64,000 nt of DNA, taken from assembly GCA_025782575.1 (NCBI GenBank), contig JALGYY010000035.1:270670-334669 (forward strand), read 5' to 3'. The stretch comes from a bacterium. GTDB taxonomy: Bacteria > Orphanbacterota > Orphanbacteria > Orphanbacterales > Orphanbacteraceae. The notes below the pieces were generated by a model. The model was not told where the DNA came from. It made no database searches and saw only the letters and a list, made by a program, of their open reading frames with translations. Of the stretch, positions 1 through 64,000 are shown piece by piece. Position numbers and translations under genes: made by a program. Within the stretch, counting starts at the first letter, position 1. Every line of letters starts with the position of its first letter.

Positions 1-588
1 ATACTCAGTTCCATCGGCCGATTCCTCTTCCGGCACCGAAGCTACACCCCTTTGCCGCTGATCGTCCTGCTGCTGCTCTTTGCCCGACCGTCAATACTAT
101 CGTCGCTGGCCGCGCTCCCCCTGGTCGCAACGGGAGTAGTGATCCGGCTCCGGGCGCTCCAATATATCGGGGGAAAATCGAGATCAACCCAGGTCGGGGG
201 CGATCGGCTTATCAGGGACGGCCCCTTCGGGGTGATCAGAAATCCACTTTATGCCGGAAATTTATTCCTTACCGGCGGGATCAGTTTCTTTGCCGGTCTC
301 CCGGCATTTTTGCTCGTTCCGCTTGTGCTGTTTCCTATCCAGTATTTTCCGATCATCGCAGCGGAAGAAGAGGAGCTCTGTCAGCGTTTCGGTGGCGCCT
401 ACGCCAGCTACATGGCTTCGGTACCGCGCCTCTTTCCACGTTCACTCCGATTGTCCTCTGCTCGAACCGGGGGGGGTGGGCCACGCCATTCCCTTCTTGA
501 AGCGATTCGGGCCGACCGGCGGGTCTACTCGACGTTACTTCTTCTCGCTGTCATCCTGCCGATCGTATCTGCGGCGCGGGGGGCCTGA
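1..588 (+). CDS. Isoprenylcysteine carboxyl methyltransferase-like membrane methyltransferase (5' end off window)
   Basis: The reading frame is open to the left edge, so the start lies outside the window; an internal TTG at 52 is not needed. The visible protein has two or more hydrophobic segments. It also has the signature of the ICMT/PEMT-type integral membrane methyltransferases: a RNPLYAG motif (the usual HPxYxG region), then EEEELCQRFG and a conserved VPRLFP stretch. Family members methylate small molecules, lipids or C-terminal cysteines using SAM; the substrate here cannot be told. A C-terminal tail of about 45 residues with one more hydrophobic segment follows the conserved core. The stop lies 3 nt before lpxB, which suggests co-transcription. 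Confidence 0.8.
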   Translation: MLSSIGRFLFRHRSYTPLPLIVLLLLFARPSILSSLAALPLVATGVVIRLRALQYIGGKSRSTQVGGDRLIRDGPFGVIRNPLYAGNLFLTGGISFFAGLPAFLLVPLVLFPIQYFPIIAAEEEELCQRFGGAYASYMASVPRLFPRSLRLSSARTGGGGPRHSLLEAIRADRRVYSTLLLLAVILPIVSAARGA

Positions 589-591
589 CCG

Positions 592-1725
592 ATGAGAAGT
601 GTACTCATCGTTGCAGGAGAAGCATCCGGAGATCTCTACGGTGCCGAATTGGCACGTGAGTTGAAGAAAATCGAACCGGGGATTCAATTGTGGGGTTGCG
701 GAGGTGAAAAGATGGCAGCAGAAGGGGTCGAACTGATCTATTCAACCAAAGAGTTCGCGGTGCTCGGATTCACCGAGGTCTTCTCCCGTCTTCCCTTCTT
801 CTTTCGGGCGTTCAATCGAATGAAGAATCTGGTAAACGAACGCAGGCCGTCCGTGGTCGTGCCGATCGACTATCCCGGATTCAATCTACGGCTCGCGGAT
901 CACTGTGCCCGGTCCGGCCTGCCGGTCGCGTATTATGTTTCACCTCAAGTCTGGGCATGGGGCAGACGGCGTGTGAAAAAAATCAGACGGATCGTCAGCC
1001 GGATGATCGTCACTTTTCCATTCGAAGAGGGCTTTTATGAAAGGGAAAACGTCCCGGTCCGATTCGCCGGCCACCCACTGATCGATCTGGCACACTCGAA
1101 GAATTCGCCTCCGGAATTTCGGGCCGCTCACAGGATTTCGGAACAGTCATCGATCATCAGCCTGTTTCCGGGCAGCCGGGAACATGAGGTTGAATCGCTA
1201 CTCCCCGCCATGATCGAGGCGGTGGGCTCCCTCAGGGAGGAGGGACGGTCGATCACCACAATCCTCGGTGCGGCCCCCACTTTGAGCGACGATTTCTACC
1301 GGTCTCGGGTCGGTGACGCGCCGATCCAGGTTGTCCGGGGGGAGACCTACGAGATCTTGAACGCATCGCTCTTCTCTTTCGTCGCTTCCGGGACGATGAC
1401 CGTCGAGGCTGCCTGTCTTGAAACGCCGATGGCGATTGTCTACAAAGTATCTCCTCTCTCGTGGATCATCGGGCGGTTCCTGGTTCGGGTGGATCATGTG
1501 GGCATGGCCAACCTGCTCGCCGACGAAAGAGTGGTCCCCGAGTTCCTTCAGGGTGAGGCCAACGCGGAGAACCTGGCACGCCAGGCGAGAGAATGGCTGG
1601 ACGAGCCCTCCCTTCTGGAGCCGATTCGACGCAAACTCGCTGCCGTCAGGCGGGGCCTCGGGGAAGGGGGCGCCTCACGGCGTGCGGCCGAAGCGGTTCT
1701 CGAAGTGGCGGAGGAGGCACGGTGA
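592..1725 (+). CDS. lpxB: Lipid-A-disaccharide synthase
   Basis: LpxB (GT19) condenses UDP-2,3-diacylglucosamine with lipid X to form the lipid A disaccharide at the inner face of the cytoplasmic membrane. The 377-residue protein opens with the hallmark AGEASGD (residues 8-14). It also shows the family patterns SPQVWAWG, LFPGSREHEV and ASGTMTVEAA, and its length is normal. The ATG start lies 3 nt after the preceding stop. The stop overlaps the GTG start of the acyltransferase gene (GTGA), so the two are translationally coupled. waaA and lpxK follow directly, making a compact lipid A/Kdo operon. Confidence 0.97.
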   Translation: MRSVLIVAGEASGDLYGAELARELKKIEPGIQLWGCGGEKMAAEGVELIYSTKEFAVLGFTEVFSRLPFFFRAFNRMKNLVNERRPSVVVPIDYPGFNLRLADHCARSGLPVAYYVSPQVWAWGRRRVKKIRRIVSRMIVTFPFEEGFYERENVPVRFAGHPLIDLAHSKNSPPEFRAAHRISEQSSIISLFPGSREHEVESLLPAMIEAVGSLREEGRSITTILGAAPTLSDDFYRSRVGDAPIQVVRGETYEILNASLFSFVASGTMTVEAACLETPMAIVYKVSPLSWIIGRFLVRVDHVGMANLLADERVVPEFLQGEANAENLARQAREWLDEPSLLEPIRRKLAAVRRGLGEGGASRRAAEAVLEVAEEAR

Positions 1726-2396
1726 AGGAGCGCTGGCGCCGGTTTCTCTTTCACGTGGGAGTCGCTCTCGGTCCAACGGTGATCCAACTGCTCGGACTCA
1801 CCTGGAGGGTTCGATGGATCGGATTGGAACATCAGGAATCGGCCAAAGCGGGTGGCCGACCTGTCATGTACACTCTCTGGCACGGCCAGCTCCTCCCACT
1901 GACGTTCATTCATCGCCACCGGTCGATCCAGATCCTGATCAGCCGCAACAGAGACGGCGAGATTCTACGGCGGGTGACCGCCCGGCTCGGCTGCGGCTCC
2001 GTCGAAGGATCCACGAGCAAAGGAGGAGCACGGGCGATTCTGCGCATGTGCCATCTTGCAGCAAAGGGGTACGATCTCGCGATTACTCCCGACGGCCCTC
2101 GTGGGCCCCGATGTGTCGCCCAGTCCGGGGTGGTCCGCATCGCCCAGCGTTCAGGCTGCACCATTCTGCCGCTCGTAGCGGCGAGTACCCGTGGCCTTCG
2201 GCTCGGGTCGTGGGACCGTTTTCTAATACCCGCACCGTTCGCCCGTCTGGTCATCGGCTACGCTCCACCGATTTCAGTGCCCGAGAATCTTGATGAAATC
2301 GGCCTGGAGGAGTATCGAGCGCGCGTGGAGAACGCCTTGAGGGATGAGACTGACCGGGCGGAAGAGATGTGCGGACATGACAGAGAATTCACATGA
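1722..2396 (+). CDS. DUF374 lysophospholipid acyltransferase-family protein (possible lipid A acyltransferase)
   Basis: A 224-residue protein of the DUF374/LPLAT-like family, seen in TLWHGQLLP, ISRNRDGE, a GSTSKGG segment and the strongly conserved ITPDGPRGP. These proteins often sit in lipid A operons of bacteria that lack a classical HtrB/MsbB acyltransferase. A role as a secondary lipid A acyltransferase is therefore inferred from context. The GTG start at 1722 was chosen because it overlaps the lpxB stop and gives VKERWRRFLF followed by a hydrophobic stretch; the in-frame extension upstream lies inside lpxB. It overlaps waaA by 4 nt. Confidence 0.85.
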   Translation: MKERWRRFLFHVGVALGPTVIQLLGLTWRVRWIGLEHQESAKAGGRPVMYTLWHGQLLPLTFIHRHRSIQILISRNRDGEILRRVTARLGCGSVEGSTSKGGARAILRMCHLAAKGYDLAITPDGPRGPRCVAQSGVVRIAQRSGCTILPLVAASTRGLRLGSWDRFLIPAPFARLVIGYAPPISVPENLDEIGLEEYRARVENALRDETDRAEEMCGHDREFT

Positions 2397-3673
2397 GCGA
2401 AACTATCTATCGTGTTCTTTCGAAGGGGATTGAAGTTGTCGCCCCCCTTCTGATCCGCCTGCTGGTTCCCGGGAGTCCGGAGGAGCGGCGGGAGCGTCTC
2501 GGTAAGAGTGCTCCCCTGCCCGGCCAGGATAGCGAAGGGGGATGGATCTGGATTCATGCAGCCTCTGCGGGAGAAATGGGGGGGGCCGCTCCCGTGGTGC
2601 GCGAGATTCAGCAGCGCCGGCCGGGTCGTCCGATCGTCTTGACCGCGATGACGAGAGCGGGCCGGGCGAGAGCTGGCCGGATCGCTCACATTGATGCTCG
2701 TTTCGCCCCGCTTGACTTACCGGGCGCTCTCCATCGCTTTTTCTCCGCCTACCGGCCGGGGCTTCTCATCCTGATGGAAACCGAGATCTGGCCCAATCTT
2801 CTTTACGAAGCGGAAGTACACAATTGCCCGGCTGCCGTACTCAACGGTCGCATCTCCCGGCGAGGCGCCTCCCGTATGCGGTTCGCCCGCCCGCTCTATC
2901 GGAGCGGGTTCGGGCGGCTCGCGCTCTGTGGGGTTCAGAAAGAGATCGACCGGGAGCGGTTCCTGTCGTTCGGCGCCCGGCCGGAGACTCTCTTCGTTCA
3001 TGGCAATACGAAAGTGGACGCTGTTCCCCCTGGAAAAGGGGAGCTTCCCCTGAAAAAAAACTCCGGCGATCGGTGGGTGGTCTTCGGGTCGGTCCGACCC
3101 CAGGAAGAGGAGGCGGTCGGTCAGGCCATTCGCACACTTCTCGATACACGAACGGATACACGGATCGCCCTTGTCCCCCGTCACCCGAAACGGGCCGGTA
3201 CCATCTCGATCGGTCCGGAACGATCCTGGCATAAATGGAGCAGCCGACGGGATCCCCAAAACGCCCGCGCCATCGAAGTAGACACGATCGGCGACCTGAT
3301 CGCGTTCTACCGCATAGCCGATGTCGCTTTTGTCGGCGGCTCCCTCTCCCATCATGGGGGACACAACCCGCTCGAGCCGGCACAGTTCGGCGTTCCCGTC
3401 CTCTTCGGCCCTCACCTCGACAATTGCCGGGAACATGCCGATCTGCTGCTCGACGCCGGAGGAGCTGCCGTCGTAACGAGCGGTGACGATCTCGCGAGGC
3501 AGATCAAAGACCTGCTCGACTCCGATTCCGCCAGGGAGAAACGAGGGAAGCGGGCCGCCCAGGCGGTCCGATCGGCTCGGGGTGCGACCCGGAGAGCAGT
3601 GGATCGCCTCGAAGCCTCAGGCCTTCTCGGGCCTGGACCAGGGCTGAAAGCCGGGGGGGGTAGCTCCCAATGA
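2393..3673 (+). CDS. waaA: 3-deoxy-D-manno-octulosonic acid (Kdo) transferase
   Basis: WaaA (KdtA, GT30) transfers Kdo from CMP-Kdo to lipid IVA. The 426-residue protein has an N-terminal membrane-anchoring segment (about residues 10-27) and the catalytic-region motif HAASAGEMGG with the likely catalytic Glu61. LMETEIWPNLL, VPRHPKR and the nucleotide-binding C-terminal motif FVGGSLSHHGGHNPLEPA follow. Length and motif order are typical. It overlaps the upstream acyltransferase gene and lpxK by 4 nt each, so the genes are translationally coupled. Whether one or two Kdo residues are added cannot be read from sequence. Confidence 0.95.
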   Translation: MSETIYRVLSKGIEVVAPLLIRLLVPGSPEERRERLGKSAPLPGQDSEGGWIWIHAASAGEMGGAAPVVREIQQRRPGRPIVLTAMTRAGRARAGRIAHIDARFAPLDLPGALHRFFSAYRPGLLILMETEIWPNLLYEAEVHNCPAAVLNGRISRRGASRMRFARPLYRSGFGRLALCGVQKEIDRERFLSFGARPETLFVHGNTKVDAVPPGKGELPLKKNSGDRWVVFGSVRPQEEEAVGQAIRTLLDTRTDTRIALVPRHPKRAGTISIGPERSWHKWSSRRDPQNARAIEVDTIGDLIAFYRIADVAFVGGSLSHHGGHNPLEPAQFGVPVLFGPHLDNCREHADLLLDAGGAAVVTSGDDLARQIKDLLDSDSAREKRGKRAAQAVRSARGATRRAVDRLEASGLLGPGPGLKAGGGSSQ

Positions 3674-4722
3674 AACCGATCGGTGGCCTCCTCGGAATCG
3701 GGGCGGAGACAGTCTATCGATGGGGAACAGACCTTCGAAACCGGGCATACGACAGCGGACTCCTGCCGGCCCGATCGCTGGGCGCCACGGTCGTCAGTGT
3801 GGGAAACATCACGGTGGGAGGGACGGGGAAAACGCCGGTTACCCTCGAGATCGCCGTCAGTCTTCTGGAGAAGGGAAAGCGTGTGGCTATCCTTTCCCGT
3901 GGTTACGGACGGGATCACTCGGACAGAACCGTTGTGGTCCCCCCGGGGATCACGTCTGTTGACGGCGACCATCTTCGTTACGGCGATGAGCCGTGCCTCT
4001 TCCGTAACAGGCTGCCGGATCTCCCGATCTACCTCGCCGCCGACAGACGAGAGGCCGGCTGGAAAGCGATCGAAGAGGGGGGAGCACAGATTCTGCTGAT
4101 GGACGATGGAATGCAGCACAGGAAGGTCGCTCGCCGGCACGAGCTCATTGTGGTCAACGGTTCGGTGCCGTTCGGCAATGGCCATCTCCTGCCGCGAGGT
4201 TCCCTTCGAGAACGGGCGACAGGGATCGCCCGGGGAAATGTGGTGCTCGCAAACCTGCAGCAGGGAGAAGCGGCTGATCTCGATCGCCTGCTCGACCACG
4301 CCGGTGCACCCGCGGAGCGAATCCGTTTCCGGTACGCCCCGAGCAGGATCATCGCGCCGAACGGGGAGATGCTCTCCCCGAAGTGGATGTTTGGGCGGAA
4401 AGTAGCGATCGTCTCTGCCATCGGCAACCCGGATTCCTTCGAAGAAACGGTCCGCTCTCTCGGCGCACGAATCGAGTCGCGCTTTATCTTTCGGGACCAC
4501 CATCGATTCGGCAAACGTGACATTTCCGATATCGCCGATGCGGTGAAGCAAGAGAATCTTATCACCGTCACCACCGAGAAAGACCGATTTCGCTTTACCG
4601 ATCAAGATGCCGATCTCCTCGGACTCCATGTCATTCAGGTATCAGTGGAACTGGTCGACGGAGCGTCGAAAGAATCGTTTGCCCGTATGATCGAAACCAT
4701 CGCTTCGGAGGACTGTTCATGA
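3670..4722 (+). CDS. lpxK: Tetraacyldisaccharide 4'-kinase
   Basis: LpxK phosphorylates the 4' position of the tetra-acylated lipid A disaccharide. The 350-residue protein has the unusual family P-loop GNITVGGTGKTP (residues 45-56), RGYGR shortly after, and a DDGMQHR segment matching the family DDGFQHR metal/substrate motif. LPRGSLRE follows. The N-terminal part carries a short hydrophobic region expected for membrane association. The ATG start overlaps the waaA stop. In the pathway LpxK acts before WaaA, so the gene order is reversed relative to the reactions. Confidence 0.95.
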   Translation: MKPIGGLLGIGAETVYRWGTDLRNRAYDSGLLPARSLGATVVSVGNITVGGTGKTPVTLEIAVSLLEKGKRVAILSRGYGRDHSDRTVVVPPGITSVDGDHLRYGDEPCLFRNRLPDLPIYLAADRREAGWKAIEEGGAQILLMDDGMQHRKVARRHELIVVNGSVPFGNGHLLPRGSLRERATGIARGNVVLANLQQGEAADLDRLLDHAGAPAERIRFRYAPSRIIAPNGEMLSPKWMFGRKVAIVSAIGNPDSFEETVRSLGARIESRFIFRDHHRFGKRDISDIADAVKQENLITVTTEKDRFRFTDQDADLLGLHVIQVSVELVDGASKESFARMIETIASEDCS

Positions 4723-6290
4723 AGAATACGCATACTGATTTCCTCGTTCTCGGGAGCGGGATGGCCGGACTTGTGTTTGCACTTCGAGTCGCCTCACTCG
4801 GCAAGGTTACAATTCTGACGAAGAAGAGAAGTGTGGACTCCAATACGAACTATGCTCAAGGAGGCATTGCCGCCGTGCTCGGGCCGGATGATGATTATGA
4901 ACATCACATCAGGGATACGATTCAGTGTGGCGAAGGGCTATGCGATGAAGATGCCGTGCGGGTGATCGTCGAGCGTGGCCCGGAACTGATCCGGGAGCTG
5001 GCCGAAATGGGCGTTCGATTCTCACACACCAAAGGGACTTTTGACCTCGGAAGAGAAGGGGGGCATTCCCGCCGTCGAATCGTTCACGCAAAAGATACGA
5101 CAGGCCGCGAAGTAGAGCGCGCTCTTCTCTACGCGATCCGCAGGCATCCCGATATCGAGTTACTGGAATACCATCTTGCCGTCGATCTGATTCGAACGGG
5201 TCAGGGCGAGGTCTGGGGTGTCGAGGCGATCGATCTCTCGACCGGCCGGCACCGCACCTATCTGGCCCGCTATACGCTCCTCGCCACCGGGGGAGCCGGA
5301 AAAGTTTATACATACACGACCAATCCGGACATCGCTTCCGGGGACGGCGTGGCGATGGCCTATCGCGCGGGGGCGCGGCTCGCTAATCTTGAATTCGTTC
5401 AGTTCCATCCCACGTGTCTTTATCATCCGCGCATCAAGTCCTTTCTGATTTCGGAGGCGGTGCGGGGTGAAGGGGCGATTCTCCGCACACTCGACGGCAA
5501 TGCATTCATGACCGGGTATCATAAGATGAAGGATCTCGCCCCGCGTGACTCGGTCGCTCGCGCCATCGACAATGAAATGAAAACACGGGGCGACCGGCAC
5601 GTTCACCTCGATCTCTCTGCCATCAAACCTGCGAGGATCCGGTCACGCTTTCCCAACATCTATCGGACCTGTTCCCGACTCGGGATCGACATTACGAAAG
5701 AACCGATCCCGGTCGTTCCGGCCGCGCATTACATGTGTGGCGGCGTGATCACGGACGGCGAAGGGAGGACCAACCTCCCCAGGCTCTATGCTTGCGGCGA
5801 GGTCGCCCACACGGGAGTGCACGGCGCCAACCGGCTCGCATCCAACAGTCTTCTCGAAGCGCTCGTCTACGCTGTGGCCGCAGCCGAATCGGTAGCCAGG
5901 CGATTCGAGAAGGGCCGGTTTCCGAGGCGCACAACCCGTAGGCAATCCCGGAAATTGAGGCAGAGCGAGAAACTGGAAATCCGGCACAACTGGGATCTGA
6001 TTCGAACGCTCATGTGGGATTACGTGGGAATCGTTCGGTCCACTGATCGCTTGAAGAGGGCGAGGCGGGAACTGAACATCATCCAGAAAGGTATCGACGG
6101 CGCCCTCACCAGGTACGCCCTCTCCGCTGACCTGGTCGAGCTCCGGAATATCGCCCTCGTCGGTTCTCTCATTATTCGATCGGCCCTGCGCCGCAAAGAA
6201 AGCCGCGGCTTGCAATACCTTCAGGATTTTCCGAGGAAATCACGGCGATTCCAACGGAACACCGTTGTCTACAGCCGCAAATTGGATTAG
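4719..6290 (+). CDS. nadB: L-aspartate oxidase
   Basis: NadB oxidises L-aspartate to iminoaspartate, the first step of de novo NAD synthesis, passing electrons from FAD to oxygen or fumarate. The 523-residue protein begins with the FAD-binding GSGMAGL (residues 12-18). It then shows NYAQGGIAA, GREGGHSRRRIVHAKD (active-site region), GVAMAYRAGA and EFVQFHPT, all characteristic of the aspartate oxidase/fumarate reductase flavoprotein family. Length is normal. No nadA or nadC is seen in the window. It overlaps lpxK by 4 nt, so it is in the same operon despite the unrelated pathway. Confidence 0.96.
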   Translation: MKNTHTDFLVLGSGMAGLVFALRVASLGKVTILTKKRSVDSNTNYAQGGIAAVLGPDDDYEHHIRDTIQCGEGLCDEDAVRVIVERGPELIRELAEMGVRFSHTKGTFDLGREGGHSRRRIVHAKDTTGREVERALLYAIRRHPDIELLEYHLAVDLIRTGQGEVWGVEAIDLSTGRHRTYLARYTLLATGGAGKVYTYTTNPDIASGDGVAMAYRAGARLANLEFVQFHPTCLYHPRIKSFLISEAVRGEGAILRTLDGNAFMTGYHKMKDLAPRDSVARAIDNEMKTRGDRHVHLDLSAIKPARIRSRFPNIYRTCSRLGIDITKEPIPVVPAAHYMCGGVITDGEGRTNLPRLYACGEVAHTGVHGANRLASNSLLEALVYAVAAAESVARRFEKGRFPRRTTRRQSRKLRQSEKLEIRHNWDLIRTLMWDYVGIVRSTDRLKRARRELNIIQKGIDGALTRYALSADLVELRNIALVGSLIIRSALRRKESRGLQYLQDFPRKSRRFQRNTVVYSRKLD

Positions 6291-6337
6291 CCTGAGTCAC
6301 ATAGTCGCCCGGTACCGGGGCGAGGAGGTCATCGGCA

Positions 6338-7192
6338 ATGAATCCAACGACCGATCGCAAGCCCGCCTGGTCGGGCGTGTTCTATCCCGCAGATCCTCGC
6401 GACCTCGAACGAGACGTGAATCGCTATATGGAAGAGTCCGGTGAGCACCCCTCGGAAGAGGAAGTGATCGGTCTCGTCGCGCCCCATGCAGGCTACGTCT
6501 ATTCCGGACCTGTGGCGGGGCATGCGTACGCATCGATCAAAGGACGCAGTTATTCGCGGGTCGTCGTCCTGTCTCCATCCCATCGCGTGGCGTTCCAGGG
6601 AGTGGCGATCTGGCCGCGGGGCACGTTTGAAACACCTCTCGGGTCGATCCCCATCGATGAGGACGGCTGCGACCGGCTCCTCGATCGGGCCGGGGGATTT
6701 TTCACCGAATTGCCGGCCGCACACACCAAGGAGCATGGCATCGAGGTTCACCTTCCGTTTCTTCAGGAAGCACTCTCTTCTTTCAAACTGATCCCTCTCA
6801 TTCTTGGCGGGCATGATCTGGAAACAGCTCGCAATCTGGGACGGATTCTGGCGGAGACGTTTCCCGAAAGGGATACGCTCTTCGTCGCGAGCTCCGATCT
6901 ATCCCACTATTACGAATACGACCATGCGGTACAAATCGACAGTCTGCTGCTCGACACGCTGGAAAAGCAGGACACCGAAGGGCTCGCACGCGCATTGGGC
7001 CGAGGAGAAACGGAAGCCTGCGGCGCCGGGCCGATTCTGACTGTAGCCACGATTTCTCGCGATTTTGCTGATGGCCACGCCACGCTCCTGCGATATGCGA
7101 ATTCGGGAGACACCGCAGGGACACGCGATGAAGTTGTCGGCTATGCGTCATTCCTCTTCTCCACGATCTCGAGCGACAATGATCGCGAATAG
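6338..7192 (+). CDS. amrB: AmmeMemoRadiSam system protein B (Memo-like)
   Basis: A 284-residue Memo-family protein. It begins near the usual RKPAWSGVFYPADPRDLE pattern and carries APHAGYVYSGPVAG, HTKEHGIEVHLPFLQ and ASSDLSHYYEYDHA, which supply the His/Asp/Cys-type metal-site residues of the family. Memo proteins resemble extradiol dioxygenases, but their bacterial reaction is not established. A GAGGAGG ribosome-binding site lies about 9 nt before the ATG. The next gene encodes the AMMECR1-type partner and overlaps it. The radical-SAM member of the trio is not in this window. Confidence 0.9.
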   Translation: MNPTTDRKPAWSGVFYPADPRDLERDVNRYMEESGEHPSEEEVIGLVAPHAGYVYSGPVAGHAYASIKGRSYSRVVVLSPSHRVAFQGVAIWPRGTFETPLGSIPIDEDGCDRLLDRAGGFFTELPAAHTKEHGIEVHLPFLQEALSSFKLIPLILGGHDLETARNLGRILAETFPERDTLFVASSDLSHYYEYDHAVQIDSLLLDTLEKQDTEGLARALGRGETEACGAGPILTVATISRDFADGHATLLRYANSGDTAGTRDEVVGYASFLFSTISSDNDRE

Positions 7193-7715
7193 AGATCGAA
7201 AAGAGCTCCTCACGATCGCCCGGCTTTCGATGGAAGCTGCCGTTCGAGGAGAGACGTTCGAACCTGCCGTTCCTGCCAGCGGCCCCCTCTCGGAAATCCG
7301 CGGCGCGTTCGTCACGCTTACGAGCGGGGGAATGCTGCGGGGGTGCATCGGACGCGTCACACCGGATACGAATCTCGCTCAGGTGGTTGCCGACATGGCG
7401 CGAGCCGCGGCGATCTCAGATCCCCGTTTTCCTCCCGTTGAAGAAGGGGAGCTTGATGGCCTTTCCATTGAAGTCTCAGCACTTACTCCTCTCAAGTCGA
7501 TCAGTGGTCCCGATGAGATTGAAGTCGGACGGGACGGCCTCGTCGTGCGCGAGGGCTACCGGTCAGGCCTCCTGCTACCTCAGGTAGCGGGTGAATTCGA
7601 CTGGGCGGCGGAGCGGTTTCTTGCCGAAACATGCCTCAAGGCGGGGCTGCCTGAAAACGCCTGGCAGAGGGGCGCCGAAATCGAGAGCTTCCAGGCGGAG
7701 GTATGGTCGGAATGA
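7179..7715 (+). CDS. amrA: AmmeMemoRadiSam system protein A (AMMECR1 domain)
   Basis: A 178-residue AMMECR1-domain protein, identified by the invariant LRGCIG motif and by the FPPVEEGELDGLSIEVSAL and LLPQVAGEFDW segments of that family. I chose the ATG at 7179, which overlaps the end of the Memo gene by 14 nt. The longer in-frame extension to 7065 reads inside that gene and has no family similarity. Molecular function is unknown in the family; co-occurrence with Memo and a radical SAM enzyme is the established context. Confidence 0.88.
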   Translation: MIANRDRKELLTIARLSMEAAVRGETFEPAVPASGPLSEIRGAFVTLTSGGMLRGCIGRVTPDTNLAQVVADMARAAAISDPRFPPVEEGELDGLSIEVSALTPLKSISGPDEIEVGRDGLVVREGYRSGLLLPQVAGEFDWAAERFLAETCLKAGLPENAWQRGAEIESFQAEVWSE

Positions 7716-8521
7716 ACTATCCCCGCCGACCGATCGTCACACTTCTATCGGACTTCGGCGAAGGTTCCTATGTGGCTTCCCTGAAAGGTGTCCTACTGAC
7801 TCTCGCCCCCGACATCGAACTCGTAGACGTCACGCATCGCGTGAATCCGGGCGCCGTGGGATCGGCGGGCTTTTTGATTTGCCACACCGCATCGTTCTTC
7901 CCACCCGGCTCAATTCATCTCTGCATCGTCGACCCCGGTGTCGGCACATTGCGCCTCCCCATTATTTTAAGAGCCAATGATTCCATGTTCATCGGACCCG
8001 ACAACGGACTGTTCGGTGAGGTGATCTCGAAGGCCGGTAAGGCCGAGGCGTGGGAAGTCTCCCATGGTCCGTGGCTCCCCGACAGGATCTGTCCCACGTT
8101 TCATGGCCGGGATCTTTTTGCCCCTGTAGCCGGCTATCTTGCACGGGGGGAAATGCCGGGCAAAATGGGGAAGTCTCTAAGGGTGGAAGACCTCGTTCCT
8201 TCCCCGGTTCCACGGCCCATATCGAGTGAGAACGAAATGGTCGGCCAAGTCATCTGGGTAGATCATTTCGGCAATCTCATCACCAATCTAAGCGATGTGG
8301 AAGTGGAACTCTGGGTCGGCTCGGATCGGTTTGACGCCCATGTCGGCTGGGAACGTGTGGAGAAGAAAATCGAAACATTTCAGGAGGTCGAGCCGGGAGA
8401 GATGGCTCTGCTTTACGGAAGCTGGCGAACCCTGGAGGTCGTGGTGCGCGAGGGAAGCGCTGCAGGAAGACTGGGGGCGGCGATCGGCGAACCGGTCCGG
8501 CTGGAACGATCTCGTGAGTAG
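7712..8521 (+). CDS. SAM hydrolase / S-adenosylmethionine hydroxide adenosyltransferase-family protein (DUF62)
   Basis: A 269-residue protein of the SAM-dependent halogenase/hydroxide adenosyltransferase family, most of whose bacterial members hydrolyse SAM to adenosine and methionine. Visible hallmarks are TLLSDFGEGSYVASLKG at the N terminus, DVTHRVNPG, VDPGVGT, IGPDNGLF, HGRDLFAP and DHFGNLITN. Two ATGs are possible (7703 and 7712). GGAGG at 7697-7701 lies only 1 nt before the first but 10 nt before the second, and the second overlaps the preceding stop (ATGA), so 7712 is preferred. Confidence 0.88.
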   Translation: MNYPRRPIVTLLSDFGEGSYVASLKGVLLTLAPDIELVDVTHRVNPGAVGSAGFLICHTASFFPPGSIHLCIVDPGVGTLRLPIILRANDSMFIGPDNGLFGEVISKAGKAEAWEVSHGPWLPDRICPTFHGRDLFAPVAGYLARGEMPGKMGKSLRVEDLVPSPVPRPISSENEMVGQVIWVDHFGNLITNLSDVEVELWVGSDRFDAHVGWERVEKKIETFQEVEPGEMALLYGSWRTLEVVVREGSAAGRLGAAIGEPVRLERSRE

Positions 8522-8559
8522 TCCGCCCGTACGAGTCCTCGTACGAATCGTGGTGAGCC

Positions 8560-10197
8560 GTGGGTGCTAAGGATCCCATACAACTGACCCGGATGGCATT
8601 TTCGCTGAATACATCTGAGAGTTTGAGACGTTACGCCGAGGGCGATCCGAAGCTTGGCCCCCTGTACGCTCACTTTCCAATCCCCGGGGGAACCGATAAG
8701 CCGCCCAAGGGGACCGTGCCCGGCCCGGTCTCTCCGGCAACCGTTCATGCGATCCGTGACCTGGCCGGTCGGACAGGCGCATCCGGATCATCGACGACCG
8801 TTCTCGACTACCTCGACTCTCCTGAGACGAGCTATGTACTCGCCGGTCAGCAGCCGGGCCTTTTCCTCGGTCCACCGTTCGCTCTCTACAAACTGCTGAG
8901 CGCGATCGATCTCGCCGGGCGCCTGTCCGGCGAGGAGGCCGGGGGCAAGAGGGTCATTCCACTTTTCTGGATCGCCTCTCACGATTCCGATCGCGAGGAG
9001 ATCGATCATATTGATCTCCCCGGCCCGGGCGGCGAGCCGAAACGGATGCGTTTTTCTTTCGAAACCGTTCCGCCCCGCCTCCAGGTAGGCGACCTCGTGG
9101 TCACTCCCGGCGGATGGAAGGGCTATCTGGACGACCTTGAAGATGTACTTCCCCCATCAAGCTTTCGCGGTCCCCTGCTCGAGAAATTCAAGGGTCTCGT
9201 TGTAGAAGATATTTCGCTCGCCGAGTTGTTCGCGCGAACGGTTCACGCGCTCCTGCCAGGTTCCGGTCTCGTTCTATTCGACGGGAGGGGCGCGGAAGTC
9301 GATCCGGCCGGAATGGCCATCATGGCGGAAGCTGTTCGCCGGCATGACGAGGTCGCGGACTCCCTCACGGCCGGGACAAAGCGAGTCGTGGACATACTCG
9401 GTTCGGCGCCTCTCGATACGCCGGAGGACCGCCCCCCTCTCTTCCTCGTCGACCATGGCGTTCGGGTCCCCCTCCGGCGGGAGGGAGGGCGATTCATCAC
9501 GCCGGACGGGACGGAATATGTGCCGGAAGATCTCGCGTTGAGCATCGAGGAGGGGAAGGTGCGTGTCACGCCGGCCGCGGCACTCAGGCCCATCGTGCAG
9601 GACAGCATGTTCCCGAATATCAGTACGATAGCCGGTCAATCCGAGCTCGTCTATCATGCCCAGCTCGGCCCTCTCTATGACCTGCTCGGTGTCTGCCGTC
9701 CTCCCCTTATTCCGCGAGCCAGCATGGCACTGCTGCACTTTCGTTCAGCGGACAAACTGGAGAAGCTCGGTCTTTCGCCCGAATCTCTCCTCGGCGGGCA
9801 GGCAGCCCACCCGGAAAGCGAGGTCCAGAAGGAGATCGATCGCTGCGCGGAAACGCTCGACCATGAATTCAGTGCGTTACTCCGGCTCATCGATTCGGAA
9901 ACACCCGGCGCGGTTCCTGAGGACGATCCGGCCCGAACACGGCTCCCGAAAGAGACGGTCCGCGCCATGGAGCGGCTTTCCCGGCTCGCCGATCAAGCGG
10001 GGGATAACAGGCGCAATTTGATTCACCGCGTAAAGCAGGAGCTCTTCCCGGGGGGAAGGCCTCAGGAAATGGTCACCTCGATTCTGTATCCACTTTGCCG
10101 ATACGGTGAAGCCCTGCTGCCCGCACTGCAAAGTGCGGTACATGCGGGCAATTCACTTCCCCAAATTCTGATAGTTGACCCGAGGAAAAACTCATGA
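8560..10197 (+). CDS. bshC: Bacillithiol biosynthesis cysteine-adding enzyme BshC
   Basis: BshC is thought to join cysteine to glucosaminyl-malate, the last step of bacillithiol synthesis. The 545-residue protein has the family patterns VLAGQQPGLFLGPPFALYKLLSAI (given here in part), FWIASHDSDREEIDH (family HDxxE region), a PSSFRGPLLEKF segment and a coiled-coil-rich C-terminal third ending before a SILYPLCRYG motif. The GTG at 8560 follows a GGTGAG-like site; an ATG at 8593 is a possible alternative. It overlaps bshA by 4 nt, which strongly supports the assignment. The deacetylase gene bshB is not seen. Confidence 0.92.
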   Translation: MGAKDPIQLTRMAFSLNTSESLRRYAEGDPKLGPLYAHFPIPGGTDKPPKGTVPGPVSPATVHAIRDLAGRTGASGSSTTVLDYLDSPETSYVLAGQQPGLFLGPPFALYKLLSAIDLAGRLSGEEAGGKRVIPLFWIASHDSDREEIDHIDLPGPGGEPKRMRFSFETVPPRLQVGDLVVTPGGWKGYLDDLEDVLPPSSFRGPLLEKFKGLVVEDISLAELFARTVHALLPGSGLVLFDGRGAEVDPAGMAIMAEAVRRHDEVADSLTAGTKRVVDILGSAPLDTPEDRPPLFLVDHGVRVPLRREGGRFITPDGTEYVPEDLALSIEEGKVRVTPAAALRPIVQDSMFPNISTIAGQSELVYHAQLGPLYDLLGVCRPPLIPRASMALLHFRSADKLEKLGLSPESLLGGQAAHPESEVQKEIDRCAETLDHEFSALLRLIDSETPGAVPEDDPARTRLPKETVRAMERLSRLADQAGDNRRNLIHRVKQELFPGGRPQEMVTSILYPLCRYGEALLPALQSAVHAGNSLPQILIVDPRKNS

Positions 10198-11321
10198 AAA
10201 TCGGTATGACATGCTACCCCAGTGCGGGCGGCTCCGGGGTGATCGCTACCGAGCTCGGCCACTCACTAGGACGCCGGGGTCACGATATTCACTTCATCAG
10301 TTACTCCAAACCGTTCCGGCTGGATGCGGAAGGGGACGGCATTCGATTCCATAAAGTGAAAACCGTGACCTACCCGCTGTTCAAGTATCCGCCCTATTCT
10401 CTGGCGCTATCAGTCCGCATGGCTGAAATCGCACGGAGGGAGAACCTCGACATTCTCCATGTGCACTATGCCATTCCTCACGCCACAAGCGCATTTCTGG
10501 CAAACCAGATTCTTGGTGAGGACCGCGTTAAAATCGTGACCACTCTTCACGGAACGGACATCACTCTCGTCGGAAGCGATGAGAGCTTTTTTGAAATCAC
10601 CCGATTCAGCATCGAACAGTCGGATGCCGTCACCGCCGTTTCCGATTTTCTGGCCGACGAGACCAAGAAGGTTCTCAAAGTAAAGCACAAGATCGATGTC
10701 ATTCCGAACTTCGTAGATGCCTCCCTTTTTAATGTGGACGCCGATCCGAATAAGCGAGAAGAGATGGGTCTGGATGACGGTCCGGTGCTGATCCACATCT
10801 CCAATTTCAGGAAAGTGAAGAACGTACAGGATCTGATCCGGCTTCTCGCCGCAATCGAAGAGCCGACAGGAGCCCAGCTCCTTCTACTGGGAGACGGCCC
10901 CGAGAGAGTCCCCTGCCGGATCCTTGCGGAAGAACTGGGCATTCAATCGCGGGTACATTTCCTGGGGAACAGGCTCGCCGTTCAAAACATCCTCCCGCTC
11001 GCCGACGTACTCCTGCTGCCGAGTACGGTGGAAAGTTTCGGTCTCGTGGCGCTTGAGGCGATGGCCTGCGGCGTACCTGTCGTGGGTTATGATGGCGGTG
11101 GCCTTCCCGAAGTCGTCCGTCACGGCGTGGACGGTCTGCTCGCACCTCTCGGCGACAGGGAAAGAATGATTGAAATGACGCGGGAGCTGTTACAGAATGA
11201 CTCTCGAAGAGCTGAAATGGCAACGAGTTCCAGAAAACGAGCGGTCGAGGCGTTTTCGTCCGACCGGATCACTGATCAATACGAGGCCCTTTATCGGAGG
11301 GTACTCGGCACCGGGGACTGA
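10194..11321 (+). CDS. bshA: N-acetyl-alpha-D-glucosaminyl L-malate synthase BshA
   Basis: BshA (GT4) makes GlcNAc-malate from UDP-GlcNAc and L-malate, the first bacillithiol step. The 375-residue protein begins MKIGMTCYPSAGGSGVIATE with the glycine-rich GSGV loop. It has HGTDITLVG, SDFLADET, and the C-terminal GT4 donor-site segment from STVESFGLVALEAMACGVPV to GLPEVV. It sits directly after bshC with an ATGA overlap, making a partial bacillithiol operon, and the Minf_1886-family gene follows 1 nt after its stop. Confidence 0.95.
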   Translation: MKIGMTCYPSAGGSGVIATELGHSLGRRGHDIHFISYSKPFRLDAEGDGIRFHKVKTVTYPLFKYPPYSLALSVRMAEIARRENLDILHVHYAIPHATSAFLANQILGEDRVKIVTTLHGTDITLVGSDESFFEITRFSIEQSDAVTAVSDFLADETKKVLKVKHKIDVIPNFVDASLFNVDADPNKREEMGLDDGPVLIHISNFRKVKNVQDLIRLLAAIEEPTGAQLLLLGDGPERVPCRILAEELGIQSRVHFLGNRLAVQNILPLADVLLLPSTVESFGLVALEAMACGVPVVGYDGGGLPEVVRHGVDGLLAPLGDRERMIEMTRELLQNDSRRAEMATSSRKRAVEAFSSDRITDQYEALYRRVLGTGD

Positions 11322-11322
11322 A

Positions 11323-11697
11323 ATGCAGGATCTTGCCGTGGAATCCAAGATCGACGAAATCGTAGAGGCTCACCCCCCCTATGATCGGGACGGATATCTC
11401 TTTCTTCTGGAAGCAATCGAGTTCACAGTAACCGAACTCGGCGAACGCCGGCATGTGAGTGGCCGCGAACTCCTCGACGGAATCCGCGAATATGGGATCA
11501 AGAAGTTCGGCCCCACCACGTGTCTCGTGTTCAAGCACTGGGGAATCACGGAAACTCTCGATTTCGGCCGTATGGTTTTCATTCTAGTGGAACACAAACT
11601 GCTTCGCAAAACGCCCGAAGACTCGCTTGAGGATTTTCGAAACGTCTACGACTTCAAGGAAGTATTCGAAGATCACTATGTCTGGACTTCGGAGTAA
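11323..11697 (+). CDS. Minf_1886-family conserved hypothetical protein
   Basis: A small 124-residue acidic protein whose second half (FGPTTCLVFKHWGI, DFGRMVFILVE, DSLEDFRNVYDFKEVF) matches the conserved-hypothetical family typified by Minf_1886 (TIGR04138). That family is found mainly in Verrucomicrobia/Planctomycetes and other uncultured Gram-negative phyla. Function is unknown. I chose the ATG at 11323, one base after the bshA stop; an in-frame extension to 11197 would run entirely inside bshA. No signal peptide or membrane segment is visible. Confidence 0.8.
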   Translation: MQDLAVESKIDEIVEAHPPYDRDGYLFLLEAIEFTVTELGERRHVSGRELLDGIREYGIKKFGPTTCLVFKHWGITETLDFGRMVFILVEHKLLRKTPEDSLEDFRNVYDFKEVFEDHYVWTSE

Positions 11698-11712
11698 GGA
11701 TTTGAGCGACCC

Positions 11713-12801
11713 GTGGGTGTTCTCGATCTCTACAGAAAGTATCAGCGTGTAACCGGTCAGGGCTTGGACGAAGAGCCGATCGCGTTTCATGAGAAGCTGA
11801 AAGATCCCCAGCGGGTCGCTGTTTTTCTATCGAGTGACAGTCGCATTCCCCCTCTTGTCATCCCCGCTCTTCGCCTGCTTCGGGAACAGCATCCGAAAAT
11901 CCGGATTCTTCTCGTGACCGGGGCGGGTAACGCCGCCGCCCTCCGACGTGCCGACGTGGCTGACAAGATACTCATCATCCAGGAACGGAAGGGCACGAAA
12001 CAGATCGGGGAGATTCGAAGGCTCGCCAAGGAGATCGGGAGGCATGATGCCAACCTTCTTCTCGTTTTCGATCCCCGGAGCGACTCGGTACTCGAGGCAT
12101 TGGGATGTGCCTGCCATATCCCACTCCGGGTCGGATTCGGTGAGGGGGAGAAATACCCTTTCTTGAATTTTCAGGTAGCCCCGCCGGCCGAAGGATCCTA
12201 TCTTGCCGACGCCCTTCTAAAAATGATCGGCTCTTTGACAGGGGAGTTCGTGGATTTTCTCGATGACCGTGTGCGACTCCGTGTTGCCGAACCGGATGCG
12301 AGAAAGGCCGAAAGGCTTCTTCACTTCTGGCAACCCCGTTCAGACAAACTGCTGTTCGCAATTCAGCCGGCCTGCGATTCCGGGCAGAAATCCCCTGACT
12401 TCGACAAGTTCGCCGTCGTGGCCAAGCTTCTGACACGTGCCTATGATTGCCGGACCATGATTCTCACACCTCCCGAGGAAAAGATGTGGGGGGAAGAACT
12501 GGAGCGGCGCCTGGCATCGATCGAACCATATCTCGCACCGACGGAGGATGCGGCTCACGCAGTGGCGTTTGCCTCCCGCGCCGACCTTCTTATCACGGCG
12601 AACACGCCCCTGTTTCACTATGCCGTATCGATCGGCGTTCCCACGATCGGTCTCTTCGCCGAGGAGACAGAGCCTTGGTGGACCCCCCCGGACGGAGTGC
12701 GAGCCACGATCCTTCCGCTTCACCGGGAGATTACTGAAGAGCGCTTTCTTGCCGCGGTCGACGAGGTGGGGGGGGAGGCCGGAGGGGAATCGTCGGCGTG
12801 A
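11713..12801 (+). CDS. Glycosyltransferase family 9-like protein (divergent heptosyltransferase fold)
   Basis: A 362-residue protein with the overall GT9/ADP-heptose:LPS heptosyltransferase pattern. There is an N-terminal Rossmann half with VAVFLSSDSRIPPLVIPALR. The C-terminal half contains ITANTPLFHYAVSIGVPTIG, which parallels the family NDSGPLHLAAALGxPTVA donor-site motif although the Asp-Ser is replaced. It is more divergent than the second GT9 gene at 14663, so acceptor and sugar are unknown. The start is GTG at 11713. It overlaps msbA by 4 nt, consistent with LPS core assembly. Confidence 0.75.
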   Translation: MGVLDLYRKYQRVTGQGLDEEPIAFHEKLKDPQRVAVFLSSDSRIPPLVIPALRLLREQHPKIRILLVTGAGNAAALRRADVADKILIIQERKGTKQIGEIRRLAKEIGRHDANLLLVFDPRSDSVLEALGCACHIPLRVGFGEGEKYPFLNFQVAPPAEGSYLADALLKMIGSLTGEFVDFLDDRVRLRVAEPDARKAERLLHFWQPRSDKLLFAIQPACDSGQKSPDFDKFAVVAKLLTRAYDCRTMILTPPEEKMWGEELERRLASIEPYLAPTEDAAHAVAFASRADLLITANTPLFHYAVSIGVPTIGLFAEETEPWWTPPDGVRATILPLHREITEERFLAAVDEVGGEAGGESSA

Positions 12802-14666
12802 ATGACCTCCGCCGCCTGCTGCAATATGTTAAGCCCTGGTGGCGTCAGCTCACCATTGGCATTCTCTGCACGATCCTGTTCGCCCTTTTCAGCGGAATCT
12901 CTCTCGGAATGATCGTTCCCTTCACGAAAGTGCTCTTCCAGTCCAGTACCGATATCACCGAAGTGGCCCTGACGGAGGCGGTCGAAGAAGTCGGCGAGAA
13001 TCAGTTTCCTACAATTACCAGATGGAAGGCCGCCGGCCGTCGGCTCTTTCTCAATCTCTTCGACGACGCAGATCCACGAATTGCCCTTTTTCGTATCTGC
13101 ATCGGCGTATTCGTCATTTTCCTGGTAAAGGGATTCTTCAACTACTACCGGCAGATCTTTATGACTACGGTGGAAGAACGGACGATCAAAGACATCCGTG
13201 ATGCACTATACAGGCACCTCGAAACATTGCCGCTCGCCTACTTCGAAAAGACAAGAACAGGGGTTCTCATATCACGAATCACGAATGATGTGCAGCTGGT
13301 GCGTGACATGGTGAGCAACCTCTTCACCTCGTTCACACAACACGCTTCACTCCTTATCATTTTTCTTGGCGTCGCCCTCGTTGTGAACTGGCAGCTCGCC
13401 CTGCTGTCATTCGTCGTCTTCCCTCTGATCGCCGCATTTACAGCCCGGATTTCGAAACGGCTCCGCGCGCACAGCACGCGATTCCAGGAGGACATGGGCC
13501 GGATCACGAGTACCCTTCAAGAGACAGTCGCCGGCATTCGCATCGTAAAAGCTTTCGGTATGGAGAATTTTGAAGCGGAAAAATTCCGCAGCGAAACAGA
13601 CAGCTATGTCCGTTCCTACATTCGCTTCAAGAAGACGTCGATTCTGGCCAGCCCGATCTCGGAACAACTCGGCGTGGTCGGGGCGATTCTGGTCCTCTGG
13701 TACGGGGGGAACAAAGTGCTCAGCGGGGAGGGTCTCGACCCGGAGGGCTTCTTTCTGTTCCTGGCTGCCGTACTCAACATGATGCAGCCCATACGAAAAC
13801 TCTCCCATGTGAATACCGTTACCCAGCAGGGCCTCGCCGCCGCACGCCGTATCTTTGAATTGCTCGACACGCCTACGGAACCGCTGTCGGAGGGGGGCCA
13901 CATACTGAAGGGGGTAGAGAAGGAGATCCGCTTCGAAGATGTGACCTTTCGGTACGACGATGCGGAGCCGGCGCTGTCTGATGTAAGTATCACCATCCCT
14001 CAGGGGGCCATGGTCGCACTTGTCGGACCGAGTGGCGCGGGAAAGTCGACTCTCGCCGATCTGGTCGCGCGTTTTCACGTGCCCACTGCCGGAACAATCT
14101 ACGTGGACGGAGTAGAACTCTCCACGATCGACGTTCCGTCTCTCCGGTCCCAGATGGGAATCGTGTCGCAGGAGATCATCCTCTTCAACGCGTCGATACG
14201 CGACAATATCGCCTATGGGCAGGAGGATCTTCCACTCGACACCATTCGCAAGGCGGCCCGTGCCGCCAATGCCGACGAATTCATAGGGGAGTTCCCCGAA
14301 GGCTACGCCACCGTCATCGGTGATCGAGGGATTCGACTTTCCGGCGGGGAGCGACAGCGCATCGCCATCGCTCGCGCCATACTGAAGGACCCCGCCATCC
14401 TCATTCTCGATGAAGCGACGTCTAGCCTCGATGCCGAGTCGGAGCGGCTCGTTCAATCGGCAATCGAGAACCTCGTACAGAACAGGACGACTCTTGTAAT
14501 CGCCCACAGGCTTTCTACCATCCTGCGGGCCGATCGCATCATCGTTCTCGATCATGGACGTGTGGTGCAGCAGGGAAATCATGACGAGCTTCTCGGGAAA
14601 GCAGGCCTTTATAGACGGCTTTTCGAAATGCAATTCGACAAGCAGGCGCCGGCGCTGAAACGATGA
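12798..14666 (+). CDS. msbA: Lipid A / oligosaccharide ABC exporter, MsbA-like
   Basis: A 622-residue half-transporter with a fused membrane and ATPase domain. About six transmembrane helices occupy residues 1-320. The nucleotide-binding domain carries Walker A GPSGAGKST, Q-loop region GIVSQE, signature LSGGERQR, Walker B ILILDEATSSLD and switch histidine IAHRLSTI. MsbA flips core-lipid A across the inner membrane; this role is inferred from the surrounding heptosyltransferase and gmhB genes. A hydrophilic insertion of about 60 residues follows the first helix. The start is GTG at 12798, overlapping the previous stop. Confidence 0.87.
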   Translation: MNDLRRLLQYVKPWWRQLTIGILCTILFALFSGISLGMIVPFTKVLFQSSTDITEVALTEAVEEVGENQFPTITRWKAAGRRLFLNLFDDADPRIALFRICIGVFVIFLVKGFFNYYRQIFMTTVEERTIKDIRDALYRHLETLPLAYFEKTRTGVLISRITNDVQLVRDMVSNLFTSFTQHASLLIIFLGVALVVNWQLALLSFVVFPLIAAFTARISKRLRAHSTRFQEDMGRITSTLQETVAGIRIVKAFGMENFEAEKFRSETDSYVRSYIRFKKTSILASPISEQLGVVGAILVLWYGGNKVLSGEGLDPEGFFLFLAAVLNMMQPIRKLSHVNTVTQQGLAAARRIFELLDTPTEPLSEGGHILKGVEKEIRFEDVTFRYDDAEPALSDVSITIPQGAMVALVGPSGAGKSTLADLVARFHVPTAGTIYVDGVELSTIDVPSLRSQMGIVSQEIILFNASIRDNIAYGQEDLPLDTIRKAARAANADEFIGEFPEGYATVIGDRGIRLSGGERQRIAIARAILKDPAILILDEATSSLDAESERLVQSAIENLVQNRTTLVIAHRLSTILRADRIIVLDHGRVVQQGNHDELLGKAGLYRRLFEMQFDKQAPALKR

Positions 14667-15673
14667 GCCGATCTCCTTCGGTCCTGATCATCCGATTCGG
14701 CAGGTTGGGAGATGTAGTTCTCACGGCATCCGCCACCCGCGCCGTCCGAACGGCATTGCCGGACCACAGAATCGACTACGTCACCCACGAAGCATACGCG
14801 GCTGTGGCCGCGCTTCTTCCCGGAGTGGACCGCGTGATCCCCGCCGAACCAGGTGGGGCGCTCGCATCGAGCCGCGCCACGCAGCGAGGGTTGGATCCTT
14901 CCTACGAGCTTCTTGTCGATCTTCACGGCAATATCAGGAGCAGAGCGCTAGGCGCGCTGACCCGGGCGGGGAAACGGGTTCGCTATCGCCGGGATTCGCT
15001 CAGGCGACGGATCCTTGTTCGATTCAAATGGGGCGCCGGAAAGGGCCTTCCCGTATGGAGACGATATCTGTCCGCCCTGGAGAGTGCAGGGATTCCGGTC
15101 TCCGCCGAAGCCCCGCGCATCGAACCACCGGATGGTCCGCCCGGCGGAGTGATCGCTCTGGCGCCCGGGGCCGGGAGAGAAACGAAGCGCTGGCCCGAAG
15201 AGCGATTCGCAGAGGTGATTCGTGAGATTCATTCCAGGTGGCGTCTCCCGATGGTATTGATCGGGAGTACCGGAGAGACGCAGCTCCTCGAGAGAATCGC
15301 CGCCGGTACTCCCACGGTTCCTGTTCGAGTCATGGCAGGCGACCCGATCCCCGAAGTCGCGTCTGTCCTTTGTAAATGTGCGTTGCTGATTACGAATGAC
15401 TCAGGGCTCCTTCATCTTTCGGAAGCGGTCGGCACACCTGTAATCGCGATCTTCGGACCGACGACGCCGGAACTCGGATTCGCCCCTTCCGATAAGAGAA
15501 GCGTTCTTCTCACGGAGAATCTGGAATGCAGCCCGTGCACTCTCCATGGTAGCGATCGATGCCCCGTGCCGGAACGGAACCACCAGTGCATGCGTGATCT
15601 GACCGTCCGAGCCGTATTGGCTGAACTGCCACGATTCCTCGATGGTGAAGGGGATCTGCGTGGGGTACAATGA
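14663..15673 (+). CDS. Glycosyltransferase family 9 (heptosyltransferase, WaaF-like)
   Basis: A 336-residue GT9 enzyme with the classical N terminus SVLIIRFGRLGDVVLT, the central APGAGRETKRWPEERF and the donor-binding LITNDSGLLHLSEAVGTPVI, then FGPTTPE. A cysteine-containing tail (LECSPCTLHGSDRCP, then C after NHQ) resembles that of WaaF/WaaC-type proteins. It probably adds ADP-heptose-derived sugar to the LPS inner core on the cytoplasmic side. It overlaps both msbA and gmhB by 4 nt, which fits heptose use. Confidence 0.88.
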   Translation: MSRSPSVLIIRFGRLGDVVLTASATRAVRTALPDHRIDYVTHEAYAAVAALLPGVDRVIPAEPGGALASSRATQRGLDPSYELLVDLHGNIRSRALGALTRAGKRVRYRRDSLRRRILVRFKWGAGKGLPVWRRYLSALESAGIPVSAEAPRIEPPDGPPGGVIALAPGAGRETKRWPEERFAEVIREIHSRWRLPMVLIGSTGETQLLERIAAGTPTVPVRVMAGDPIPEVASVLCKCALLITNDSGLLHLSEAVGTPVIAIFGPTTPELGFAPSDKRSVLLTENLECSPCTLHGSDRCPVPERNHQCMRDLTVRAVLAELPRFLDGEGDLRGVQ

Positions 15674-16296
15674 GCCGACTTCAAAAGAGTGAGGCTGAAT
15701 TGGCGGCAAAGAGAAAGGGAACACCGGCGGTCTTTCTTGACCGCGATGGAACGATCAACCGGCAGGTGGGGTATTGCAATCACCCGTCACGGCTCCGTCT
15801 CTATCGTTTCACCGCGGCAGCCATTCGAAAACTGAACAGGAAAAGGATCCCAGTGGTCGTGATTACCAATCAGTCGGGTGTGGGCCGGGGATATTTTCCC
15901 GAAAACGCCCTTCAAGAGACACATGAACGAATGACTGATCTTCTCGGCAAATCGCGCGCACGGATCGATGGCATCTATTACTGCCCCCACGCCCCTGCTG
16001 CAGGCGGAGAGGGATGCCGGTGCCGGAAGCCGGGAACCGGAATGATCCGAAAAGCGGCACGCGATCTGGGTCTCGATCTCCGCCGTTCATACGTAGTCGG
16101 AGATTCGCCTTCCGATATTCTGATGGGGAAACGAGCCGGTACAAGAACAGTGCTTGTCCTCACAGGATACGGGAGGGGAGAAAGGGACTTTCGCCGGGCG
16201 GGTTGGGAGGTGGAGCCCGATCATATTACGAGAAACCTGGGCACCGCAGTCGACTGGATCCTTGCCGACCGCGACAAGAGAGGAATCACCGAATGA
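15670..16296 (+). CDS. gmhB: D-glycero-D-manno-heptose-1,7-bisphosphate 7-phosphatase (HAD family)
   Basis: A 208-residue HAD phosphatase with nucleophile motif VFLDRDGTINR, motif II VVITNQSGVGRG, the zinc-binding loop CPHAPAAGGEGCRCRKPG typical of GmhB, and motif IV VVGDSPSDILMG. GmhB removes the 7-phosphate during ADP-heptose synthesis. An N-terminal extension of about 20 charged residues precedes the HAD core, so an internal start is possible, but the ATG at 15670 overlaps the previous stop. It is adjacent to the heptosyltransferase gene, consistent with LPS core synthesis. Confidence 0.85.
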   Translation: MSRLQKSEAELAAKRKGTPAVFLDRDGTINRQVGYCNHPSRLRLYRFTAAAIRKLNRKRIPVVVITNQSGVGRGYFPENALQETHERMTDLLGKSRARIDGIYYCPHAPAAGGEGCRCRKPGTGMIRKAARDLGLDLRRSYVVGDSPSDILMGKRAGTRTVLVLTGYGRGERDFRRAGWEVEPDHITRNLGTAVDWILADRDKRGITE

Positions 16297-17039
16297 AGCG
16301 AACCACCCCGGCAACGATTGCCGTGCTCTTTATTCTGACCGCCGGAATCCTGACCGGGTTTCCCACGGCGAAATTAGTCAGCGCCGCCCCGCCACCATTT
16401 CAGGTAGGTGAGCGATTCACATTTCGAATCCAGTACGGCATGATCCGAGCCGGAACCGCAGTGCTCGAGGTGAAGGAGGGGGGGGATGAAGGGACCTGGC
16501 TGATTTCGTCCACTGCCAGAACCAACTCATTCTTCGATGTCTTCTTTAAAGTTCGAGACCAGATTCTATCCTGGGTAAGCGCCGATGACCTCCGTTCGAT
16601 TCGATTCCACAAAAGACTGCGCGAGGGAAGCTACAAAAAGGACGAGTTCATCGAATTCGACTGGGATTCCGGTGTGGCCCGTTATGCCGACGGCACGGAA
16701 ATCCCCGTTACTCCTGATGTGCGGGACGTGCTGTCCGTCTTTTACCACGTGCGCACCCTTCGGTTGCCCATCGGCAAGGATATTCCGATTGAGTACCACT
16801 CGAGCAAGAAGAACTGGCCGGTCAGCATCAGAGTCGGCCGGGTGGAAAAGATAAAAGTACCGGCCGGCGAGTTTAACTGTTTCGTGATCGAGCCGGAATT
16901 GCAGAGCGTAGGTTTATTCAAACAGACCGGCCGAATGAGAGTGTGGATTACGGCGGATAAACGCCGGATGCCGGTCAAGCTGGAGAGCAAGGTTACTTTC
17001 GGCGCGTTTGAAGCCGTGCTGATCGACTATGAGGCCTGA
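16293..17039 (+). CDS. DUF3108-domain periplasmic protein
   Basis: A 248-residue secreted protein with a Sec-type signal: MKRTTPATIAVLF, then a hydrophobic core and an AAPPP region near residue 32. The mature part follows the DUF3108 pattern: PFQVGERFTFRIQYGMIRAG, FDVFFKVRDQILSWVS, KKDEFIEFDWD, RTLRLPIGKDIPI and an MRVWITADKRRMPVKLESK ending. Members are beta-rich envelope proteins of uncertain role. The ATG at 16293 overlaps the gmhB stop (ATGA), so a longer in-frame reading from 16014 inside gmhB was rejected. Confidence 0.85.
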   Translation: MKRTTPATIAVLFILTAGILTGFPTAKLVSAAPPPFQVGERFTFRIQYGMIRAGTAVLEVKEGGDEGTWLISSTARTNSFFDVFFKVRDQILSWVSADDLRSIRFHKRLREGSYKKDEFIEFDWDSGVARYADGTEIPVTPDVRDVLSVFYHVRTLRLPIGKDIPIEYHSSKKNWPVSIRVGRVEKIKVPAGEFNCFVIEPELQSVGLFKQTGRMRVWITADKRRMPVKLESKVTFGAFEAVLIDYEA

Positions 17040-17042
17040 GAA

Positions 17043-17996
17043 ATGACACCGAAGCAGGAGCGATTCGACCGTAATCGACTAAAACCGGTATCGGTGCGCG
17101 ATGTAAAGCACAAGGTCCGGGTCGAGCAGTTCGGAAAGTCGATTCCGGGCGGGGCTTCGGCCGACGAACTGCTGCGCTCGCTTCCGGACATTCTTGCCGC
17201 GCGTAACCTGAACCGGGCGATCGATGCCGTCGTTCACGCGAATCAAGAGGGCGCCCCCGTACTTCTTTTATTTGGCGCCCATGTGATCAAAGTCGGCCTG
17301 GCACCCGCGCTCATTCCACTTATAAGAGACGGCATTGTTTCCGGTATCGCTACGAACGGCGCCGGAGCGATTCACGACTGGGAAATCGCGTGGAACGGAA
17401 GTACGTCAGAAAACGTCAGTGAAAACCTCGACGCCGGGATCTTCGGTATGGCCGAAGAGACATCCGCCGGGATTCACGGGGCGATTCGTGCCGGGTTGGC
17501 TGATGATCTGGGACTCGGCGAGTCTCTCGGAAGGGCGATTGACGGGGGGGCGGCCCCTCATCGGAAACACTCGTTTCTATCGGCTGCCTATGAGACAGGC
17601 ACTCCGTTCACCGTACACGTTGGGATCGGTACGGATATCATTCACATGCACAAAGACGCTTCAGGGGAAGATCTGGGGCGGGCGAGTTACAACGACTTTT
17701 TGACGCTTGTATCGCTCTTCGAAAAACTGACGGATCACTCGGTCCTTCTGCATGTCGGCTCGGCGGTTATTCTCCCTGAAGTCAGTCTGAAAGCTGTCGC
17801 CATGCTCCGAAACGCGGGGTCACCGCCGGGGGACTATCTGGCAGTCGATTTCGACATGAACAGCAGCTACCGACCCCTGAAAAACGTGCTGAGCAGGCCG
17901 GCGGGTGACGGTATCCATATCACCGGACACCATGAGATCATGCTTCCGCTGTTTGTGGCGGGAATCTATGCGCGTCTGGAGAGATACCCGGGTTAA
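17043..17996 (+). CDS. Deoxyhypusine-synthase-like protein of unknown function
   Basis: A 317-residue soluble protein. The stretch LFGAHVIKVGLAPALIPLIR, followed by DGIVSGIATNGAGAIHDWE, lines up by eye with the NAD-binding core of bacterial deoxyhypusine-synthase-like proteins (AGAMVxxGMRxxIxDLIRDGxVDxxVTTGANxxHD). The rest (DAGIFGMAEETS, HVGIGTDIIHMH, GSAVILPEVSLKAV, ITGHHEIMLPLFVAGI) is not the canonical DHS C terminus. I do not see the WGK catalytic-lysine motif. True DHS modifies eIF5A in eukaryotes and archaea; bacterial relatives include homospermidine-synthase-type enzymes. No specific reaction is claimed. Its stop overlaps the convergent rfbB stop. Confidence 0.65.
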   Translation: MTPKQERFDRNRLKPVSVRDVKHKVRVEQFGKSIPGGASADELLRSLPDILAARNLNRAIDAVVHANQEGAPVLLLFGAHVIKVGLAPALIPLIRDGIVSGIATNGAGAIHDWEIAWNGSTSENVSENLDAGIFGMAEETSAGIHGAIRAGLADDLGLGESLGRAIDGGAAPHRKHSFLSAAYETGTPFTVHVGIGTDIIHMHKDASGEDLGRASYNDFLTLVSLFEKLTDHSVLLHVGSAVILPEVSLKAVAMLRNAGSPPGDYLAVDFDMNSSYRPLKNVLSRPAGDGIHITGHHEIMLPLFVAGIYARLERYPG

Positions 17997-19012
17997 TTGT
18001 CCCCCAGACGTTCGCCATACCAGCTGTCAAAAAATTCCTTCCAACTGGGGCGGCGCCTGATGGCTTCCCACCAATCGCGGTTCGACACATACCAGGACAC
18101 CGTCTCTTTCAGCCCCCTCTCGAGCGTGAATGTCGGTTTCCATCCTAGAACCCTCTCGATCTTGGAGGGGTCGACGGAATAACGCCAGTCATGTCCCGGC
18201 CTGTCTTCTACGAATCGAATGAGAGATTTCGGTTTGCCGAGATTTTCCAAAAGCGCATTCACGATCTCGAGATTCGCCTTCTCGGAGCGGGCGCCGATAT
18301 TATAAACCTCGCCCGGAACACCTCGTTCGAGTAGGCACCTGAGAGCATCGCAATGATCCTCTACATGAATCCAATCTCTTACGTTGGATCCGTCACCGTA
18401 TACCGGGAGCGCCGCATCCTCGAGTGAACGGATGATCATGAGGGGAATCAGCTTTTCGGGGAACTGGTAGGGTCCATAGTTATTACAGCACCGTGTGGTG
18501 ATCGCCGGAAATCCATATGTTTCGAAATAGGATCGTACGAGCAGATCCGAAGCCGCCTTGCTCGCGGCATAAGGACTGTTCGGAGCAATCGGTGTTTCTT
18601 CAGTGAAACTCCCGTCCTTTCCGAGTGAGCCATACACTTCATCGGTCGACACATGAACGAAACGCTCCACACCGGACCGCTTGGCCTCTTCCAGAAGAAC
18701 GAGCGTGCCCTCTACGTTGGTGCGATAGAACTCGCGCGGATCCAGAATGCTTCGATCCACATGTGACTCGGCGGCGAAATGAACTACATTCGAACAGCCA
18801 TCAATGGCTCTCTTCACGACCACCGGATCGGCGATATCGCCTTCTATAAAGAGATAGCGCTGATCATCTTCGATATCCTTCAGGTTTTCTCGATTGCCGA
18901 CGGCTGTCAGCTTGTCCAGATTGACGATCGAGAGGGAGGAGTCCCGAGACAGAGATTGTAGAATGAAGTTGGAGCCGATAAAACCGCACCCGCCTGTTAC
19001 GAGAATCTTCAA
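17993..19012 (-). CDS. rfbB: dTDP-glucose 4,6-dehydratase
   Basis: RfbB converts dTDP-glucose to dTDP-4-keto-6-deoxyglucose. The 339-residue short-chain dehydrogenase has the NAD-binding VTGGCGFIGSN at the N terminus, STDEVYGSLG and the catalytic YAASK, then CCNNYGPYQFPEKLIPL and GDGSNVRDWIHVEDHC, all diagnostic of the family. I placed the start at a TTG (19012), which has GGAG 8-9 nt upstream and lies 4 nt after the rfbA stop. The upstream in-frame extension to 19150 lies inside rfbA. It is the last gene of the - strand operon. Confidence 0.92.
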   Translation of the reverse strand: MKILVTGGCGFIGSNFILQSLSRDSSLSIVNLDKLTAVGNRENLKDIEDDQRYLFIEGDIADPVVVKRAIDGCSNVVHFAAESHVDRSILDPREFYRTNVEGTLVLLEEAKRSGVERFVHVSTDEVYGSLGKDGSFTEETPIAPNSPYAASKAASDLLVRSYFETYGFPAITTRCCNNYGPYQFPEKLIPLMIIRSLEDAALPVYGDGSNVRDWIHVEDHCDALRCLLERGVPGEVYNIGARSEKANLEIVNALLENLGKPKSLIRFVEDRPGHDWRYSVDPSKIERVLGWKPTFTLERGLKETVSWYVSNRDWWEAIRRRPSWKEFFDSWYGERLGDN

Positions 19013-19016
19013 GTCT

Positions 19017-19742
19017 CTACTCCGTCGGCCTGTCGCCGGCCGCGAGCTGATTCGCCCGAAAGAGGGATTGAAATGTCCCGGCATCGGTCCAGTAGCCATC
19101 GAGCTTCTCCCAGGTGAGTTCCCCCGAGTCAATGTACGCATTGTTGACATCGGTGATCTCGAGTTCCCCCCGCCCGGAAGGCTTCAGGTCATCGACGAAA
19201 TCGAACACTCGGGAGTCGTACATGTAGATTCCTGTTACGGCATAGCGGGAGGGAGGGTTCTTCGGCTTTTCGATGATGCGCACCACTCGATCGCCATCGA
19301 GCTCGGCCACACCGAACCGCTCGGGATCCGGTACTTCCTTCAACAGAATTTTGGCGCCGGTTCCCTGTTTTCGGAACGCATCCACAGCGGGCCGGATCGA
19401 CTTTTCGACGATATTGTCCCCGAGAATGACACAGATCGGTTCGTTCCCGGCGAAGTAGCGGGCCAGACCGAGAGCGACGGCAATCCCCCCGTGTCCTTCC
19501 TGATAGGTGTAGTTCAGATGTTCCAGCCCGAATTTCTTACCATTTCCAAGGAGCGTGAGGAAATCGCCGGAATTACTCCCACCGGTTACGATCAGTATGT
19601 CGTCGATACCGGCATCGACAAGTGTCTGGATCGGATAGTAGATCATCGGCTTGTCGTAAACCGGCAGGAGATGCTTGTTGGTCACCTTGGTGAGTGGATG
19701 GAGGCGAGTCCCCAGTCCGCCGGCGAGTACGATACCCTTCAT
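19017..19742 (-). CDS. rfbA: Glucose-1-phosphate thymidylyltransferase, short form
   Basis: A 241-residue nucleotidyltransferase with MKGIVLAGGLGTRLHPLT (pyrophosphorylase signature), KPMIYYPIQTL, LGDNIVEKS (metal-binding Asp), FGVAELDGDRVV, EKPKNPPSRYAVTGIYMYD and GYWTDAGTFQSLF. It makes dTDP-glucose from dTTP and glucose-1-phosphate. It is about 50 residues shorter than E. coli RfbA, lacking the C-terminal helical extension, like the short archaeal/Gram-positive type. It is followed 4 nt later by rfbB, giving the first two dTDP-rhamnose steps. A roughly 107 nt gap separates it from metH upstream. Confidence 0.88.
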   Translation of the reverse strand: MKGIVLAGGLGTRLHPLTKVTNKHLLPVYDKPMIYYPIQTLVDAGIDDILIVTGGSNSGDFLTLLGNGKKFGLEHLNYTYQEGHGGIAVALGLARYFAGNEPICVILGDNIVEKSIRPAVDAFRKQGTGAKILLKEVPDPERFGVAELDGDRVVRIIEKPKNPPSRYAVTGIYMYDSRVFDFVDDLKPSGRGELEITDVNNAYIDSGELTWEKLDGYWTDAGTFQSLFRANQLAAGDRPTE

Positions 19743-19849
19743 TTCGAGAAACCCTCCCGTTTGAACCGCTCGGCTGGTGCAACGTCATCATAACTCTCAG
19801 GCTCGGGTAGGTCGAGAAAACCATCGACAAACAGGGCGGCCGGAAGGAC

Positions 19850-22800
19850 TCAGACGGAGAAGTAGCGGGCGTCAGGATGATGAAAAACGAGAGCGGAGAC
19901 GCTCGCCTCCGGATCCATCATGTCCCCCTCTGTGAGAGTAACGCCGATTTCCGTCGGATCAAGGGCGCGAAAGAGTCCCCTCTGTCCGGCGAGATCGGGA
20001 CATGCAGGATAGCCGAAACTGTACCGTTTCCCCTGGTATCGTGCCGCGATCCGATCCTGCATGGACGTTCCGGGCGGATCGCCGATTCCCCACTCGTCCC
20101 GTATCCGGGAGTGAACCAGTTCAGCCGCAGCCTCAGCTGTTTCGAGGGCAAGCGCCGCCCATGTGTAGCTTCGCAGATACTCACCCTCGTTTCGAAGCTG
20201 CTCCGACAATTCCCGAATGCCCTCTCCTCCGGTGGTAACAAGAAGAGCCACATGATCATCTTTCAGCACGTAATCAGCGAGACAAAGCCCGTCGGGACCG
20301 GCCTTCCGCGGCAGCTTCCATGATGCGACCTCCGCCCCCGCGCTATCGAGCAGCGTAAGATCATTCCCATCAGATCGCGCCTGAAAAAACCGACGAACGG
20401 AGCGAATCCCGACGCCCTTCCTGATCCACTCGGCCTGAATTTCCTCGATCAACCGGCGGAGGCTTTCGAACTTGGGATCTTTGCGCGAAGCGAGCAGCCG
20501 CACGCCACCCTTCAGGCCGAGATGTTTGCCGTAAAGCATCTGCGGATTCAGATAGGCCCAGACTTCGAGAGGATCGAGTGATTCGACCTGCCGATCCAGA
20601 TTTGGCGGGCGGGGCACTTCGGCATCGAGGGAGACGAGCCGGGATCTGGCCGTACCTGCGGCCTCTCCCCCCTTCTCTCCCGAAACCGGGACGGCAAGGT
20701 CCTCTCGAATCATCTCCTGAACCTCAGACTCCAGGCGGATCCGCTCTTTCTCGTCAGTCAGGCGTTCAACAAGAGCGAGGCCGGCCATGGCATCCCGGGC
20801 ATAGGTGCATAGACCACCATAAGCCTGGGCGATGCGCCTGTGAGTGAAACGCCGGGAAAGAGCGGCACCTCCCACCAGAAGGGGAACGCGAATACCGGCC
20901 GCTTTAAGATCGCCCGCGGTCGTTACCATTTGATGGGCGCTTTTCACAAGAAGACCGGAAAGCCCGATCACATCCGGCTCATGCTTCCGTGCCGCCTGTA
21001 CGATTTGTTCACTGGGAATCTTGATTCCTAGATTGATCACTTTGAAACCGTTGTTGGACAGAATGATATCCACCAGGTTCTTCCCGATGTCGTGGACATC
21101 ACCCTTGACCGTGGCCAGGAGGATCTTTCCCCGAGTGGATGCCCCGCTCTGCTCCATATGGGGCTCGAGCTGTCCGACGGCAGCCTTCATCACCTCGGCA
21201 CTCTGAAGGACCTCGGCGACTATCAGCTTGTTGGCGGCGAAAAGGCGCCCTACTTCCGCCATACCCGCCATGAGAGGACCGTTCACGATGTCCAGTGGTT
21301 CCGGCCATCTCGAATCCAGAAGAGCCGCTTCGATATCACGATCAAGACCGACTTTCGATCCCTCGACAATCGCTCTGGCAATTCGCTCATCCAACGGCAG
21401 ATCGGCCCGGGGTTTGTTGCGCTTCGCTTTGCGATCGCGAAACCGCTCGTTGAATTCCTGGATCGCCTTGTCGCTCGCCGTCCGATCCCCGGGGGTTAAA
21501 AAGAGCAACTTCTCAGCGAGGAGACGGTCGGGCTCATCGATTTCGGCATACCGGGCGAGCCGCTCGGTATTGACAATCGCCGCGTCAAGGCCGGCGCGAG
21601 TTGCATGATGCAGAAAGACGGCATTCAGTATTTCCCGGCCCGCTATAGGCAATCCGAAACTCACATTGGAAATGCCGAGTATGGTCTTCGTGTCGGGGAA
21701 CTCTCCTTGAAGTCGGCGCACACCTTCGATCGTCAGTCCGGCGGAGCCGATATAGTTCCGGTCTCCCGTGCCGCAGGGAAACACAAGTGCATCCCATAAA
21801 ATATCTTCGGTCGGAAAATCGAATTCCTCAGTCAGAATGCGGTGGGAACGCCGTGCGATTTCCAGTTTCCGGTCCACCGTCAGAGCCATCCCCTGTTCAG
21901 GGTCCTCGTCGATCAGGCCGACAACGATCGAGGCACCCCACTTCAGCGCCAGAGGGACCACACGTTCGAAACGCGCCAGCCCATCTTCGAGATTGATGGA
22001 ATTGAGTATCGCCTTCCCCTGGCAGAGCCGGAGCGCTTCTTCCATGATGTCCGCGTCCGTGCTGTCGATCATGAGCGGCACACGCACCATGCGGACGAGT
22101 TTATCGAGGAACAGAGTCATGTCAGAGAGTTCGTCCCTGTCGGGGTTCTGCATGCAGACATCGATCACCTGAGCGCCCCCTTTCACCTGAGCACGCCCGA
22201 TCTCCGCCGCTTGTTCGAACTCTCCCTCCTCGATCAGTCGCTTGAACTTACGACTACCGAGTACGTTCGTTCGTTCGCCGACCAGAAGAGGCCTGTTTTC
22301 ATCGGTCAGCTCAACCGCCTCGATACCGGAGATCATCGCCCGATGGTGAACCGGAATCGGCCGCGGAATTCGGCCCCGAGCGAGGGCGGCAAGCGCCCTC
22401 ACATGATCCGGCGTCGTGCCGCAACATCCTCCGATTAGATTCAGCCACCCCTCATCCAGGAACCGTCCCATGATTCCGGCGAACTGATCCGGCGCCTGTG
22501 TGTACTCCCCCTCTTCATTCGGGAGCCCCGCATTGGGGACACAGCCCACTCGCGTCCTGGCGATCTCGGAGATCGTGCGGACGTGATCGGTCATGAGCTC
22601 AGGACCGCTCCCGCAATTGACGCCAAGGTAAAAAAGATCGCGATGAAGAAGAGAGACAGCGAGCGCTTCGGCATCCTGGCCGGCTAGCATGGTGCCCATG
22701 GTTTCGATCGTTACCGATACGGCAATCGGAAGCTCGATGCCGGTTTCGCCAAAAGCCTCTTCGATCCCCAGCAGTCCCGCTTTCAGATTCCGCGTATCCT

Positions 22801-23326
22801 GACCGGTTTCGAGAAGGAGGTAATCGGCGCCACCCTTGATTAGACCGGCTGCCTGGCCACGGTAAGTCTCGCGCATTTCATCGAAAGTGGCACCGCCCGT
22901 TACCGAGATCGCCTTTGTCGTCGGCCCCATGGAGCCGGCGACGAAGCGGAGCCGTCCCGGCTGATCGAACGCCGCGCAAGCTTCGCGCGCGATCCGGGCG
23001 GCCATCTCATTCAATTCGGTCGCACGCGCGGCAAGACCATACTCAGCCAGTACGATCGATGCGCCTCCGAACGTGTTTGTCTCGATGATATCGGCGCCTG
23101 CGGCGAGATAGGCTTCGTGAAGTCCGCGAACTACTTCAGGTTTGCTCTCTACGAGAATCTCGTTGCAACCTTCGAGGTCGGGACTCCCAAAATCGTCGGG
23201 GGAGAGGCCCGCAGCCTGAAGCCCGGTGCCGGTCGCTCCATCCAGAACGAGAATGCGCGACTCACACGCCTCGAGGAGAGCAGCGATCCGTCGCTCCCGA
23301 TCGAGCCCCCGGTCATCTGCGCTCAT
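19850..23326 (-). CDS. metH: Cobalamin-dependent methionine synthase
   Basis: Full-length MetH (1158 residues) transfers the methyl group of 5-methyl-THF through cobalamin to homocysteine. Modules in order: the homocysteine/zinc barrel (about 1-330) with GVNC near 236 and GGCCG near 299; the pterin-binding domain (about 345-620) with VGERTNVLGS; the cap and cobalamin domain (about 640-880) with the DVHDIGKN lower-ligand motif, His near residue 744; and the SAM-binding reactivation domain to the end, with RFSFGY-like and PSASVSALVF-like segments. It overlaps the upstream homocysteine methyltransferase/MTHFR gene by 4 nt. No cobalamin riboswitch is seen. Confidence 0.97.
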   Translation of the reverse strand: MSADDRGLDRERRIAALLEACESRILVLDGATGTGLQAAGLSPDDFGSPDLEGCNEILVESKPEVVRGLHEAYLAAGADIIETNTFGGASIVLAEYGLAARATELNEMAARIAREACAAFDQPGRLRFVAGSMGPTTKAISVTGGATFDEMRETYRGQAAGLIKGGADYLLLETGQDTRNLKAGLLGIEEAFGETGIELPIAVSVTIETMGTMLAGQDAEALAVSLLHRDLFYLGVNCGSGPELMTDHVRTISEIARTRVGCVPNAGLPNEEGEYTQAPDQFAGIMGRFLDEGWLNLIGGCCGTTPDHVRALAALARGRIPRPIPVHHRAMISGIEAVELTDENRPLLVGERTNVLGSRKFKRLIEEGEFEQAAEIGRAQVKGGAQVIDVCMQNPDRDELSDMTLFLDKLVRMVRVPLMIDSTDADIMEEALRLCQGKAILNSINLEDGLARFERVVPLALKWGASIVVGLIDEDPEQGMALTVDRKLEIARRSHRILTEEFDFPTEDILWDALVFPCGTGDRNYIGSAGLTIEGVRRLQGEFPDTKTILGISNVSFGLPIAGREILNAVFLHHATRAGLDAAIVNTERLARYAEIDEPDRLLAEKLLFLTPGDRTASDKAIQEFNERFRDRKAKRNKPRADLPLDERIARAIVEGSKVGLDRDIEAALLDSRWPEPLDIVNGPLMAGMAEVGRLFAANKLIVAEVLQSAEVMKAAVGQLEPHMEQSGASTRGKILLATVKGDVHDIGKNLVDIILSNNGFKVINLGIKIPSEQIVQAARKHEPDVIGLSGLLVKSAHQMVTTAGDLKAAGIRVPLLVGGAALSRRFTHRRIAQAYGGLCTYARDAMAGLALVERLTDEKERIRLESEVQEMIREDLAVPVSGEKGGEAAGTARSRLVSLDAEVPRPPNLDRQVESLDPLEVWAYLNPQMLYGKHLGLKGGVRLLASRKDPKFESLRRLIEEIQAEWIRKGVGIRSVRRFFQARSDGNDLTLLDSAGAEVASWKLPRKAGPDGLCLADYVLKDDHVALLVTTGGEGIRELSEQLRNEGEYLRSYTWAALALETAEAAAELVHSRIRDEWGIGDPPGTSMQDRIAARYQGKRYSFGYPACPDLAGQRGLFRALDPTEIGVTLTEGDMMDPEASVSALVFHHPDARYFSV

Positions 23327-25161
23327 ACGATTTCCTCGAGGATTCGTTCGGCCGCCTCAACTCTTCCGAAGGGCGCCGCAATCTGAATCCCCTGGATCAT
23401 CGCCTTGATTTCCCCGAATGTTTCCTGGGCGAGGAGGATCCCTTCCCGGCGGGCGTCTTTCTTTGATTCACACTTCCGAAGACGCTCGATGACAGGCGAG
23501 GGGACATGGCAACCGGGCACTTCATTGTTCATGAACTCGGCGTTCCTGAGTGACTGCAGTGGCCAGAGGCCGGCCAGAACGGGAACCTGGAATTCCTCAA
23601 CCCGCTTCACGAAGCGCTCCAGCACGGCCACATCAAAAACCGGCTGGGTAATCACGAATTCCGCACCGGCATCGATCTTCCAATAGAGCCGTTTGAGTTC
23701 TTTTTCGATATCCGGTGAGCCCGGATTGGCTCCCACTCCGATACAAAAAGCGGAGGGAGCGCCCACCGGATTAGCCGCAATGTCGAGGCCGTGATTCAGC
23801 CGGTTCAGAATGTTAGTAAGTCCGATCGAGTCAACGTCGAAAACCGCCGTGGCGTCCGGGTAGTTGCCGAGCTTCGGCGGATCACCGGTGACGGCAAGTA
23901 TGTTCCTGATACCGAGCGCCCATGCCCCCAGAAAATCGCTCTGCATGCCGATGACATTCCTGTCCCGACAGGCGTAGTGAAGCACGGCTTCGATGCCGAC
24001 TTCCCGCTGAATCAGGATTGCAAGAGCAAGCGCGCTCATACGGGCCATCGCCCGGGGACCGTCAGGTATATTGATGCCGTCCACACCAAGCACGTGGAGC
24101 CGGCGAGCCGCATCCAGTTCTTTCGTGACATCGATTCCTCGCGGAGCGACCAGTTCGACGAGAGAGACGAAACGTCCCGCAGCAAGTCTTCTGCCGAAGC
24201 GACTCTTTCCGCTCAGCGGGATCGGCTCCACTTCCGGGGGTAACTCGATCTTCTTGATCGGAACCCGCGCCGTAATGCTCATCGCCGATTCCGCGCGGAA
24301 TGTCCTTGCCATCGCTTTCAGATGGACTGGTGAGACCCCGCAACATCCGCCTACGATCGATGCACCGCCGCGAAGGAATCTTTTAGTAAAGTTCGCCATA
24401 TATTCAGGAGTTGAGAGATAGATATTTCTCCCATCAATATCCCGTGGCTTACCTGCATTCGGAAGAATCGCAAGCGGCATGCCTGTCTCATCGCGGACCT
24501 GCTCCAACCAGGCAAGCATGACGTGCGGTCCCACCGTACAGTTCACGCCGATCACGTCGGCATCCACACCGATAAGATCATAGAGAACCTGTTCAGGAGG
24601 GGCGCCTGTGAGTGACCCGGCATCATCCGCGATAGTGAGACAGGCGACGACCGGCAGATCGGGGTTCGCTTCACGGCACGCCCGGACCGCCTCGGCAAGT
24701 TCGGAGTGATAGGTAAATGTTTCACAGAGAAACAGATCGACTCCTCCCTCGGCGAGGGCTTTCGCCTGAACGAGGAATCGCTCACGTGTTTCATCGAGCG
24801 ACAGCGGGCCGAGAGGTTCCACCTGCACCCCCAGCGGCCCGATCGATCCGGCAACCCAGGCTTCGTCGCCGGCCGCGTTCCGCGCAATCTTCGCCCCCGC
24901 GAGATTGATGGTGACACATTCATCAGACAGGCCGTGTTTGGAAAGCTTTTCCGGATTGGCGCCGAAAGTATTTGTTTCAATTACCTCAGCCCCGGCGCGA
25001 AGAAACTCGGAATGAACGGACTGAACGAGATGGGGATCTGTCAGGTTGACCTGATCGAAGGACCGATTGATGAATATCCCCCGCTCATACAGCGTGGTGC
25101 CTGTTCCGCCGTCGAAGAGGATGGGACCTTGTGCGAGTCGATCTTTGAATTTGGGAAGCAT
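23323..25161 (-). CDS. Bifunctional homocysteine S-methyltransferase / 5,10-methylenetetrahydrofolate reductase (YitJ-like)
   Basis: The 612-residue protein joins a homocysteine S-methyltransferase domain (about 1-300) to a MetF-type flavin domain (about 315-612). The first domain has ILFDGGTGTTLYERG, a GVNC cysteine near 206 and GGCCG near 272. The second has LVELVAPRG, HYACRDRNVIGMQ, NILAVTGDPPKLG and ITQPVFDVAVLE. MTHFR supplies the methyl-THF used by MetH encoded immediately downstream. I chose the ATG at 25161 (GGAG about 10 nt upstream); a longer frame to 25227 lies inside rfbC. The two tandem homocysteine domains in consecutive genes are notable. Confidence 0.93.
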   Translation of the reverse strand: MLPKFKDRLAQGPILFDGGTGTTLYERGIFINRSFDQVNLTDPHLVQSVHSEFLRAGAEVIETNTFGANPEKLSKHGLSDECVTINLAGAKIARNAAGDEAWVAGSIGPLGVQVEPLGPLSLDETRERFLVQAKALAEGGVDLFLCETFTYHSELAEAVRACREANPDLPVVACLTIADDAGSLTGAPPEQVLYDLIGVDADVIGVNCTVGPHVMLAWLEQVRDETGMPLAILPNAGKPRDIDGRNIYLSTPEYMANFTKRFLRGGASIVGGCCGVSPVHLKAMARTFRAESAMSITARVPIKKIELPPEVEPIPLSGKSRFGRRLAAGRFVSLVELVAPRGIDVTKELDAARRLHVLGVDGINIPDGPRAMARMSALALAILIQREVGIEAVLHYACRDRNVIGMQSDFLGAWALGIRNILAVTGDPPKLGNYPDATAVFDVDSIGLTNILNRLNHGLDIAANPVGAPSAFCIGVGANPGSPDIEKELKRLYWKIDAGAEFVITQPVFDVAVLERFVKRVEEFQVPVLAGLWPLQSLRNAEFMNNEVPGCHVPSPVIERLRKCESKKDARREGILLAQETFGEIKAMIQGIQIAAPFGRVEAAERILEEIV

Positions 25162-25180
25162 CGGGGGCGTCTCCGATCCC

Positions 25181-25711
25181 TTAACGATTTTCAATTCCCC
25201 ACCACTTAAAGCCGATCCGGGGGTCATCGAAGGGGAGACGAAATTCGTCGTCCGGGTTATAGGTTCGATCCGTGTAATAGATCATAGTCAGATCGTCGCC
25301 GGGAAGCACTTCATACCCGTGCGCCACGCCTGCCGGGATCCGAATCGCCCTCTGATAAAGCTCACCGGCGAATACGGAATTCGCAACTCCGAATGTAGCC
25401 GAGTCCGAACGAAGATCGACAAGCGCGACCCTGACCGTCCCCAGAAGCGGCAGAAATATGTCATCCTGCTCCAGATGGTAGTGAAAGGCCTTGATCACAC
25501 CGGCCCTTGTTCGCGTAAGTGAAGTCTGCTGAAATTCGAATCCGGCAGCAATCGGGTCATCTTTGCGAAACACTTCTGCGAAATGCCCGCGATCATCAGG
25601 AATGACGTTTAATTCCCGGACGACCACCCCTTCGATGCTGCCTGGTACAACTCCGCCACCCACGACCACGTGTTCCTTGATCTGTGTCAATTCGACTCGC
25701 TGGCTCTTCAT
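25181..25711 (-). CDS. rfbC: dTDP-4-dehydrorhamnose 3,5-epimerase-like cupin
   Basis: A 176-residue RmlC-type cupin with GVVVRELNVIPDDRGHFAEV, FQQTSLTRTRAGVIKAFHYH (catalytic His region), LVDLRSDSATFG, RIPAGVAHGYEVL and a C-terminal DPRIGFKWWGIENR. It epimerises dTDP-4-keto-6-deoxyglucose at C3 and C5 on the rhamnose path. The usual catalytic Tyr context is only partly recognisable, so a related dTDP-sugar epimerase is possible. The ATG at 25711 has AGGAGT 4-5 nt upstream. It is the first gene of the - strand operon; the rest of the rhamnose set (rfbA, rfbB) is separated from it by two methionine genes, and rfbD is not seen. Confidence 0.82.
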   Translation of the reverse strand: MKSQRVELTQIKEHVVVGGGVVPGSIEGVVVRELNVIPDDRGHFAEVFRKDDPIAAGFEFQQTSLTRTRAGVIKAFHYHLEQDDIFLPLLGTVRVALVDLRSDSATFGVANSVFAGELYQRAIRIPAGVAHGYEVLPGDDLTMIYYTDRTYNPDDEFRLPFDDPRIGFKWWGIENR

Positions 25712-25810
25712 GGGTACTCCTGATCCCGGATAGCGGCGCTGCTTTCCGGACGATCGAGACATTAAAAGGATCGGCCCCGTCCGACCGAACCGTAGGTCAC
25801 TCAGGAGAGA

Positions 25811-25839
25811 ATTGTAGGCGGCGACAGGCGCCCTGTCTA
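25811..25839 (-). promoter_or_regulatory. Sigma70-type promoter for the rfbC-metF-metH-rfbA-rfbB operon
   Basis: On the - strand TAGACA (25839-25834) and TACAAT (25816-25811) are separated by exactly 17 nt, a near-consensus housekeeping promoter. The predicted transcript starts near 25804, about 93 nt before the rfbC ATG. It faces away from a second promoter at 25899-25927, with 59 bp between the two -35 boxes. Confidence 0.72.
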
Positions 25840-25898
25840 GCCCCCGGTTCTAAGTACGATCCAGTCGATAGCGGGCAGCCGAAAATTCGCGGAAACCG

Positions 25899-25927
25899 TT
25901 GACGAAACCAGAGTTATCTGCTAAGAT
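25899..25927 (+). promoter_or_regulatory. Sigma70-type promoter for the surface-polysaccharide operon
   Basis: TTGACG (25899-25904), a 17 nt spacer and TAAGAT (25922-25927), with an extended -10 TGC immediately before TAAGAT. The predicted start is near 25934, giving a leader of about 290 nt before the first gene (GTG at 26224). It is divergent from the rfbC promoter, so a regulator binding between them could control both nucleotide-sugar supply and polymer assembly. Confidence 0.75.
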
Positions 25928-25931
25928 CCAT

Positions 25932-25960
25932 TCCGGATTCGGGGCAATTCCCCGACCGGA
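25932..25960 (+). promoter_or_regulatory. 5'-leader hairpin at the polysaccharide operon transcript start
   Basis: TCCGG (25932-25936) pairs with CCGGA (25956-25960) and CGGGG (25940-25944) with CCCCG (25950-25954), leaving a small internal loop and a CAATT loop. It lies at the predicted +1 and has no T-tract after it, so it is more likely an mRNA-stability or regulatory stem than a terminator. Confidence 0.55.
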
Positions 25961-26027
25961 GTTCTTCCCCCGCAAAACCTTGTTCAGGAGTATGCCTGAG
26001 AATTCTTTGCTAAAGAGTGCTCGACAA

Positions 26028-26059
26028 ATCGTTCGATCTCCGTGATAACGGGGGACGAT
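26028..26059 (+). promoter_or_regulatory. Leader stem-loop of unknown function
   Basis: ATCGT (26028-26032) can pair with ACGAT (26055-26059), enclosing an inner stem CCGT (26040-26043)/ACGG (26048-26051) with a GATA loop. The internal loop of 7 and 3 nt is large, so the fold is uncertain. It lies between the promoter and the terminator-like element and could take part in an antitermination switch. Confidence 0.3.
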
Positions 26060-26158
26060 ACGGGCTCACATAGGTGCGCTGCCCATTATATACAGGGCTA
26101 CCGCACTCGTCGATTCTCTTTAGCGCGGCCAATGGGCGACAGGTATCCAGTGGTTCAT

Positions 26159-26191
26159 CCGGGATCGCGCACGGCGCGGCCCGGTTTTTTT
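26159..26191 (+). terminator. Intrinsic terminator in the leader (candidate attenuator)
   Basis: CCGGG (26159-26163) pairs with CCCGG (26180-26184) and CGCGC (26166-26170) with GCGCG (26174-26178), with a 3-nt ACG loop and a small interruption (AT opposite G). The stem is followed at once by seven T residues (26185-26191). This is a textbook Rho-independent terminator. It lies about 225 nt downstream of the predicted transcription start and 32 nt before the GTG start of the first polysaccharide gene, so transcription must pass through it. Confidence 0.75.
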
Positions 26192-26223
26192 GCGCCCGGC
26201 AGGAGGCGTCGGCGGAGGCCGCG

Positions 26224-26850
26224 GTGATCAGGAATGGAAAAGAGGGCCGGATCTACCCGGTCGGGAAGCGGGGGCTGGACGTCATGATTTCCGGAGTGCT
26301 CCTGATCCTGTTCATCCCCCTGTTCGGGATGATCTCCGTGGCAATCCTGGTCGACTCCAGAGGGGGGGCGTTTTTCCGGCAGATCCGTGTGGGAAAAAAT
26401 GGAAAATTGTTCAACTTTTATAAGTTTCGGTCGATGATTCGGAATGCGGAGATGCTCCGTAAGACGTTGAGAAATCAGAATGAAGCGGAAGAGCCGCTCT
26501 TCAAGATCCGGCGTGATCCCAGAATCACCCGGGTCGGACGATTTCTTCGCGCTACGAGCTTGGATGAGTTGCCGCAATTCTGGAATGTACTTCGCGGTGA
26601 CCTCAGCCTCGTAGGGCCTAGGCCTCACCTTCCGGAAGAGGTCAAAGCCTACAGTGAGGCTCAGCAGGAAAGGCTGTCGGTCAAGCCAGGTATCACGTGC
26701 CGATGGCAGGCGGAAAACCGCTCGTCCACAAAGTTCGATGAGTGGATCGAGTCTGATCTGGAGTACATCCGGAACCGTTCTTTCCGGGCTGATCTCGCAA
26801 TTTTGTATCGGACCTTTTACACGGTCCTGACTCGGAGGAATGCCGTTTGA
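26224..26850 (+). CDS. Initiating sugar-phosphate transferase (polyprenyl-phosphate glycosyl-1-phosphate transferase, short monotopic type)
   Basis: A 208-residue catalytic-domain-only PGT that transfers a sugar-1-phosphate to undecaprenyl phosphate, starting repeat-unit synthesis. There is one hydrophobic re-entrant helix (about 15-40), then [39 protein letters not shown] (catalytic DE-type pair region) and SLVGPRP. The usual GITGLWQ segment reads [13 protein letters not shown], an unusual variant. The GTG at 26224 has GGAGG 6 nt upstream. The frame continues open to 26074 but that extension crosses the terminator and lacks similarity. A second PGT lies at 43380. Confidence 0.88.
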
Positions 26851-27710
26851 TCCGGAGATGCACAGTCGTCACACTGGCCATCCTTCTTGCGGCCGGGTTA
26901 TTCGGGTGTGGGTCTCGACCGGGGTTCGAGGGTGACTTTGCCCGGATTCCTCCCCCCGACGCGCCACAGGATGTTTTGACCGACGATGAACTCCAGGAAC
27001 TCCGCCGTCAGGAAGAGGAGGAACGTCTCCGTCAATTCGACGAGCTTCGAGAGGCTCACCTCAAGAAGTACGTGGAAGGGGACGTCGAAATCGACCCCTT
27101 CGCAACCCCTGACGTATACTCGATTTCTCACGGAGATGAAATCGGGCTCCGGTTCACGCCGCAAATCGAAATGAACAGTGTGTTCAAGGTCCGCCCGGAC
27201 GGCAAGATCGCGTTTGACCTGATCGGGGAGCTTCCCGTCGCCGGGTTGGCGCCTGCGGAACTCGCTTCGACTCTCGAGGAGCTTTACTCCGTCTATCTTC
27301 GAACACCCTCGATCAACGTCGTTCTCCGGGAGTTCGAATCCCGAAGGATTTATGTCCTGGGAGAGGTGAGAAAACCCGGGATGTATCCGTTGCTCGGCCC
27401 CTTCACGCTGATCCAGGCAATCAGTACAGCTGGTGGATGGACGCCTGATGCGCGCACTCAGGAGATCATGATCGTTCGCAAAGCGGCTGACAACACACCG
27501 TTTTCCTTCAAGGTGAACCTGAAGGAGATGATGGCGAAGGGTGAAGTATCCGGCGACTTCCACATCAGGAACCAGGACATCATCTACGTGCCCAAGGGGA
27601 AGATCGCCTCTGCGGCCGACTTTACGGGAAGACTCTTCGATATCATTCTCCCGCCGATCGACACGGCATGGAAGATTTTCCTTATCTCGGATTGGAATAG
27701 CCGGAACTGA
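26847..27710 (+). CDS. Polysaccharide export outer-membrane lipoprotein (Wza/Poly_export family)
   Basis: A 287-residue lipoprotein with a signal peptide and lipobox LFGC (Cys21). A charged coiled-coil-like linker (about 45-75) is followed by the polysaccharide export domain (SISHGDEIGLRF, VRPDGKIAFDLIGE) and an SLBB-type segment (RRIYVLGEVRKPGMYPL, LIQAISTAGG). Wza-type proteins form the outer-membrane channel for capsule or exopolysaccharide. The TTG at 26847 overlaps the previous stop, so the genes are coupled. The chain-length determinant gene follows 12 nt later. Confidence 0.9.
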   Translation: MIRRCTVVTLAILLAAGLFGCGSRPGFEGDFARIPPPDAPQDVLTDDELQELRRQEEEERLRQFDELREAHLKKYVEGDVEIDPFATPDVYSISHGDEIGLRFTPQIEMNSVFKVRPDGKIAFDLIGELPVAGLAPAELASTLEELYSVYLRTPSINVVLREFESRRIYVLGEVRKPGMYPLLGPFTLIQAISTAGGWTPDARTQEIMIVRKAADNTPFSFKVNLKEMMAKGEVSGDFHIRNQDIIYVPKGKIASAADFTGRLFDIILPPIDTAWKIFLISDWNSRN

Positions 27711-27722
27711 GGACTGAAACGT

Positions 27723-29135
27723 ATGGTCGCTGATCACATGGAGAATCAGGCTTCTTTCAATGATGCTTTGTCGCGGGATACGGCGCAGCTCACCGGGAGA
27801 GACATCTTCAAGGTGCTCTTCCGCCGGAAGTGGATCATTCTGATCTTGTTCCTGTCTACGTCGCTGTTTGTCATTCTGAAAGCGAGCAGCATCCCGACCG
27901 AATACAGTGCGACCGCCCAGGTGTTGATCAATCGTGGGCAACGGAAGAGCGCACTCGACCGGAACGTCTCTCTTCTCACCTGGGACGAAACCGTAGCGAC
28001 CGAACTTCAGATCGCGGAAAGCCGGCCTGTGATTCGGGCGGCACAGGCGATGCTCGTGGAAGAGGCTGAAGAAAACGGGACGGAACCGATCGAGATTGAG
28101 ACAAAGGGAGTGCGGTCCAAGCTTCTGGGAGAGTCAAACGTGGTGGGGCTCCAGTACACGTCGCTGATCGAATCCGAAGCGCCGCCAGTGGCAAACGCAC
28201 TTGCCCAAGCCTACATCGACTATCATAAAAAACTGTTTGCCCTCCCGGATGCTACGTCCTTCTTTGCCGAACGTGTTATCGAGGCAGAAGCGAATCTCAA
28301 GGATCTGACGCTCCGTCGGCAGCAGATCAAGGAAGAAGGAGGGGTGGGCCGTCTGAGCACACAACAGGATCAACTCCTCCACCAGATTCGCGTAATTCGA
28401 GAGACGATGGTCAGGGAGGGCCAGGAATTCGCCGGTCTCGAGGCTGAGGTCATTCAAGCCCGGAAACTGTTTTTTCAGGATGGCGTGGATGTTCCATTCG
28501 ACACACGTCGATTCGAGGACAACATCGGTGCCCTCCACGTTCTGTACAGACATAAAGACGCACTGGTCAATCTCCGCCGGGATCGGGATGAGCTTCTCAC
28601 CCTTTACACGGAGCAACATCCCCTGGCCATCGCCATCGATGAGAGGATTGTGTTCGTCGAGAGCGAAATGCATAGTGAGGCTGAACAGTTGATCCGGGTG
28701 AAAGAGAGAAACTTGGAAGTGAAGCGAGCCGAGTTGAACTCTCTCCGAGACCGCCTGGCGGAACGGAATCTGGAGCTGCGCACCATGCCGGGAATCGAGA
28801 GAGCAATCATGAATCTCGATCGCTCCATCGAGCTGGCGAGCGACGCCTACTCCGAACTTCTCGATAATCAGGTACGCATTCAGGTTTCCGAGGTCGCTTC
28901 CAGAGACTTCACGCTCTCGCTCCTTTCTGAGGCGGGAATGCCTGACGCCACAGATCCGCGCGATCCGATTCGCCTGGCGCTTGTGCCGGCGTTCAGCTTG
29001 CTGCTCGGAATCAGCCTCGCCTTCTTCGTGGAGACGATGGATCACTCTCTGAAGAGCAGAGAGGATGTGGAGCGCTATATCGGACTTTCCGTGCTTGCGT
29101 CCATTCCCCATCGCAAGAAAGCGCTGACCAGCTGA
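27723..29135 (+). CDS. Polysaccharide chain-length determinant / co-polymerase (Wzz-GNVR type)
   Basis: A 470-residue inner-membrane protein. A cytoplasmic N terminus is followed by a transmembrane helix at about 37-57 (WIILILFLSTSLFVIL). A long periplasmic, largely coiled-coil region spans about 180-370. The GNVR-like segment (FTLSLLSEAGMPDATDPRDP) and a second helix near 420-440 come next, then a short basic tail. It lacks the fused kinase domain; the adjacent gene encodes a separate ATPase, as in split Wzc systems. It controls polymer length and couples the periplasmic and outer-membrane export parts. Confidence 0.87.
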   Translation: MVADHMENQASFNDALSRDTAQLTGRDIFKVLFRRKWIILILFLSTSLFVILKASSIPTEYSATAQVLINRGQRKSALDRNVSLLTWDETVATELQIAESRPVIRAAQAMLVEEAEENGTEPIEIETKGVRSKLLGESNVVGLQYTSLIESEAPPVANALAQAYIDYHKKLFALPDATSFFAERVIEAEANLKDLTLRRQQIKEEGGVGRLSTQQDQLLHQIRVIRETMVREGQEFAGLEAEVIQARKLFFQDGVDVPFDTRRFEDNIGALHVLYRHKDALVNLRRDRDELLTLYTEQHPLAIAIDERIVFVESEMHSEAEQLIRVKERNLEVKRAELNSLRDRLAERNLELRTMPGIERAIMNLDRSIELASDAYSELLDNQVRIQVSEVASRDFTLSLLSEAGMPDATDPRDPIRLALVPAFSLLLGISLAFFVETMDHSLKSREDVERYIGLSVLASIPHRKKALTS

Positions 29136-29144
29136 GGTGTCTTT

Positions 29145-29885
29145 ATGAGCAAGATCTACGAGGCGTTGAATCGGGCGAAAGAAAGGGGAGAGGATCAACC
29201 TGGAGAGCCCACGCCTGAAAGCGGCGAAACGGAAACGGTCACGATTCCGGCGGAATTACGAGAGGTCTGGAATTATTACGAGACACTCCATAGTGCAATC
29301 GACAAGGCTCTGAAGGGAGTCGGCGGCCGCACCATTCTCTTCGCCTCATCAGTGGAGGGGGAGGGGACCACGACTGTCCTCGCGGAATATGCGACTACAA
29401 TGGCTCGGAGCATCGACAAGGGGGCGCTGATTGTCGACGCCAATCTTCGGACACCCTCTCTTCATGATGTGTTCGGCGTCAGTAACGACTATGGATTGGC
29501 GGACGTCATCCGCGACGGAACCGACCCGAACAGGGCCATCCACACGATTATCGATCGAACTCTCTCTCTCCTTCCCGCTGGAAACATATCGAGTTCGCCC
29601 ACTTCGCTGCTGACCTCGGGGCGGATCACCCGATTTCTGGATTCGGTAAAGGAGCAATACGGAACAATCTTGATCGATGCCCCGCCGATTCTCCCTTATG
29701 CCGAAGCACTCCATCTCGCCGCTACGGCCGACGGCGTCGTGTTCGTGGTTGAGTCTGAGAGAACCAAGCGCGAAATTGTCGGGCGGGCGAAGGACTCTCT
29801 GAGCGGGGCTGGGGCTAACATCCTTGGTGTGGTCATGAATCACCGCCGATTCGTCATTCCCGAGTTTCTCTACCGGCAGTTGTAG
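29145..29885 (+). CDS. CpsD/CapB-type tyrosine-kinase-like ATPase with altered Walker A
   Basis: A 246-residue protein of the BY-kinase/MinD-like family that normally autophosphorylates and controls the Wzz partner. It begins MSKIYEALNRAKE, common in such split kinases. It has Walker A' LIVDANLRTPSLH (about 95-107) and Walker B ILIDAPPIL. The P-loop reads GEGTTTV (72-78): the invariant Lys of GEGKST is Thr75. The C terminus has a single Tyr (FLYRQL) rather than a tyrosine cluster. It may therefore be a regulatory rather than active kinase. Thr variants at this site are known in some family members, so this is not proof of inactivity. Confidence 0.85.
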   Translation: MSKIYEALNRAKERGEDQPGEPTPESGETETVTIPAELREVWNYYETLHSAIDKALKGVGGRTILFASSVEGEGTTTVLAEYATTMARSIDKGALIVDANLRTPSLHDVFGVSNDYGLADVIRDGTDPNRAIHTIIDRTLSLLPAGNISSSPTSLLTSGRITRFLDSVKEQYGTILIDAPPILPYAEALHLAATADGVVFVVESERTKREIVGRAKDSLSGAGANILGVVMNHRRFVIPEFLYRQL

Positions 29886-29929
29886 CAGCCCTTATTGAGA
29901 GCCGGGTGGGCTGAATAACCCGAGCAGGA

Positions 29930-31171
29930 ATGGGTGCGCTGACCGATCCGATCACATTCAGAACTTCGGCGGATGAGACAACGGACGCGTATTACCGGTC
30001 CGTTCTGAACCGCCTCATGCCGGCATTGTTACACGAGACGGGTGGTGAGGGAACAGCGACCCTCATTTTGAGCGGCAGTCTCGCTTTGGGGGAAGGCCGT
30101 TCTTTCTTTCTGGGAGAGGGACGAACTGAACCGGGAAGTGACATTGATCTATACGTTGTCGTAGAAGATGACCGTGTAGAGAAGTTGCAGACCGATCGAG
30201 CATCGATCATTGAACGCGTCCGCCAGGCGGCGGATGCGGATGACATAGTGATCGACATCGGGTTTACGTCGAAGCCGGTCCTCGATCAGCTGGAACCGAC
30301 GATCATGAACTGCAATCTGTTGCACCACGGCAGAGTACTGCACGGCGATCCCTCCGTTCTGGCCGGACGAGAGAATTGTCCCTTTGAGGCAATCCCGGCG
30401 TGGGACGGTTTCGTCCTGTTGCTGAACCGGGCCGCCGAGGAGATTTCCGAACTCAGGCTCAGGCCTGAAGGAGAGCAGGAGGCGCGGGCCAGCTGGTACA
30501 GAACGGGAAAGACGATTCGCGATCTCGGGACGAGCGCCCTGGTCGTGGCCGGCCGGTACCACCCCATACTTGCCGAGCGGAAAGAAAGAGTTCGCCTGCT
30601 TGTCGAGCAGGAGGGGTTGGAAAGCAGGGCCGTCGGTTTTCTGGACGACTTTTCGTTCTGGAGTGATTCGAAGTCTGCGTCTGAACCGGGCAGCCTCCCA
30701 GGTAACGGTCCCGAGCACTTCCGGCAGGCCATGCAAAAGAAGAGCCTGTATGTCGGCGCATTCTGGGAGTGGGAATCAGCGCTGTTCTTTACGGACTGCC
30801 GCGAGCCCCGTGGAGAGACACTCCGCCGCCGGGTCCGGCGATGGCTCGAGTATGTAGCGGAGAATCGCGAAGGCAGTTGGCGATCAGCGGCGAGGCAAGC
30901 GCTGCGAGGATTTCCCGCGACCCCGATCATCGCGAACTCGATGGCGGCCGTACTGCTGCTTCTCTGCTGGACCCCTCTGACAGGGGACGAGCCGACCGCC
31001 GAGGACCGTAAACGTCTTGCAGAAGCGCATGCGCTCACGCCGGCGTCAAGGGGGGTAGGCGGATCTGACTATGCGACGTCGTGGATCGCGCTTCGGAACG
31101 ATGTTTGTGCATTCTGGAACCGGGAAGTGATGGGTGGGACAAGACCCGCACTTGCCCTGGAGCAATTGTGA
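29930..31171 (+). CDS. Nucleotidyltransferase-superfamily protein of unknown function
   Basis: A 413-residue protein whose N-terminal third carries the polymerase-beta-type nucleotidyltransferase core: GS at 49-50 within LSGSLALGEG, then DID (Asp71, Asp73) in GSDIDLYVVV and a likely third acidic residue Asp108 in VIDIG. The GS and DxD are separated by a longer insertion than usual. The C-terminal part is helical and unrecognised. Relatives transfer nucleotides to small molecules, proteins or RNA; the substrate here is unknown. It overlaps the following phosphodiesterase-like gene (GTGA). A role in polysaccharide or lipid-linked-sugar modification is only inferred from position. Confidence 0.6.
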   Translation: MGALTDPITFRTSADETTDAYYRSVLNRLMPALLHETGGEGTATLILSGSLALGEGRSFFLGEGRTEPGSDIDLYVVVEDDRVEKLQTDRASIIERVRQAADADDIVIDIGFTSKPVLDQLEPTIMNCNLLHHGRVLHGDPSVLAGRENCPFEAIPAWDGFVLLLNRAAEEISELRLRPEGEQEARASWYRTGKTIRDLGTSALVVAGRYHPILAERKERVRLLVEQEGLESRAVGFLDDFSFWSDSKSASEPGSLPGNGPEHFRQAMQKKSLYVGAFWEWESALFFTDCREPRGETLRRRVRRWLEYVAENREGSWRSAARQALRGFPATPIIANSMAAVLLLLCWTPLTGDEPTAEDRKRLAEAHALTPASRGVGGSDYATSWIALRNDVCAFWNREVMGGTRPALALEQL

Positions 31172-32337
31172 AACGACTGACACTCGCCGTGCTGATTGAC
31201 GCGTTCGGCCATGATCTTCTGCAGGAACATGAGTTTCTGCCGGAGTTGGCCGACAGGCGTCCGCTTCGCACTGTTCTCGGCTTCAGTTCGGCAGCCATCC
31301 CCACACTTCTTACGGGCCGGTGGCCGGACGAACATGGGCGTTGGTTTCTCTACCGGCGCGCCCCCGAAAGCAGCCCTTTCGGTTTCGCCCGCTATCTCGC
31401 CCCCTTCGAAAAGGTACCTGTTCTCGGACGACGGGTACGAAGAGTCTTCGAAGATTCATTCGCGGTTCAATGTCCCCTCACGGAGTACTACCACCTCTAT
31501 GGAATTCCGCTCCGCCATCTCCCTCAATTCGATCTTCCAGGGAGAAGATCAATCTACGGGACTCACGCGATCGACGGCGTCGAGAACCTGTTCGATCGTC
31601 TTGAATCGAAGAGGATTCCCCATCGTATCTGGACATGGTCGACTCCGGAAGAGGAGAACTTCCGCAGTCTCGTTGATACGGTTAAACAGGGCGACCACTC
31701 GTTTCTTTTTCTTTATGCGCCCGTTCTTGACGGCGTGATGCACGGAACAGGGACGCAGTCAGACGAGACGGCTGATACCATGCGGCGGAACGAAGAGGGA
31801 ATCCGCGAGGCCGTGCGCGCGGCTCGTCGTAGCTACGACGAAGTGGTGCTATACGTTTTTTCTGACCATGGGATGGTGGACACGCAACGGGTGATCGATG
31901 TAATGGGCCGTATCCGCGCTCTGCCGTTCCGTGAAGGAGAGGACTACCTGCCGTTTTATGATTCAACATTCGCACGGTTCTGGTTCTTCGACAAACAGGC
32001 GGAGAAGGCGATCCTCACCGAGCTGGTCACGATTGACGGCGGCCGTCTACTGAACGAAGACGATCTACGCAAGCAGCACGTCTGGTACCCGAACGGTGAT
32101 TACGGCAACGCTATCTATCTGGCCGATGCAGGGACTGTGATTGCGCCATCTTTCATGGGCGAGAAAGCTCCGCTCGCCATGCACGGCTACCACCCGGACG
32201 ACAAAGGGTCGAGCGGTATGCTCCTCGCGAGCCGGGAAGTAGCCCCCGAAGTCCGTGGCATCGTCGATATGGCAGCCTTCCTCGAGGGGGAGGCCGGCTG
32301 GGCCTATCAGGGAGAGAAGCATGGGGCGATTTCGTGA
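31168..32337 (+). CDS. Alkaline-phosphatase-superfamily (type I phosphodiesterase/nucleotide pyrophosphatase-like) protein
   Basis: A 389-residue protein with the metal-binding start LAVLIDAFGHD (Asp11), a nucleophile-region segment GFSSAAIPTLLTGRWPDEHG (about 38-57) and FSDHGMVDT (about 231-239), all typical of the AlkP/NPP superfamily. No signal peptide or membrane helix is obvious, so it may be cytoplasmic. The GTG at 31168 overlaps the previous stop; the longer in-frame start at 31081 is inside the nucleotidyltransferase gene. Substrate unknown. It overlaps the flippase gene. Confidence 0.75.
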   Translation: MKRLTLAVLIDAFGHDLLQEHEFLPELADRRPLRTVLGFSSAAIPTLLTGRWPDEHGRWFLYRRAPESSPFGFARYLAPFEKVPVLGRRVRRVFEDSFAVQCPLTEYYHLYGIPLRHLPQFDLPGRRSIYGTHAIDGVENLFDRLESKRIPHRIWTWSTPEEENFRSLVDTVKQGDHSFLFLYAPVLDGVMHGTGTQSDETADTMRRNEEGIREAVRAARRSYDEVVLYVFSDHGMVDTQRVIDVMGRIRALPFREGEDYLPFYDSTFARFWFFDKQAEKAILTELVTIDGGRLLNEDDLRKQHVWYPNGDYGNAIYLADAGTVIAPSFMGEKAPLAMHGYHPDDKGSSGMLLASREVAPEVRGIVDMAAFLEGEAGWAYQGEKHGAIS

Positions 32338-33821
32338 CAACCACCGCCAGGGCCTCACGGGCCGTTCCGTGGAGCCTGGCCGCGAAGGCACTCCGGTTCG
32401 CGTTCTCGCTCGCGACAACCATGATCGTCGTACGGCTTCTATCCCCTCACGACTATGGAGTGTTGGCGATCGTAAGGACGGCGGCGGCGTTTGTGGCGGC
32501 CTTTGCCGGACTCGGGATGGCGAATGCCGTCATCCGGTTTCTGCCGGAACGGGAAACTCTTGGATCAGGTTCCCGATCACTGGTCCGATTCGCCACTCTG
32601 ATACAGCTCTTCGGTTGGATTCTTTTTCTGATTCTGATCTTCATGCTCAGGAGCCGGATCGATGCACTCTATGGGAGCCCGATCGGGACCCCTCTCCTCG
32701 CAGCCGTCGCGTTTTTATCCGGCAACATGCTCTTCACTGTGCTCCAAAGTTCGTTGACTTCGACGTTTCGCACCAAACGGCTCGCCGCACTCCAGATCCC
32801 TCTCAGCATTCTCATTCTGATTCTCTCCTGGCTGGCCCTTCGATCGGGTTACGGCGTGATCGGCGTTCTTGGAGCGGCATCTCTTCCGTATCTTGCCGCG
32901 GCGGTCCTCTTCGGTCCGTCCATGCTCCGTGTGCTCAAGGGAGGGAAATCACCCCGAGAGGGGAAACGGATTCTCTCCTACGGCCTGCCGCTCGCCGTTG
33001 TGGAAGTGTTCAATCTGATCACGTGGCGCCAATCGGAGACGCTTTTGCTCGGTCACTTCCACGGTCCGGAGCAGGCTGGCATTTTCGATATCGCCTATCG
33101 GTTGCCCCAGCTCCTCGTCGAATTCATCCCCGAAACGATCTGGCCTCTCGTTCTCGCGGCGTTTGTCGAGGTCTACACAAGAAAGAAGGAAATGCTGGGC
33201 GAAATGATCGGCCACTATTTCCGCATACTGTTCTTCCTGGTAACTCCGATCACTCTTTTTGGAGCACTCTACGGCGACCTGCTCATCGAAACACTCTACG
33301 GAGCGGATCGAGCTATCTCGGGGAACTACGCCAGGATTTTCTTTCTTGTCTTTCATGTCTCTTTTTACGGAACACCCTATTCAATGGCGATCTATCTCCT
33401 CGAGAAGACATGGATCAACCTGGTTCTCGCCGGCCTGTTCGCCCTCGTGAATATCGGCCTCGATCTGATTCTGATTCCTCGTTACGGGCTGGCGGGGGCG
33501 GTGCCTCCCGTGGCGCTCGCCGTCGGGATCTCACCGTTCCTGCGGGCCTGGGTGGTGCGCCGGATTCATGGCTCGATTCGACCGCCCTGGGCATTCATCG
33601 GCAAATGCTATCTGGCAGCGGCTCCTATATTGCTTTTCTATCCGCTGAGAAGCGTCCTGGCAGTACCAATCGCGCTATTAGTTATCGCTGTTCTATCGGT
33701 GATCACCACAGTCTTTGCCCTCCGGGTCGTCCGCATACTCGGCCCCGAGGAATTAATCTGGATCCGGCAGGCCGATTTGCCGGGGGCGGAGAAGATAATT
33801 AAATGGTTCAGCAAGGAATAA
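32334..33821 (+). CDS. Polysaccharide flippase (Wzx/MATE-like oligosaccharide transporter)
   Basis: A 495-residue very hydrophobic protein with about 12-14 predicted membrane helices, opening with AVPWSLAAKALRFAFSLATT, a typical start for Wzx-type flippases, and containing LLGHFHGPEQAGIFDIAYRL (the usual FxPEQxGxFxxA region). It flips undecaprenyl-PP-linked repeat units across the inner membrane. A GTG start at 32334 overlaps the previous stop. A competing 515-codon frame over the same interval is the hydrophilic antiframe and was rejected. Confidence 0.88.
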   Translation: MTTTARASRAVPWSLAAKALRFAFSLATTMIVVRLLSPHDYGVLAIVRTAAAFVAAFAGLGMANAVIRFLPERETLGSGSRSLVRFATLIQLFGWILFLILIFMLRSRIDALYGSPIGTPLLAAVAFLSGNMLFTVLQSSLTSTFRTKRLAALQIPLSILILILSWLALRSGYGVIGVLGAASLPYLAAAVLFGPSMLRVLKGGKSPREGKRILSYGLPLAVVEVFNLITWRQSETLLLGHFHGPEQAGIFDIAYRLPQLLVEFIPETIWPLVLAAFVEVYTRKKEMLGEMIGHYFRILFFLVTPITLFGALYGDLLIETLYGADRAISGNYARIFFLVFHVSFYGTPYSMAIYLLEKTWINLVLAGLFALVNIGLDLILIPRYGLAGAVPPVALAVGISPFLRAWVVRRIHGSIRPPWAFIGKCYLAAAPILLFYPLRSVLAVPIALLVIAVLSVITTVFALRVVRILGPEELIWIRQADLPGAEKIIKWFSKE

Positions 33822-33863
33822 TTTTTCGTTCAATCAATCAACCTATGACTCGGGAGAAGGACC

Positions 33864-34538
33864 ATGTACCGAGGTAAGACCGTAACAGCGGTAATCCCCT
33901 GCTACAACGAAGAGGAGGGGATCCGCTTCGTAATCGAGAAGATGCCTGAATTCGTCGACGAGATCATCGTCGTTGATAACAACTCGACAGACCGGACGAG
34001 CGAAGTCGCCAAAGGCCTGGGTGCCCGCGTGATATTCGAAAAGAGAAAGGGCTACGGCCGAGCGTATAAGACGGGGATTCCCGCGGCCGAGACCGACTTC
34101 GTGGTCACGCTCGACGGCGATGGAAGTTATCCACTCGATGAGATCCGGAGGCTTCTGGACCATCTCATGGACAACGACCTGGACTTCGTTTCGGGCCGCC
34201 GTTTCCCTCTCAAGCAGAGCAAATCGATGCACTTCATGAACCAAGTAGGTAACACAGCCCTCACGATTGTCATGCTATTGCTTTACTTCCGAAATATCAA
34301 AGATTCCCAGTCCGGCATGTGGGCGTTCAAGTCATCGATTTACAAAGATTTCAAGATGACTTCCGACGGGATGCCGTTCTCGGAAGAGCTGAAAATCGAG
34401 GCGATCATCTCACCCGACGTGAAGTTTGAAGAATTCCATATCGATTATCACGAGAGGATCGGCGAGGTGAAGCTGAATATGTGGGAAGACGGGATTCGCA
34501 ATCTTCTCTTCCTGGTAAAGAAGAGGTTCTTTCGTTAG
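33864..34538 (+). CDS. Glycosyltransferase family 2, polyprenyl-phosphate sugar synthase-like
   Basis: A 224-residue GT2 with VTAVIPCYNEEEGIRFVIEK, DEIIVVDNNSTDRTSEVAKG, KGYGRAYKTGI, TLDGDGSYPLDEI (DxD-like metal site), FVSGRRFP and QSGMWAFKSS. This is closest to the DPMS/dolichyl-phosphate mannose synthase type that transfers sugars to a polyprenyl phosphate. The catalytic domain ends without a long C-terminal membrane domain, but VGNTALTIVMLLLYF is hydrophobic. GGGAGAAGG lies before the ATG. It sits 9 nt upstream of the large membrane protein at 34548, suggesting a donor/acceptor pair. Confidence 0.83.
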   Translation: MYRGKTVTAVIPCYNEEEGIRFVIEKMPEFVDEIIVVDNNSTDRTSEVAKGLGARVIFEKRKGYGRAYKTGIPAAETDFVVTLDGDGSYPLDEIRRLLDHLMDNDLDFVSGRRFPLKQSKSMHFMNQVGNTALTIVMLLLYFRNIKDSQSGMWAFKSSIYKDFKMTSDGMPFSEELKIEAIISPDVKFEEFHIDYHERIGEVKLNMWEDGIRNLLFLVKKRFFR

Positions 34539-34547
34539 GCGACGATC

Positions 34548-36959
34548 ATGCGCAGTCATCTCCCGTTCCTAGCCGCCTGGCTCCTGGCGGCCGGAATTGC
34601 ACTTTCCCATCATGCCGGCCTGCCGGTCAGTGGGGAGGTCCGAACCGGCGGTGCACTCGCTTTTCTTCTCCTGCTGCCGGGCTATAGGGCAGCGACCATG
34701 ATTGCCCCTTCGCTGGGCGTGACATTTCGAATCGCACTCGGGTTCGGTCTGGCTCATGGGTGGCTGGCCGCCCTGGCCGTCATTTGTCATTTAACCGGGC
34801 TATCGCTCGGCTCTTTTCTTGTAGCGGCCATACTCGTCTCGGCAGGGACATTTCTTCTGCCCGCACGATCGGGAGGTGCTCTCTCCGAATGGAAGGATCT
34901 TGTCCTGATCGCTCTCTGCTGGATCGTTCTTCTGTCCGTCCAATCACCGCGAAACGGTTTCTGGACCGACGTCTACGATCACATCGGCACAGTGCGTTGG
35001 ATGCAAGAGCGGAATCAGGCCTATCCGCGAGAAGCGTTCCACGCCGATAGAATGGACGAACTCGACCCCAGAAAGGGGACGGCCCATTCGCTTTTCGCAG
35101 CGGCCACGCGGCTATCCGGCGTTGATCCGCTTGACGGCTGGTCCTCTCTCGGTGCGGCCCAGCTCCTCGTACTCCTCTCCGCCATTCACGCGCTCGCCCG
35201 ATCGATCTTCCCCCGCCCCGGAACCGCCTGGATCGGTTTCATGCTTTTCGCGCTCCTCTTCCGCGGCGGTCCGGGGGGAGAGTGGTTCCGTTCGGCCGCA
35301 TACCCCGGGATAGCAGGATACAGCCTATTTCTGCTCGTAGCCGCCCTCGGGGTTCGGACAGCGACCCGAGGGGAAACCGGCCGGGCTGCGGTCCCTGTTC
35401 TTCTCGGGCTGGCCGCAGGGGGGATCCACATCTTCTATGGGACACTTGCGGGGGGAGCGCTCGTCACGCTGTTCATCGGAATGCTTTTCGCTCCCGGGTT
35501 GCGGCCTAACTCCCATCACCTGAGAAAACTTCTTGCACTCTTCCTGATCGGCGCGGCCCCCCTCTTTCTCTTTCGCATGATCGCCTCATACGACCCCGCC
35601 AATCCCCTCCATCTCCACAGGCAGGGTATGCTACTGCTCCCATTCGGTCTGTCTATTCTCGATCACCGGACTCTGGCAGGAACCTTTGGACTCGCCGGAG
35701 GCGTCGCTTTTCTTCTCCTTCCATTCTTGAAGCCTGCGGATCGCCCTTTTTCCGCCGGCGAGCTGTTTCTTCTCGCCACGTCGATTGCCACAGTTCTTGT
35801 TGTTCTGAATCCACTGCTGTTTCCTTTATTGGAGAGAAAGCTCGGATATCTGATGAGGCGAGTGCCCAGCTTCTCACTCGGCCCGTTCGTACTACTGGCC
35901 GTAATGGCCGGACCGTTTCAGTCAGGCCGGCGATTGAGGACGGTCGCCCCCGCGGCTCTGGCGGCGCTCGCCGCTCTCTTTTCGATCGGATCATCAGTGG
36001 CCGAGGCTTCTCGCGGAAACAGACTGCCCATGGGAACTGTTGAGGATCAGCAAGTGATCGAACGGGCGGTGGACCTTCTTGGCGAAAGCCTCCCGGTCGG
36101 TTCAACCGTAGTGACCGATCCCGTGACCGGGTACGCTCTCTTCGGCCGTACGCTCCTTCATCCGGCAGCTGTGGTCGATCAACATTCATCGCCGAACGAC
36201 CCGGATGGAGCGAGTCGAGTCGCCGATACGCAGCGCCTCTTTCGTGATCGATGTTCTGAACTCGAAATGGGAGAAATTCTCGAAGAACTCGGTGCCGACT
36301 TTGTGGTGGTTAACATGCTGTTTCCCTGTGGATTCCGTTCCTTCAACGCCTACGTCCTTCCCGAGCTCTTTGATTCGGCCGCCACCCGCATGGACCGACT
36401 CCCGCTACTGTTAGAGCCGATCGCTTCACCCGAAGGATTACGGGTCTACCGTGTAAGGGACGAGTCACTTTCCCGCCCGGAGCCGGCCCATGACTTGAGT
36501 CGCGATCCGCTCTTCGAGCCGCTCGGGCCTATTCTGGACCGGGAAATGGAGGGAGGGACGCTTCTCGTTGCCGGAAGGGTCGGAGTGGAGGTCCTTCGCG
36601 CGGGAGAGCTAATGGAGCTCGTCACGTGGTGGTCTCTTCCGGAACAGGACGCCGGGCCGCTGCCGATGAGCCTGTTCGTCCGGGCTCGCCCGGCGGATGG
36701 GAGCGGACAAGCCGGCAGACCATGGTCCATCTCGGTTCTCGGCGGTCTCGAGTATCCCTATGTGATCTGGAGGGCGAATGACCGGGTCGTTGACCGACAC
36801 TCCATACGGGTTCCCGCTCGTGTCAAACCGGGTCGATACTTAATAGAGGTGACCCTCGACCCCGCGCGCTTCTTCCCTGTCAGCCGCATCTCGGGCTTGA
36901 GACGGGGGGCGATTCGATCGGGTTGGACGGTCATCGATACGCTGGAGATCCGATCGTGA
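34548..36959 (+). CDS. Large multi-spanning membrane protein, GT-C-like (paralogue 1)
   Basis: An 803-residue protein with roughly 13-15 N-terminal hydrophobic segments (to about residue 490) and a soluble C-terminal part. It carries WTDVYDHIG near residue 141, TDPVTGYALFG near 523 and QHSSPNDPDGASR just after. The same three motifs occur in the 846-residue protein at 38488, so they are paralogues. Layout (acidic pair after the first helices, many helices, soluble tail) is that of GT-C glycosyltransferases which use lipid-phosphate sugars. No catalytic assignment is proven. The neighbouring GT2 could make its lipid donor. Confidence 0.6.
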   Translation: MRSHLPFLAAWLLAAGIALSHHAGLPVSGEVRTGGALAFLLLLPGYRAATMIAPSLGVTFRIALGFGLAHGWLAALAVICHLTGLSLGSFLVAAILVSAGTFLLPARSGGALSEWKDLVLIALCWIVLLSVQSPRNGFWTDVYDHIGTVRWMQERNQAYPREAFHADRMDELDPRKGTAHSLFAAATRLSGVDPLDGWSSLGAAQLLVLLSAIHALARSIFPRPGTAWIGFMLFALLFRGGPGGEWFRSAAYPGIAGYSLFLLVAALGVRTATRGETGRAAVPVLLGLAAGGIHIFYGTLAGGALVTLFIGMLFAPGLRPNSHHLRKLLALFLIGAAPLFLFRMIASYDPANPLHLHRQGMLLLPFGLSILDHRTLAGTFGLAGGVAFLLLPFLKPADRPFSAGELFLLATSIATVLVVLNPLLFPLLERKLGYLMRRVPSFSLGPFVLLAVMAGPFQSGRRLRTVAPAALAALAALFSIGSSVAEASRGNRLPMGTVEDQQVIERAVDLLGESLPVGSTVVTDPVTGYALFGRTLLHPAAVVDQHSSPNDPDGASRVADTQRLFRDRCSELEMGEILEELGADFVVVNMLFPCGFRSFNAYVLPELFDSAATRMDRLPLLLEPIASPEGLRVYRVRDESLSRPEPAHDLSRDPLFEPLGPILDREMEGGTLLVAGRVGVEVLRAGELMELVTWWSLPEQDAGPLPMSLFVRARPADGSGQAGRPWSISVLGGLEYPYVIWRANDRVVDRHSIRVPARVKPGRYLIEVTLDPARFFPVSRISGLRRGAIRSGWTVIDTLEIRS

Positions 36960-38449
36960 GAAGGGCAAAGAGTGGAATAACGGGGCTGTTCTATGGGATC
37001 AGACCCGAGCTGATCGCCGCTGTGGCCGCGCTCCTCGTTGCCGCGATCGTCGGCTACGTGCTGGCCGGCCAGATCATCGCGCCGAAGCCCCGGGTGATCA
37101 AGGCGATCATGGGTCTCAGCGTTCTCGTGGCCGCTTTCATTCTTCCCAACCGATACGCGATCGCATTTCTCCTGTTTGTCATCCCTTTCCCGCAGAACAC
37201 GACCATCGGAAGTACCACGGTTATTTTCGCCTACATTATTTTTTCGTTCTGGCTTGTAAAAATGGCTCTCGGCTACGAACGCCGGCCAGTCCTGAGCGGT
37301 CTCGAGTGGCCCCTCATCATCATCGTTCTGCTTTATATACTTTCATTCGTAAAAGTATTGCCGGAACATGAGAGATACGCGATCGCCTCATTCCGAACAT
37401 TGATATCGTCTCTACTCATTTTCTATCTTGTCTTGAATCTCATCCGGACAAAAAAAGACATTCAGTTCGTTCTGAACGCACTGATCGCATCATTTGCAGT
37501 AGTCGCGTTTGTTGCCATGATCGAACTCTGGGCCCCGGGATACGCGAAGCATCTCGGATTCCTGCACATCAAGGGGGGCACGGGGATGGAGGGCGTAAGA
37601 CTGGGGTCGGTCTTCGGGGACTATGAGATGTTCGCGGAATACCTTGCCATTTTCATCCCCATTCTGCTTGTTCGGATCGTGAGCGAAAAAATCTTTCTCC
37701 GCCAGATCATCTGGTTCCCCCTCATGGCCGGCGCGATCATGCTCCTGATCGGTACAGCGACGCGTGGAGCGTTTCTCAGCCTGATCGTCGGCATGATTTA
37801 TCTGACTTGGATCTCCCGTCGTATCCTGAATTTTCAAAAATTCCTTCCTGTCATTATCATTGCGGCTGTGGCATTTTATATCTCTTCTATTCTTCTGAGT
37901 CAATTCACGGACTCCGCATCCCTCTTCGCTCGACTGGGCAAGACCAAAATCGTCGGCGGCATGCCGGACACAAGGGCCCGTGTCTGGGCGGAGTCATGGG
38001 AACTGGTCAAGGAATCCCCCTGGATCGGGCACGGCCCCTGGTACCCTACCGGTGTGGATGAGCGGAACGTAAGACAGAGTTTCCCTCACAACCTCTTCCT
38101 CTTTACGGCATATTGCATCGGCGTTCCCGGCGCGGTGATCTTCCTGGTGCCGTTCATCATGGCCCTGCGTAGGAGCTATCTCGCTGCCAAGAGGTTTGCG
38201 GTCGAGCGATCCGAGTTTGCGTTCACCGTGGTGATTCTATCGAGCACTCTCGTGATTTTCCTAGTGGACGAAATCAAGATCTGCTTCCTGCGATACGATC
38301 AGACCCAGCATTTTACGTGGACCATGCTCGCTCTGCTCACCGCATCGAGCCGGATCGCCATTCAAATTGCAGACGAGAGGGATCGAGCTCGAAGTGTGGC
38401 GCGAATGAAGGCGATCGAAGAAGGGAATGGAGCATCCGATCATGAGTAG
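36956..38449 (+). CDS. O-antigen ligase / Wzy-type polymerase family membrane protein
   Basis: A 497-residue multi-spanning protein with about 11-12 hydrophobic segments. It has a periplasmic-loop pattern near GVRLGSVFGDYEMFAEYLA and the Wzy_C family stretch TRARVWAESWELVKESPWIG, then HGPWYPTG. Such proteins join O-antigen units to lipid A-core or polymerise repeat units; the two roles cannot be separated from sequence alone. The GTG at 36956 overlaps the preceding stop. It is flanked on both sides by the two GT-C-like paralogues. Confidence 0.85.
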   Translation: MRRAKSGITGLFYGIRPELIAAVAALLVAAIVGYVLAGQIIAPKPRVIKAIMGLSVLVAAFILPNRYAIAFLLFVIPFPQNTTIGSTTVIFAYIIFSFWLVKMALGYERRPVLSGLEWPLIIIVLLYILSFVKVLPEHERYAIASFRTLISSLLIFYLVLNLIRTKKDIQFVLNALIASFAVVAFVAMIELWAPGYAKHLGFLHIKGGTGMEGVRLGSVFGDYEMFAEYLAIFIPILLVRIVSEKIFLRQIIWFPLMAGAIMLLIGTATRGAFLSLIVGMIYLTWISRRILNFQKFLPVIIIAAVAFYISSILLSQFTDSASLFARLGKTKIVGGMPDTRARVWAESWELVKESPWIGHGPWYPTGVDERNVRQSFPHNLFLFTAYCIGVPGAVIFLVPFIMALRRSYLAAKRFAVERSEFAFTVVILSSTLVIFLVDEIKICFLRYDQTQHFTWTMLALLTASSRIAIQIADERDRARSVARMKAIEEGNGASDHE

Positions 38450-38487
38450 GCCCCTCTTCGAGCCCTCGCGACGAAAACTGGTGAGCT

Positions 38488-41028
38488 ATGTGGGCTAGGG
38501 GAAGTTGGACCGCCCGGTTCGCCCTCGCGATCGCGGCGACCGGTATTGCTGCGGCGTTCGCCCCTGCCGTCACTCCTGATAAGTGGCGGGTCCTTGCTCT
38601 GTTGGGCGCGATCCTCTTCTGCCCTGGTTATGCGATTCTCAGAATCGTACCCCGCCTCTCTCGTGGCGACGGCGTCTCCCTGCTCGCGATGGCGTTTCCC
38701 CTATCGTGTGCGTTCTGGATCATCCCCCTCTTCGCATACCACCTGCTTGGGGGAGGGCCCGAGCTCATTCGTGGGGCGGCGATTCCGGTTCTTGCACTAT
38801 CGGCGGCAGTTTTCCTCTTCCGGTTCAGGAGTTCTCGAGAATCTCCACCGGCGCCTCTCTGGCTCCTGTTTCTGATTCTTGTACTCGTGCCGTTCACCGC
38901 CGGGCGTGGCGCATCGGTCAATATTCTGTCCGATTCGCTCGATCACATCGCCTATCTCGGCGCTATTGATGATTCATGGGTCAATTTCCCTGATACGGCC
39001 TACTATGCTGATCCGAGCGACCAGTCGTACGATATCCGCAAGGGATTTCTGCAACCCGTCCTCGCTGCGGGTGGCCGCCTCGCAGGGGCGGACGCTTCCA
39101 TGGTCTGGTCAGTTCTTCCCACACTGGTCGCGGTGTTTTTCTCGTTCTCCCTATTCGCTCTCGCGCGCGCCGCCTTCGGAACGGGCCTGGCGTCCAACGC
39201 CACTTTATTCGCAGGACTTCTGACAAACGACAGCGGTATTCTCTCGGACTGGTTTGGACGCTCCGGAATACCATTCCTGTTCACCGCTCCGGCCGTCTGG
39301 TGCGTATTCCTTCTGCTGATCCGCTCTTCGAAGTGTGATCGTAACGAGCGGGGAATACTCTTCTTTCTCGCGTTTCTATTCGGCTTTGCCGTCATGGGCA
39401 TGCACCTGTTTGCTGTGGTGGCCGGTGCCGCGCTCACATCAGTCTATCTGCTCGCTTTCGCGATTGCCCGAAGAGGGGAAGGGAGGCTGGGAGGTCCGCT
39501 CTCTGTCGGCGCAGGTTTCCTGCTGGGTGCCATTCCGATCGGCATCTGGAGATTCCTGACCAGCTACCCACCGATCGACCCGATCCATACTCACTTGCAG
39601 GGCGTAGTCTGGGTCGGGAAGGGGCTTTACTTCTCCGCTCCCCAACTGGCGCTGAACCGATTCGGTCTTCTCGGGATAGCCGCGATTCCACTCTCTCTCC
39701 TGCTCTGGAAGAAAGCGGGAAAGGAAGACGGCGCACTATTCGCGTTCTCAACGACACTGCTCCCCTACCTTATCGTTCTGAATCCGCTGCTCGTCCCTGT
39801 CCTGGCCCCCCTGTTCGGTTATCTCATCGGCAGAATCGTCTGGTACGGCGGGAACTACATGGTAATCGGCGCAGTGGTCGCTCTACTGGCACGCCACGCG
39901 AAACCGGGGTACAGCACGATGTGCCGCACAGCTTCTTTGGGCGCTCTTGCCACTATGATCATACTTTACTCGGCCTCCGCCTTCGCCGGGGACAGGCAGC
40001 GCATGTGGAAGTCACTCAGTCTCGCTCCGGCGTTCCATCAGGAAGTAATCAAGCCTGACCTGTGGAAGGATCTCTTTCACTATATGGATGAATCTCTCGA
40101 GCCAATGGCGACTGTGGCGACGGACCCGATAACCGCGTACATGATTCCGGCACTTACGAAGCAAAAGATCATCGGCTTGAGTGCGCAGCATTCCGCCCCG
40201 AGCGACCCCGATGCCCAGGCCCGTTTGAAGGACGTCGCCCTCATTCTCAGCCCTTACATTGACGGAGCGAAGACCGCCGCCATTCTGGAGAGGCGACGTG
40301 CGGACTATGTACTCCTCAATTTCCGCTACCCCCGGATCCGGACATTGTTCTACGGAGCGGTCGACCCGTCACTTTATGACGCGACGCTTCAGAAGTTCCG
40401 ATCTGAACCGGATCGATACACCGAGATATTCGGCCGGGATCGTTGTCATTTGTTCCGCCTCGAAAAGAGAGGTGACCCTGGCACGGTTCGAGAGAGCATT
40501 CTGACTGCATCGATTCAGACGCTGCCACCTGAAACGAATGAGGTCGGCCACATTTTCCCGAACGGGGTTCGGCTGGTCGCCGCCACCGTGCTGAATGATC
40601 ACGCCTCACCAGACGAAGATCTCCGGATAGTCTGCTACTGGAACAAGGCGAATGACTCGCAGGATCCTCACCCATACCGCCTCTATGTCAGGCTTGATCC
40701 GCTGGACGGCAAGGCCGTTAACGACAGCAAGTTGAGACGGAAGCTGAGAGAAGTGATCGATGGGAAACGTTACCGGGCAAGGACAGGCCGGAATCTATTG
40801 CGCGGGGCTTACCCTCCTTTCGCCTGGAATGAAGGGGAAACCGTCGCCGACACTCTGATCGTCCCGATCTCGCCGCGGCTCGCGGAGGGGAATTACCGCA
40901 TCGAGATCCTTCTCCGCCGCCACCCGCATCTCCAGACTTACGAGATCCAGGACTTCTGGAAGGAGAGGGATTCCTTCTCGGGCGTGCCTGTCGGGACCGT
41001 GGCGATAGGGGAGACCGGCCATGCATAG
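38488..41028 (+). CDS. Large multi-spanning membrane protein, GT-C-like (paralogue 2)
   Basis: An 846-residue homologue of the protein at 34548: LSDSLDHIAYLG near residue 147, ATDPITAYMIPAL near 543 and QHSAPSDPDAQAR shortly after correspond to the same positions in the paralogue. A hydrophobic N-terminal half with about 12-14 segments precedes a soluble C-terminal region of about 300 residues. Function is inferred to be sugar transfer on the outer face of the inner membrane, in the GT-C manner. The start ATG at 38488 has only a weak GGTGAG site. It overlaps the next glycosyltransferase gene by 8 nt. Confidence 0.6.
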   Translation: MWARGSWTARFALAIAATGIAAAFAPAVTPDKWRVLALLGAILFCPGYAILRIVPRLSRGDGVSLLAMAFPLSCAFWIIPLFAYHLLGGGPELIRGAAIPVLALSAAVFLFRFRSSRESPPAPLWLLFLILVLVPFTAGRGASVNILSDSLDHIAYLGAIDDSWVNFPDTAYYADPSDQSYDIRKGFLQPVLAAGGRLAGADASMVWSVLPTLVAVFFSFSLFALARAAFGTGLASNATLFAGLLTNDSGILSDWFGRSGIPFLFTAPAVWCVFLLLIRSSKCDRNERGILFFLAFLFGFAVMGMHLFAVVAGAALTSVYLLAFAIARRGEGRLGGPLSVGAGFLLGAIPIGIWRFLTSYPPIDPIHTHLQGVVWVGKGLYFSAPQLALNRFGLLGIAAIPLSLLLWKKAGKEDGALFAFSTTLLPYLIVLNPLLVPVLAPLFGYLIGRIVWYGGNYMVIGAVVALLARHAKPGYSTMCRTASLGALATMIILYSASAFAGDRQRMWKSLSLAPAFHQEVIKPDLWKDLFHYMDESLEPMATVATDPITAYMIPALTKQKIIGLSAQHSAPSDPDAQARLKDVALILSPYIDGAKTAAILERRRADYVLLNFRYPRIRTLFYGAVDPSLYDATLQKFRSEPDRYTEIFGRDRCHLFRLEKRGDPGTVRESILTASIQTLPPETNEVGHIFPNGVRLVAATVLNDHASPDEDLRIVCYWNKANDSQDPHPYRLYVRLDPLDGKAVNDSKLRRKLREVIDGKRYRARTGRNLLRGAYPPFAWNEGETVADTLIVPISPRLAEGNYRIEILLRRHPHLQTYEIQDFWKERDSFSGVPVGTVAIGETGHA

Positions 41029-42232
41029 AAGACGCCGCCCGATGGAGTCGCCCAGATCGAGCGACAAGCGATTCCTCCTTCTCACGCATTCCTATTTCCC
41101 CCAGGATCCCCGCCCCCGTCGGCAGACGCGGACATTAAGGGACAACGGCTTCACAGTGGAATGTATTTGCCTGAAGGATCGAGGTCAGTTATCGAAGGAA
41201 GACTTTGAAGGAGTGCACGTTCACCGCATGCCGATCCGGCATGTCCGAAGCAATATGACGCGTTACATCCTCGAATATGTCTCTTTTCTCGTCCTGGCAT
41301 TCTTTCGCATATCCTTCCTCCATTTGAAGTCGCGCTTCGACGTTATCCAGGTGAACACACTCCCCGACTTCCTCGTCTTCGCGGCTATCGTACCCCGCCT
41401 GACCGGGTGCCGGATCGTTCTCGACATGCATGAGCCGAGCCCCGAATTCTTTGCGGCCCATTTCCGCCGATCACTTCGCTCTCCCATGGTCTCTCTGGTG
41501 ACATTTGTAGAGAAGATCGCCACCCGCTTTGCCCATCATATTCTCGTGAGCGGGGGGGCGGCTCGGGAAGCGATCGAAAGGCGCGGCGTACCGGCCGCGA
41601 AGATATCCGTGGTACCGAACTCATGCGAAAAACAGCTGTTCAAACCGAGCCGGAACGGGCAGCCGCCCTCACCGGAGGACGAGCTACGCCTGATCTTCCA
41701 TGGGACGATCATCGAACGCTACGGAATAGATACAGCGATCCGGGCCATTCACTTCCTTCTCCGATCACGAAAGAAGATACGTCTTGATATCTATGGCGAA
41801 GGCGAACATCGGACCCAACTGGAAGAGATGGTTCGCCGGCTCGATCTCGGTGACGCGGTCCGCTTCCACGGATATATCCCGCCGGAAGAGATACCAGGTA
41901 AGATCGCGGAGGCCCATATCGGCCTCATTCCCTATAAGAAGGATATCTTCACCGACCTCATGCTTCCCAACAAACTGTTCGAATACGTGGCAATGAAGAA
42001 GCCCTTTATCGTCTCGCCGATCCGGGCGATTCTCGATCACTATCCGGAATCGCTTCTCAACACTTTTCCGTCAGAATCCGAATACGATCTCGCTCGTGAG
42101 GTGATCCGGATTCAAGAGAATGGAGAGGAATCACGGCGGCGGGCCGATGAACTGTACAGGAGATATGAAGACGAGTGCTGGGGGCGCGTCTCCGAGGTTT
42201 ATCTTGGAGCGGTCGCCGGCGGCATGCAGTGA
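41021..42232 (+). CDS. Glycosyltransferase family 4
   Basis: A 403-residue GT-B fold enzyme. The N terminus (FLLLTHSYFPQDPRPRRQTR) and the C-terminal donor site (FHGTIIERYGIDTAI, IYGEGEHRTQLEEMV, GYIPPEEIPGKIAEAHIGLI, and an LFEYVAMKKPFIVS acidic region) are typical of retaining GT4 enzymes. Sugar and linkage are unknown. The ATG at 41021 overlaps the previous gene; ATG 41042 is an alternative. The aminotransferase gene follows 10 nt later, suggesting that this enzyme may use the amino sugar made nearby. Confidence 0.82.
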   Translation: MHRRRRPMESPRSSDKRFLLLTHSYFPQDPRPRRQTRTLRDNGFTVECICLKDRGQLSKEDFEGVHVHRMPIRHVRSNMTRYILEYVSFLVLAFFRISFLHLKSRFDVIQVNTLPDFLVFAAIVPRLTGCRIVLDMHEPSPEFFAAHFRRSLRSPMVSLVTFVEKIATRFAHHILVSGGAAREAIERRGVPAAKISVVPNSCEKQLFKPSRNGQPPSPEDELRLIFHGTIIERYGIDTAIRAIHFLLRSRKKIRLDIYGEGEHRTQLEEMVRRLDLGDAVRFHGYIPPEEIPGKIAEAHIGLIPYKKDIFTDLMLPNKLFEYVAMKKPFIVSPIRAILDHYPESLLNTFPSESEYDLAREVIRIQENGEESRRRADELYRRYEDECWGRVSEVYLGAVAGGMQ

Positions 42233-42242
42233 AGGAGCAACT

Positions 42243-43352
42243 ATGAGAGTACCATTCGTCGATCTGAAAGCGCAGTACCTGAGCATCAAAGATGAGATCG
42301 ACGCGGCCATGCAGGAAGTCGTGGAGAACACCGCCTTCGTCGGCGGCAAAACGGTAACCGGTTTCGAGAGGGCATTCGCCGAATTCTCAGGAGCCAAGTA
42401 CTGTGTCGGGACGAGCTCGGGAACATCCGCCCTTCATATCGCTCTGCAGGTTTGCGGTGTGGGTCCCGGAGACGAAGTGATCACGGTGCCCAACACATTC
42501 ATCGCATCGACGGAAGCGATCAGCCAGTCGGGCGCGACATTCAAACTCGTCGACATCGATCCGGAGACATTCAACATGGATCCGAACGCGCTCGAGGGGG
42601 CGATCACTTCCAGAACAAAGGCGCTTCTGCCCGTTCATCTTTACGGGCAACCGGCCGATCTCGAACCCATTCTCGCCATTGCCGAGAAGCACGGCCTTCA
42701 GGTCATAGCGGACGCGGCACAGGCGCACGCAAGCACTTACAAAGGGAAGCCGATCGGCTCATATTGCCGCGCTTCCTGCTTCAGTTTCTACCCGGGCAAG
42801 AACCTCGGCGCCTACGGGGACGCCGGCGCATTCGTAACGGACGACGAGGAGATCGCCGTTCTCGGCAAGAGTCTGATCGACCACGGTCGGAGCGAGAAAT
42901 ACGCCCACGCGGTCGAGGGGTACAACTACCGTCTCGACGGCTTGCAGGCAGCCGTCCTTCGTGTCAAACTGGGCCACCTTGAACACTGGACCGAAAGTCG
43001 GCGGAGGGCGGCGGCCCTTTACCGGGAAAAGCTGGCTTCGCTCCCCATTGAAGTGGCCCAGGAGAGCGCCGACCGGCGCCACGTGTATCATCTCTTCTCC
43101 GTCTTCCACGATGAGCGGGATCGTCTTCGCGACGAGCTTGCCGAGAAGGGTATCGCCAGCGGGATTCACTACCCGGTTCCGATACACCTTCAGAAAGCCT
43201 ATGAAGCGAGGAACGAGAAACAGGGAAGCTATCCGGTGAGTGAGCGGGCGATGAAGCGGCAGATGTCGCTCCCCATGTTCCCAGAACTGACCGAGGAGCA
43301 GATCGATCACGTTGTCACAACGCTGACGGAAGCTCTGGCAACCGGCAGCTAG
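42243..43352 (+). CDS. DegT/DnrJ/EryC1-family sugar aminotransferase
   Basis: A 369-residue PLP enzyme with MRVPFVDLKAQYLSIKDEI, ENTAFVGGKTVTGFE, SSGTSALHIAL (cofactor phosphate cup), a DAAQAHAS segment (Asp-His pair) and SFYPGKNLGAYGDAGA containing the Schiff-base lysine. It forms amino sugars from keto sugars for polysaccharide. An ATG at 42243 with GGAGC upstream was chosen; the in-frame extension to 42120 is inside the previous gene. With the Gfo/Idh oxidoreductase at 44884 it recalls the WbpB/WbpE pair that makes 3-amino uronic sugars, but that substrate is inferred. Confidence 0.9.
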   Translation: MRVPFVDLKAQYLSIKDEIDAAMQEVVENTAFVGGKTVTGFERAFAEFSGAKYCVGTSSGTSALHIALQVCGVGPGDEVITVPNTFIASTEAISQSGATFKLVDIDPETFNMDPNALEGAITSRTKALLPVHLYGQPADLEPILAIAEKHGLQVIADAAQAHASTYKGKPIGSYCRASCFSFYPGKNLGAYGDAGAFVTDDEEIAVLGKSLIDHGRSEKYAHAVEGYNYRLDGLQAAVLRVKLGHLEHWTESRRRAAALYREKLASLPIEVAQESADRRHVYHLFSVFHDERDRLRDELAEKGIASGIHYPVPIHLQKAYEARNEKQGSYPVSERAMKRQMSLPMFPELTEEQIDHVVTTLTEALATGS

Positions 43353-43379
43353 CATAAGGGAACCGAAAACGGAGCTCAG

Positions 43380-44864
43380 GTGAAACAGATTCTGGCAGAT
43401 CTGAGATCGCGGCGCGCACGCAAGCGGGTTCTTCTGCTTGTGGTAACGGATTTTCTGTGCGTGATCACCAGTTTCCTTGCCGCATACTGGATCCGTCTCC
43501 TGTCCGGTCTGTTTATCAGTCGGGTGCCGCTTCAGCCTTTTCATTTCCTGATACTGACTCTCCTCGGCCTCTTATGGGTGTCTATTTTCAGCGCCCACGG
43601 CCTCTACAAGAGAGAGACTTATCTATCCGGTTTTGATCAGATGGTCGGCATCTTCAACTCAGTTAATCTGGGAGCCCTCATTGTTCTGGCGGCGGCTTTC
43701 GTGTTCAAATTCGAGTACTTTCTCGAGCGGCGGCTCGTTCTGCTTCTTGCGTGGTCGTTTTCGATCATCCTGTTGAGCGTGGTCCGCCTCGGAATTATCC
43801 GCGCTATTTTTCTGAAACGGATTCAGCGCGATCCTTTCCGCTGCCGCATACTGGTCGTCGGAGCGGGGGAGACCGGCCAGCAATTCGTACAGCTCATCCG
43901 GCACACCAAGAATCACGTTTTTGAAATCGTCGGATTTCTTGATGACGATCCGGAAAAACAGAACAGCCGGATTGACGATGTCCCCGTTCTCGGCAATGTG
44001 GACGATGTGGTCAGGATCGTGGAGAAGGGAAGTATCGAACGGATCTTCGTCGCCGTACCCCGGCTCCACCAGGAGGAGTTGATCGATCTCATCTCCCGAT
44101 GCATGAAGGCACAGGTTCCCGTCAAGATGATCTCGGATCAGTTCCAGATGTTTGCGAGCGATGCTTCGATCGAACGGATCGACGGCGTGCCGACCTTCCA
44201 GGTTCGTGAGAACCGCATGCGTGGCCTTTCGTACGTTGCCAAGCGCACATTCGATACGACGATCGCTGCTATATTCCTTGTGATCCTCGCGCCGTTCTTC
44301 GGGCTGCTCGCTCTGCTGGTCAAAGTGCTCGGTGGTCCGGGACCTGTCTTTTTCAGACAGGTTCGCGCCGGTCAGGGTGGAAAGCCGTTTCCTTTCTACA
44401 AATTCCGGACCATGCGCACGGATATGGACGATCAGGTGCACCGGGACTACGCCAAGGATTTCGTGTCCGGCAAGGATCTCAACCTGATCGACGAGGAAAA
44501 AGATACGCCGATTTACAAGATGGCAGCTGATCCGCGGGTAACGGCCATCGGCGCTTTCCTCCGGAAGACGAGCCTCGACGAGCTCCCCCAGCTCTGGAAC
44601 GTGATCCGGGGCGAAATGAGTCTCGTAGGGCCGAGACCTCCGATCCTCTATGAGTTACAATACTACCGGGAGTGGCACAGGAGGCGGCTCGACGCCAAGC
44701 CGGGGCTCACTGGGCTCTGGCAAGTGAGCGGCCGGAGCAGCGTACCATTCAATGAAATGGTTCTGCTGGACCTGTACTACATCGACCACTGGTCGCTGAA
44801 GTTAGACATAGAAATACTGGTCCGGACTGTGCCCGTTATTCTGTTCAGCAAGGGCGCTTATTGA
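43380..44864 (+). CDS. Undecaprenyl-phosphate sugar-1-phosphate transferase with CoA-binding-like domain (WcaJ type)
   Basis: A 494-residue polytopic PGT. About four N-terminal helices (to about residue 130) lead to a Rossmann-like domain ([39 protein letters not shown]). The C-terminal catalytic domain follows, with [49 protein letters not shown] and [12 protein letters not shown]. It starts a repeat unit on undecaprenyl phosphate. The GTG at 43380 follows GGAGCTCAG. It is the second initiating transferase in this locus; the first, at 26224, is short and has a variant of the last motif. Confidence 0.92.
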
Positions 44865-44883
44865 GAGGGGCGAAAGGAAAAGC

Positions 44884-45894
44884 ATGAAACGCATTGCAGT
44901 GATTGGTTGCGGGTATTGGGGGCCGAACTTCGTCCGCATATTCTCGCAACTCCCCGAGTCGGAGTTGAAGTACGCCTGTGACCTGGATGAAAAGCGGCTG
45001 GAGCATATGAAGACCCTCTACCCGCAAATCAATACGACCACTGACATGGCCGAAATCGCCCGCGATCCGGAAATCGACGGAGTCATCGTGGCTACTCCGG
45101 TCAGCAGCCATCACAAGATCGCCAAGATGTTTCTCGAGGCGGGCAAACATACGCTGATTGAAAAGCCTCTCTGCTCCTCGTCTGCAGAAGCGGAAGACCT
45201 GGTCACCACTGCAAAAAAGAACAATGTGGTCTTGATGGTGGGACACACGTTTCTCTTCACCGCTGCCGTGAACAAGGTCAAGTCACTCCTGGACAATGGA
45301 GATCTCGGGGAGATCTACTACGTCAACTCCACACGAGTCAATCTGGGGATCTTTCAGGATGATATCAACGTCATCTGGGATCTCGCACCTCATGATATTT
45401 CGATCCTGAACTATGTTTTCGAGGCGGATCCGGATGCCGTCGCCGCTCATGGGCGGTCTTTCATCCGGGATGGCATCGAGGACATGGCCTTCGTAACACT
45501 TCACTATCCGGGCAATCGGATGGCCAATCTGCATGTGAGCTGGCTCGACCCCTGCAAGATCAGGCGCACGACCTTCGTGGGAAGCAAGAAGATGGTCGTC
45601 TACGATGACATCGAGCAACTTGAAAAGGTGCGGATTTACGACAAGGGTGTCGACGTCCAACCCCACTACGAAACATTCGGTGAATTTCATCTGGCTTACC
45701 GATTCGGCGACATCTTCACGCCCAGGCTTGACGACGTGGAGCCTCTGAAGTCCGAGGCCAAGGAGTTCCTCTCCGCCATGGAAACAGGGTCACCTAAAAG
45801 GGCGACCGGGGAGGAAGGGCTCTCGGTGGTCCGCGTACTGGAAGCGGCCTGCGAATCACTACGAAAGAGCGGAGCCCTGATTCCGACAACCTGA
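44884..45894 (+). CDS. Gfo/Idh/MocA-family NAD(P)-dependent sugar oxidoreductase
   Basis: A 336-residue oxidoreductase with KRIAVIGCGYWGPNFVRIF, where GCGYWG is the dinucleotide-binding loop. It also has GVIVATPVSSHHKIAKMFLE, the catalytic EKPL region in HTLIEKPLC, and a C-terminal sugar-binding domain (HDISILNYVF, FVTLHYPGNRMANLHVSWL). Such enzymes oxidise UDP-sugars, as WbpB does before the WbpE aminotransferase; the aminotransferase gene lies 1.5 kb upstream. No matching acetyltransferase is seen in the window. Confidence 0.88.
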   Translation: MKRIAVIGCGYWGPNFVRIFSQLPESELKYACDLDEKRLEHMKTLYPQINTTTDMAEIARDPEIDGVIVATPVSSHHKIAKMFLEAGKHTLIEKPLCSSSAEAEDLVTTAKKNNVVLMVGHTFLFTAAVNKVKSLLDNGDLGEIYYVNSTRVNLGIFQDDINVIWDLAPHDISILNYVFEADPDAVAAHGRSFIRDGIEDMAFVTLHYPGNRMANLHVSWLDPCKIRRTTFVGSKKMVVYDDIEQLEKVRIYDKGVDVQPHYETFGEFHLAYRFGDIFTPRLDDVEPLKSEAKEFLSAMETGSPKRATGEEGLSVVRVLEAACESLRKSGALIPTT

Positions 45895-45902
45895 TTGAGA
45901 AC

Positions 45903-47000
45903 ATGACCGGACTCCGCATCCAGTATGTCGACACGGGAAGCGTATTCGGAGGAGCCGAGAGGATCACTCTGACGTTGGCCTCCGCCTTCCAAAAGGAAGG
46001 TGCGGCAGTGGAATGCGTGGTTCACCCTGAATCGGGCCGGTTCATCGATGCCCTTCGAGAGCGCGGACTTTCAACTGTGCCGGCGTCGGAAGCGGATCGC
46101 CTCTCACGAATCCCCCCCCTCGCCGGGGCGATTGCGCGATTCCGCCCCCATATCGTTCATATCCATCGAACGTGGCCCCTTTCCGACCGGTACGCGGCGA
46201 TGGCGGCACGACAACATGGGGTGCCGATGGTGGTCACCACCGAACACGTCCGCTATGAAGGCTGCGGTCTGCGAGACCGGACCATGAAGCGATTCCTCGC
46301 CCCCATGGACGACCGCATCGTAGCGGTTTCCCGGTCGGTGCAGAGAAGCTTGAGGGACTTCTGGCACGTCGAAGAGGGGAGGCTCACCGTCATTGAAAAC
46401 GGCATCGATACGAAAAGCTTCGAATCCCCGTCAGCCGACAAACTCACGAGCGACCTCTTCCCCGAGCGTACTGAATTCAGGATCGGTGCCGTCGGTAGAC
46501 TGGAAGAGCAGAAGAACTTCCGGTTTCTTGTAGCAGCCATGCCGGCCATTCTGAAGGCCGTGCCCGGCGCCTGTCTCGTCGTGGCCGGTGAGGGATCACT
46601 CAAATCCGCCCTCGAAGCACAGGCGGCGGATCTCGGAATCGGACCGTCTGTTCGATGGGCCGGTTCACTCCCCGCGATCGCTCCTTTTCTCGCCGGGCTC
46701 GACCTTTTCGTTCTACCGTCTCTCTGGGAGGGGTTGCCCCTCTCCCTTCTGGAAGCCATGGCGGCCGGAGTGCCCATCGTAGCAACAGCGATTGATGGAA
46801 CGACCGAAGCGGTCCGGGACGACGTGGAAGCGCTCCTCGTTCCTACCGGGGATCCGGACACTCTTGCAACATCGTGCATCCGAATCCATAAAGAGTCCGG
46901 ATTGAAAGCGAGCCTAGTGAGCAATGGCCGGCGTCGAGTGAAATCGCTCTACTCCGTTGATCGGATGGTTGATCGATACAGGGAGATTTACACATCATGA
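45903..47000 (+). CDS. Glycosyltransferase family 4
   Basis: A 365-residue GT4. It has the N-terminal GSVFGGAERITLTLASAF (glycine loop GGAE), HIVHIHRTWPLSDRYAAMAA and VTTEHVRYEGCG. The donor site has AVGRLEEQKNFRFLVAAMP, CLVVAGEGSLKSALE and VLPSLWEGLPLSLLEAMAAG with the EGLPLSLLEA acidic motif. Probably adds a sugar to a lipid-linked oligosaccharide on the cytoplasmic face. Its ATG starts 8 nt after the oxidoreductase stop, and it overlaps the next GT4 gene (ATGA). Confidence 0.85.
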   Translation: MTGLRIQYVDTGSVFGGAERITLTLASAFQKEGAAVECVVHPESGRFIDALRERGLSTVPASEADRLSRIPPLAGAIARFRPHIVHIHRTWPLSDRYAAMAARQHGVPMVVTTEHVRYEGCGLRDRTMKRFLAPMDDRIVAVSRSVQRSLRDFWHVEEGRLTVIENGIDTKSFESPSADKLTSDLFPERTEFRIGAVGRLEEQKNFRFLVAAMPAILKAVPGACLVVAGEGSLKSALEAQAADLGIGPSVRWAGSLPAIAPFLAGLDLFVLPSLWEGLPLSLLEAMAAGVPIVATAIDGTTEAVRDDVEALLVPTGDPDTLATSCIRIHKESGLKASLVSNGRRRVKSLYSVDRMVDRYREIYTS

Positions 47001-48208
47001 AGCGCATTCTCGGCCTCACTTCGATTTCGATCGAAAACGAGATGAATGCAAGCGCCGAACGAATCGCGCAACTCTACCGAACTCTTCCCGATCGATTCGG
47101 CGTTCACATCTATTCTCTGGCCGGCGTGAAAGAAGGGAGTAAGAAGATCGGGCTTCCCCGCGCACCGAACGACAACATCGAACTCGAACAGGTTCCATCA
47201 CCGGCGCAGACATTCTTCTTTCGGCTCGAGCGGCTCGGTCTTCTTCCATTTCTTCAGGTCCACCGATTCCATAGGCATTTTCCTTTCGGAGCGGGCCGCC
47301 ATCTTCGGGGGGGCTTTGACCTCGTCCAGTTCGACTCGCTCTTCCTGACCCCCTGGGCATCCCGGATTCCTGAACACGTACCGGTCGTTTATTCGAGTCA
47401 GAACTTCGAAACGGAATGGTACCAGGGAGACCTGAGGCGCTATCCGTTCAAGAGTTTCCATGTGGGGAGCCTCCGATCGCTCGAGAAGAGAGCCGTACTG
47501 CGGGCGGACCGTGTGATTGCAGTTACGGAAGAAGACAGGGAGAGCTTCCGACGCCACTTCGGAGTGGATGCTGAGAAGATCGTGGTGATTCCGAATGGAT
47601 ACGACGATACGCGGCTGAGCCCCGTGAGCCGCGAAGAACGGATGGAAGCGCGCCGGGAGCTCGGGTTGCCGGAGGGGGGAAGAATCGCCCTCTTCGTCGG
47701 GTCGAACGTGGCCCCTAACCAGGACGCCGCTGAATCGATCCTGAATGTGATCGCCCCCAAGGCACCGCCGGATTTGACATTCGTGATCGCAGGAGGCGTG
47801 GGGGACGCATTCGAGGGGACCGGAAAAGGGAAGGGACGCTGTATCATCACTGGCCGTGTACCTGAAATTATCCCCTACTTTCGGGCAGCCGACATCGGCC
47901 TGAACCCGATCCGGCTCGGGTCGGGCTCGAATATCAAGCTTCTCCAGTACCTCGGCGCAGGGCTCCCCGTAGTAACGACCGATTTCGGCATGAGGGGCTT
48001 CGAGGATCTCAAGCCATTTGTAGCCATTAAACGGATCGATCTCTTCTATCGTGCCCTGGGCGACCTCACCCTGGAGGCGGAAGCGGTCGATCATGTGAGA
48101 GAGAATTACGGTTGGCGTACTTCGTCCGGGAAACTGGCGCGGCTCTATGACGAGTTGCTGGGACAAAATGGGGATAGGTCGTCAACAGAGACCGCGGCAA
48201 GAAGCTGA
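46997..48208 (+). CDS. Glycosyltransferase family 4
   Basis: A 403-residue GT4-like enzyme. The N-terminal half has FDLVQFDSLFLTPWA and VYSSQNFETEWYQGDLRR. The donor half has RIALFVGSNVAPNQDAAESI, FVIAGGVGD, FRAADIGLNPIRLGSGSNIK and LLQYLGAGLPVVTTDFGMRG. The SGSNIKLLQYLGAGLPVV segment replaces the usual EGFGLPxLE acidic motif. Acceptor and sugar unknown. Translationally coupled to the preceding GT4 gene. Confidence 0.82.
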   Translation: MKRILGLTSISIENEMNASAERIAQLYRTLPDRFGVHIYSLAGVKEGSKKIGLPRAPNDNIELEQVPSPAQTFFFRLERLGLLPFLQVHRFHRHFPFGAGRHLRGGFDLVQFDSLFLTPWASRIPEHVPVVYSSQNFETEWYQGDLRRYPFKSFHVGSLRSLEKRAVLRADRVIAVTEEDRESFRRHFGVDAEKIVVIPNGYDDTRLSPVSREERMEARRELGLPEGGRIALFVGSNVAPNQDAAESILNVIAPKAPPDLTFVIAGGVGDAFEGTGKGKGRCIITGRVPEIIPYFRAADIGLNPIRLGSGSNIKLLQYLGAGLPVVTTDFGMRGFEDLKPFVAIKRIDLFYRALGDLTLEAEAVDHVRENYGWRTSSGKLARLYDELLGQNGDRSSTETAARS

Positions 48209-48300
48209 TGAGAATAGCAGGCCATAATTCAATTGCCCCGTCAGAGGATGTATGAAACCATGACTCCATTCCAACGCCCCGTGGGAAATAATCGACAAAC

Positions 48301-50307
48301 ATGAAGACTCTTTTGCAATCGTTCTTGCTTTCTCTCTTTACTCTCAGTCTCCTGTTCCTGATCGTCGCCCTCGGCGTGCTGGCTCTGAATGAGAGATTCA
48401 TCGACGACCTGAAGATCGGCTGGACGATCTTTCTTGTCCTCCCTCTGGCGCTCTCGATTCCGGCGACGATTCTCGGCCTCCTCCAGGGCACGATTATGCG
48501 CGACAACCTGCAGAAGCAAGGGACGGCACTAATCGGCCTTCTCCTTTCAATCTGTCTAGCGCCGATCGCGGCGTACCTGGTTCGGACCTCCGCCGCCACG
48601 GTGTTCGAAGGATCAGGGCTTCTCATCACAGCACTTACAATCGGCGTCGCGTTCCTCGTCGTTCTCGGCGCATTCCGGATCGGATCATTGCTCGCCAGGA
48701 TCATCGGGAAAGGAGACGGTCGAGTCCGCCCGGGACTCCCGATCGCTCTGCTCATTCTTCTCGCTCTCGTCCCGCCGGTGGGGTCATGGCTATCACACCG
48801 CCCCATTCGTTTCGGCGACAAACCGTGCACAGTCATTTTTTGCATGGACGGCGCCAACTGGGCGATCATCGACAGGCTGACCTCAAAAGGCGGTCTCCCC
48901 ACGCTCACTTCTCTACAGAGAGAGGGAGTTCGTTACGATATGGAATCGATTTCCCCGCTTATGTCTCCGATTCTCTGGACGACCATTGCGAGCGGCGTTT
49001 CTTCTGATCGGCACGGCGTACACAACTTCTACGCCATGTCTTCGAACGTGAAGTCTCCCCGGCTATGGGACATGGTCGAACAGAATGGGGGAAGCGTGGG
49101 CCTGTCAGGCTGGCCGGTAACCTGGCCCCCGCGTGAAGTGAACGGCTGGCTCATTCCCTCGCTCTTTGCGAGAGGTCCCGAGACCCATCCGAAAGAACTC
49201 CAGTTCCTACGGGAACTCGCCATGCGTGAGAAGGGACAGAGAAGCCGCGATGTCGGAAGCTATCTGATCTACGGCGTGCGGGCCATTCAATACGGCGTGC
49301 GGATTTCGACACTCCGGCAAGCGGTGGATGTCATGGTGGATCCGGGAGATTTTCTGGAGTCACTGGCAGCCAAGCGTTTTCTCAAGCTCCGAATCCATAG
49401 CGATGTGTTCATGGAACTCTGGGAAAGATATCAGCCTGAATTTGTCGCGTTCTACAACAATACGCCGGACGTGATCAGCCACTATTTCTGGAAATACTAC
49501 GAACCTGAATTATTCCCGGATGTCACCGGGGATGATGCCGCGCGCTATGGGGACATGATTCCGAAGGCGTATCGTCAATACGATCACGCGATGGGCCGAA
49601 TCCTGCATTTCGCACCGGATCAGGCGAACGTCGTAGTCGTTTCGGATCACGGTCTCGAGGCGACCGAAACGCAAGGAGAGGGAACGATTCGACTGATCCT
49701 TACTGAGAAGTTGCTGCAGGTTCTCAAGATGGAGGAATCGATTCAGGGAATCAATCTCGCCTCGCGGGTCTTCCTGCGCCCCTCATCGAGCACCGTCGGA
49801 CGGGGAAGCGGCCTGCTTCGACTGTTTCAGGATACCGTGATCGAAGAGTCCGGTGAGTCGATCTTCAAGGCTCAGAATGATGAATGGGGAAATGTGATCA
49901 TAGAGGCCCTGAAAACGCCGGACCTTGAGGGCAAGCACATTCTCTTCCCCGGGGAGAAGCGAATCCCTGTAGAGGAGATCATCCAGGAGACACACGCGAA
50001 AGTCTCAGGGGAGCACAACCCCAATGCCATCCTGCTCTTCAAAGGAGAGAGGGTTCGGAGCGGGGAAAAACTGACCGGTGCGAGCATTCTCGACGTCGCG
50101 CCGACCGTTCTTTATCTCATGGGATACCCGATCGAAGAGAAGATGGAGGGACGGCTCCTCGAGTCTATCTTCATTGACGGCTACGTCCGGAATAATCGAC
50201 CTGAGTACAGAGGATATGAACTCGCCGTAACGCCTGAAGCGGGAGGGGATGACGTGGGGAACGAGAACCTGAAAGCTACGCTCAAGAGCCTCGGCTACTT
50301 CAATTGA
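48301..50307 (+). CDS. Membrane-anchored alkaline-phosphatase-superfamily protein
   Basis: A 668-residue protein with five or so N-terminal hydrophobic segments (about 1-165) followed by a phosphodiesterase-like domain. That domain has FCMDGANW (metal Asp near 183), SPILWTTIASG with probable nucleophile Thr227 (residues 222-232), NNTPDVISHYFW and VVSDHGLEATE (near 450). The domain is predicted extracytoplasmic. Relatives act on phosphate diesters or transfer phospho-groups between lipids and glycans. It is the second AlkP-type gene in the locus. A GGGAAA-type ribosome-binding site is weak. A 92-nt gap precedes it. Confidence 0.78.
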   Translation: MKTLLQSFLLSLFTLSLLFLIVALGVLALNERFIDDLKIGWTIFLVLPLALSIPATILGLLQGTIMRDNLQKQGTALIGLLLSICLAPIAAYLVRTSAATVFEGSGLLITALTIGVAFLVVLGAFRIGSLLARIIGKGDGRVRPGLPIALLILLALVPPVGSWLSHRPIRFGDKPCTVIFCMDGANWAIIDRLTSKGGLPTLTSLQREGVRYDMESISPLMSPILWTTIASGVSSDRHGVHNFYAMSSNVKSPRLWDMVEQNGGSVGLSGWPVTWPPREVNGWLIPSLFARGPETHPKELQFLRELAMREKGQRSRDVGSYLIYGVRAIQYGVRISTLRQAVDVMVDPGDFLESLAAKRFLKLRIHSDVFMELWERYQPEFVAFYNNTPDVISHYFWKYYEPELFPDVTGDDAARYGDMIPKAYRQYDHAMGRILHFAPDQANVVVVSDHGLEATETQGEGTIRLILTEKLLQVLKMEESIQGINLASRVFLRPSSSTVGRGSGLLRLFQDTVIEESGESIFKAQNDEWGNVIIEALKTPDLEGKHILFPGEKRIPVEEIIQETHAKVSGEHNPNAILLFKGERVRSGEKLTGASILDVAPTVLYLMGYPIEEKMEGRLLESIFIDGYVRNNRPEYRGYELAVTPEAGGDDVGNENLKATLKSLGYFN

Positions 50308-50352
50308 CCCCTCCGGGCAGGCGGGGCGGACCACGCGGCCCCCTCCGGGCAG
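50308..50352 (+). repeat. 13-bp direct repeat between the AlkP-like and SPOR lipoprotein genes
   Basis: CCCCTCCGGGCAG occurs at 50308-50320 and again at 50340-50352, separated by 19 nt. GC-rich segments between them can pair (GGGGC with GCCCC), but no T-tract follows. It may be an operator or a chance GC-rich repeat. Confidence 0.4.
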
Positions 50353-50363
50353 CGCGAAAGCAT

Positions 50364-50391
50364 TTGAACCCCAACGAATCGCTGCTATAGT
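50364..50391 (+). promoter_or_regulatory. Sigma70-type promoter ahead of the SPOR lipoprotein gene
   Basis: TTGAAC (50364-50369), 16 nt spacer, TATAGT (50386-50391), with an extended -10 TGC just before it. Predicted start is near 50398, about 27 nt before the ATG at 50425. Confidence 0.6.
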
Positions 50392-50424
50392 GACGCGTGT
50401 CTGTGCTCCGACGGAGAGGAGAGT

Positions 50425-51216
50425 ATGATGAAATCAGTGTTCTGGACGATCACGGTTCTTGCCCTGATCCTCGGGTCTTCCTGCGGCAGTGAATTGCGGC
50501 GGCGAGAGGCGAAAGGACCGGCCAAGGATCTGGAATCGGTTGATACCTATGTGGAAGAAGTGTCGGACGCACCGGTAGTGGCGCTCTCTTCCGATCTTAC
50601 GCCCCAACCCGAGCCTGCTCCCGAGACTCAGGCCGAAGTAGCTCTACCAGCCCGGGTTCCGGAAGAACGGATCATCCCGACGGCTCCGCCTGCCGTCCCG
50701 GCGGATGACTCCGGCGCGCTCCCCGTTGGTACGATTATCACGGACAAGGGTGAGATTATTCTTCCCGGCTCGACACCGCGCCCGACGGAAGAAGAGACGG
50801 CGGTCTCCGAAACGATCACGCCGACGATTCCAGCGGCGGCGGCACCAGAAAGCGATCCGCCTCACGCGTCCGAAGTCGAGATCGCCGCCGTGCCGGAAGA
50901 GGAGACTCTTCCCGCCACGGATGACGATCCGACAACGGCTGCAGCGTATGAGAGCCGTTTCGTATCGGGCTATCGTGTGCAGCTCATGGCGACGGTCGAA
51001 CCGAACCAGGCGAAACAATTCGCGGAATCGGTACGTCCTCTGTTCGATGACAATGTATACGTGGAGTATCTTGAGCCTTACTATAAGGTACGCATCGGTG
51101 ACTGTAAGACGAGAGAAGAGGCATCTCTCCTCATGAGGAGTGCCAGGAACGCCGGGTTCGATCAGGCCTGGGTCACGCAGACGCAGATCATCGAGCGGAT
51201 CGAACCGCTTCGTTGA
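50425..51216 (+). CDS. SPOR-domain lipoprotein
   Basis: A 263-residue lipoprotein with lipobox SSCG near residue 20, a long low-complexity Pro/Glu/Ala linker (about 45-175) and a C-terminal SPOR domain (about 185-260: YRVQLMATVEPNQAKQFAES, YYKVRIGDCKTREEASLLM). SPOR domains bind denuded septal peptidoglycan. Two adjacent ATGs (50425, 50428) are both possible; AGGAG at 50418 favours either. It is on its own promoter and overlaps the next gene by 4 nt. Confidence 0.85.
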   Translation: MMKSVFWTITVLALILGSSCGSELRRREAKGPAKDLESVDTYVEEVSDAPVVALSSDLTPQPEPAPETQAEVALPARVPEERIIPTAPPAVPADDSGALPVGTIITDKGEIILPGSTPRPTEEETAVSETITPTIPAAAAPESDPPHASEVEIAAVPEEETLPATDDDPTTAAAYESRFVSGYRVQLMATVEPNQAKQFAESVRPLFDDNVYVEYLEPYYKVRIGDCKTREEASLLMRSARNAGFDQAWVTQTQIIERIEPLR

Positions 51217-52073
51217 ACGGAAGCGCTTCCACGAAGAAGCCGGAACGAGCTGAGGCGAAACCGCGGCCCATGGATAATGATATCCATCTCTCCTTAGTGA
51301 TCCCCGCTTTCAATGAAGAAGAGATCCTTCTTGATACTCTTGAAAAAGTGCATTCCTATCTCGAAATGCAATCGTACACGGCCGAAATCATTCCTATCGA
51401 TGATGGAAGCTCCGACAGGACAAGCGCAGTCGCGGAAGAGTTCGCCAGAACTCACCCTTCCTGCCGGCCCCTCAGGAACTCGGGCAACAGGGGAAAGGGC
51501 TATACCGTGCGCCGGGGTATTCGCGAAGCGAGGGGGGAAATCGTCCTGTTTACTGATGCCGATCTTTCCACCCCCATCGATCAGGTGGACCGGCTCCTCG
51601 CTCGTTTCAGTGAGGGATACGACGTCGTGATCGGCTCCCGGGATCTTCCTGATTCAGACATCCGGGTTCACCAGCCCTGGTACCGTGAGACCATGGGGAA
51701 GATCTTCAACCGTATCGTTCGAATGGTCGTTCTCGGAGGCTATGCGGACACCCAATGCGGCTTCAAGGCATTCCGCCGCGCCCGCCTCGGCCCGCTTGTG
51801 AATCTCCTTCGAATCGATACCTACAGCTTCGATGTGGAGATCCTTTTCCTCTCCAGGCTCCATGGGCTTCGGATCAAAGAGGAGCCCATTGTCTGGGTCA
51901 ATCACCCGGACACCAGGGTGAACGCATTGACCGATTCCACTAGAATGTTCATTGACCTATTTTTGATCCGGTACTATCATTTGCGTGGTTTCTACAGGAG
52001 GCCGAGTGAGATCGAAACCCCCGGTAAGGGGGAGAATATCATCGCAGGCGAAAATCGGATTGGGCGGGAATAG
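51213..52073 (+). CDS. Glycosyltransferase family 2, dolichyl-phosphate glucosyltransferase-like
   Basis: A 286-residue GT2 of the DPG-synthase type: LSLVIPAFNEEEILLDTLEK, IDDGSSDRTS, GNRGKGYTVRRGIREARGEI, FTDADLSTPIDQV (DxD-type), VIGSRDLPDS, YADTQCGFKAFRR and SFDVEILFLSRLHG. It probably makes a polyprenyl-phosphate-linked sugar. The TTG start at 51213 overlaps the previous stop; ATG 51270 gives the conserved core and is an alternative. Its stop codon (52071-52073) lies inside the following tRNA-Gly gene, overlapping it by 10 nt. Confidence 0.85.
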   Translation: MNGSASTKKPERAEAKPRPMDNDIHLSLVIPAFNEEEILLDTLEKVHSYLEMQSYTAEIIPIDDGSSDRTSAVAEEFARTHPSCRPLRNSGNRGKGYTVRRGIREARGEIVLFTDADLSTPIDQVDRLLARFSEGYDVVIGSRDLPDSDIRVHQPWYRETMGKIFNRIVRMVVLGGYADTQCGFKAFRRARLGPLVNLLRIDTYSFDVEILFLSRLHGLRIKEEPIVWVNHPDTRVNALTDSTRMFIDLFLIRYYHLRGFYRRPSEIETPGKGENIIAGENRIGRE

Positions 52074-52138
52074 CTCAGTGGTAGAGCGCCACCTTGCCAA
52101 GGTGGATGTCGCGAGTTCAAATCTCGTTTCCCGCTCCA
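52064..52138 (+). tRNA. tRNA-Gly (GCC)
   Basis: A complete cloverleaf: acceptor GCGGGAA pairs with TTCCCGC, anticodon loop TTGCCAA gives anticodon GCC, T-loop TTCAAAT, discriminator T and an encoded CCA. Its first 10 nt overlap the end of the upstream glycosyltransferase reading frame. It leads a cluster of three tRNA genes (Gly, Cys, Leu). Confidence 0.97.
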
Positions 52139-52177
52139 TTTTCTTTTCCTTCCGGACCTTTTCCGCTCGCAAAAACA

Positions 52178-52249
52178 GGCGGCATAGCCAAGTGGCTAAG
52201 GCAGAGGACTGCAAATCCTTTATCCCCGGTTCGAATCCGGGTGCCGCCT
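52178..52249 (+). tRNA. tRNA-Cys (GCA)
   Basis: Acceptor GGCGGCA pairs with TGCCGCC; anticodon loop CTGCAAA gives GCA; T-loop TTCGAAT; discriminator T (U73) is the expected cysteine identity base. No CCA is encoded, in contrast to the neighbouring tRNA-Gly. Confidence 0.96.
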
Positions 52250-52287
52250 CTCTTATTCTTGATGATCTGATTGTCCCAACCGAAATC

Positions 52288-52374
52288 GCCGGGGTGGCGG
52301 AATTGGTAGACGCCGCGGACTTAAAATCCGCTGAAGCTTCAGTCTTCGTGCCGGTTCGAATCCGGCCCTCGGCA
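52288..52374 (+). tRNA. tRNA-Leu (UAA)
   Basis: A class II tRNA with a long variable arm: acceptor GCCGGGG pairs with CCTCGGC (one G-U), anticodon loop CTTAAAA gives UAA, T-loop TTCGAAT, discriminator A as expected for leucine. No CCA is encoded. It ends 26 nt before the GlmU-like gene. Confidence 0.96.
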
Positions 52375-52400
52375 AACTTCTTAACAGCGTCGTATCCTCA

Positions 52401-53636
52401 ATGAACCGCCCCTCCCCAGACGTCACCTTCCTTGATTCCCGGACTGACTCGGAGTTCCTCTCGCTCTTCCCGAACCGGCCGCTCGAGACTCTGCTCTTCG
52501 GCGGGCTGACATTTCAGGAACGGTGGAGCGTCCCCACTCCATTGCAAGAGGAGGGAGCGAAATCAAGCGAAAGAGATCTCGCTGTCGTATCGGCAAGGCT
52601 ATCGGTTCCCTCGCCAGGTCTCGTCCGCAAAATAGGGGAGACGACAACAGAGACAGCCTGGATGGACGGTAATCTTGTTCTTGCCGTCTCGATCGACCCT
52701 GATCGCCTGCGCGGCATTTCGAACGGCACCACTCTCGATGAACTTGCCGGCGGGCTCTCGGAGAGGGAGAGTCTGGGTGGCGGGGTCATCGTTTCCCCTT
52801 GGGAAATGGTCTCTCGAAACGGCCGCCAGATTGAAGAGGATCTCGCAATTGTCGAGGGCGCCCGGAATTATGATGCTGTCCCCTGTGTCTCACCTCCCTC
52901 CGCCAGAGAGGCCCTTCGCTTTCGCAGCGTCGAGCAGGAAGGGGAGGGGGCGCTCCGGATCGGCGCCGATACGCACATCGAACCGTTCGTCTTTCTCGAC
53001 ACATCCGATGGTCCGATCTGGATCGGCGCACACGTCACCATCGAGGCCGGTTCCATTCTCCGGGGACCGGTCTGGGTCCGGGACCGAGCGATCGTGCGCG
53101 GGGGAGCGAAGGTCGTGGAAGGGTCGACGATCGGTGAGGGAAGCCGTATCGGGGGAGAGTTGGAGGCAACGATTTTCGGCGCCTTCTCGAACAAGCAGCA
53201 TGAAGGGTTTCTCGGCCACGCCCTTATAGGCGAATGGGTCAATCTGGGCGCGTCCACGAACAACTCCGATCTCAAGAACAACTACGGGCCCGTCCGTGTG
53301 GACCTCGGCCAGGGCCCGATCGACACAGGGGAACAGAAAGTAGGATGTATGCTGGGGGACCACGTGAAGAGCGCCATCGGAACGAGGTTCTCCACCGGCG
53401 CGGCCGTCGGACCCTGCGCGAACCTCTTCGGCCCGAGCGGCCTCGTGAGCGGGTGGATCCCCCCGTTCACATGGGGAGAATCCGGGGGGCTTTACCAATT
53501 CGAGCGTGCAGTCGATACGATAAGGCAGGTCCGGAGCAGAAGGCTCTCTATCCTGGAACGGTCGGGTAGAGCCACCGATCTGGGCGAGAAGGAGGTCGGT
53601 CTCCTTCGGGAGATCTGGGAGGAGAGGCGGGGCTGA
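52401..53636 (+). CDS. Alternate GlmU-like sugar nucleotidyltransferase / left-handed beta-helix protein
   Basis: A 411-residue protein resembling the alternate GlmU family (TIGR03991) common in Bacteroidetes. The N-terminal half begins FLDSRTDSEFLSLFPNRPLE and has GGLTFQERWS. The second half is a left-handed beta helix (HIEPFVFLDTSDGPIWIGAH, IEAGSILRGPVWVRDRAIV), then GSTIGEGSRIGGELEATIFG and ASTNNSDLKNNYGPVRV. It would make UDP-GlcNAc if bifunctional, but the N-terminal nucleotidyltransferase signature GxGTRM is not evident, so activity of that half is unproven. UDP-GlcNAc feeds LPS, peptidoglycan and bacillithiol. Confidence 0.8.
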   Translation: MNRPSPDVTFLDSRTDSEFLSLFPNRPLETLLFGGLTFQERWSVPTPLQEEGAKSSERDLAVVSARLSVPSPGLVRKIGETTTETAWMDGNLVLAVSIDPDRLRGISNGTTLDELAGGLSERESLGGGVIVSPWEMVSRNGRQIEEDLAIVEGARNYDAVPCVSPPSAREALRFRSVEQEGEGALRIGADTHIEPFVFLDTSDGPIWIGAHVTIEAGSILRGPVWVRDRAIVRGGAKVVEGSTIGEGSRIGGELEATIFGAFSNKQHEGFLGHALIGEWVNLGASTNNSDLKNNYGPVRVDLGQGPIDTGEQKVGCMLGDHVKSAIGTRFSTGAAVGPCANLFGPSGLVSGWIPPFTWGESGGLYQFERAVDTIRQVRSRRLSILERSGRATDLGEKEVGLLREIWEERRG

Positions 53637-53650
53637 GCCCGCCAAGCCCT

Positions 53651-53679
53651 TGACCAGAAAGGCGATTGGGGATACAATA
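53651..53679 (+). promoter_or_regulatory. Sigma70-type promoter for the PorV-like gene
   Basis: TTGACC (53651-53656), exactly 17 nt, TACAAT (53674-53679): near consensus. Predicted start is near 53686, giving a leader of about 90 nt before the ATG at 53775. Confidence 0.75.
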
Positions 53680-53740
53680 GCTACGGTGGCTACCACGTTT
53701 TTGAGATTCCCGCAATCTGAGTCGTTTGAAAGAAACGGCC

Positions 53741-53758
53741 CCTCAAATCCCCTTGAGG
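53741..53758 (+). repeat. Short inverted repeat in the leader of the PorV-like gene
   Basis: CCTCAA (53741-53746) and TTGAGG (53753-53758) around a 6-nt spacer could form a small hairpin directly ahead of the ribosome-binding region (the second arm runs into AGGAAAGACAGG). No T-tract follows, so it is not a terminator; it could affect translation start. Confidence 0.4.
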
Positions 53759-53774
53759 AAAGACAGGTAATTTA

Positions 53775-54758
53775 ATGAAACTCCGGCACTTATCTGTTCT
53801 ATTCGGTCTGTTGTGCGTCTCGACAGCCCATGCGGGTACCGCCAAGTACGGCGGCGAATTCATGTCGACGGGAATCGGTGCGCGTGCCCTTGGAATGGGT
53901 GGCGCGTTCGTATCGATCGCCGACGACGCTTCGGCAGGCTACTGGAATCCCGCCGGAATGATCTATGTGCAACGTCGTGAGATCATACTGATGCACTCGG
54001 AACGGTTCGGCGACTTGGTCAATTACGACGCAGGGAGTTTTGTCCAGCAGCTCGCCGGCAAAGATGAAAAAAGGGCGGCGTTCGGATTCTCGTTTCTGCG
54101 GGTCGGCGTCGATGATATCGACAAGACTGACCTTGTGCTTGTGGACGGCGCTCCCCAGGTCATCAGCACAAGCACGTTCTCCGAAACCGACTGGGCGTTT
54201 CTGGTCTCCTACGCCCGGCTCTGGAATAACATGACGTCTCTCGGCGGAAGCGTAAAAGTGGTGCGCAAGGCGCTCGACGATGAGTCCGCTACAGGATTCG
54301 GATTCGATGTAGGCGTTCTCATGAAGCCCTGGCGCCGGCTATCGCTGGGACTGAGCATTCAGGATGTGACGAGTACGTTCCTGATCTGGGACAACGAAAC
54401 CGAAAATATACTGCCTCTCGCGCGGCTGGGTATTTCCTATCCTCTCCTGCTCGACTCGGTGAAGGGTCGCCTCACCCTGGCGGCAGGTCTGGACGTGAGG
54501 TTCGAGGGGCGTAAGACCGCCACCGCCTACTGGATCGGCGAGTCGAGTGCCGACCTCAGGCTGGGCGCGGAATACTGGTACGATGACCTGATCGCCGTCC
54601 GCACCGGGATCGAACAGCACGAAGAAGTCGACTTCATGGCGGGGGCCGGTCTCCGGCTCCCCTTCGGTGCCCAGCGTCTCGGACTGGACTACGCCTTCTT
54701 GAGCAACGGCCACGACCTGGATGACACCCATCGTGTAAGCGGTTCTCTCCTCTTCTAG
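53775..54758 (+). CDS. PorV/PorQ-family outer-membrane beta-barrel protein
   Basis: A 327-residue secreted protein. A signal peptide (MKLRHLSVLFGLL to about AHA) is followed by KYGGEFMSTGIGARALGMGG, AFVSIADDASAGYWNPAGM, diagnostic of the PorV/PorQ/UPF0164 group of FadL-like barrels. The remainder is built of alternating polar/aromatic beta strands ending in a C-terminal Phe (SGSLLF), typical for BamA-inserted barrels. PorV works with type IX secretion in Bacteroidetes; no other T9SS gene is seen here, so that role is not claimed. It has its own promoter. Confidence 0.85.
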   Translation: MKLRHLSVLFGLLCVSTAHAGTAKYGGEFMSTGIGARALGMGGAFVSIADDASAGYWNPAGMIYVQRREIILMHSERFGDLVNYDAGSFVQQLAGKDEKRAAFGFSFLRVGVDDIDKTDLVLVDGAPQVISTSTFSETDWAFLVSYARLWNNMTSLGGSVKVVRKALDDESATGFGFDVGVLMKPWRRLSLGLSIQDVTSTFLIWDNETENILPLARLGISYPLLLDSVKGRLTLAAGLDVRFEGRKTATAYWIGESSADLRLGAEYWYDDLIAVRTGIEQHEEVDFMAGAGLRLPFGAQRLGLDYAFLSNGHDLDDTHRVSGSLLF

Positions 54759-54762
54759 TCCG

Positions 54763-54791
54763 TTGACAGGGGAGGGGAGGGATCCTACAAT
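54763..54791 (+). promoter_or_regulatory. Sigma70-type promoter for the lapA-lapB-like operon
   Basis: TTGACA (54763-54768), 17 nt, TACAAT (54786-54791), essentially consensus. Predicted start is near 54798, about 30 nt before the ATG at 54828, which has GAGAGG 7-8 nt upstream. Confidence 0.78.
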
Positions 54792-54827
54792 CCCCGTGAA
54801 GAGCCCCCGGACACGAGAGGATTGTTC

Positions 54828-55169
54828 ATGGCGCGCATTTTCGGCTCGTTTCTACTCCTTCTGATTGTCTTCCTCATTCTCAGCGTGGCGGTACTCAATC
54901 CATCCTCCAAGGTCGACATCAATCTGCACTTCGGTCACTTTGTCGATGTGCCGCTCGTGTTCGCCCTTTTCCTCGCTTTTCTGGTCGGGTCGATCCTCAC
55001 GTTCCTCTATCTCATGACTCACGCGGTTAAACTGCAGATGCGAATCCGGAAGCTGACGAGCCGGAATAAAGAGTTTGAGGAGGAGTTGACCGCCCTCCGG
55101 AACATTCCGGTAGAACCGACGGGTCCGGCGAGCGATGAACCGGCTCCCGCTCCCGCCGGGATCGATTAG
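54828..55169 (+). CDS. lapA: LapA-domain (DUF1049) inner-membrane protein
   Basis: A 113-residue protein with two membrane helices: about 3-22 (FGSFLLLLIVFLILSVAVL) and about 45-66 (LVFALFLAFLVGSILTFLYL). A short coiled-coil tail (IRKLTSRNKEFEEELTALR) follows. This is the LapA layout, and it lies 8 nt before the LapB-like gene. In E. coli LapA/LapB tune LPS synthesis through LpxC turnover by FtsH. The same function here is inferred from the pairing and not proved. The ATG at 54828 was preferred over the TTG at 54822. Confidence 0.72.
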   Translation: MARIFGSFLLLLIVFLILSVAVLNPSSKVDINLHFGHFVDVPLVFALFLAFLVGSILTFLYLMTHAVKLQMRIRKLTSRNKEFEEELTALRNIPVEPTGPASDEPAPAPAGID

Positions 55170-55177
55170 AGACCGCC

Positions 55178-56383
55178 ATGGACTCCCTTTTCTCATGGTC
55201 CGGCCTTCTTCCCGCGGTTCTCGTCGCCGTAATCATCATCATCGGGGTCGTCATCTTTCGATCATCCCGCAGAAAGAAGCCGGAGGAGCCCCGGTACGTT
55301 GAAGCACTGAGTGCTCTTCTCGCCGGTAACGAGGATCGGGCGATCGAAGATCTGCGGCAGACAGTTCGCGTGGAACGCTCCAACATCGATGCTTACCTCC
55401 GTCTCGGCAATCTCCTCCGGAAAAAGGGGCACATCGAAAGGGCCCTTCGCATTCATCGTGACCTCGATGTAGGTACGTTCTTCCGCAGAAAGCTCACCGA
55501 CAGAGAAAAGGCGCGCATCAGGGAAGCCATTGCTGATGACTTTCTGGCCGCCCGGCGGCCTGACGAAGCGCTCGCTGTCCTCGCCGATCTACTTCGGCGA
55601 GACAAGTCGAACACTCGCATCAGACGGAAGATGGTCGCCGTTTATGAAAGACTCGGCGCCTGGGACAAAGCTTTCGGCCTCCATCAGGAAGGATTTCGAG
55701 TGCGGAAAGAAAAGGCTCCGGAACGGGTGGCTCGATACCGGGCCTTCTGTGGTACCGCCTATCTCGATGCTGGTGATTCGGCTACGGCGGCACGGGTCTT
55801 CGAAGAAGTTCTCCGAATTGACCCCACCTGTCCGGAAGCTCTCTTCCGGTTAGGAGGCATTCGATTCGACAACGGAGATCTGCACGAGGCGATCGGCTTC
55901 TGGGAGCGGTTCCATGAAGCATCACCCGAACTTGCTCATCTGACATTTGAGAATTTCGAGCGAGCGCTTTTTGAGACCGGTGATCTTAACAAGATGGAGA
56001 AAGTCTACAAGGCGATACTCGAGAAGCAACCGAACCATAACCAGACTTTACTTTCTTTGTCAGCCTTTTATGCCCGAAGAGGTGAAACGGATGAGGCGAT
56101 TGTGGAAGCCCGTCGCGCAGCTGATAAGCATCCCGCTTCGGCCGAGGCGCTCGCCCGGTTGATGAGCCTCTATTCCCGATCGGACAGTTCATCGGACGCC
56201 TGCCGGGAGATCAGCGAAACGATTGCGGACCGGAAATCCGCCGAAATCGAGCTTTGCTGCTCCCGCTGCGGCCACACTTCTGATAAGCCCTTCTGGAGGT
56301 GCCCGAAGTGCCTCGACTGGTACACAGCGCGGCCCCGAACAACTTATGGTTCCCGGACAGAATCCTCCGCTCCTGTTTCCTGA
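55178..56383 (+). CDS. lapB: LapB/YciM-like tetratricopeptide protein with C-terminal zinc ribbon
   Basis: A 401-residue protein: one N-terminal membrane helix (GLLPAVLVAVIIIIGVVIF), a long run of TPR helices (about 40-345), then a rubredoxin-like zinc site with paired cysteines CSRCGHTSDKPFWRCPKC near the C terminus. This matches LapB, which senses LPS level and directs LpxC to FtsH. It follows lapA by 8 nt. The end overlaps the next gene by 85 nt, an unusually long overlap. Confidence 0.82.
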   Translation: MDSLFSWSGLLPAVLVAVIIIIGVVIFRSSRRKKPEEPRYVEALSALLAGNEDRAIEDLRQTVRVERSNIDAYLRLGNLLRKKGHIERALRIHRDLDVGTFFRRKLTDREKARIREAIADDFLAARRPDEALAVLADLLRRDKSNTRIRRKMVAVYERLGAWDKAFGLHQEGFRVRKEKAPERVARYRAFCGTAYLDAGDSATAARVFEEVLRIDPTCPEALFRLGGIRFDNGDLHEAIGFWERFHEASPELAHLTFENFERALFETGDLNKMEKVYKAILEKQPNHNQTLLSLSAFYARRGETDEAIVEARRAADKHPASAEALARLMSLYSRSDSSSDACREISETIADRKSAEIELCCSRCGHTSDKPFWRCPKCLDWYTARPRTTYGSRTESSAPVS

Positions 56384-57369
56384 TTCTGCTCCTGATCCCG
56401 GCGGTCCCGACGAGCGCGTTCGCCTCGCTGGATGCCGCCGAGCAGCTGATTTCCGCCGGTGATCTTCCGGCAGCAAGGGAACTGTTGGTTCGCATGGCCG
56501 GTGAAAACCGTGGCGAACCCCTCGGGGTCGAAGCCAGCCTCCGCCTGATCGACCTGGAGGAGAACGGTGATATCGCGCTTGCCGCTTTGGAGGAGCTCCA
56601 CAAGACGACCCGCTCAGGCAGGGTTCTTTTTGCGATCGCCCGCTATCGATATGCGGTCGGGGCATACGAGAACGCGGCACGGGATTTCCGAGGCGCGGTA
56701 GGCGGACTGGAAGGGGAGAAACAGGAAGAGGCTCGTGTCTGGGAGGGGATTGCTCTCCACGCTGCAGGTCGTCTCGATGAAGGAATCGCACTGCTCGAAA
56801 AACGGGCCCGATCCTCGAATGGGAGTGTCGCTCATCTGGCGCGGCTCGTGGCCGGTGAGATCCGACTGGCTGAGGGGGATGCGCGCCGATGTAAATCACT
56901 GGTCGGTCCGCTTCTCAGCCAGGAAACAATCTACCGCCGCCCGGTGATCCTGCTCGCCGCGCGGGCTTATCGGGCACTCGGAGAGCGTGACCAGGCGGAA
57001 TCTCTCTTTCGAGAGCTGGTCTCCCAGGATCCTGAAACAGCGGAAGCGTCAGCGGCAAGGGAGCATCTCATCAATCTGCAATCGACCGGGCAAGCGGAAG
57101 ACGGTTGGTACATTCAGATTGCATCGTTCACAAGTGAAGAGAACGCCCGTCGATTTCTGGCCGCCAAGCAGCGTGAGGGGATCGGGGCGCTTCGCATGTT
57201 TCGTGTGACGCGAGACGGCGAAACGGTTCACCCTATTCGCATCGGCCCGTTCGACAATGAGGAAGAGGCGCGAGGGGCAAAGGACCGGCTCGCCGGTCAA
57301 GGCATTGAAGGCCACGTGGTTGATGTTCCCGCGATCGACGGGACTGCAGCCACACGATCGGATCAATAG
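56299..57369 (+). CDS. Secreted SPOR-domain protein with TPR-like repeats
   Basis: A 356-residue protein. A signal-like segment (FLILLLIPAVPTSAFA) lies about 27-43 residues from the GTG start at 56299; GTG 56308 is also possible. Helical repeats of about 35 residues cover about 45-255. A C-terminal SPOR domain follows (YIQIASFTSEENARRFLAA, then VHPIRIGPFDNEEEARGAKD). SPOR domains bind peptidoglycan stripped of side chains, so this probably acts in the periplasm at division sites. The first 85 nt overlap the LapB-like gene in another frame. Confidence 0.75.
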   Translation: MPEVPRLVHSAAPNNLWFPDRILRSCFLILLLIPAVPTSAFASLDAAEQLISAGDLPAARELLVRMAGENRGEPLGVEASLRLIDLEENGDIALAALEELHKTTRSGRVLFAIARYRYAVGAYENAARDFRGAVGGLEGEKQEEARVWEGIALHAAGRLDEGIALLEKRARSSNGSVAHLARLVAGEIRLAEGDARRCKSLVGPLLSQETIYRRPVILLAARAYRALGERDQAESLFRELVSQDPETAEASAAREHLINLQSTGQAEDGWYIQIASFTSEENARRFLAAKQREGIGALRMFRVTRDGETVHPIRIGPFDNEEEARGAKDRLAGQGIEGHVVDVPAIDGTAATRSDQ

Positions 57370-57378
57370 GGACAACCT

Positions 57379-59976
57379 ATGGCCAAACAGACCCCCATGA
57401 TCAAACAATACCGGGAGGTAAAGTCTCAGCATCCCGATGCGATTCTCTTCTTTCGTCTCGGCGACTTTTACGAGATGTTTTTTGATGATGCGAAGATCGC
57501 TTCCGAAGTGCTCGGGCTTACACTTACCTCCCGTGGAAAAGATGGAGGCGAACCGATCCCGCTCGCCGGTATCCCCTGGCATAAGGCGGATCACTACATC
57601 GATCGTCTTCTACGTGCGGGACATCGAGTAGCGGTCTGCAACCAGACAGAGGACCCTAAGAAGGCCAAAGGGCTCATTCGCCGCGAGGTAACTGAGGTCG
57701 TTACGCCCGGAACGGCGATCAGCGGCTCGACGATTGACAGCAAGCGCCCGAACTATCTCATATCTTTACACTTAAATGGTAAGACCGCGGGCCTCGCGGC
57801 GATCGACGTCACCACCGGTGACTTCCGGATCGGCGAGTTCGCCATGAGCGATCTGGCGGAGGAGATCTCGCGATTCGCTCCGGCGGAAGTTCTCATGCCC
57901 GACTCCTGCGGATCGCAGATCGAACTTTTCGATCGTCTTGAACGCACGCCGGCTGTCACCTCGCTTGAAGACTGGCGCTTTGACGGCGAAGAAGGGGAGA
58001 GACTCCTCAAGGCCCATTTTGGTGTTGAGACTCTCGACGGTTTCGGCTGTTCATCCCTTCGCCTCGGCCTTTCCGCCGCGGGTGTTCTCTTTAGCTACCT
58101 GCGTGATCTCGGGCGGGGCGATCTGAAACATGTGGACCGGATCTCACTGATCGACATGGCTTCCCATCTCGTGATCGACGAAGCGACCCGCCGGAACCTG
58201 GAACTTTTCCGCCCCATTCGGGAGGGCCCGATCGACACGACTCTCCTGTCAATTGTTGACGAAACGGTAACCGCCATGGGGGGGCGCTTGCTCCGGGAGT
58301 GGATGATGCGGCCTCTTCGGTCGCCGTTGGATATCGAGGAGCGGCTCGGTGCTGTTGATGAAGGAGTTCGCCGCACATCGCTCCGGAGCGATACACGTGC
58401 GCTCCTCGCCTCCCTCGCCGATCTGGAACGATTGTCGGGCCGGCTCGCCCTCGGACGAGGTTCACCCCGCGACCTCGCAGCACTGGCGACCACATTGGAA
58501 ACTCTCCCCGGGCTCCGGCGCCGTCTAGGCGAATGCGAATCCAATCTTTTCCGGGAGCTCGGCGATCAGATCGAGGAGAAGAACGAACTCGCCTCTCTCA
58601 TCAGAAGGGCCATCGTCGATGAGCCGCCGGCTACGGCACGAGATGGAGGTTTGATTCGCGAAGGCTATCACAAGGAACTGGACGAGCTCCGAGTGGTGGG
58701 AGCGAGCGGCCAGAACTGGATCACTTCGTTCCAGCAAAGGGAGAGAGAGAAGACCGGTATCTCCACGCTCAAGGTCGGTTTCAACCGCGTGTTCGGGTTC
58801 TACATTGAAGTATCCAAAATAAAGTCAGGCGCTGTTCCGCCCAACTATGTCAGGAAACAGACACTGGTCGCCGCCGAGCGCTATATCACACCTGAATTAA
58901 AAGAGCAGGAGGATCAGATTCTCGGGGCGGAGGAAAAGATCAAGTCGCTCGAAGAAGAGCTCTTTCTCGATGTCCGGCAGACGGCCGCCAGTGAAGGAAT
59001 ATCGCTCCGCCGCACAGCCAAGGGAATCGCGGTTGTCGACAGCTTGCTCTCGTTCTCGGTGACGGCGGTGCGAAGAAATTACAGGCGGCCTCACGTGAAT
59101 GACGGGACCACCCTCCGGATCACTCAGGGGCGGCACGCCGTGGTCGAGGCAATATTGCCTTCCGGAAAATTCATACCGAACGACACCCTGCTCGATACCG
59201 GAGAGAGCCAGATTCATATCATCACCGGGCCGAACATGGCCGGTAAATCAACCTACCTCCGCCAGGTGGCGCTCATCCAGATCCTCGCCCAGATGGGATC
59301 GTGGGTGCCGGCGGAATCGGCTGAGCTCGGTGCGGCTGACCGCATATTCACCAGGGTCGGCGCCTCCGATGATCTCGCCCGCGGGCAGAGCACGTTCCTG
59401 GTGGAGATGACGGAAACCGCAAACATTCTGAACAACGCGAGCCCGCGATCACTCATTCTGCTCGATGAGATCGGCCGGGGTACGTCGACGTTTGACGGCG
59501 TCTCCATTGCGTGGGCTGTGGTGGAGTATCTGCACGAGAATCAGAGGGTAGCGGCCAAAACGTTGTTTGCTACGCACTATCACGAGCTGGCTGATCTGGC
59601 CGATCGCCTTGTTCGAGTGAAAAACTTTTCGGTGCTCGTCAAAGAATGGAGTAATCGGGTCGTTTTTCTCAGGCAGATTGCGCCGGGAAGTGTGGACCGA
59701 AGCTACGGCATTCAAGTTGCCCGCCTCGCCGGTCTCCCGGATGAAGTAATCGGACGGGCCACAGAGGTTCTCCAGCATCTTGAAAAAGAGCATGGTACCG
59801 CACCCGCGCGGATCAAAAGCGACAACAGTCCCCAGATCGACCTATTCCGGGGCGGACGGGAGCTTCTTCTCGACGACCTGCGAGGCGTCGATACCGATCG
59901 GATGACTCCACTCGACGGGCTCCAAAAACTGAAAGAACTCCGGGACCGTCTGATCGACTCGGAAGGGGGGGAATGA
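57379..59976 (+). CDS. mutS: DNA mismatch repair protein MutS
   Basis: Full-length MutS (865 residues) recognises base mismatches and small loops. The N-terminal mismatch-binding motif FYE is at residues 30-32 within FRLGDFYEMFFDD. The connector, lever and clamp domains are present. The ATPase has Walker A GPNMAGKST near 617-625, then STFLVEMTE, Walker B SLILLDEIGRGTSTFDG and ATHYHEL. The C terminus ends in DLFRG plus a short tail. It overlaps mutL by 4 nt. Confidence 0.98.
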   Translation: MAKQTPMIKQYREVKSQHPDAILFFRLGDFYEMFFDDAKIASEVLGLTLTSRGKDGGEPIPLAGIPWHKADHYIDRLLRAGHRVAVCNQTEDPKKAKGLIRREVTEVVTPGTAISGSTIDSKRPNYLISLHLNGKTAGLAAIDVTTGDFRIGEFAMSDLAEEISRFAPAEVLMPDSCGSQIELFDRLERTPAVTSLEDWRFDGEEGERLLKAHFGVETLDGFGCSSLRLGLSAAGVLFSYLRDLGRGDLKHVDRISLIDMASHLVIDEATRRNLELFRPIREGPIDTTLLSIVDETVTAMGGRLLREWMMRPLRSPLDIEERLGAVDEGVRRTSLRSDTRALLASLADLERLSGRLALGRGSPRDLAALATTLETLPGLRRRLGECESNLFRELGDQIEEKNELASLIRRAIVDEPPATARDGGLIREGYHKELDELRVVGASGQNWITSFQQREREKTGISTLKVGFNRVFGFYIEVSKIKSGAVPPNYVRKQTLVAAERYITPELKEQEDQILGAEEKIKSLEEELFLDVRQTAASEGISLRRTAKGIAVVDSLLSFSVTAVRRNYRRPHVNDGTTLRITQGRHAVVEAILPSGKFIPNDTLLDTGESQIHIITGPNMAGKSTYLRQVALIQILAQMGSWVPAESAELGAADRIFTRVGASDDLARGQSTFLVEMTETANILNNASPRSLILLDEIGRGTSTFDGVSIAWAVVEYLHENQRVAAKTLFATHYHELADLADRLVRVKNFSVLVKEWSNRVVFLRQIAPGSVDRSYGIQVARLAGLPDEVIGRATEVLQHLEKEHGTAPARIKSDNSPQIDLFRGGRELLLDDLRGVDTDRMTPLDGLQKLKELRDRLIDSEGGE

Positions 59977-61763
59977 TGACCGGCAAGATCCACGTTCTCC
60001 CCGAGCATGTGGCCAATCGGATTGCAGCGGGCGAAGTAGTGGAACGGCCCGCATCGGTCGCCAAAGAGCTGATCGAAAATGCTCTCGATGCAGGAGCGAA
60101 AGAGATCGAGGTCGCGATCGAGGAGAGCGGGCTGCGCTCGATCCTGATCGCTGACAACGGTGCAGGCATGTCAGAGCAGGATGCCCCCATTGCGTTCGAG
60201 CGGCATGCGACCAGCAAGATCGAGTCCGCAGAAGAGCTCGAAAGAGTGGGTACGTTCGGCTTCCGGGGAGAGGCGCTCCCGAGTATCGCATCTGTCTCCC
60301 AGATTGAAATGGTAACGGCGGACAATGAAGGGACCGGATTACGGATCACGCTCCGGGCAGGCGAAATCGAATCACAGGAGCCGGCGCCCCGCACACACGG
60401 CACAACCATCGTGGTGCGAAACCTGTTCTTCAACACTCCGGCCAGACGAAACTTCTTGAAGAGTGATCGAGCCGAAGAGCGCCGACTGCGCCGCGTGGTG
60501 ATCGCCCATGCCTTCGCCGATCTGAATGTATCGTTCCGGTATGTCAGGGGAGGGGAGGAGATCTTCCATGCGCCGGCAGGCGAGTCGCTCCAGGCGCGGG
60601 TAAGTCGCATTCTGGGCGCGCGGATCGGGGATACACTGGTGGAAGTTTCGGGGAGTGAACAGGGCCCATCCGTAGCCGGGCTCGTCTCTAACATCGATTC
60701 GACCCATGCCAATCGGAACTATCAGTACTTTACGGTGAACCGCCGCCCGGTGGAGCAGTCTCTCCTCACACAGGCCGTTACGGTCGCCTATCGGGACCTG
60801 CTCGCGCCCCGCCGGTTTCCCGCGGTATTTCTTTCACTTTCTATCGATGCGTCCTATGTGGATGTCAATATTCATCCCACAAAGAGAGAGGTGCGGTTCG
60901 CTCCCGAACGGGCCGTGTTCAGCGCGGTCCAGGCTTCCGTGCGGAGAGCCATTCGATCCGAAAAGAGTCTCCCCTCTTTCTGGCCGCAACGAGGAGGGGC
61001 GACGACGACTTTGTCGCCCGGTTCGCCCCGGGTTGAACCGGGTCCTCCCGGATTGCCTCTATCAGGCCCTGCAGAATGGACCTATTCCGATCCCCATCAC
61101 CCCGAATCGCGCCAGGGGGAGTCGCCGAAAACAGAAGCGCCTGATACCGTAGCGGAAGGGGATGTGGTCGCCCCGGAGAGTTGGATCCACCGGGTCGACC
61201 TCGGAAATGTTCGCCAGCTGGGGAACACGTTCCTGGTCGCTACCGGGCGGGACGGGATCGTCGTCGTTGATCAGCATACCGCCCATGAGCGCATCCTGTT
61301 CGAAGAGACGATCGATCGGATCGAACGCTCCCCGGGCGATTCGCAGCAACTTCTTTTTCCCGAAACGGTTGAAGTCGATCCTGAACTTCTGACGATCGCC
61401 GAAGAATACGAAGACCCTCTCGAAAAGAGCGGCTTTCGTGTGCGGCCGATCGGCCCGCGTGCGTTGCTGCTCGAAGGTGTGCCGGCGGGGATCCGCGAGG
61501 GGGACCCGGCCGGCTTTCTCCGCGAATTCCTGGAGCAGCTCGTCAGGGAGTCAGGCGATGAGAAGTCCCGCAGCCGTCGAGTGGCCGCATCGATCGCGTG
61601 CCATGGCGCTGTACGGGCCGGCGATTCCTTGAACCCGGAAGAGAGCCGCGCCCTGCTCGAGCGGCTCCTTCATTGCGACCAACCACTTCGATGTCCCCAT
61701 GGCAGGCCGACGTTTCTGTCTATCTCGCTGGACGAGATCGCGCGCCGATTCCTGCGCACCTGA
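59973..61763 (+). CDS. mutL: DNA mismatch repair protein MutL (endonuclease-type signature)
   Basis: A 596-residue GHKL ATPase: ASVAKELIENALDAGA (motif I), DNGAGM (motif II) and GFRGEALPSI (motif III). The C-terminal part has the metal-dependent endonuclease motif DQHTAHERILFE (Asp433, Glu439, Glu444), ACHGAVR near 542 and CPHGRP near 573. These are the signatures of nicking MutL proteins of bacteria that lack MutH. The ATG overlaps the mutS stop; its stop overlaps the miaA start by 1 nt. Confidence 0.97.
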   Translation: MMTGKIHVLPEHVANRIAAGEVVERPASVAKELIENALDAGAKEIEVAIEESGLRSILIADNGAGMSEQDAPIAFERHATSKIESAEELERVGTFGFRGEALPSIASVSQIEMVTADNEGTGLRITLRAGEIESQEPAPRTHGTTIVVRNLFFNTPARRNFLKSDRAEERRLRRVVIAHAFADLNVSFRYVRGGEEIFHAPAGESLQARVSRILGARIGDTLVEVSGSEQGPSVAGLVSNIDSTHANRNYQYFTVNRRPVEQSLLTQAVTVAYRDLLAPRRFPAVFLSLSIDASYVDVNIHPTKREVRFAPERAVFSAVQASVRRAIRSEKSLPSFWPQRGGATTTLSPGSPRVEPGPPGLPLSGPAEWTYSDPHHPESRQGESPKTEAPDTVAEGDVVAPESWIHRVDLGNVRQLGNTFLVATGRDGIVVVDQHTAHERILFEETIDRIERSPGDSQQLLFPETVEVDPELLTIAEEYEDPLEKSGFRVRPIGPRALLLEGVPAGIREGDPAGFLREFLEQLVRESGDEKSRSRRVAASIACHGAVRAGDSLNPEESRALLERLLHCDQPLRCPHGRPTFLSISLDEIARRFLRT

Positions 61764-62674
61764 TGGCGACCCTTCTCGTCCTGGTCGGACCGACTGCATC
61801 CGGCAAAACGGGCGTGGCCATCGAACTCGCCCGCGCCCTCGGAGGCGAGATCATCTCGGCCGATGCGAGACAGGTCTATCGCCGGCTTGATATCGGCACC
61901 GCCAAACCTGACTCGGAAGATCGGGCGGCCGCCCCCCATCATCTGATTGATTTCGTGGATCCTCACGATCGTTACGATGTCGCCCGCTTCGCCCGTGAAG
62001 CGGGGGAAACGATCGACGACATCCGTAAGAGGGGAGGAGTGCCGATCGTTGCGGGGGGAGCGGGCCTCTATATCCGTGCCCTTCTTCGCGGCCTCGACGT
62101 TACCGTCGGGAGGGACGACCGCTTGAGAGAGGAGCTGAAGAGTCGCATGGAGCAGGTGGGGACAGCGGCGCTTCACGATCAGCTTCGCAAGGTCGATCCT
62201 GATTCGGCGACGACGATTCACCCGAATGACGGGATCCGCATCGTCCGCGCGCTCGAAGTGTTTGAGCTGACCGGAGTGCCGCAAAGCGCTCATCATCGAT
62301 CCAGAGGGAAGCCGCGATACGAGGCCTACCTGGCAGGAATCGATCATGATCGTGAGAACCTCTACAACCGAATTGACAGTCGATTCGATCAGATGATGGC
62401 TGACGGTTTTCTCACCGAGGTAGAGCGCCTTCTCGGAGACGGCCTCTCTCCCGATCTCTCCTGCTTTCGTTCGCCCGGTTATCGCGAGCTGATCGCACAC
62501 ATACGGGAAGAGCTTCCCCTTGATGAAGCAGTGGCACTCGGCAAACGAATGCACAGGCGGTACGCCAAACGACAGATGACATGGTTTCGAAAAGAAAATG
62601 TGAGCTGGTTCGATTCGGCCGAGCCGGCTTCAATGGCCGCCCGGATCATCGATTGCGGAGTCTCCTTTTCTTGA
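61763..62674 (+). CDS. miaA: tRNA dimethylallyltransferase
   Basis: MiaA (303 residues) adds a dimethylallyl group to A37 of tRNAs reading UNN codons. It has the P-loop GPTASGKT near the N terminus, SADARQVYRRLDIGTAKP, HHLIDFVDP, GGAGLYIRALL and the later HPNDGIRIVRALEVFELTG. I chose the ATG at 61763, which overlaps the mutL stop (TGATG); an in-frame extension to 61598 lies inside mutL and has no similarity. The mutS-mutL-miaA order is common in bacteria. Confidence 0.97.
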   Translation: MATLLVLVGPTASGKTGVAIELARALGGEIISADARQVYRRLDIGTAKPDSEDRAAAPHHLIDFVDPHDRYDVARFAREAGETIDDIRKRGGVPIVAGGAGLYIRALLRGLDVTVGRDDRLREELKSRMEQVGTAALHDQLRKVDPDSATTIHPNDGIRIVRALEVFELTGVPQSAHHRSRGKPRYEAYLAGIDHDRENLYNRIDSRFDQMMADGFLTEVERLLGDGLSPDLSCFRSPGYRELIAHIREELPLDEAVALGKRMHRRYAKRQMTWFRKENVSWFDSAEPASMAARIIDCGVSFS

Positions 62675-62700
62675 CTTCCCGCCGTCCGCGCGGCTATCGT
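62671..62700 (+). promoter_or_regulatory. Possible promoter for tRNA-Gly (CCC)
   Basis: TTGACT (62671-62676), 18 nt spacer, TATCGT (62695-62700), ending 16 nt before the mature tRNA 5' end. The first three bases overlap the miaA stop region. The -10 is imperfect. Confidence 0.45.
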
Positions 62701-62716
62701 CGTCCCTCTTAGACGA

Positions 62717-62792
62717 GCGGGCATAGCTCAGTTGGTAGAGCACCAGCTTCCCAAGCTGGGGGTCGCGGGTTCGAGTCCCGTTGCCCGCTCCA
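62717..62792 (+). tRNA. tRNA-Gly (CCC)
   Basis: Acceptor GCGGGCA pairs with TGCCCGC; D-arm GCTC/GAGC; anticodon loop TTCCCAA gives anticodon CCC; T-arm GCGGG TTCGAGT CCCGT; discriminator T with encoded CCA. It lies between miaA and der. Confidence 0.97.
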
Positions 62793-62811
62793 TTTGAACG
62801 GGGATCATTCA

Positions 62812-62918
62812 ATCTTCACATCCAGGGAATGAAGATCGCCCCACCACCGACGGCTAGTTCAGCGGCCGGACCGCTAACTCCAGTTTGTCCTTGACTCTAA
62901 ACCCGATGTCCTTAGAGT
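62812..62918 (+). repeat. Cluster of three inverted repeats upstream of der
   Basis: ATCTTCA (62812-62818) matches TGAAGAT (62830-62836). AGTT-c-AGCGG (62856-62865) pairs with CCGCTAACT (62871-62879). ACTCTAA (62894-62900) matches TTAGAGT (62912-62918). None has a clear T-tract. The last one overlaps a weak TTGACT...TAGAGT promoter-like pair (16 nt spacer) and could be an operator for der. The 160-nt gap holds nothing else recognisable. Confidence 0.35.
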
Positions 62919-62952
62919 TTAATCGAACCTACTTCCAGGAGATTCTCAGGCA

Positions 62953-64000
62953 ATGCATGTTCCAATGGTGGTTATTGTGGGCCGCCCCAACGTGGGAAAA
63001 TCTACACTTTTCAACCGGATCATCGGCGAAAGACGGGCCGTCGTGTCGGAGACGGCGAAAACTACGCGCGACAGAAATTACGGCGAGTTCGAGTGGAACG
63101 GCCGCAAGGTTCTTCTTGTCGATACGGGGGGATTCCTCCCGGAGCGGGAAAAGGACCGTATGGATCGATTGGTTGTGGAGCAGATCCGAGCCGCCGTCAC
63201 CGAAGCGGACCTCGTGCTGTTCATGGTGGACGGCCAGACCGGCCCGATCGCATCGGATATCGAAACGGCCCAGAGCCTGCGCCGGGGAATGGGCCGCATA
63301 CTTCTGGTGGCCAACAAGATCGACAACGAAAAAATCGGTGAGTCTCTATATGAATTCATGGAACTCGGCATGGGAGAACCAGCGGGAATCTCGGCGAGTC
63401 ACGGTCGCGGGATCGGTGATCTGCTCGATCGGACTATTGAAGCCCTTCCGGCTAAAGGGAGTCGGAAGAAACTGGAGGAAGGCCTGCGGATCGGCATCAT
63501 CGGCAGACCGAACGTGGGGAAGTCGTCCCTTGTGAACGCTTATGTGGGTCGGGAGCAGATGATCGTGAGCGACATCCCCGGTACTACAAGGGATGCTATC
63601 GATACGCCGATCGGCTGGAAGAATCAGAGGATCACGCTGATCGATACGGCCGGCCTCAAGCGCCGGTCCCGCGTAAAGGAGGACATCGACTATTACGCCT
63701 CGCTCCGGGCGATTCGTACGATCGATCGGAGCGACATCATCTTCCTGATGCTCGACGCGAGCGTGCCGTTTTCGAACCAGGATGCGCGGATCGCATCGAT
63801 GGCCGAGCAGGCAGGCAAGGGTGTCGTCGTCCTGCTGAACAAGACCGATCTCGATCTGGATCACCCGGTGGAAGAACTGAAGACACGGGTGGGAGAGAAG
63901 TTGCCGTTTCTTCGTTTCGCCCCTGTCGTATCAATCTCGGCTGAGACAAAAAAGGGAATCGGGAAGGCGCTCGACAAGGCGATCGAGGTCGAGGCGACCA
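62953..64000 (+). CDS. der: GTPase Der (EngA), 3' end off window
   Basis: Der is the tandem-GTPase assembly factor of the 50S ribosomal subunit. The frame starting ATG at 62953 is open to the right edge (349 codons). G domain 1 has GRPNVGKST (10-18), DTGGF and NKID. G domain 2 has GRPNVGKSS near 184, SDIPGTTRDAIDTP, DTAGL and NKTD. The KH-like C terminus is beyond the window. AGGAG lies 12 nt upstream with AGG at 5 nt. A conflicting frame at 62885-63535 is a shadow. Confidence 0.97.
   Translation, partial: MHVPMVVIVGRPNVGKSTLFNRIIGERRAVVSETAKTTRDRNYGEFEWNGRKVLLVDTGGFLPEREKDRMDRLVVEQIRAAVTEADLVLFMVDGQTGPIASDIETAQSLRRGMGRILLVANKIDNEKIGESLYEFMELGMGEPAGISASHGRGIGDLLDRTIEALPAKGSRKKLEEGLRIGIIGRPNVGKSSLVNAYVGREQMIVSDIPGTTRDAIDTPIGWKNQRITLIDTAGLKRRSRVKEDIDYYASLRAIRTIDRSDIIFLMLDASVPFSNQDARIASMAEQAGKGVVVLLNKTDLDLDHPVEELKTRVGEKLPFLRFAPVVSISAETKKGIGKALDKAIEVEAT

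Follow-up and report, generated by a model that had tools for sequence, protein, structure and literature searches.

Why does a long surface-polysaccharide operon carry an intrinsic terminator directly ahead of its first gene, and could this terminator be part of an attenuation switch? The question is raised by a 64,000-nucleotide stretch of DNA (the window) from a bacterium of the family Orphanbacteraceae, in which an exopolysaccharide operon of 18 genes and ca. 24 kb spans positions 26224-50307 of the plus strand. Pfam matches identify a short Bac_transf sugar transferase, Wza, Wzz, a tyrosine kinase, phosphodiesterase-like proteins, Wzx and glycosyltransferases as well as Wzy_C, an aminotransferase, a second Bac_transf protein and others. 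We compared the window genome (G000) with six other species of the same family belonging to four other genera (G001-G006). The operon is syntenic in all six, with the same gene order as far as the compared stretches allow, in agreement with the surface-polysaccharide operon of roughly 22-26 kb proposed in the initial annotation. Two of the operon proteins (803 and 846 amino acids, 34548-36959 and 38488-41028) have no Pfam or NCBIfam match and share ca. 40-45% identity with their counterparts in relatives. In addition, two type I phosphodiesterase-like proteins (31081-32337 and 48301-50307) are syntenic wherever the compared stretches of the relatives reach; they represent an unusual operon companion and may add a phospho group to the polymer.

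The operon is preceded by a single good promoter and a long leader. Our promoter scan of the 461 bp separating the operon from a divergent dTDP-sugar epimerase gene (25181-25762) returned one good plus-strand promoter, a sigma-70-like sequence with an extended -10 element (TTGACG-N17-TAAGAT with TG before the -10, 25899-25927, 9/12). TTGAC...TA-like promoters are found at the corresponding place in all seven orthologous leaders, supporting the promoter assigned previously. The likely transcription start is near 25934. Gene 1 begins with a GTG codon (26224-26226, plus strand) in a frame that aligns with its orthologues, preceded by the Shine-Dalgarno sequence GGAGG (26214-26218). A 5'-terminal transcript hairpin (25932-25960, plus strand) is predicted here and in all relatives; it is stronger than in shuffled sequences (about P<0.05) in two of the seven leaders only. 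The leader is present as a single copy in the window genome, and a mobile or repeated element was rejected on this basis. Another sigma-70-like promoter (TCGACG-N17-TATAAT, 26113-26085, minus strand, 10/12) lies inside the leader and is directed away from the operon. It would yield an antisense RNA over the conserved boxes described below and is separate from the likely epimerase promoter at 25839-25811.

The terminator at 26159-26191 (plus strand) is among the strongest in the window genome. Its two-part stem pairs CCGGG (26159-26163) with CCCGG (26180-26184) and CGCGC (26166-26170) with GCGCG (26174-26178) around the loop ACG (26171-26173), and the hairpin (26159-26184) is directly followed by seven T residues (26185-26191) that end 32 nt before the gene 1 start at 26224. 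The sequence thus matches the earlier description exactly, and the 32 nt downstream of the T tract are too short for a second promoter. The GC-rich hairpin with its directly adjoining U tract has the makeup of an intrinsic terminator, and its location between the promoter and the first gene of the operon is that of an attenuator. Folded in isolation, 26150-26195 reaches -21.1 kcal/mol (z = -2.0). We then counted T runs of at least five directly preceded by a hairpin in 0.86 Mb of the window genome, a set in which ca. 9 kb of window sequence is counted twice. Including the leader, six sites combine a hairpin at least as stable as that of the leader (≤ -18.7 kcal/mol) with at least seven T residues, against a mean of 0.0 in five first-order Markov simulations, indicating that the terminator is a real signal well above chance. 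Most of the other strong sites examined follow a same-strand open frame at a distance of ca. 50-190 nt, which indicates that this organism uses intrinsic terminators. In vivo, most transcripts would be expected to stop at 26159-26191. Two further sites lie within the operon: a T6 tract at 31856 follows a comparably stable hairpin with long arms (-20.8 kcal/mol) inside a coding frame and may act as an internal polarity site, and a weaker T6 site (-12.1 kcal/mol) is found at 28470.

Conservation of the terminator among relatives is poor. None of the six other leaders contains the T tract or any T run longer than four, and a terminator-like hairpin is found only in G003 (GGCCGGG...CCCGGCC followed by CTGTCATTT). 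In this leader (L116/L008) the hairpin looks homologous, a GCGCGGC repeat is located beside the helix described below and the T tract is degenerate. This distribution indicates that the terminator is specific to the window lineage or was lost elsewhere, and attenuation by it would be lineage-specific at most. The test of stem conservation suggested in the initial annotation was therefore largely failed, while the strong terminator separating gene 1 from the only good promoter, on which its proposal of an attenuation switch was founded, is upheld. Attenuation appears plausible, yet it is not carried by conservation of the terminator.

A different part of the leader, located upstream of the terminator and missed by the initial annotation, is conserved (25986-26017 together with 26116-26124). 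Its first box, AGGAG (25986-25990, plus strand), is invariant in all seven leaders, as is the TTGCTA of the second box, TTGCTAAAGAG (26007-26017, plus strand). Searched for across the seven whole genomes, the common motif AGGAG-N13-17-TTGCTA-NNG(A/G)G (25986-26017 in the window) occurs exactly once in each, and every one of these matches falls in the orthologous operon's leader. In a search of 386 genomes, exact matches outside the family (379 genomes from other phyla) are about as frequent as those of a reversed control, and the loci retrieved have no clear polysaccharide neighbors apart from one weak glycosyltransferase match of 21% identity. A sequence-model search gave only weak outside matches (best E of 8e-4 per genome in ca. 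379 genomes), none of them close to polysaccharide genes. A 32-nt DNA match to an unrelated genome gives no indication of kinship, and a scan of genome contigs for further leaders returned distant paralogues from other phyla and no added leaders. Among Rfam models, only tRNAs reach the gathering score in the window; the leader has no match at E≤5 and the leaders of the relatives have none, and a known Rfam leader RNA or riboswitch is rejected on this basis. Overall, the comparison provides modest evidence from four or five independent lineages.

The second box forms one strand of a predicted long-range helix. Helix P1 pairs 26009-26017 (GCTAAAGAG) with 26116-26124 (CTCTTTAGC, plus strand) over ca. 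100 nt, with pair probabilities of 0.97-0.98 for its 5' strand. The enclosed domain (26021-26113, plus strand) is predicted to contain a short helix P1b (26021-26025/26109-26113) and two hairpins, P2 (26029-26063) and P3 (26073-26107). Across the leaders, the complement of the TTGCTA strand is found 66 to 148 nt downstream, with the strand pairs GCTAAGGAGC/GCTCTTTAGC in G003, GCTAAAGAGC/GCTCTTTGGC in G004 and G006, and ATCGAG/CTCGAT in G002 and G005. When the downstream sequence is shuffled 200 times, only 3 to 10 shuffles reach this complementarity in six leaders; in G001 it is no better than in shuffles. Similarly, the core P1 pairs have probabilities of ca. 0.94-1.0 in the unconstrained partition functions of six leaders and of ca. 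0.68 in G001, where two A-A mismatches are present. When P1 is placed on six sequences, 87.9% of cells are paired compared with 33-50% when the helix is slid. Two pairs are changed on both sides (AU to UA and AU to CG), a covariation matched by 1 of 500 shuffles, and these changes come from one genus and represent one or two events. P1 thus appears well supported in six of the seven genomes and weak in the seventh, G001.

These data also bear on a reading in which AGGAG and TTGCTA form a linear site for a DNA- or RNA-binding protein (a roadblock, CsrA-like or other) and P1 is incidental. The invariance of both boxes in seven of seven leaders goes beyond what pairing alone needs, and their spacing is loosely fixed at 13-17 nt. 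Against this, P1 is predicted in all seven leaders with two compensated pairs, and the distance of the boxes from the inferred start site ranges from 66 to 134 nt, making a linear site improbable.

The position of P1 relative to gene 1 differs between genera. The ATG that starts gene 1 lies within the 3' strand of P1 in G002 and G005. In the remaining genera, the helix is located upstream of the start and encloses hairpins unrelated in sequence. Enclosed hairpins are thus predicted in the relatives as well, with different sequences and lengths, and no conserved sequence marks a ligand pocket.

Translation of a leader peptide is a poor explanation for the conserved region. The initial annotation had pointed out a 17-codon frame at 25992-26045, which is indeed present and adjoins the AGGAG box, and through which ribosome-mediated attenuation could be imagined. 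Its ATG is missing from the other six leaders, and the spacing between AGGAG and ATG is only 1 nt. In addition, where the aligned G004 and G006 leaders differ over this region, most changes affect the first and second positions of codons in the gene 1 frame, which suggests that the leader region is probably not translated in these species. With an unconserved start codon and a substitution pattern typical of noncoding sequence, we rejected the leader peptide, which we consider very improbable.

The 3' strand of P1 resembles boxA in several leaders (GCTCTTTAGCA and GCTCTTTGGCA in two other genera), raising the alternative of boxA-type processive antitermination, in which this strand would be the boxA for NusB/S10 and the TTGCTA strand a masking anti-boxA. 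GCTCTTTAGCA is the only GCTCTTTRRCA in the G003 genome, and the sole matches to this pattern in G006 are the two arms of P1. The rrn boxA sequences of G004 (GCTCTTTGACAA) and G003 (GTTCTTTGAAAA) share GYTCTTT with the P1 3' strand; that of G002 is GTTCTCTGAAAA. GYTCTTT is found in the P1 3' strand of three leaders, which then diverges from the rrn boxA of the same genome. The leaders of G003, G004 and G006 score 10/11, with the match breaking at the ninth base of the boxA consensus GYTCTTTAANA (PMC5725501), and none of these three leaders contains the full consensus. The window leader contains only TCTCTTTAGCG (8/11 against GCTCTTTRACA), and the leaders of G002 and G005 have nothing boxA-like although their TTGCTA box is intact. 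The 3' extension AATAGTG of the rrn boxA is also missing from the operon leader. Together, these observations make a boxA function quite unlikely. The rrn leaders themselves were located in three species of the phylum (L213 at 1501-1530 on the reverse strand, L224 near 1500 and L201 near 1370), each with its boxA followed by a common AATAGTG; full 16S genes are otherwise mostly missing from these assemblies.

A specialized elongation factor recruited at the leader could also override the terminator, and the initial annotation had named an RfaH/LoaP-like NusG paralogue as an option. Long polysaccharide operons are targets of such factors (PMC7819879), and in a leader targeted by LoaP a hairpin precedes a terminator (PMC12691694). 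We found one NusG-domain protein (a single PF02357 match) per genome in all seven genomes. In the window genome, this protein is a nusG equivalog (216.8 bits against a cut-off of 135.7), falls below the cut-offs for RfaH, LoaP and UpxY and is encoded next to rplK. Neither strand of the window contains an ops-type element (GGNGGTAGYNT), consistent with the lack of an ops/JUMPstart sequence remarked on earlier. A single canonical NusG beside rplK excludes an RfaH/LoaP factor in an assembly from which ca. 5% of the genome is absent, and recruitment of any NusG paralogue (RfaH, LoaP or UpxY) is hardly credible.

A candidate antiterminator strand is located immediately beside P1. The sequence GCGCGGCC (26123-26130, plus strand) exactly repeats 26174-26181, a segment of the terminator's 3' arm, can pair with 26161-26170 and overlaps P1 at 26123-26124. 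An 8-nt repeat of this arm is equalled in 64 of 2000 shuffles (chance of ca. 0.03). The initial annotation had anticipated an antiterminator, for which this direct repeat is a candidate; the predicted folds show no pairing between the terminator and the stems it named as possible parts (25932-25960 and 26028-26059). With P1 allowed, the fold of 25934-26191 has an energy of -100.7 kcal/mol with the terminator and -93.4 kcal/mol with the terminator forbidden. With P1 forbidden, the corresponding values are -93.0 and -92.7 kcal/mol. In silico, P1 therefore favors the terminator by ca. 7 kcal/mol, an effect of the same order as the errors of folding energies (several kcal/mol), while the two folds are equal without it. 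This suggests that, in this model, P1 would decide whether the antiterminator can compete. The terminator-like hairpin of G003 forms without dependence on P1 in the folding model. Overall, coupling between P1 and the antiterminator in the window leader is possible but falls short of an even chance.

The folding results have to be weighed against an unregulated partial terminator that arose recently in the window lineage. Such an element would lower operon expression by a fixed amount or form the end of a free-standing leader small RNA, with the conserved upstream element serving otherwise, for example in mRNA stability. The presence of the T tract in one of seven leaders, the ability of P1 and the terminator to form together in folding and the independence of the G003 hairpin from P1 all agree with this reading. 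Coupling is suggested instead by the 8-nt copy of the terminator arm adjoining P1 and by the 7 kcal/mol by which P1 favors the terminator, and a fixed terminator, if strong, would be costly ahead of a syntenic 18-gene operon. We consider a fixed terminator unlikely.

We favor a reading in which a structured RNA switch acts in cis from the leader (25934-26223), with the AGGAG box, the TTGCTA strand and helix P1 as its conserved core, and in which formation of P1 turns the operon off, by attenuation in the window genome and through translation in a sister genus; its chances seem to us about even. When formed, P1 would withdraw the strand 26123-26130, which adjoins and overlaps its 3' side, so that this strand does not trap the 5' arm of the terminator. 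The hairpin and T7 tract would then form and RNA polymerase would stop near 26191, releasing a leader RNA of ca. 258 nt. If a ligand, a protein or an RNA keeps P1 from forming or opens it, the antiterminator (26123-26130/26161-26170) could form first and the 24-kb operon would be transcribed. In the sister genus (G002 and G005), the same helix would mask the start codon of gene 1 and probably act on translation. The sign of regulation agrees between the two outputs, P1 being the off state both for attenuation in the window genome and for start-codon masking in G002 and G005. The basis of the proposed switch is provided by sequence comparison, namely the terminator signal, the conserved boxes, the complementarity of P1 with its compensation and the lack of a NusG paralogue, and from these features we infer termination in vivo, competition between P1 and the antiterminator and the existence of a trigger. 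Taken together, these findings make RNA-level switching of the operon probable. The AGGAG-TTGCTA-P1 element represents the conserved and more interesting object and is a candidate for a new leader RNA with lineage-specific outputs. More tentatively, it could define a new class of regulatory leader RNA restricted to one small phylum, in which the P1-closed domain senses a signal and controls the core exopolysaccharide operon through an interchangeable output, which would be transcription termination in one genus and masking of the start codon in another; this broader proposal is doubtful at present.

Control of long polysaccharide operons is often exerted after initiation; in the well-studied cases, NusG paralogues are responsible. 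The lineage described here possesses only one NusG, yet the leader of its 18-gene operon contains a conserved element. Should the switch prove real, it would represent an RNA-based solution to the control of long operons, with one conserved helix wired to different outputs in sister genera. The leader is also a small, tractable RNA of ca. 290 nt in which the exact pairs are defined.

The leader shares features with several known systems. Like the boxA leaders bound by NusB/S10 (rrn, suhB; PMC5725501), it contains a CTCTTT core, located in the P1 3' strand of four of the seven leaders. In contrast to these, the core deviates from the consensus and from the rrn boxA of its own genome, is missing from at least two leaders and is masked in a helix. 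The leader of the LoaP-dependent difficidin operon (PMC12691694) similarly precedes a long biosynthetic operon and consists of a leader RNA element followed by a strong intrinsic terminator, but the seven genomes contain no NusG paralogue, and non-systematic inspection of the leader revealed no matching UNCG hairpin. RfaH/ops (JUMPstart) leaders are likewise found on long surface-polysaccharide operons. Here, however, there is no RfaH homologue and no ops sequence, and the conserved element pairs as RNA. The EAR element of Bacillus eps operons, contained in Rfam, is likewise a cis RNA of an exopolysaccharide operon and may promote readthrough; neither the window nor the relatives have an Rfam match to EAR. 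Terminator/antiterminator attenuators such as trp, riboswitch and ANTAR leaders share the overall layout of a promoter, a long structured leader, a strand repeat allowing alternative pairing and a terminator just before gene 1. In contrast to these attenuators, the leader described here has no known ligand, protein or leader peptide, and it is the upstream domain rather than the terminator that is conserved in relatives.
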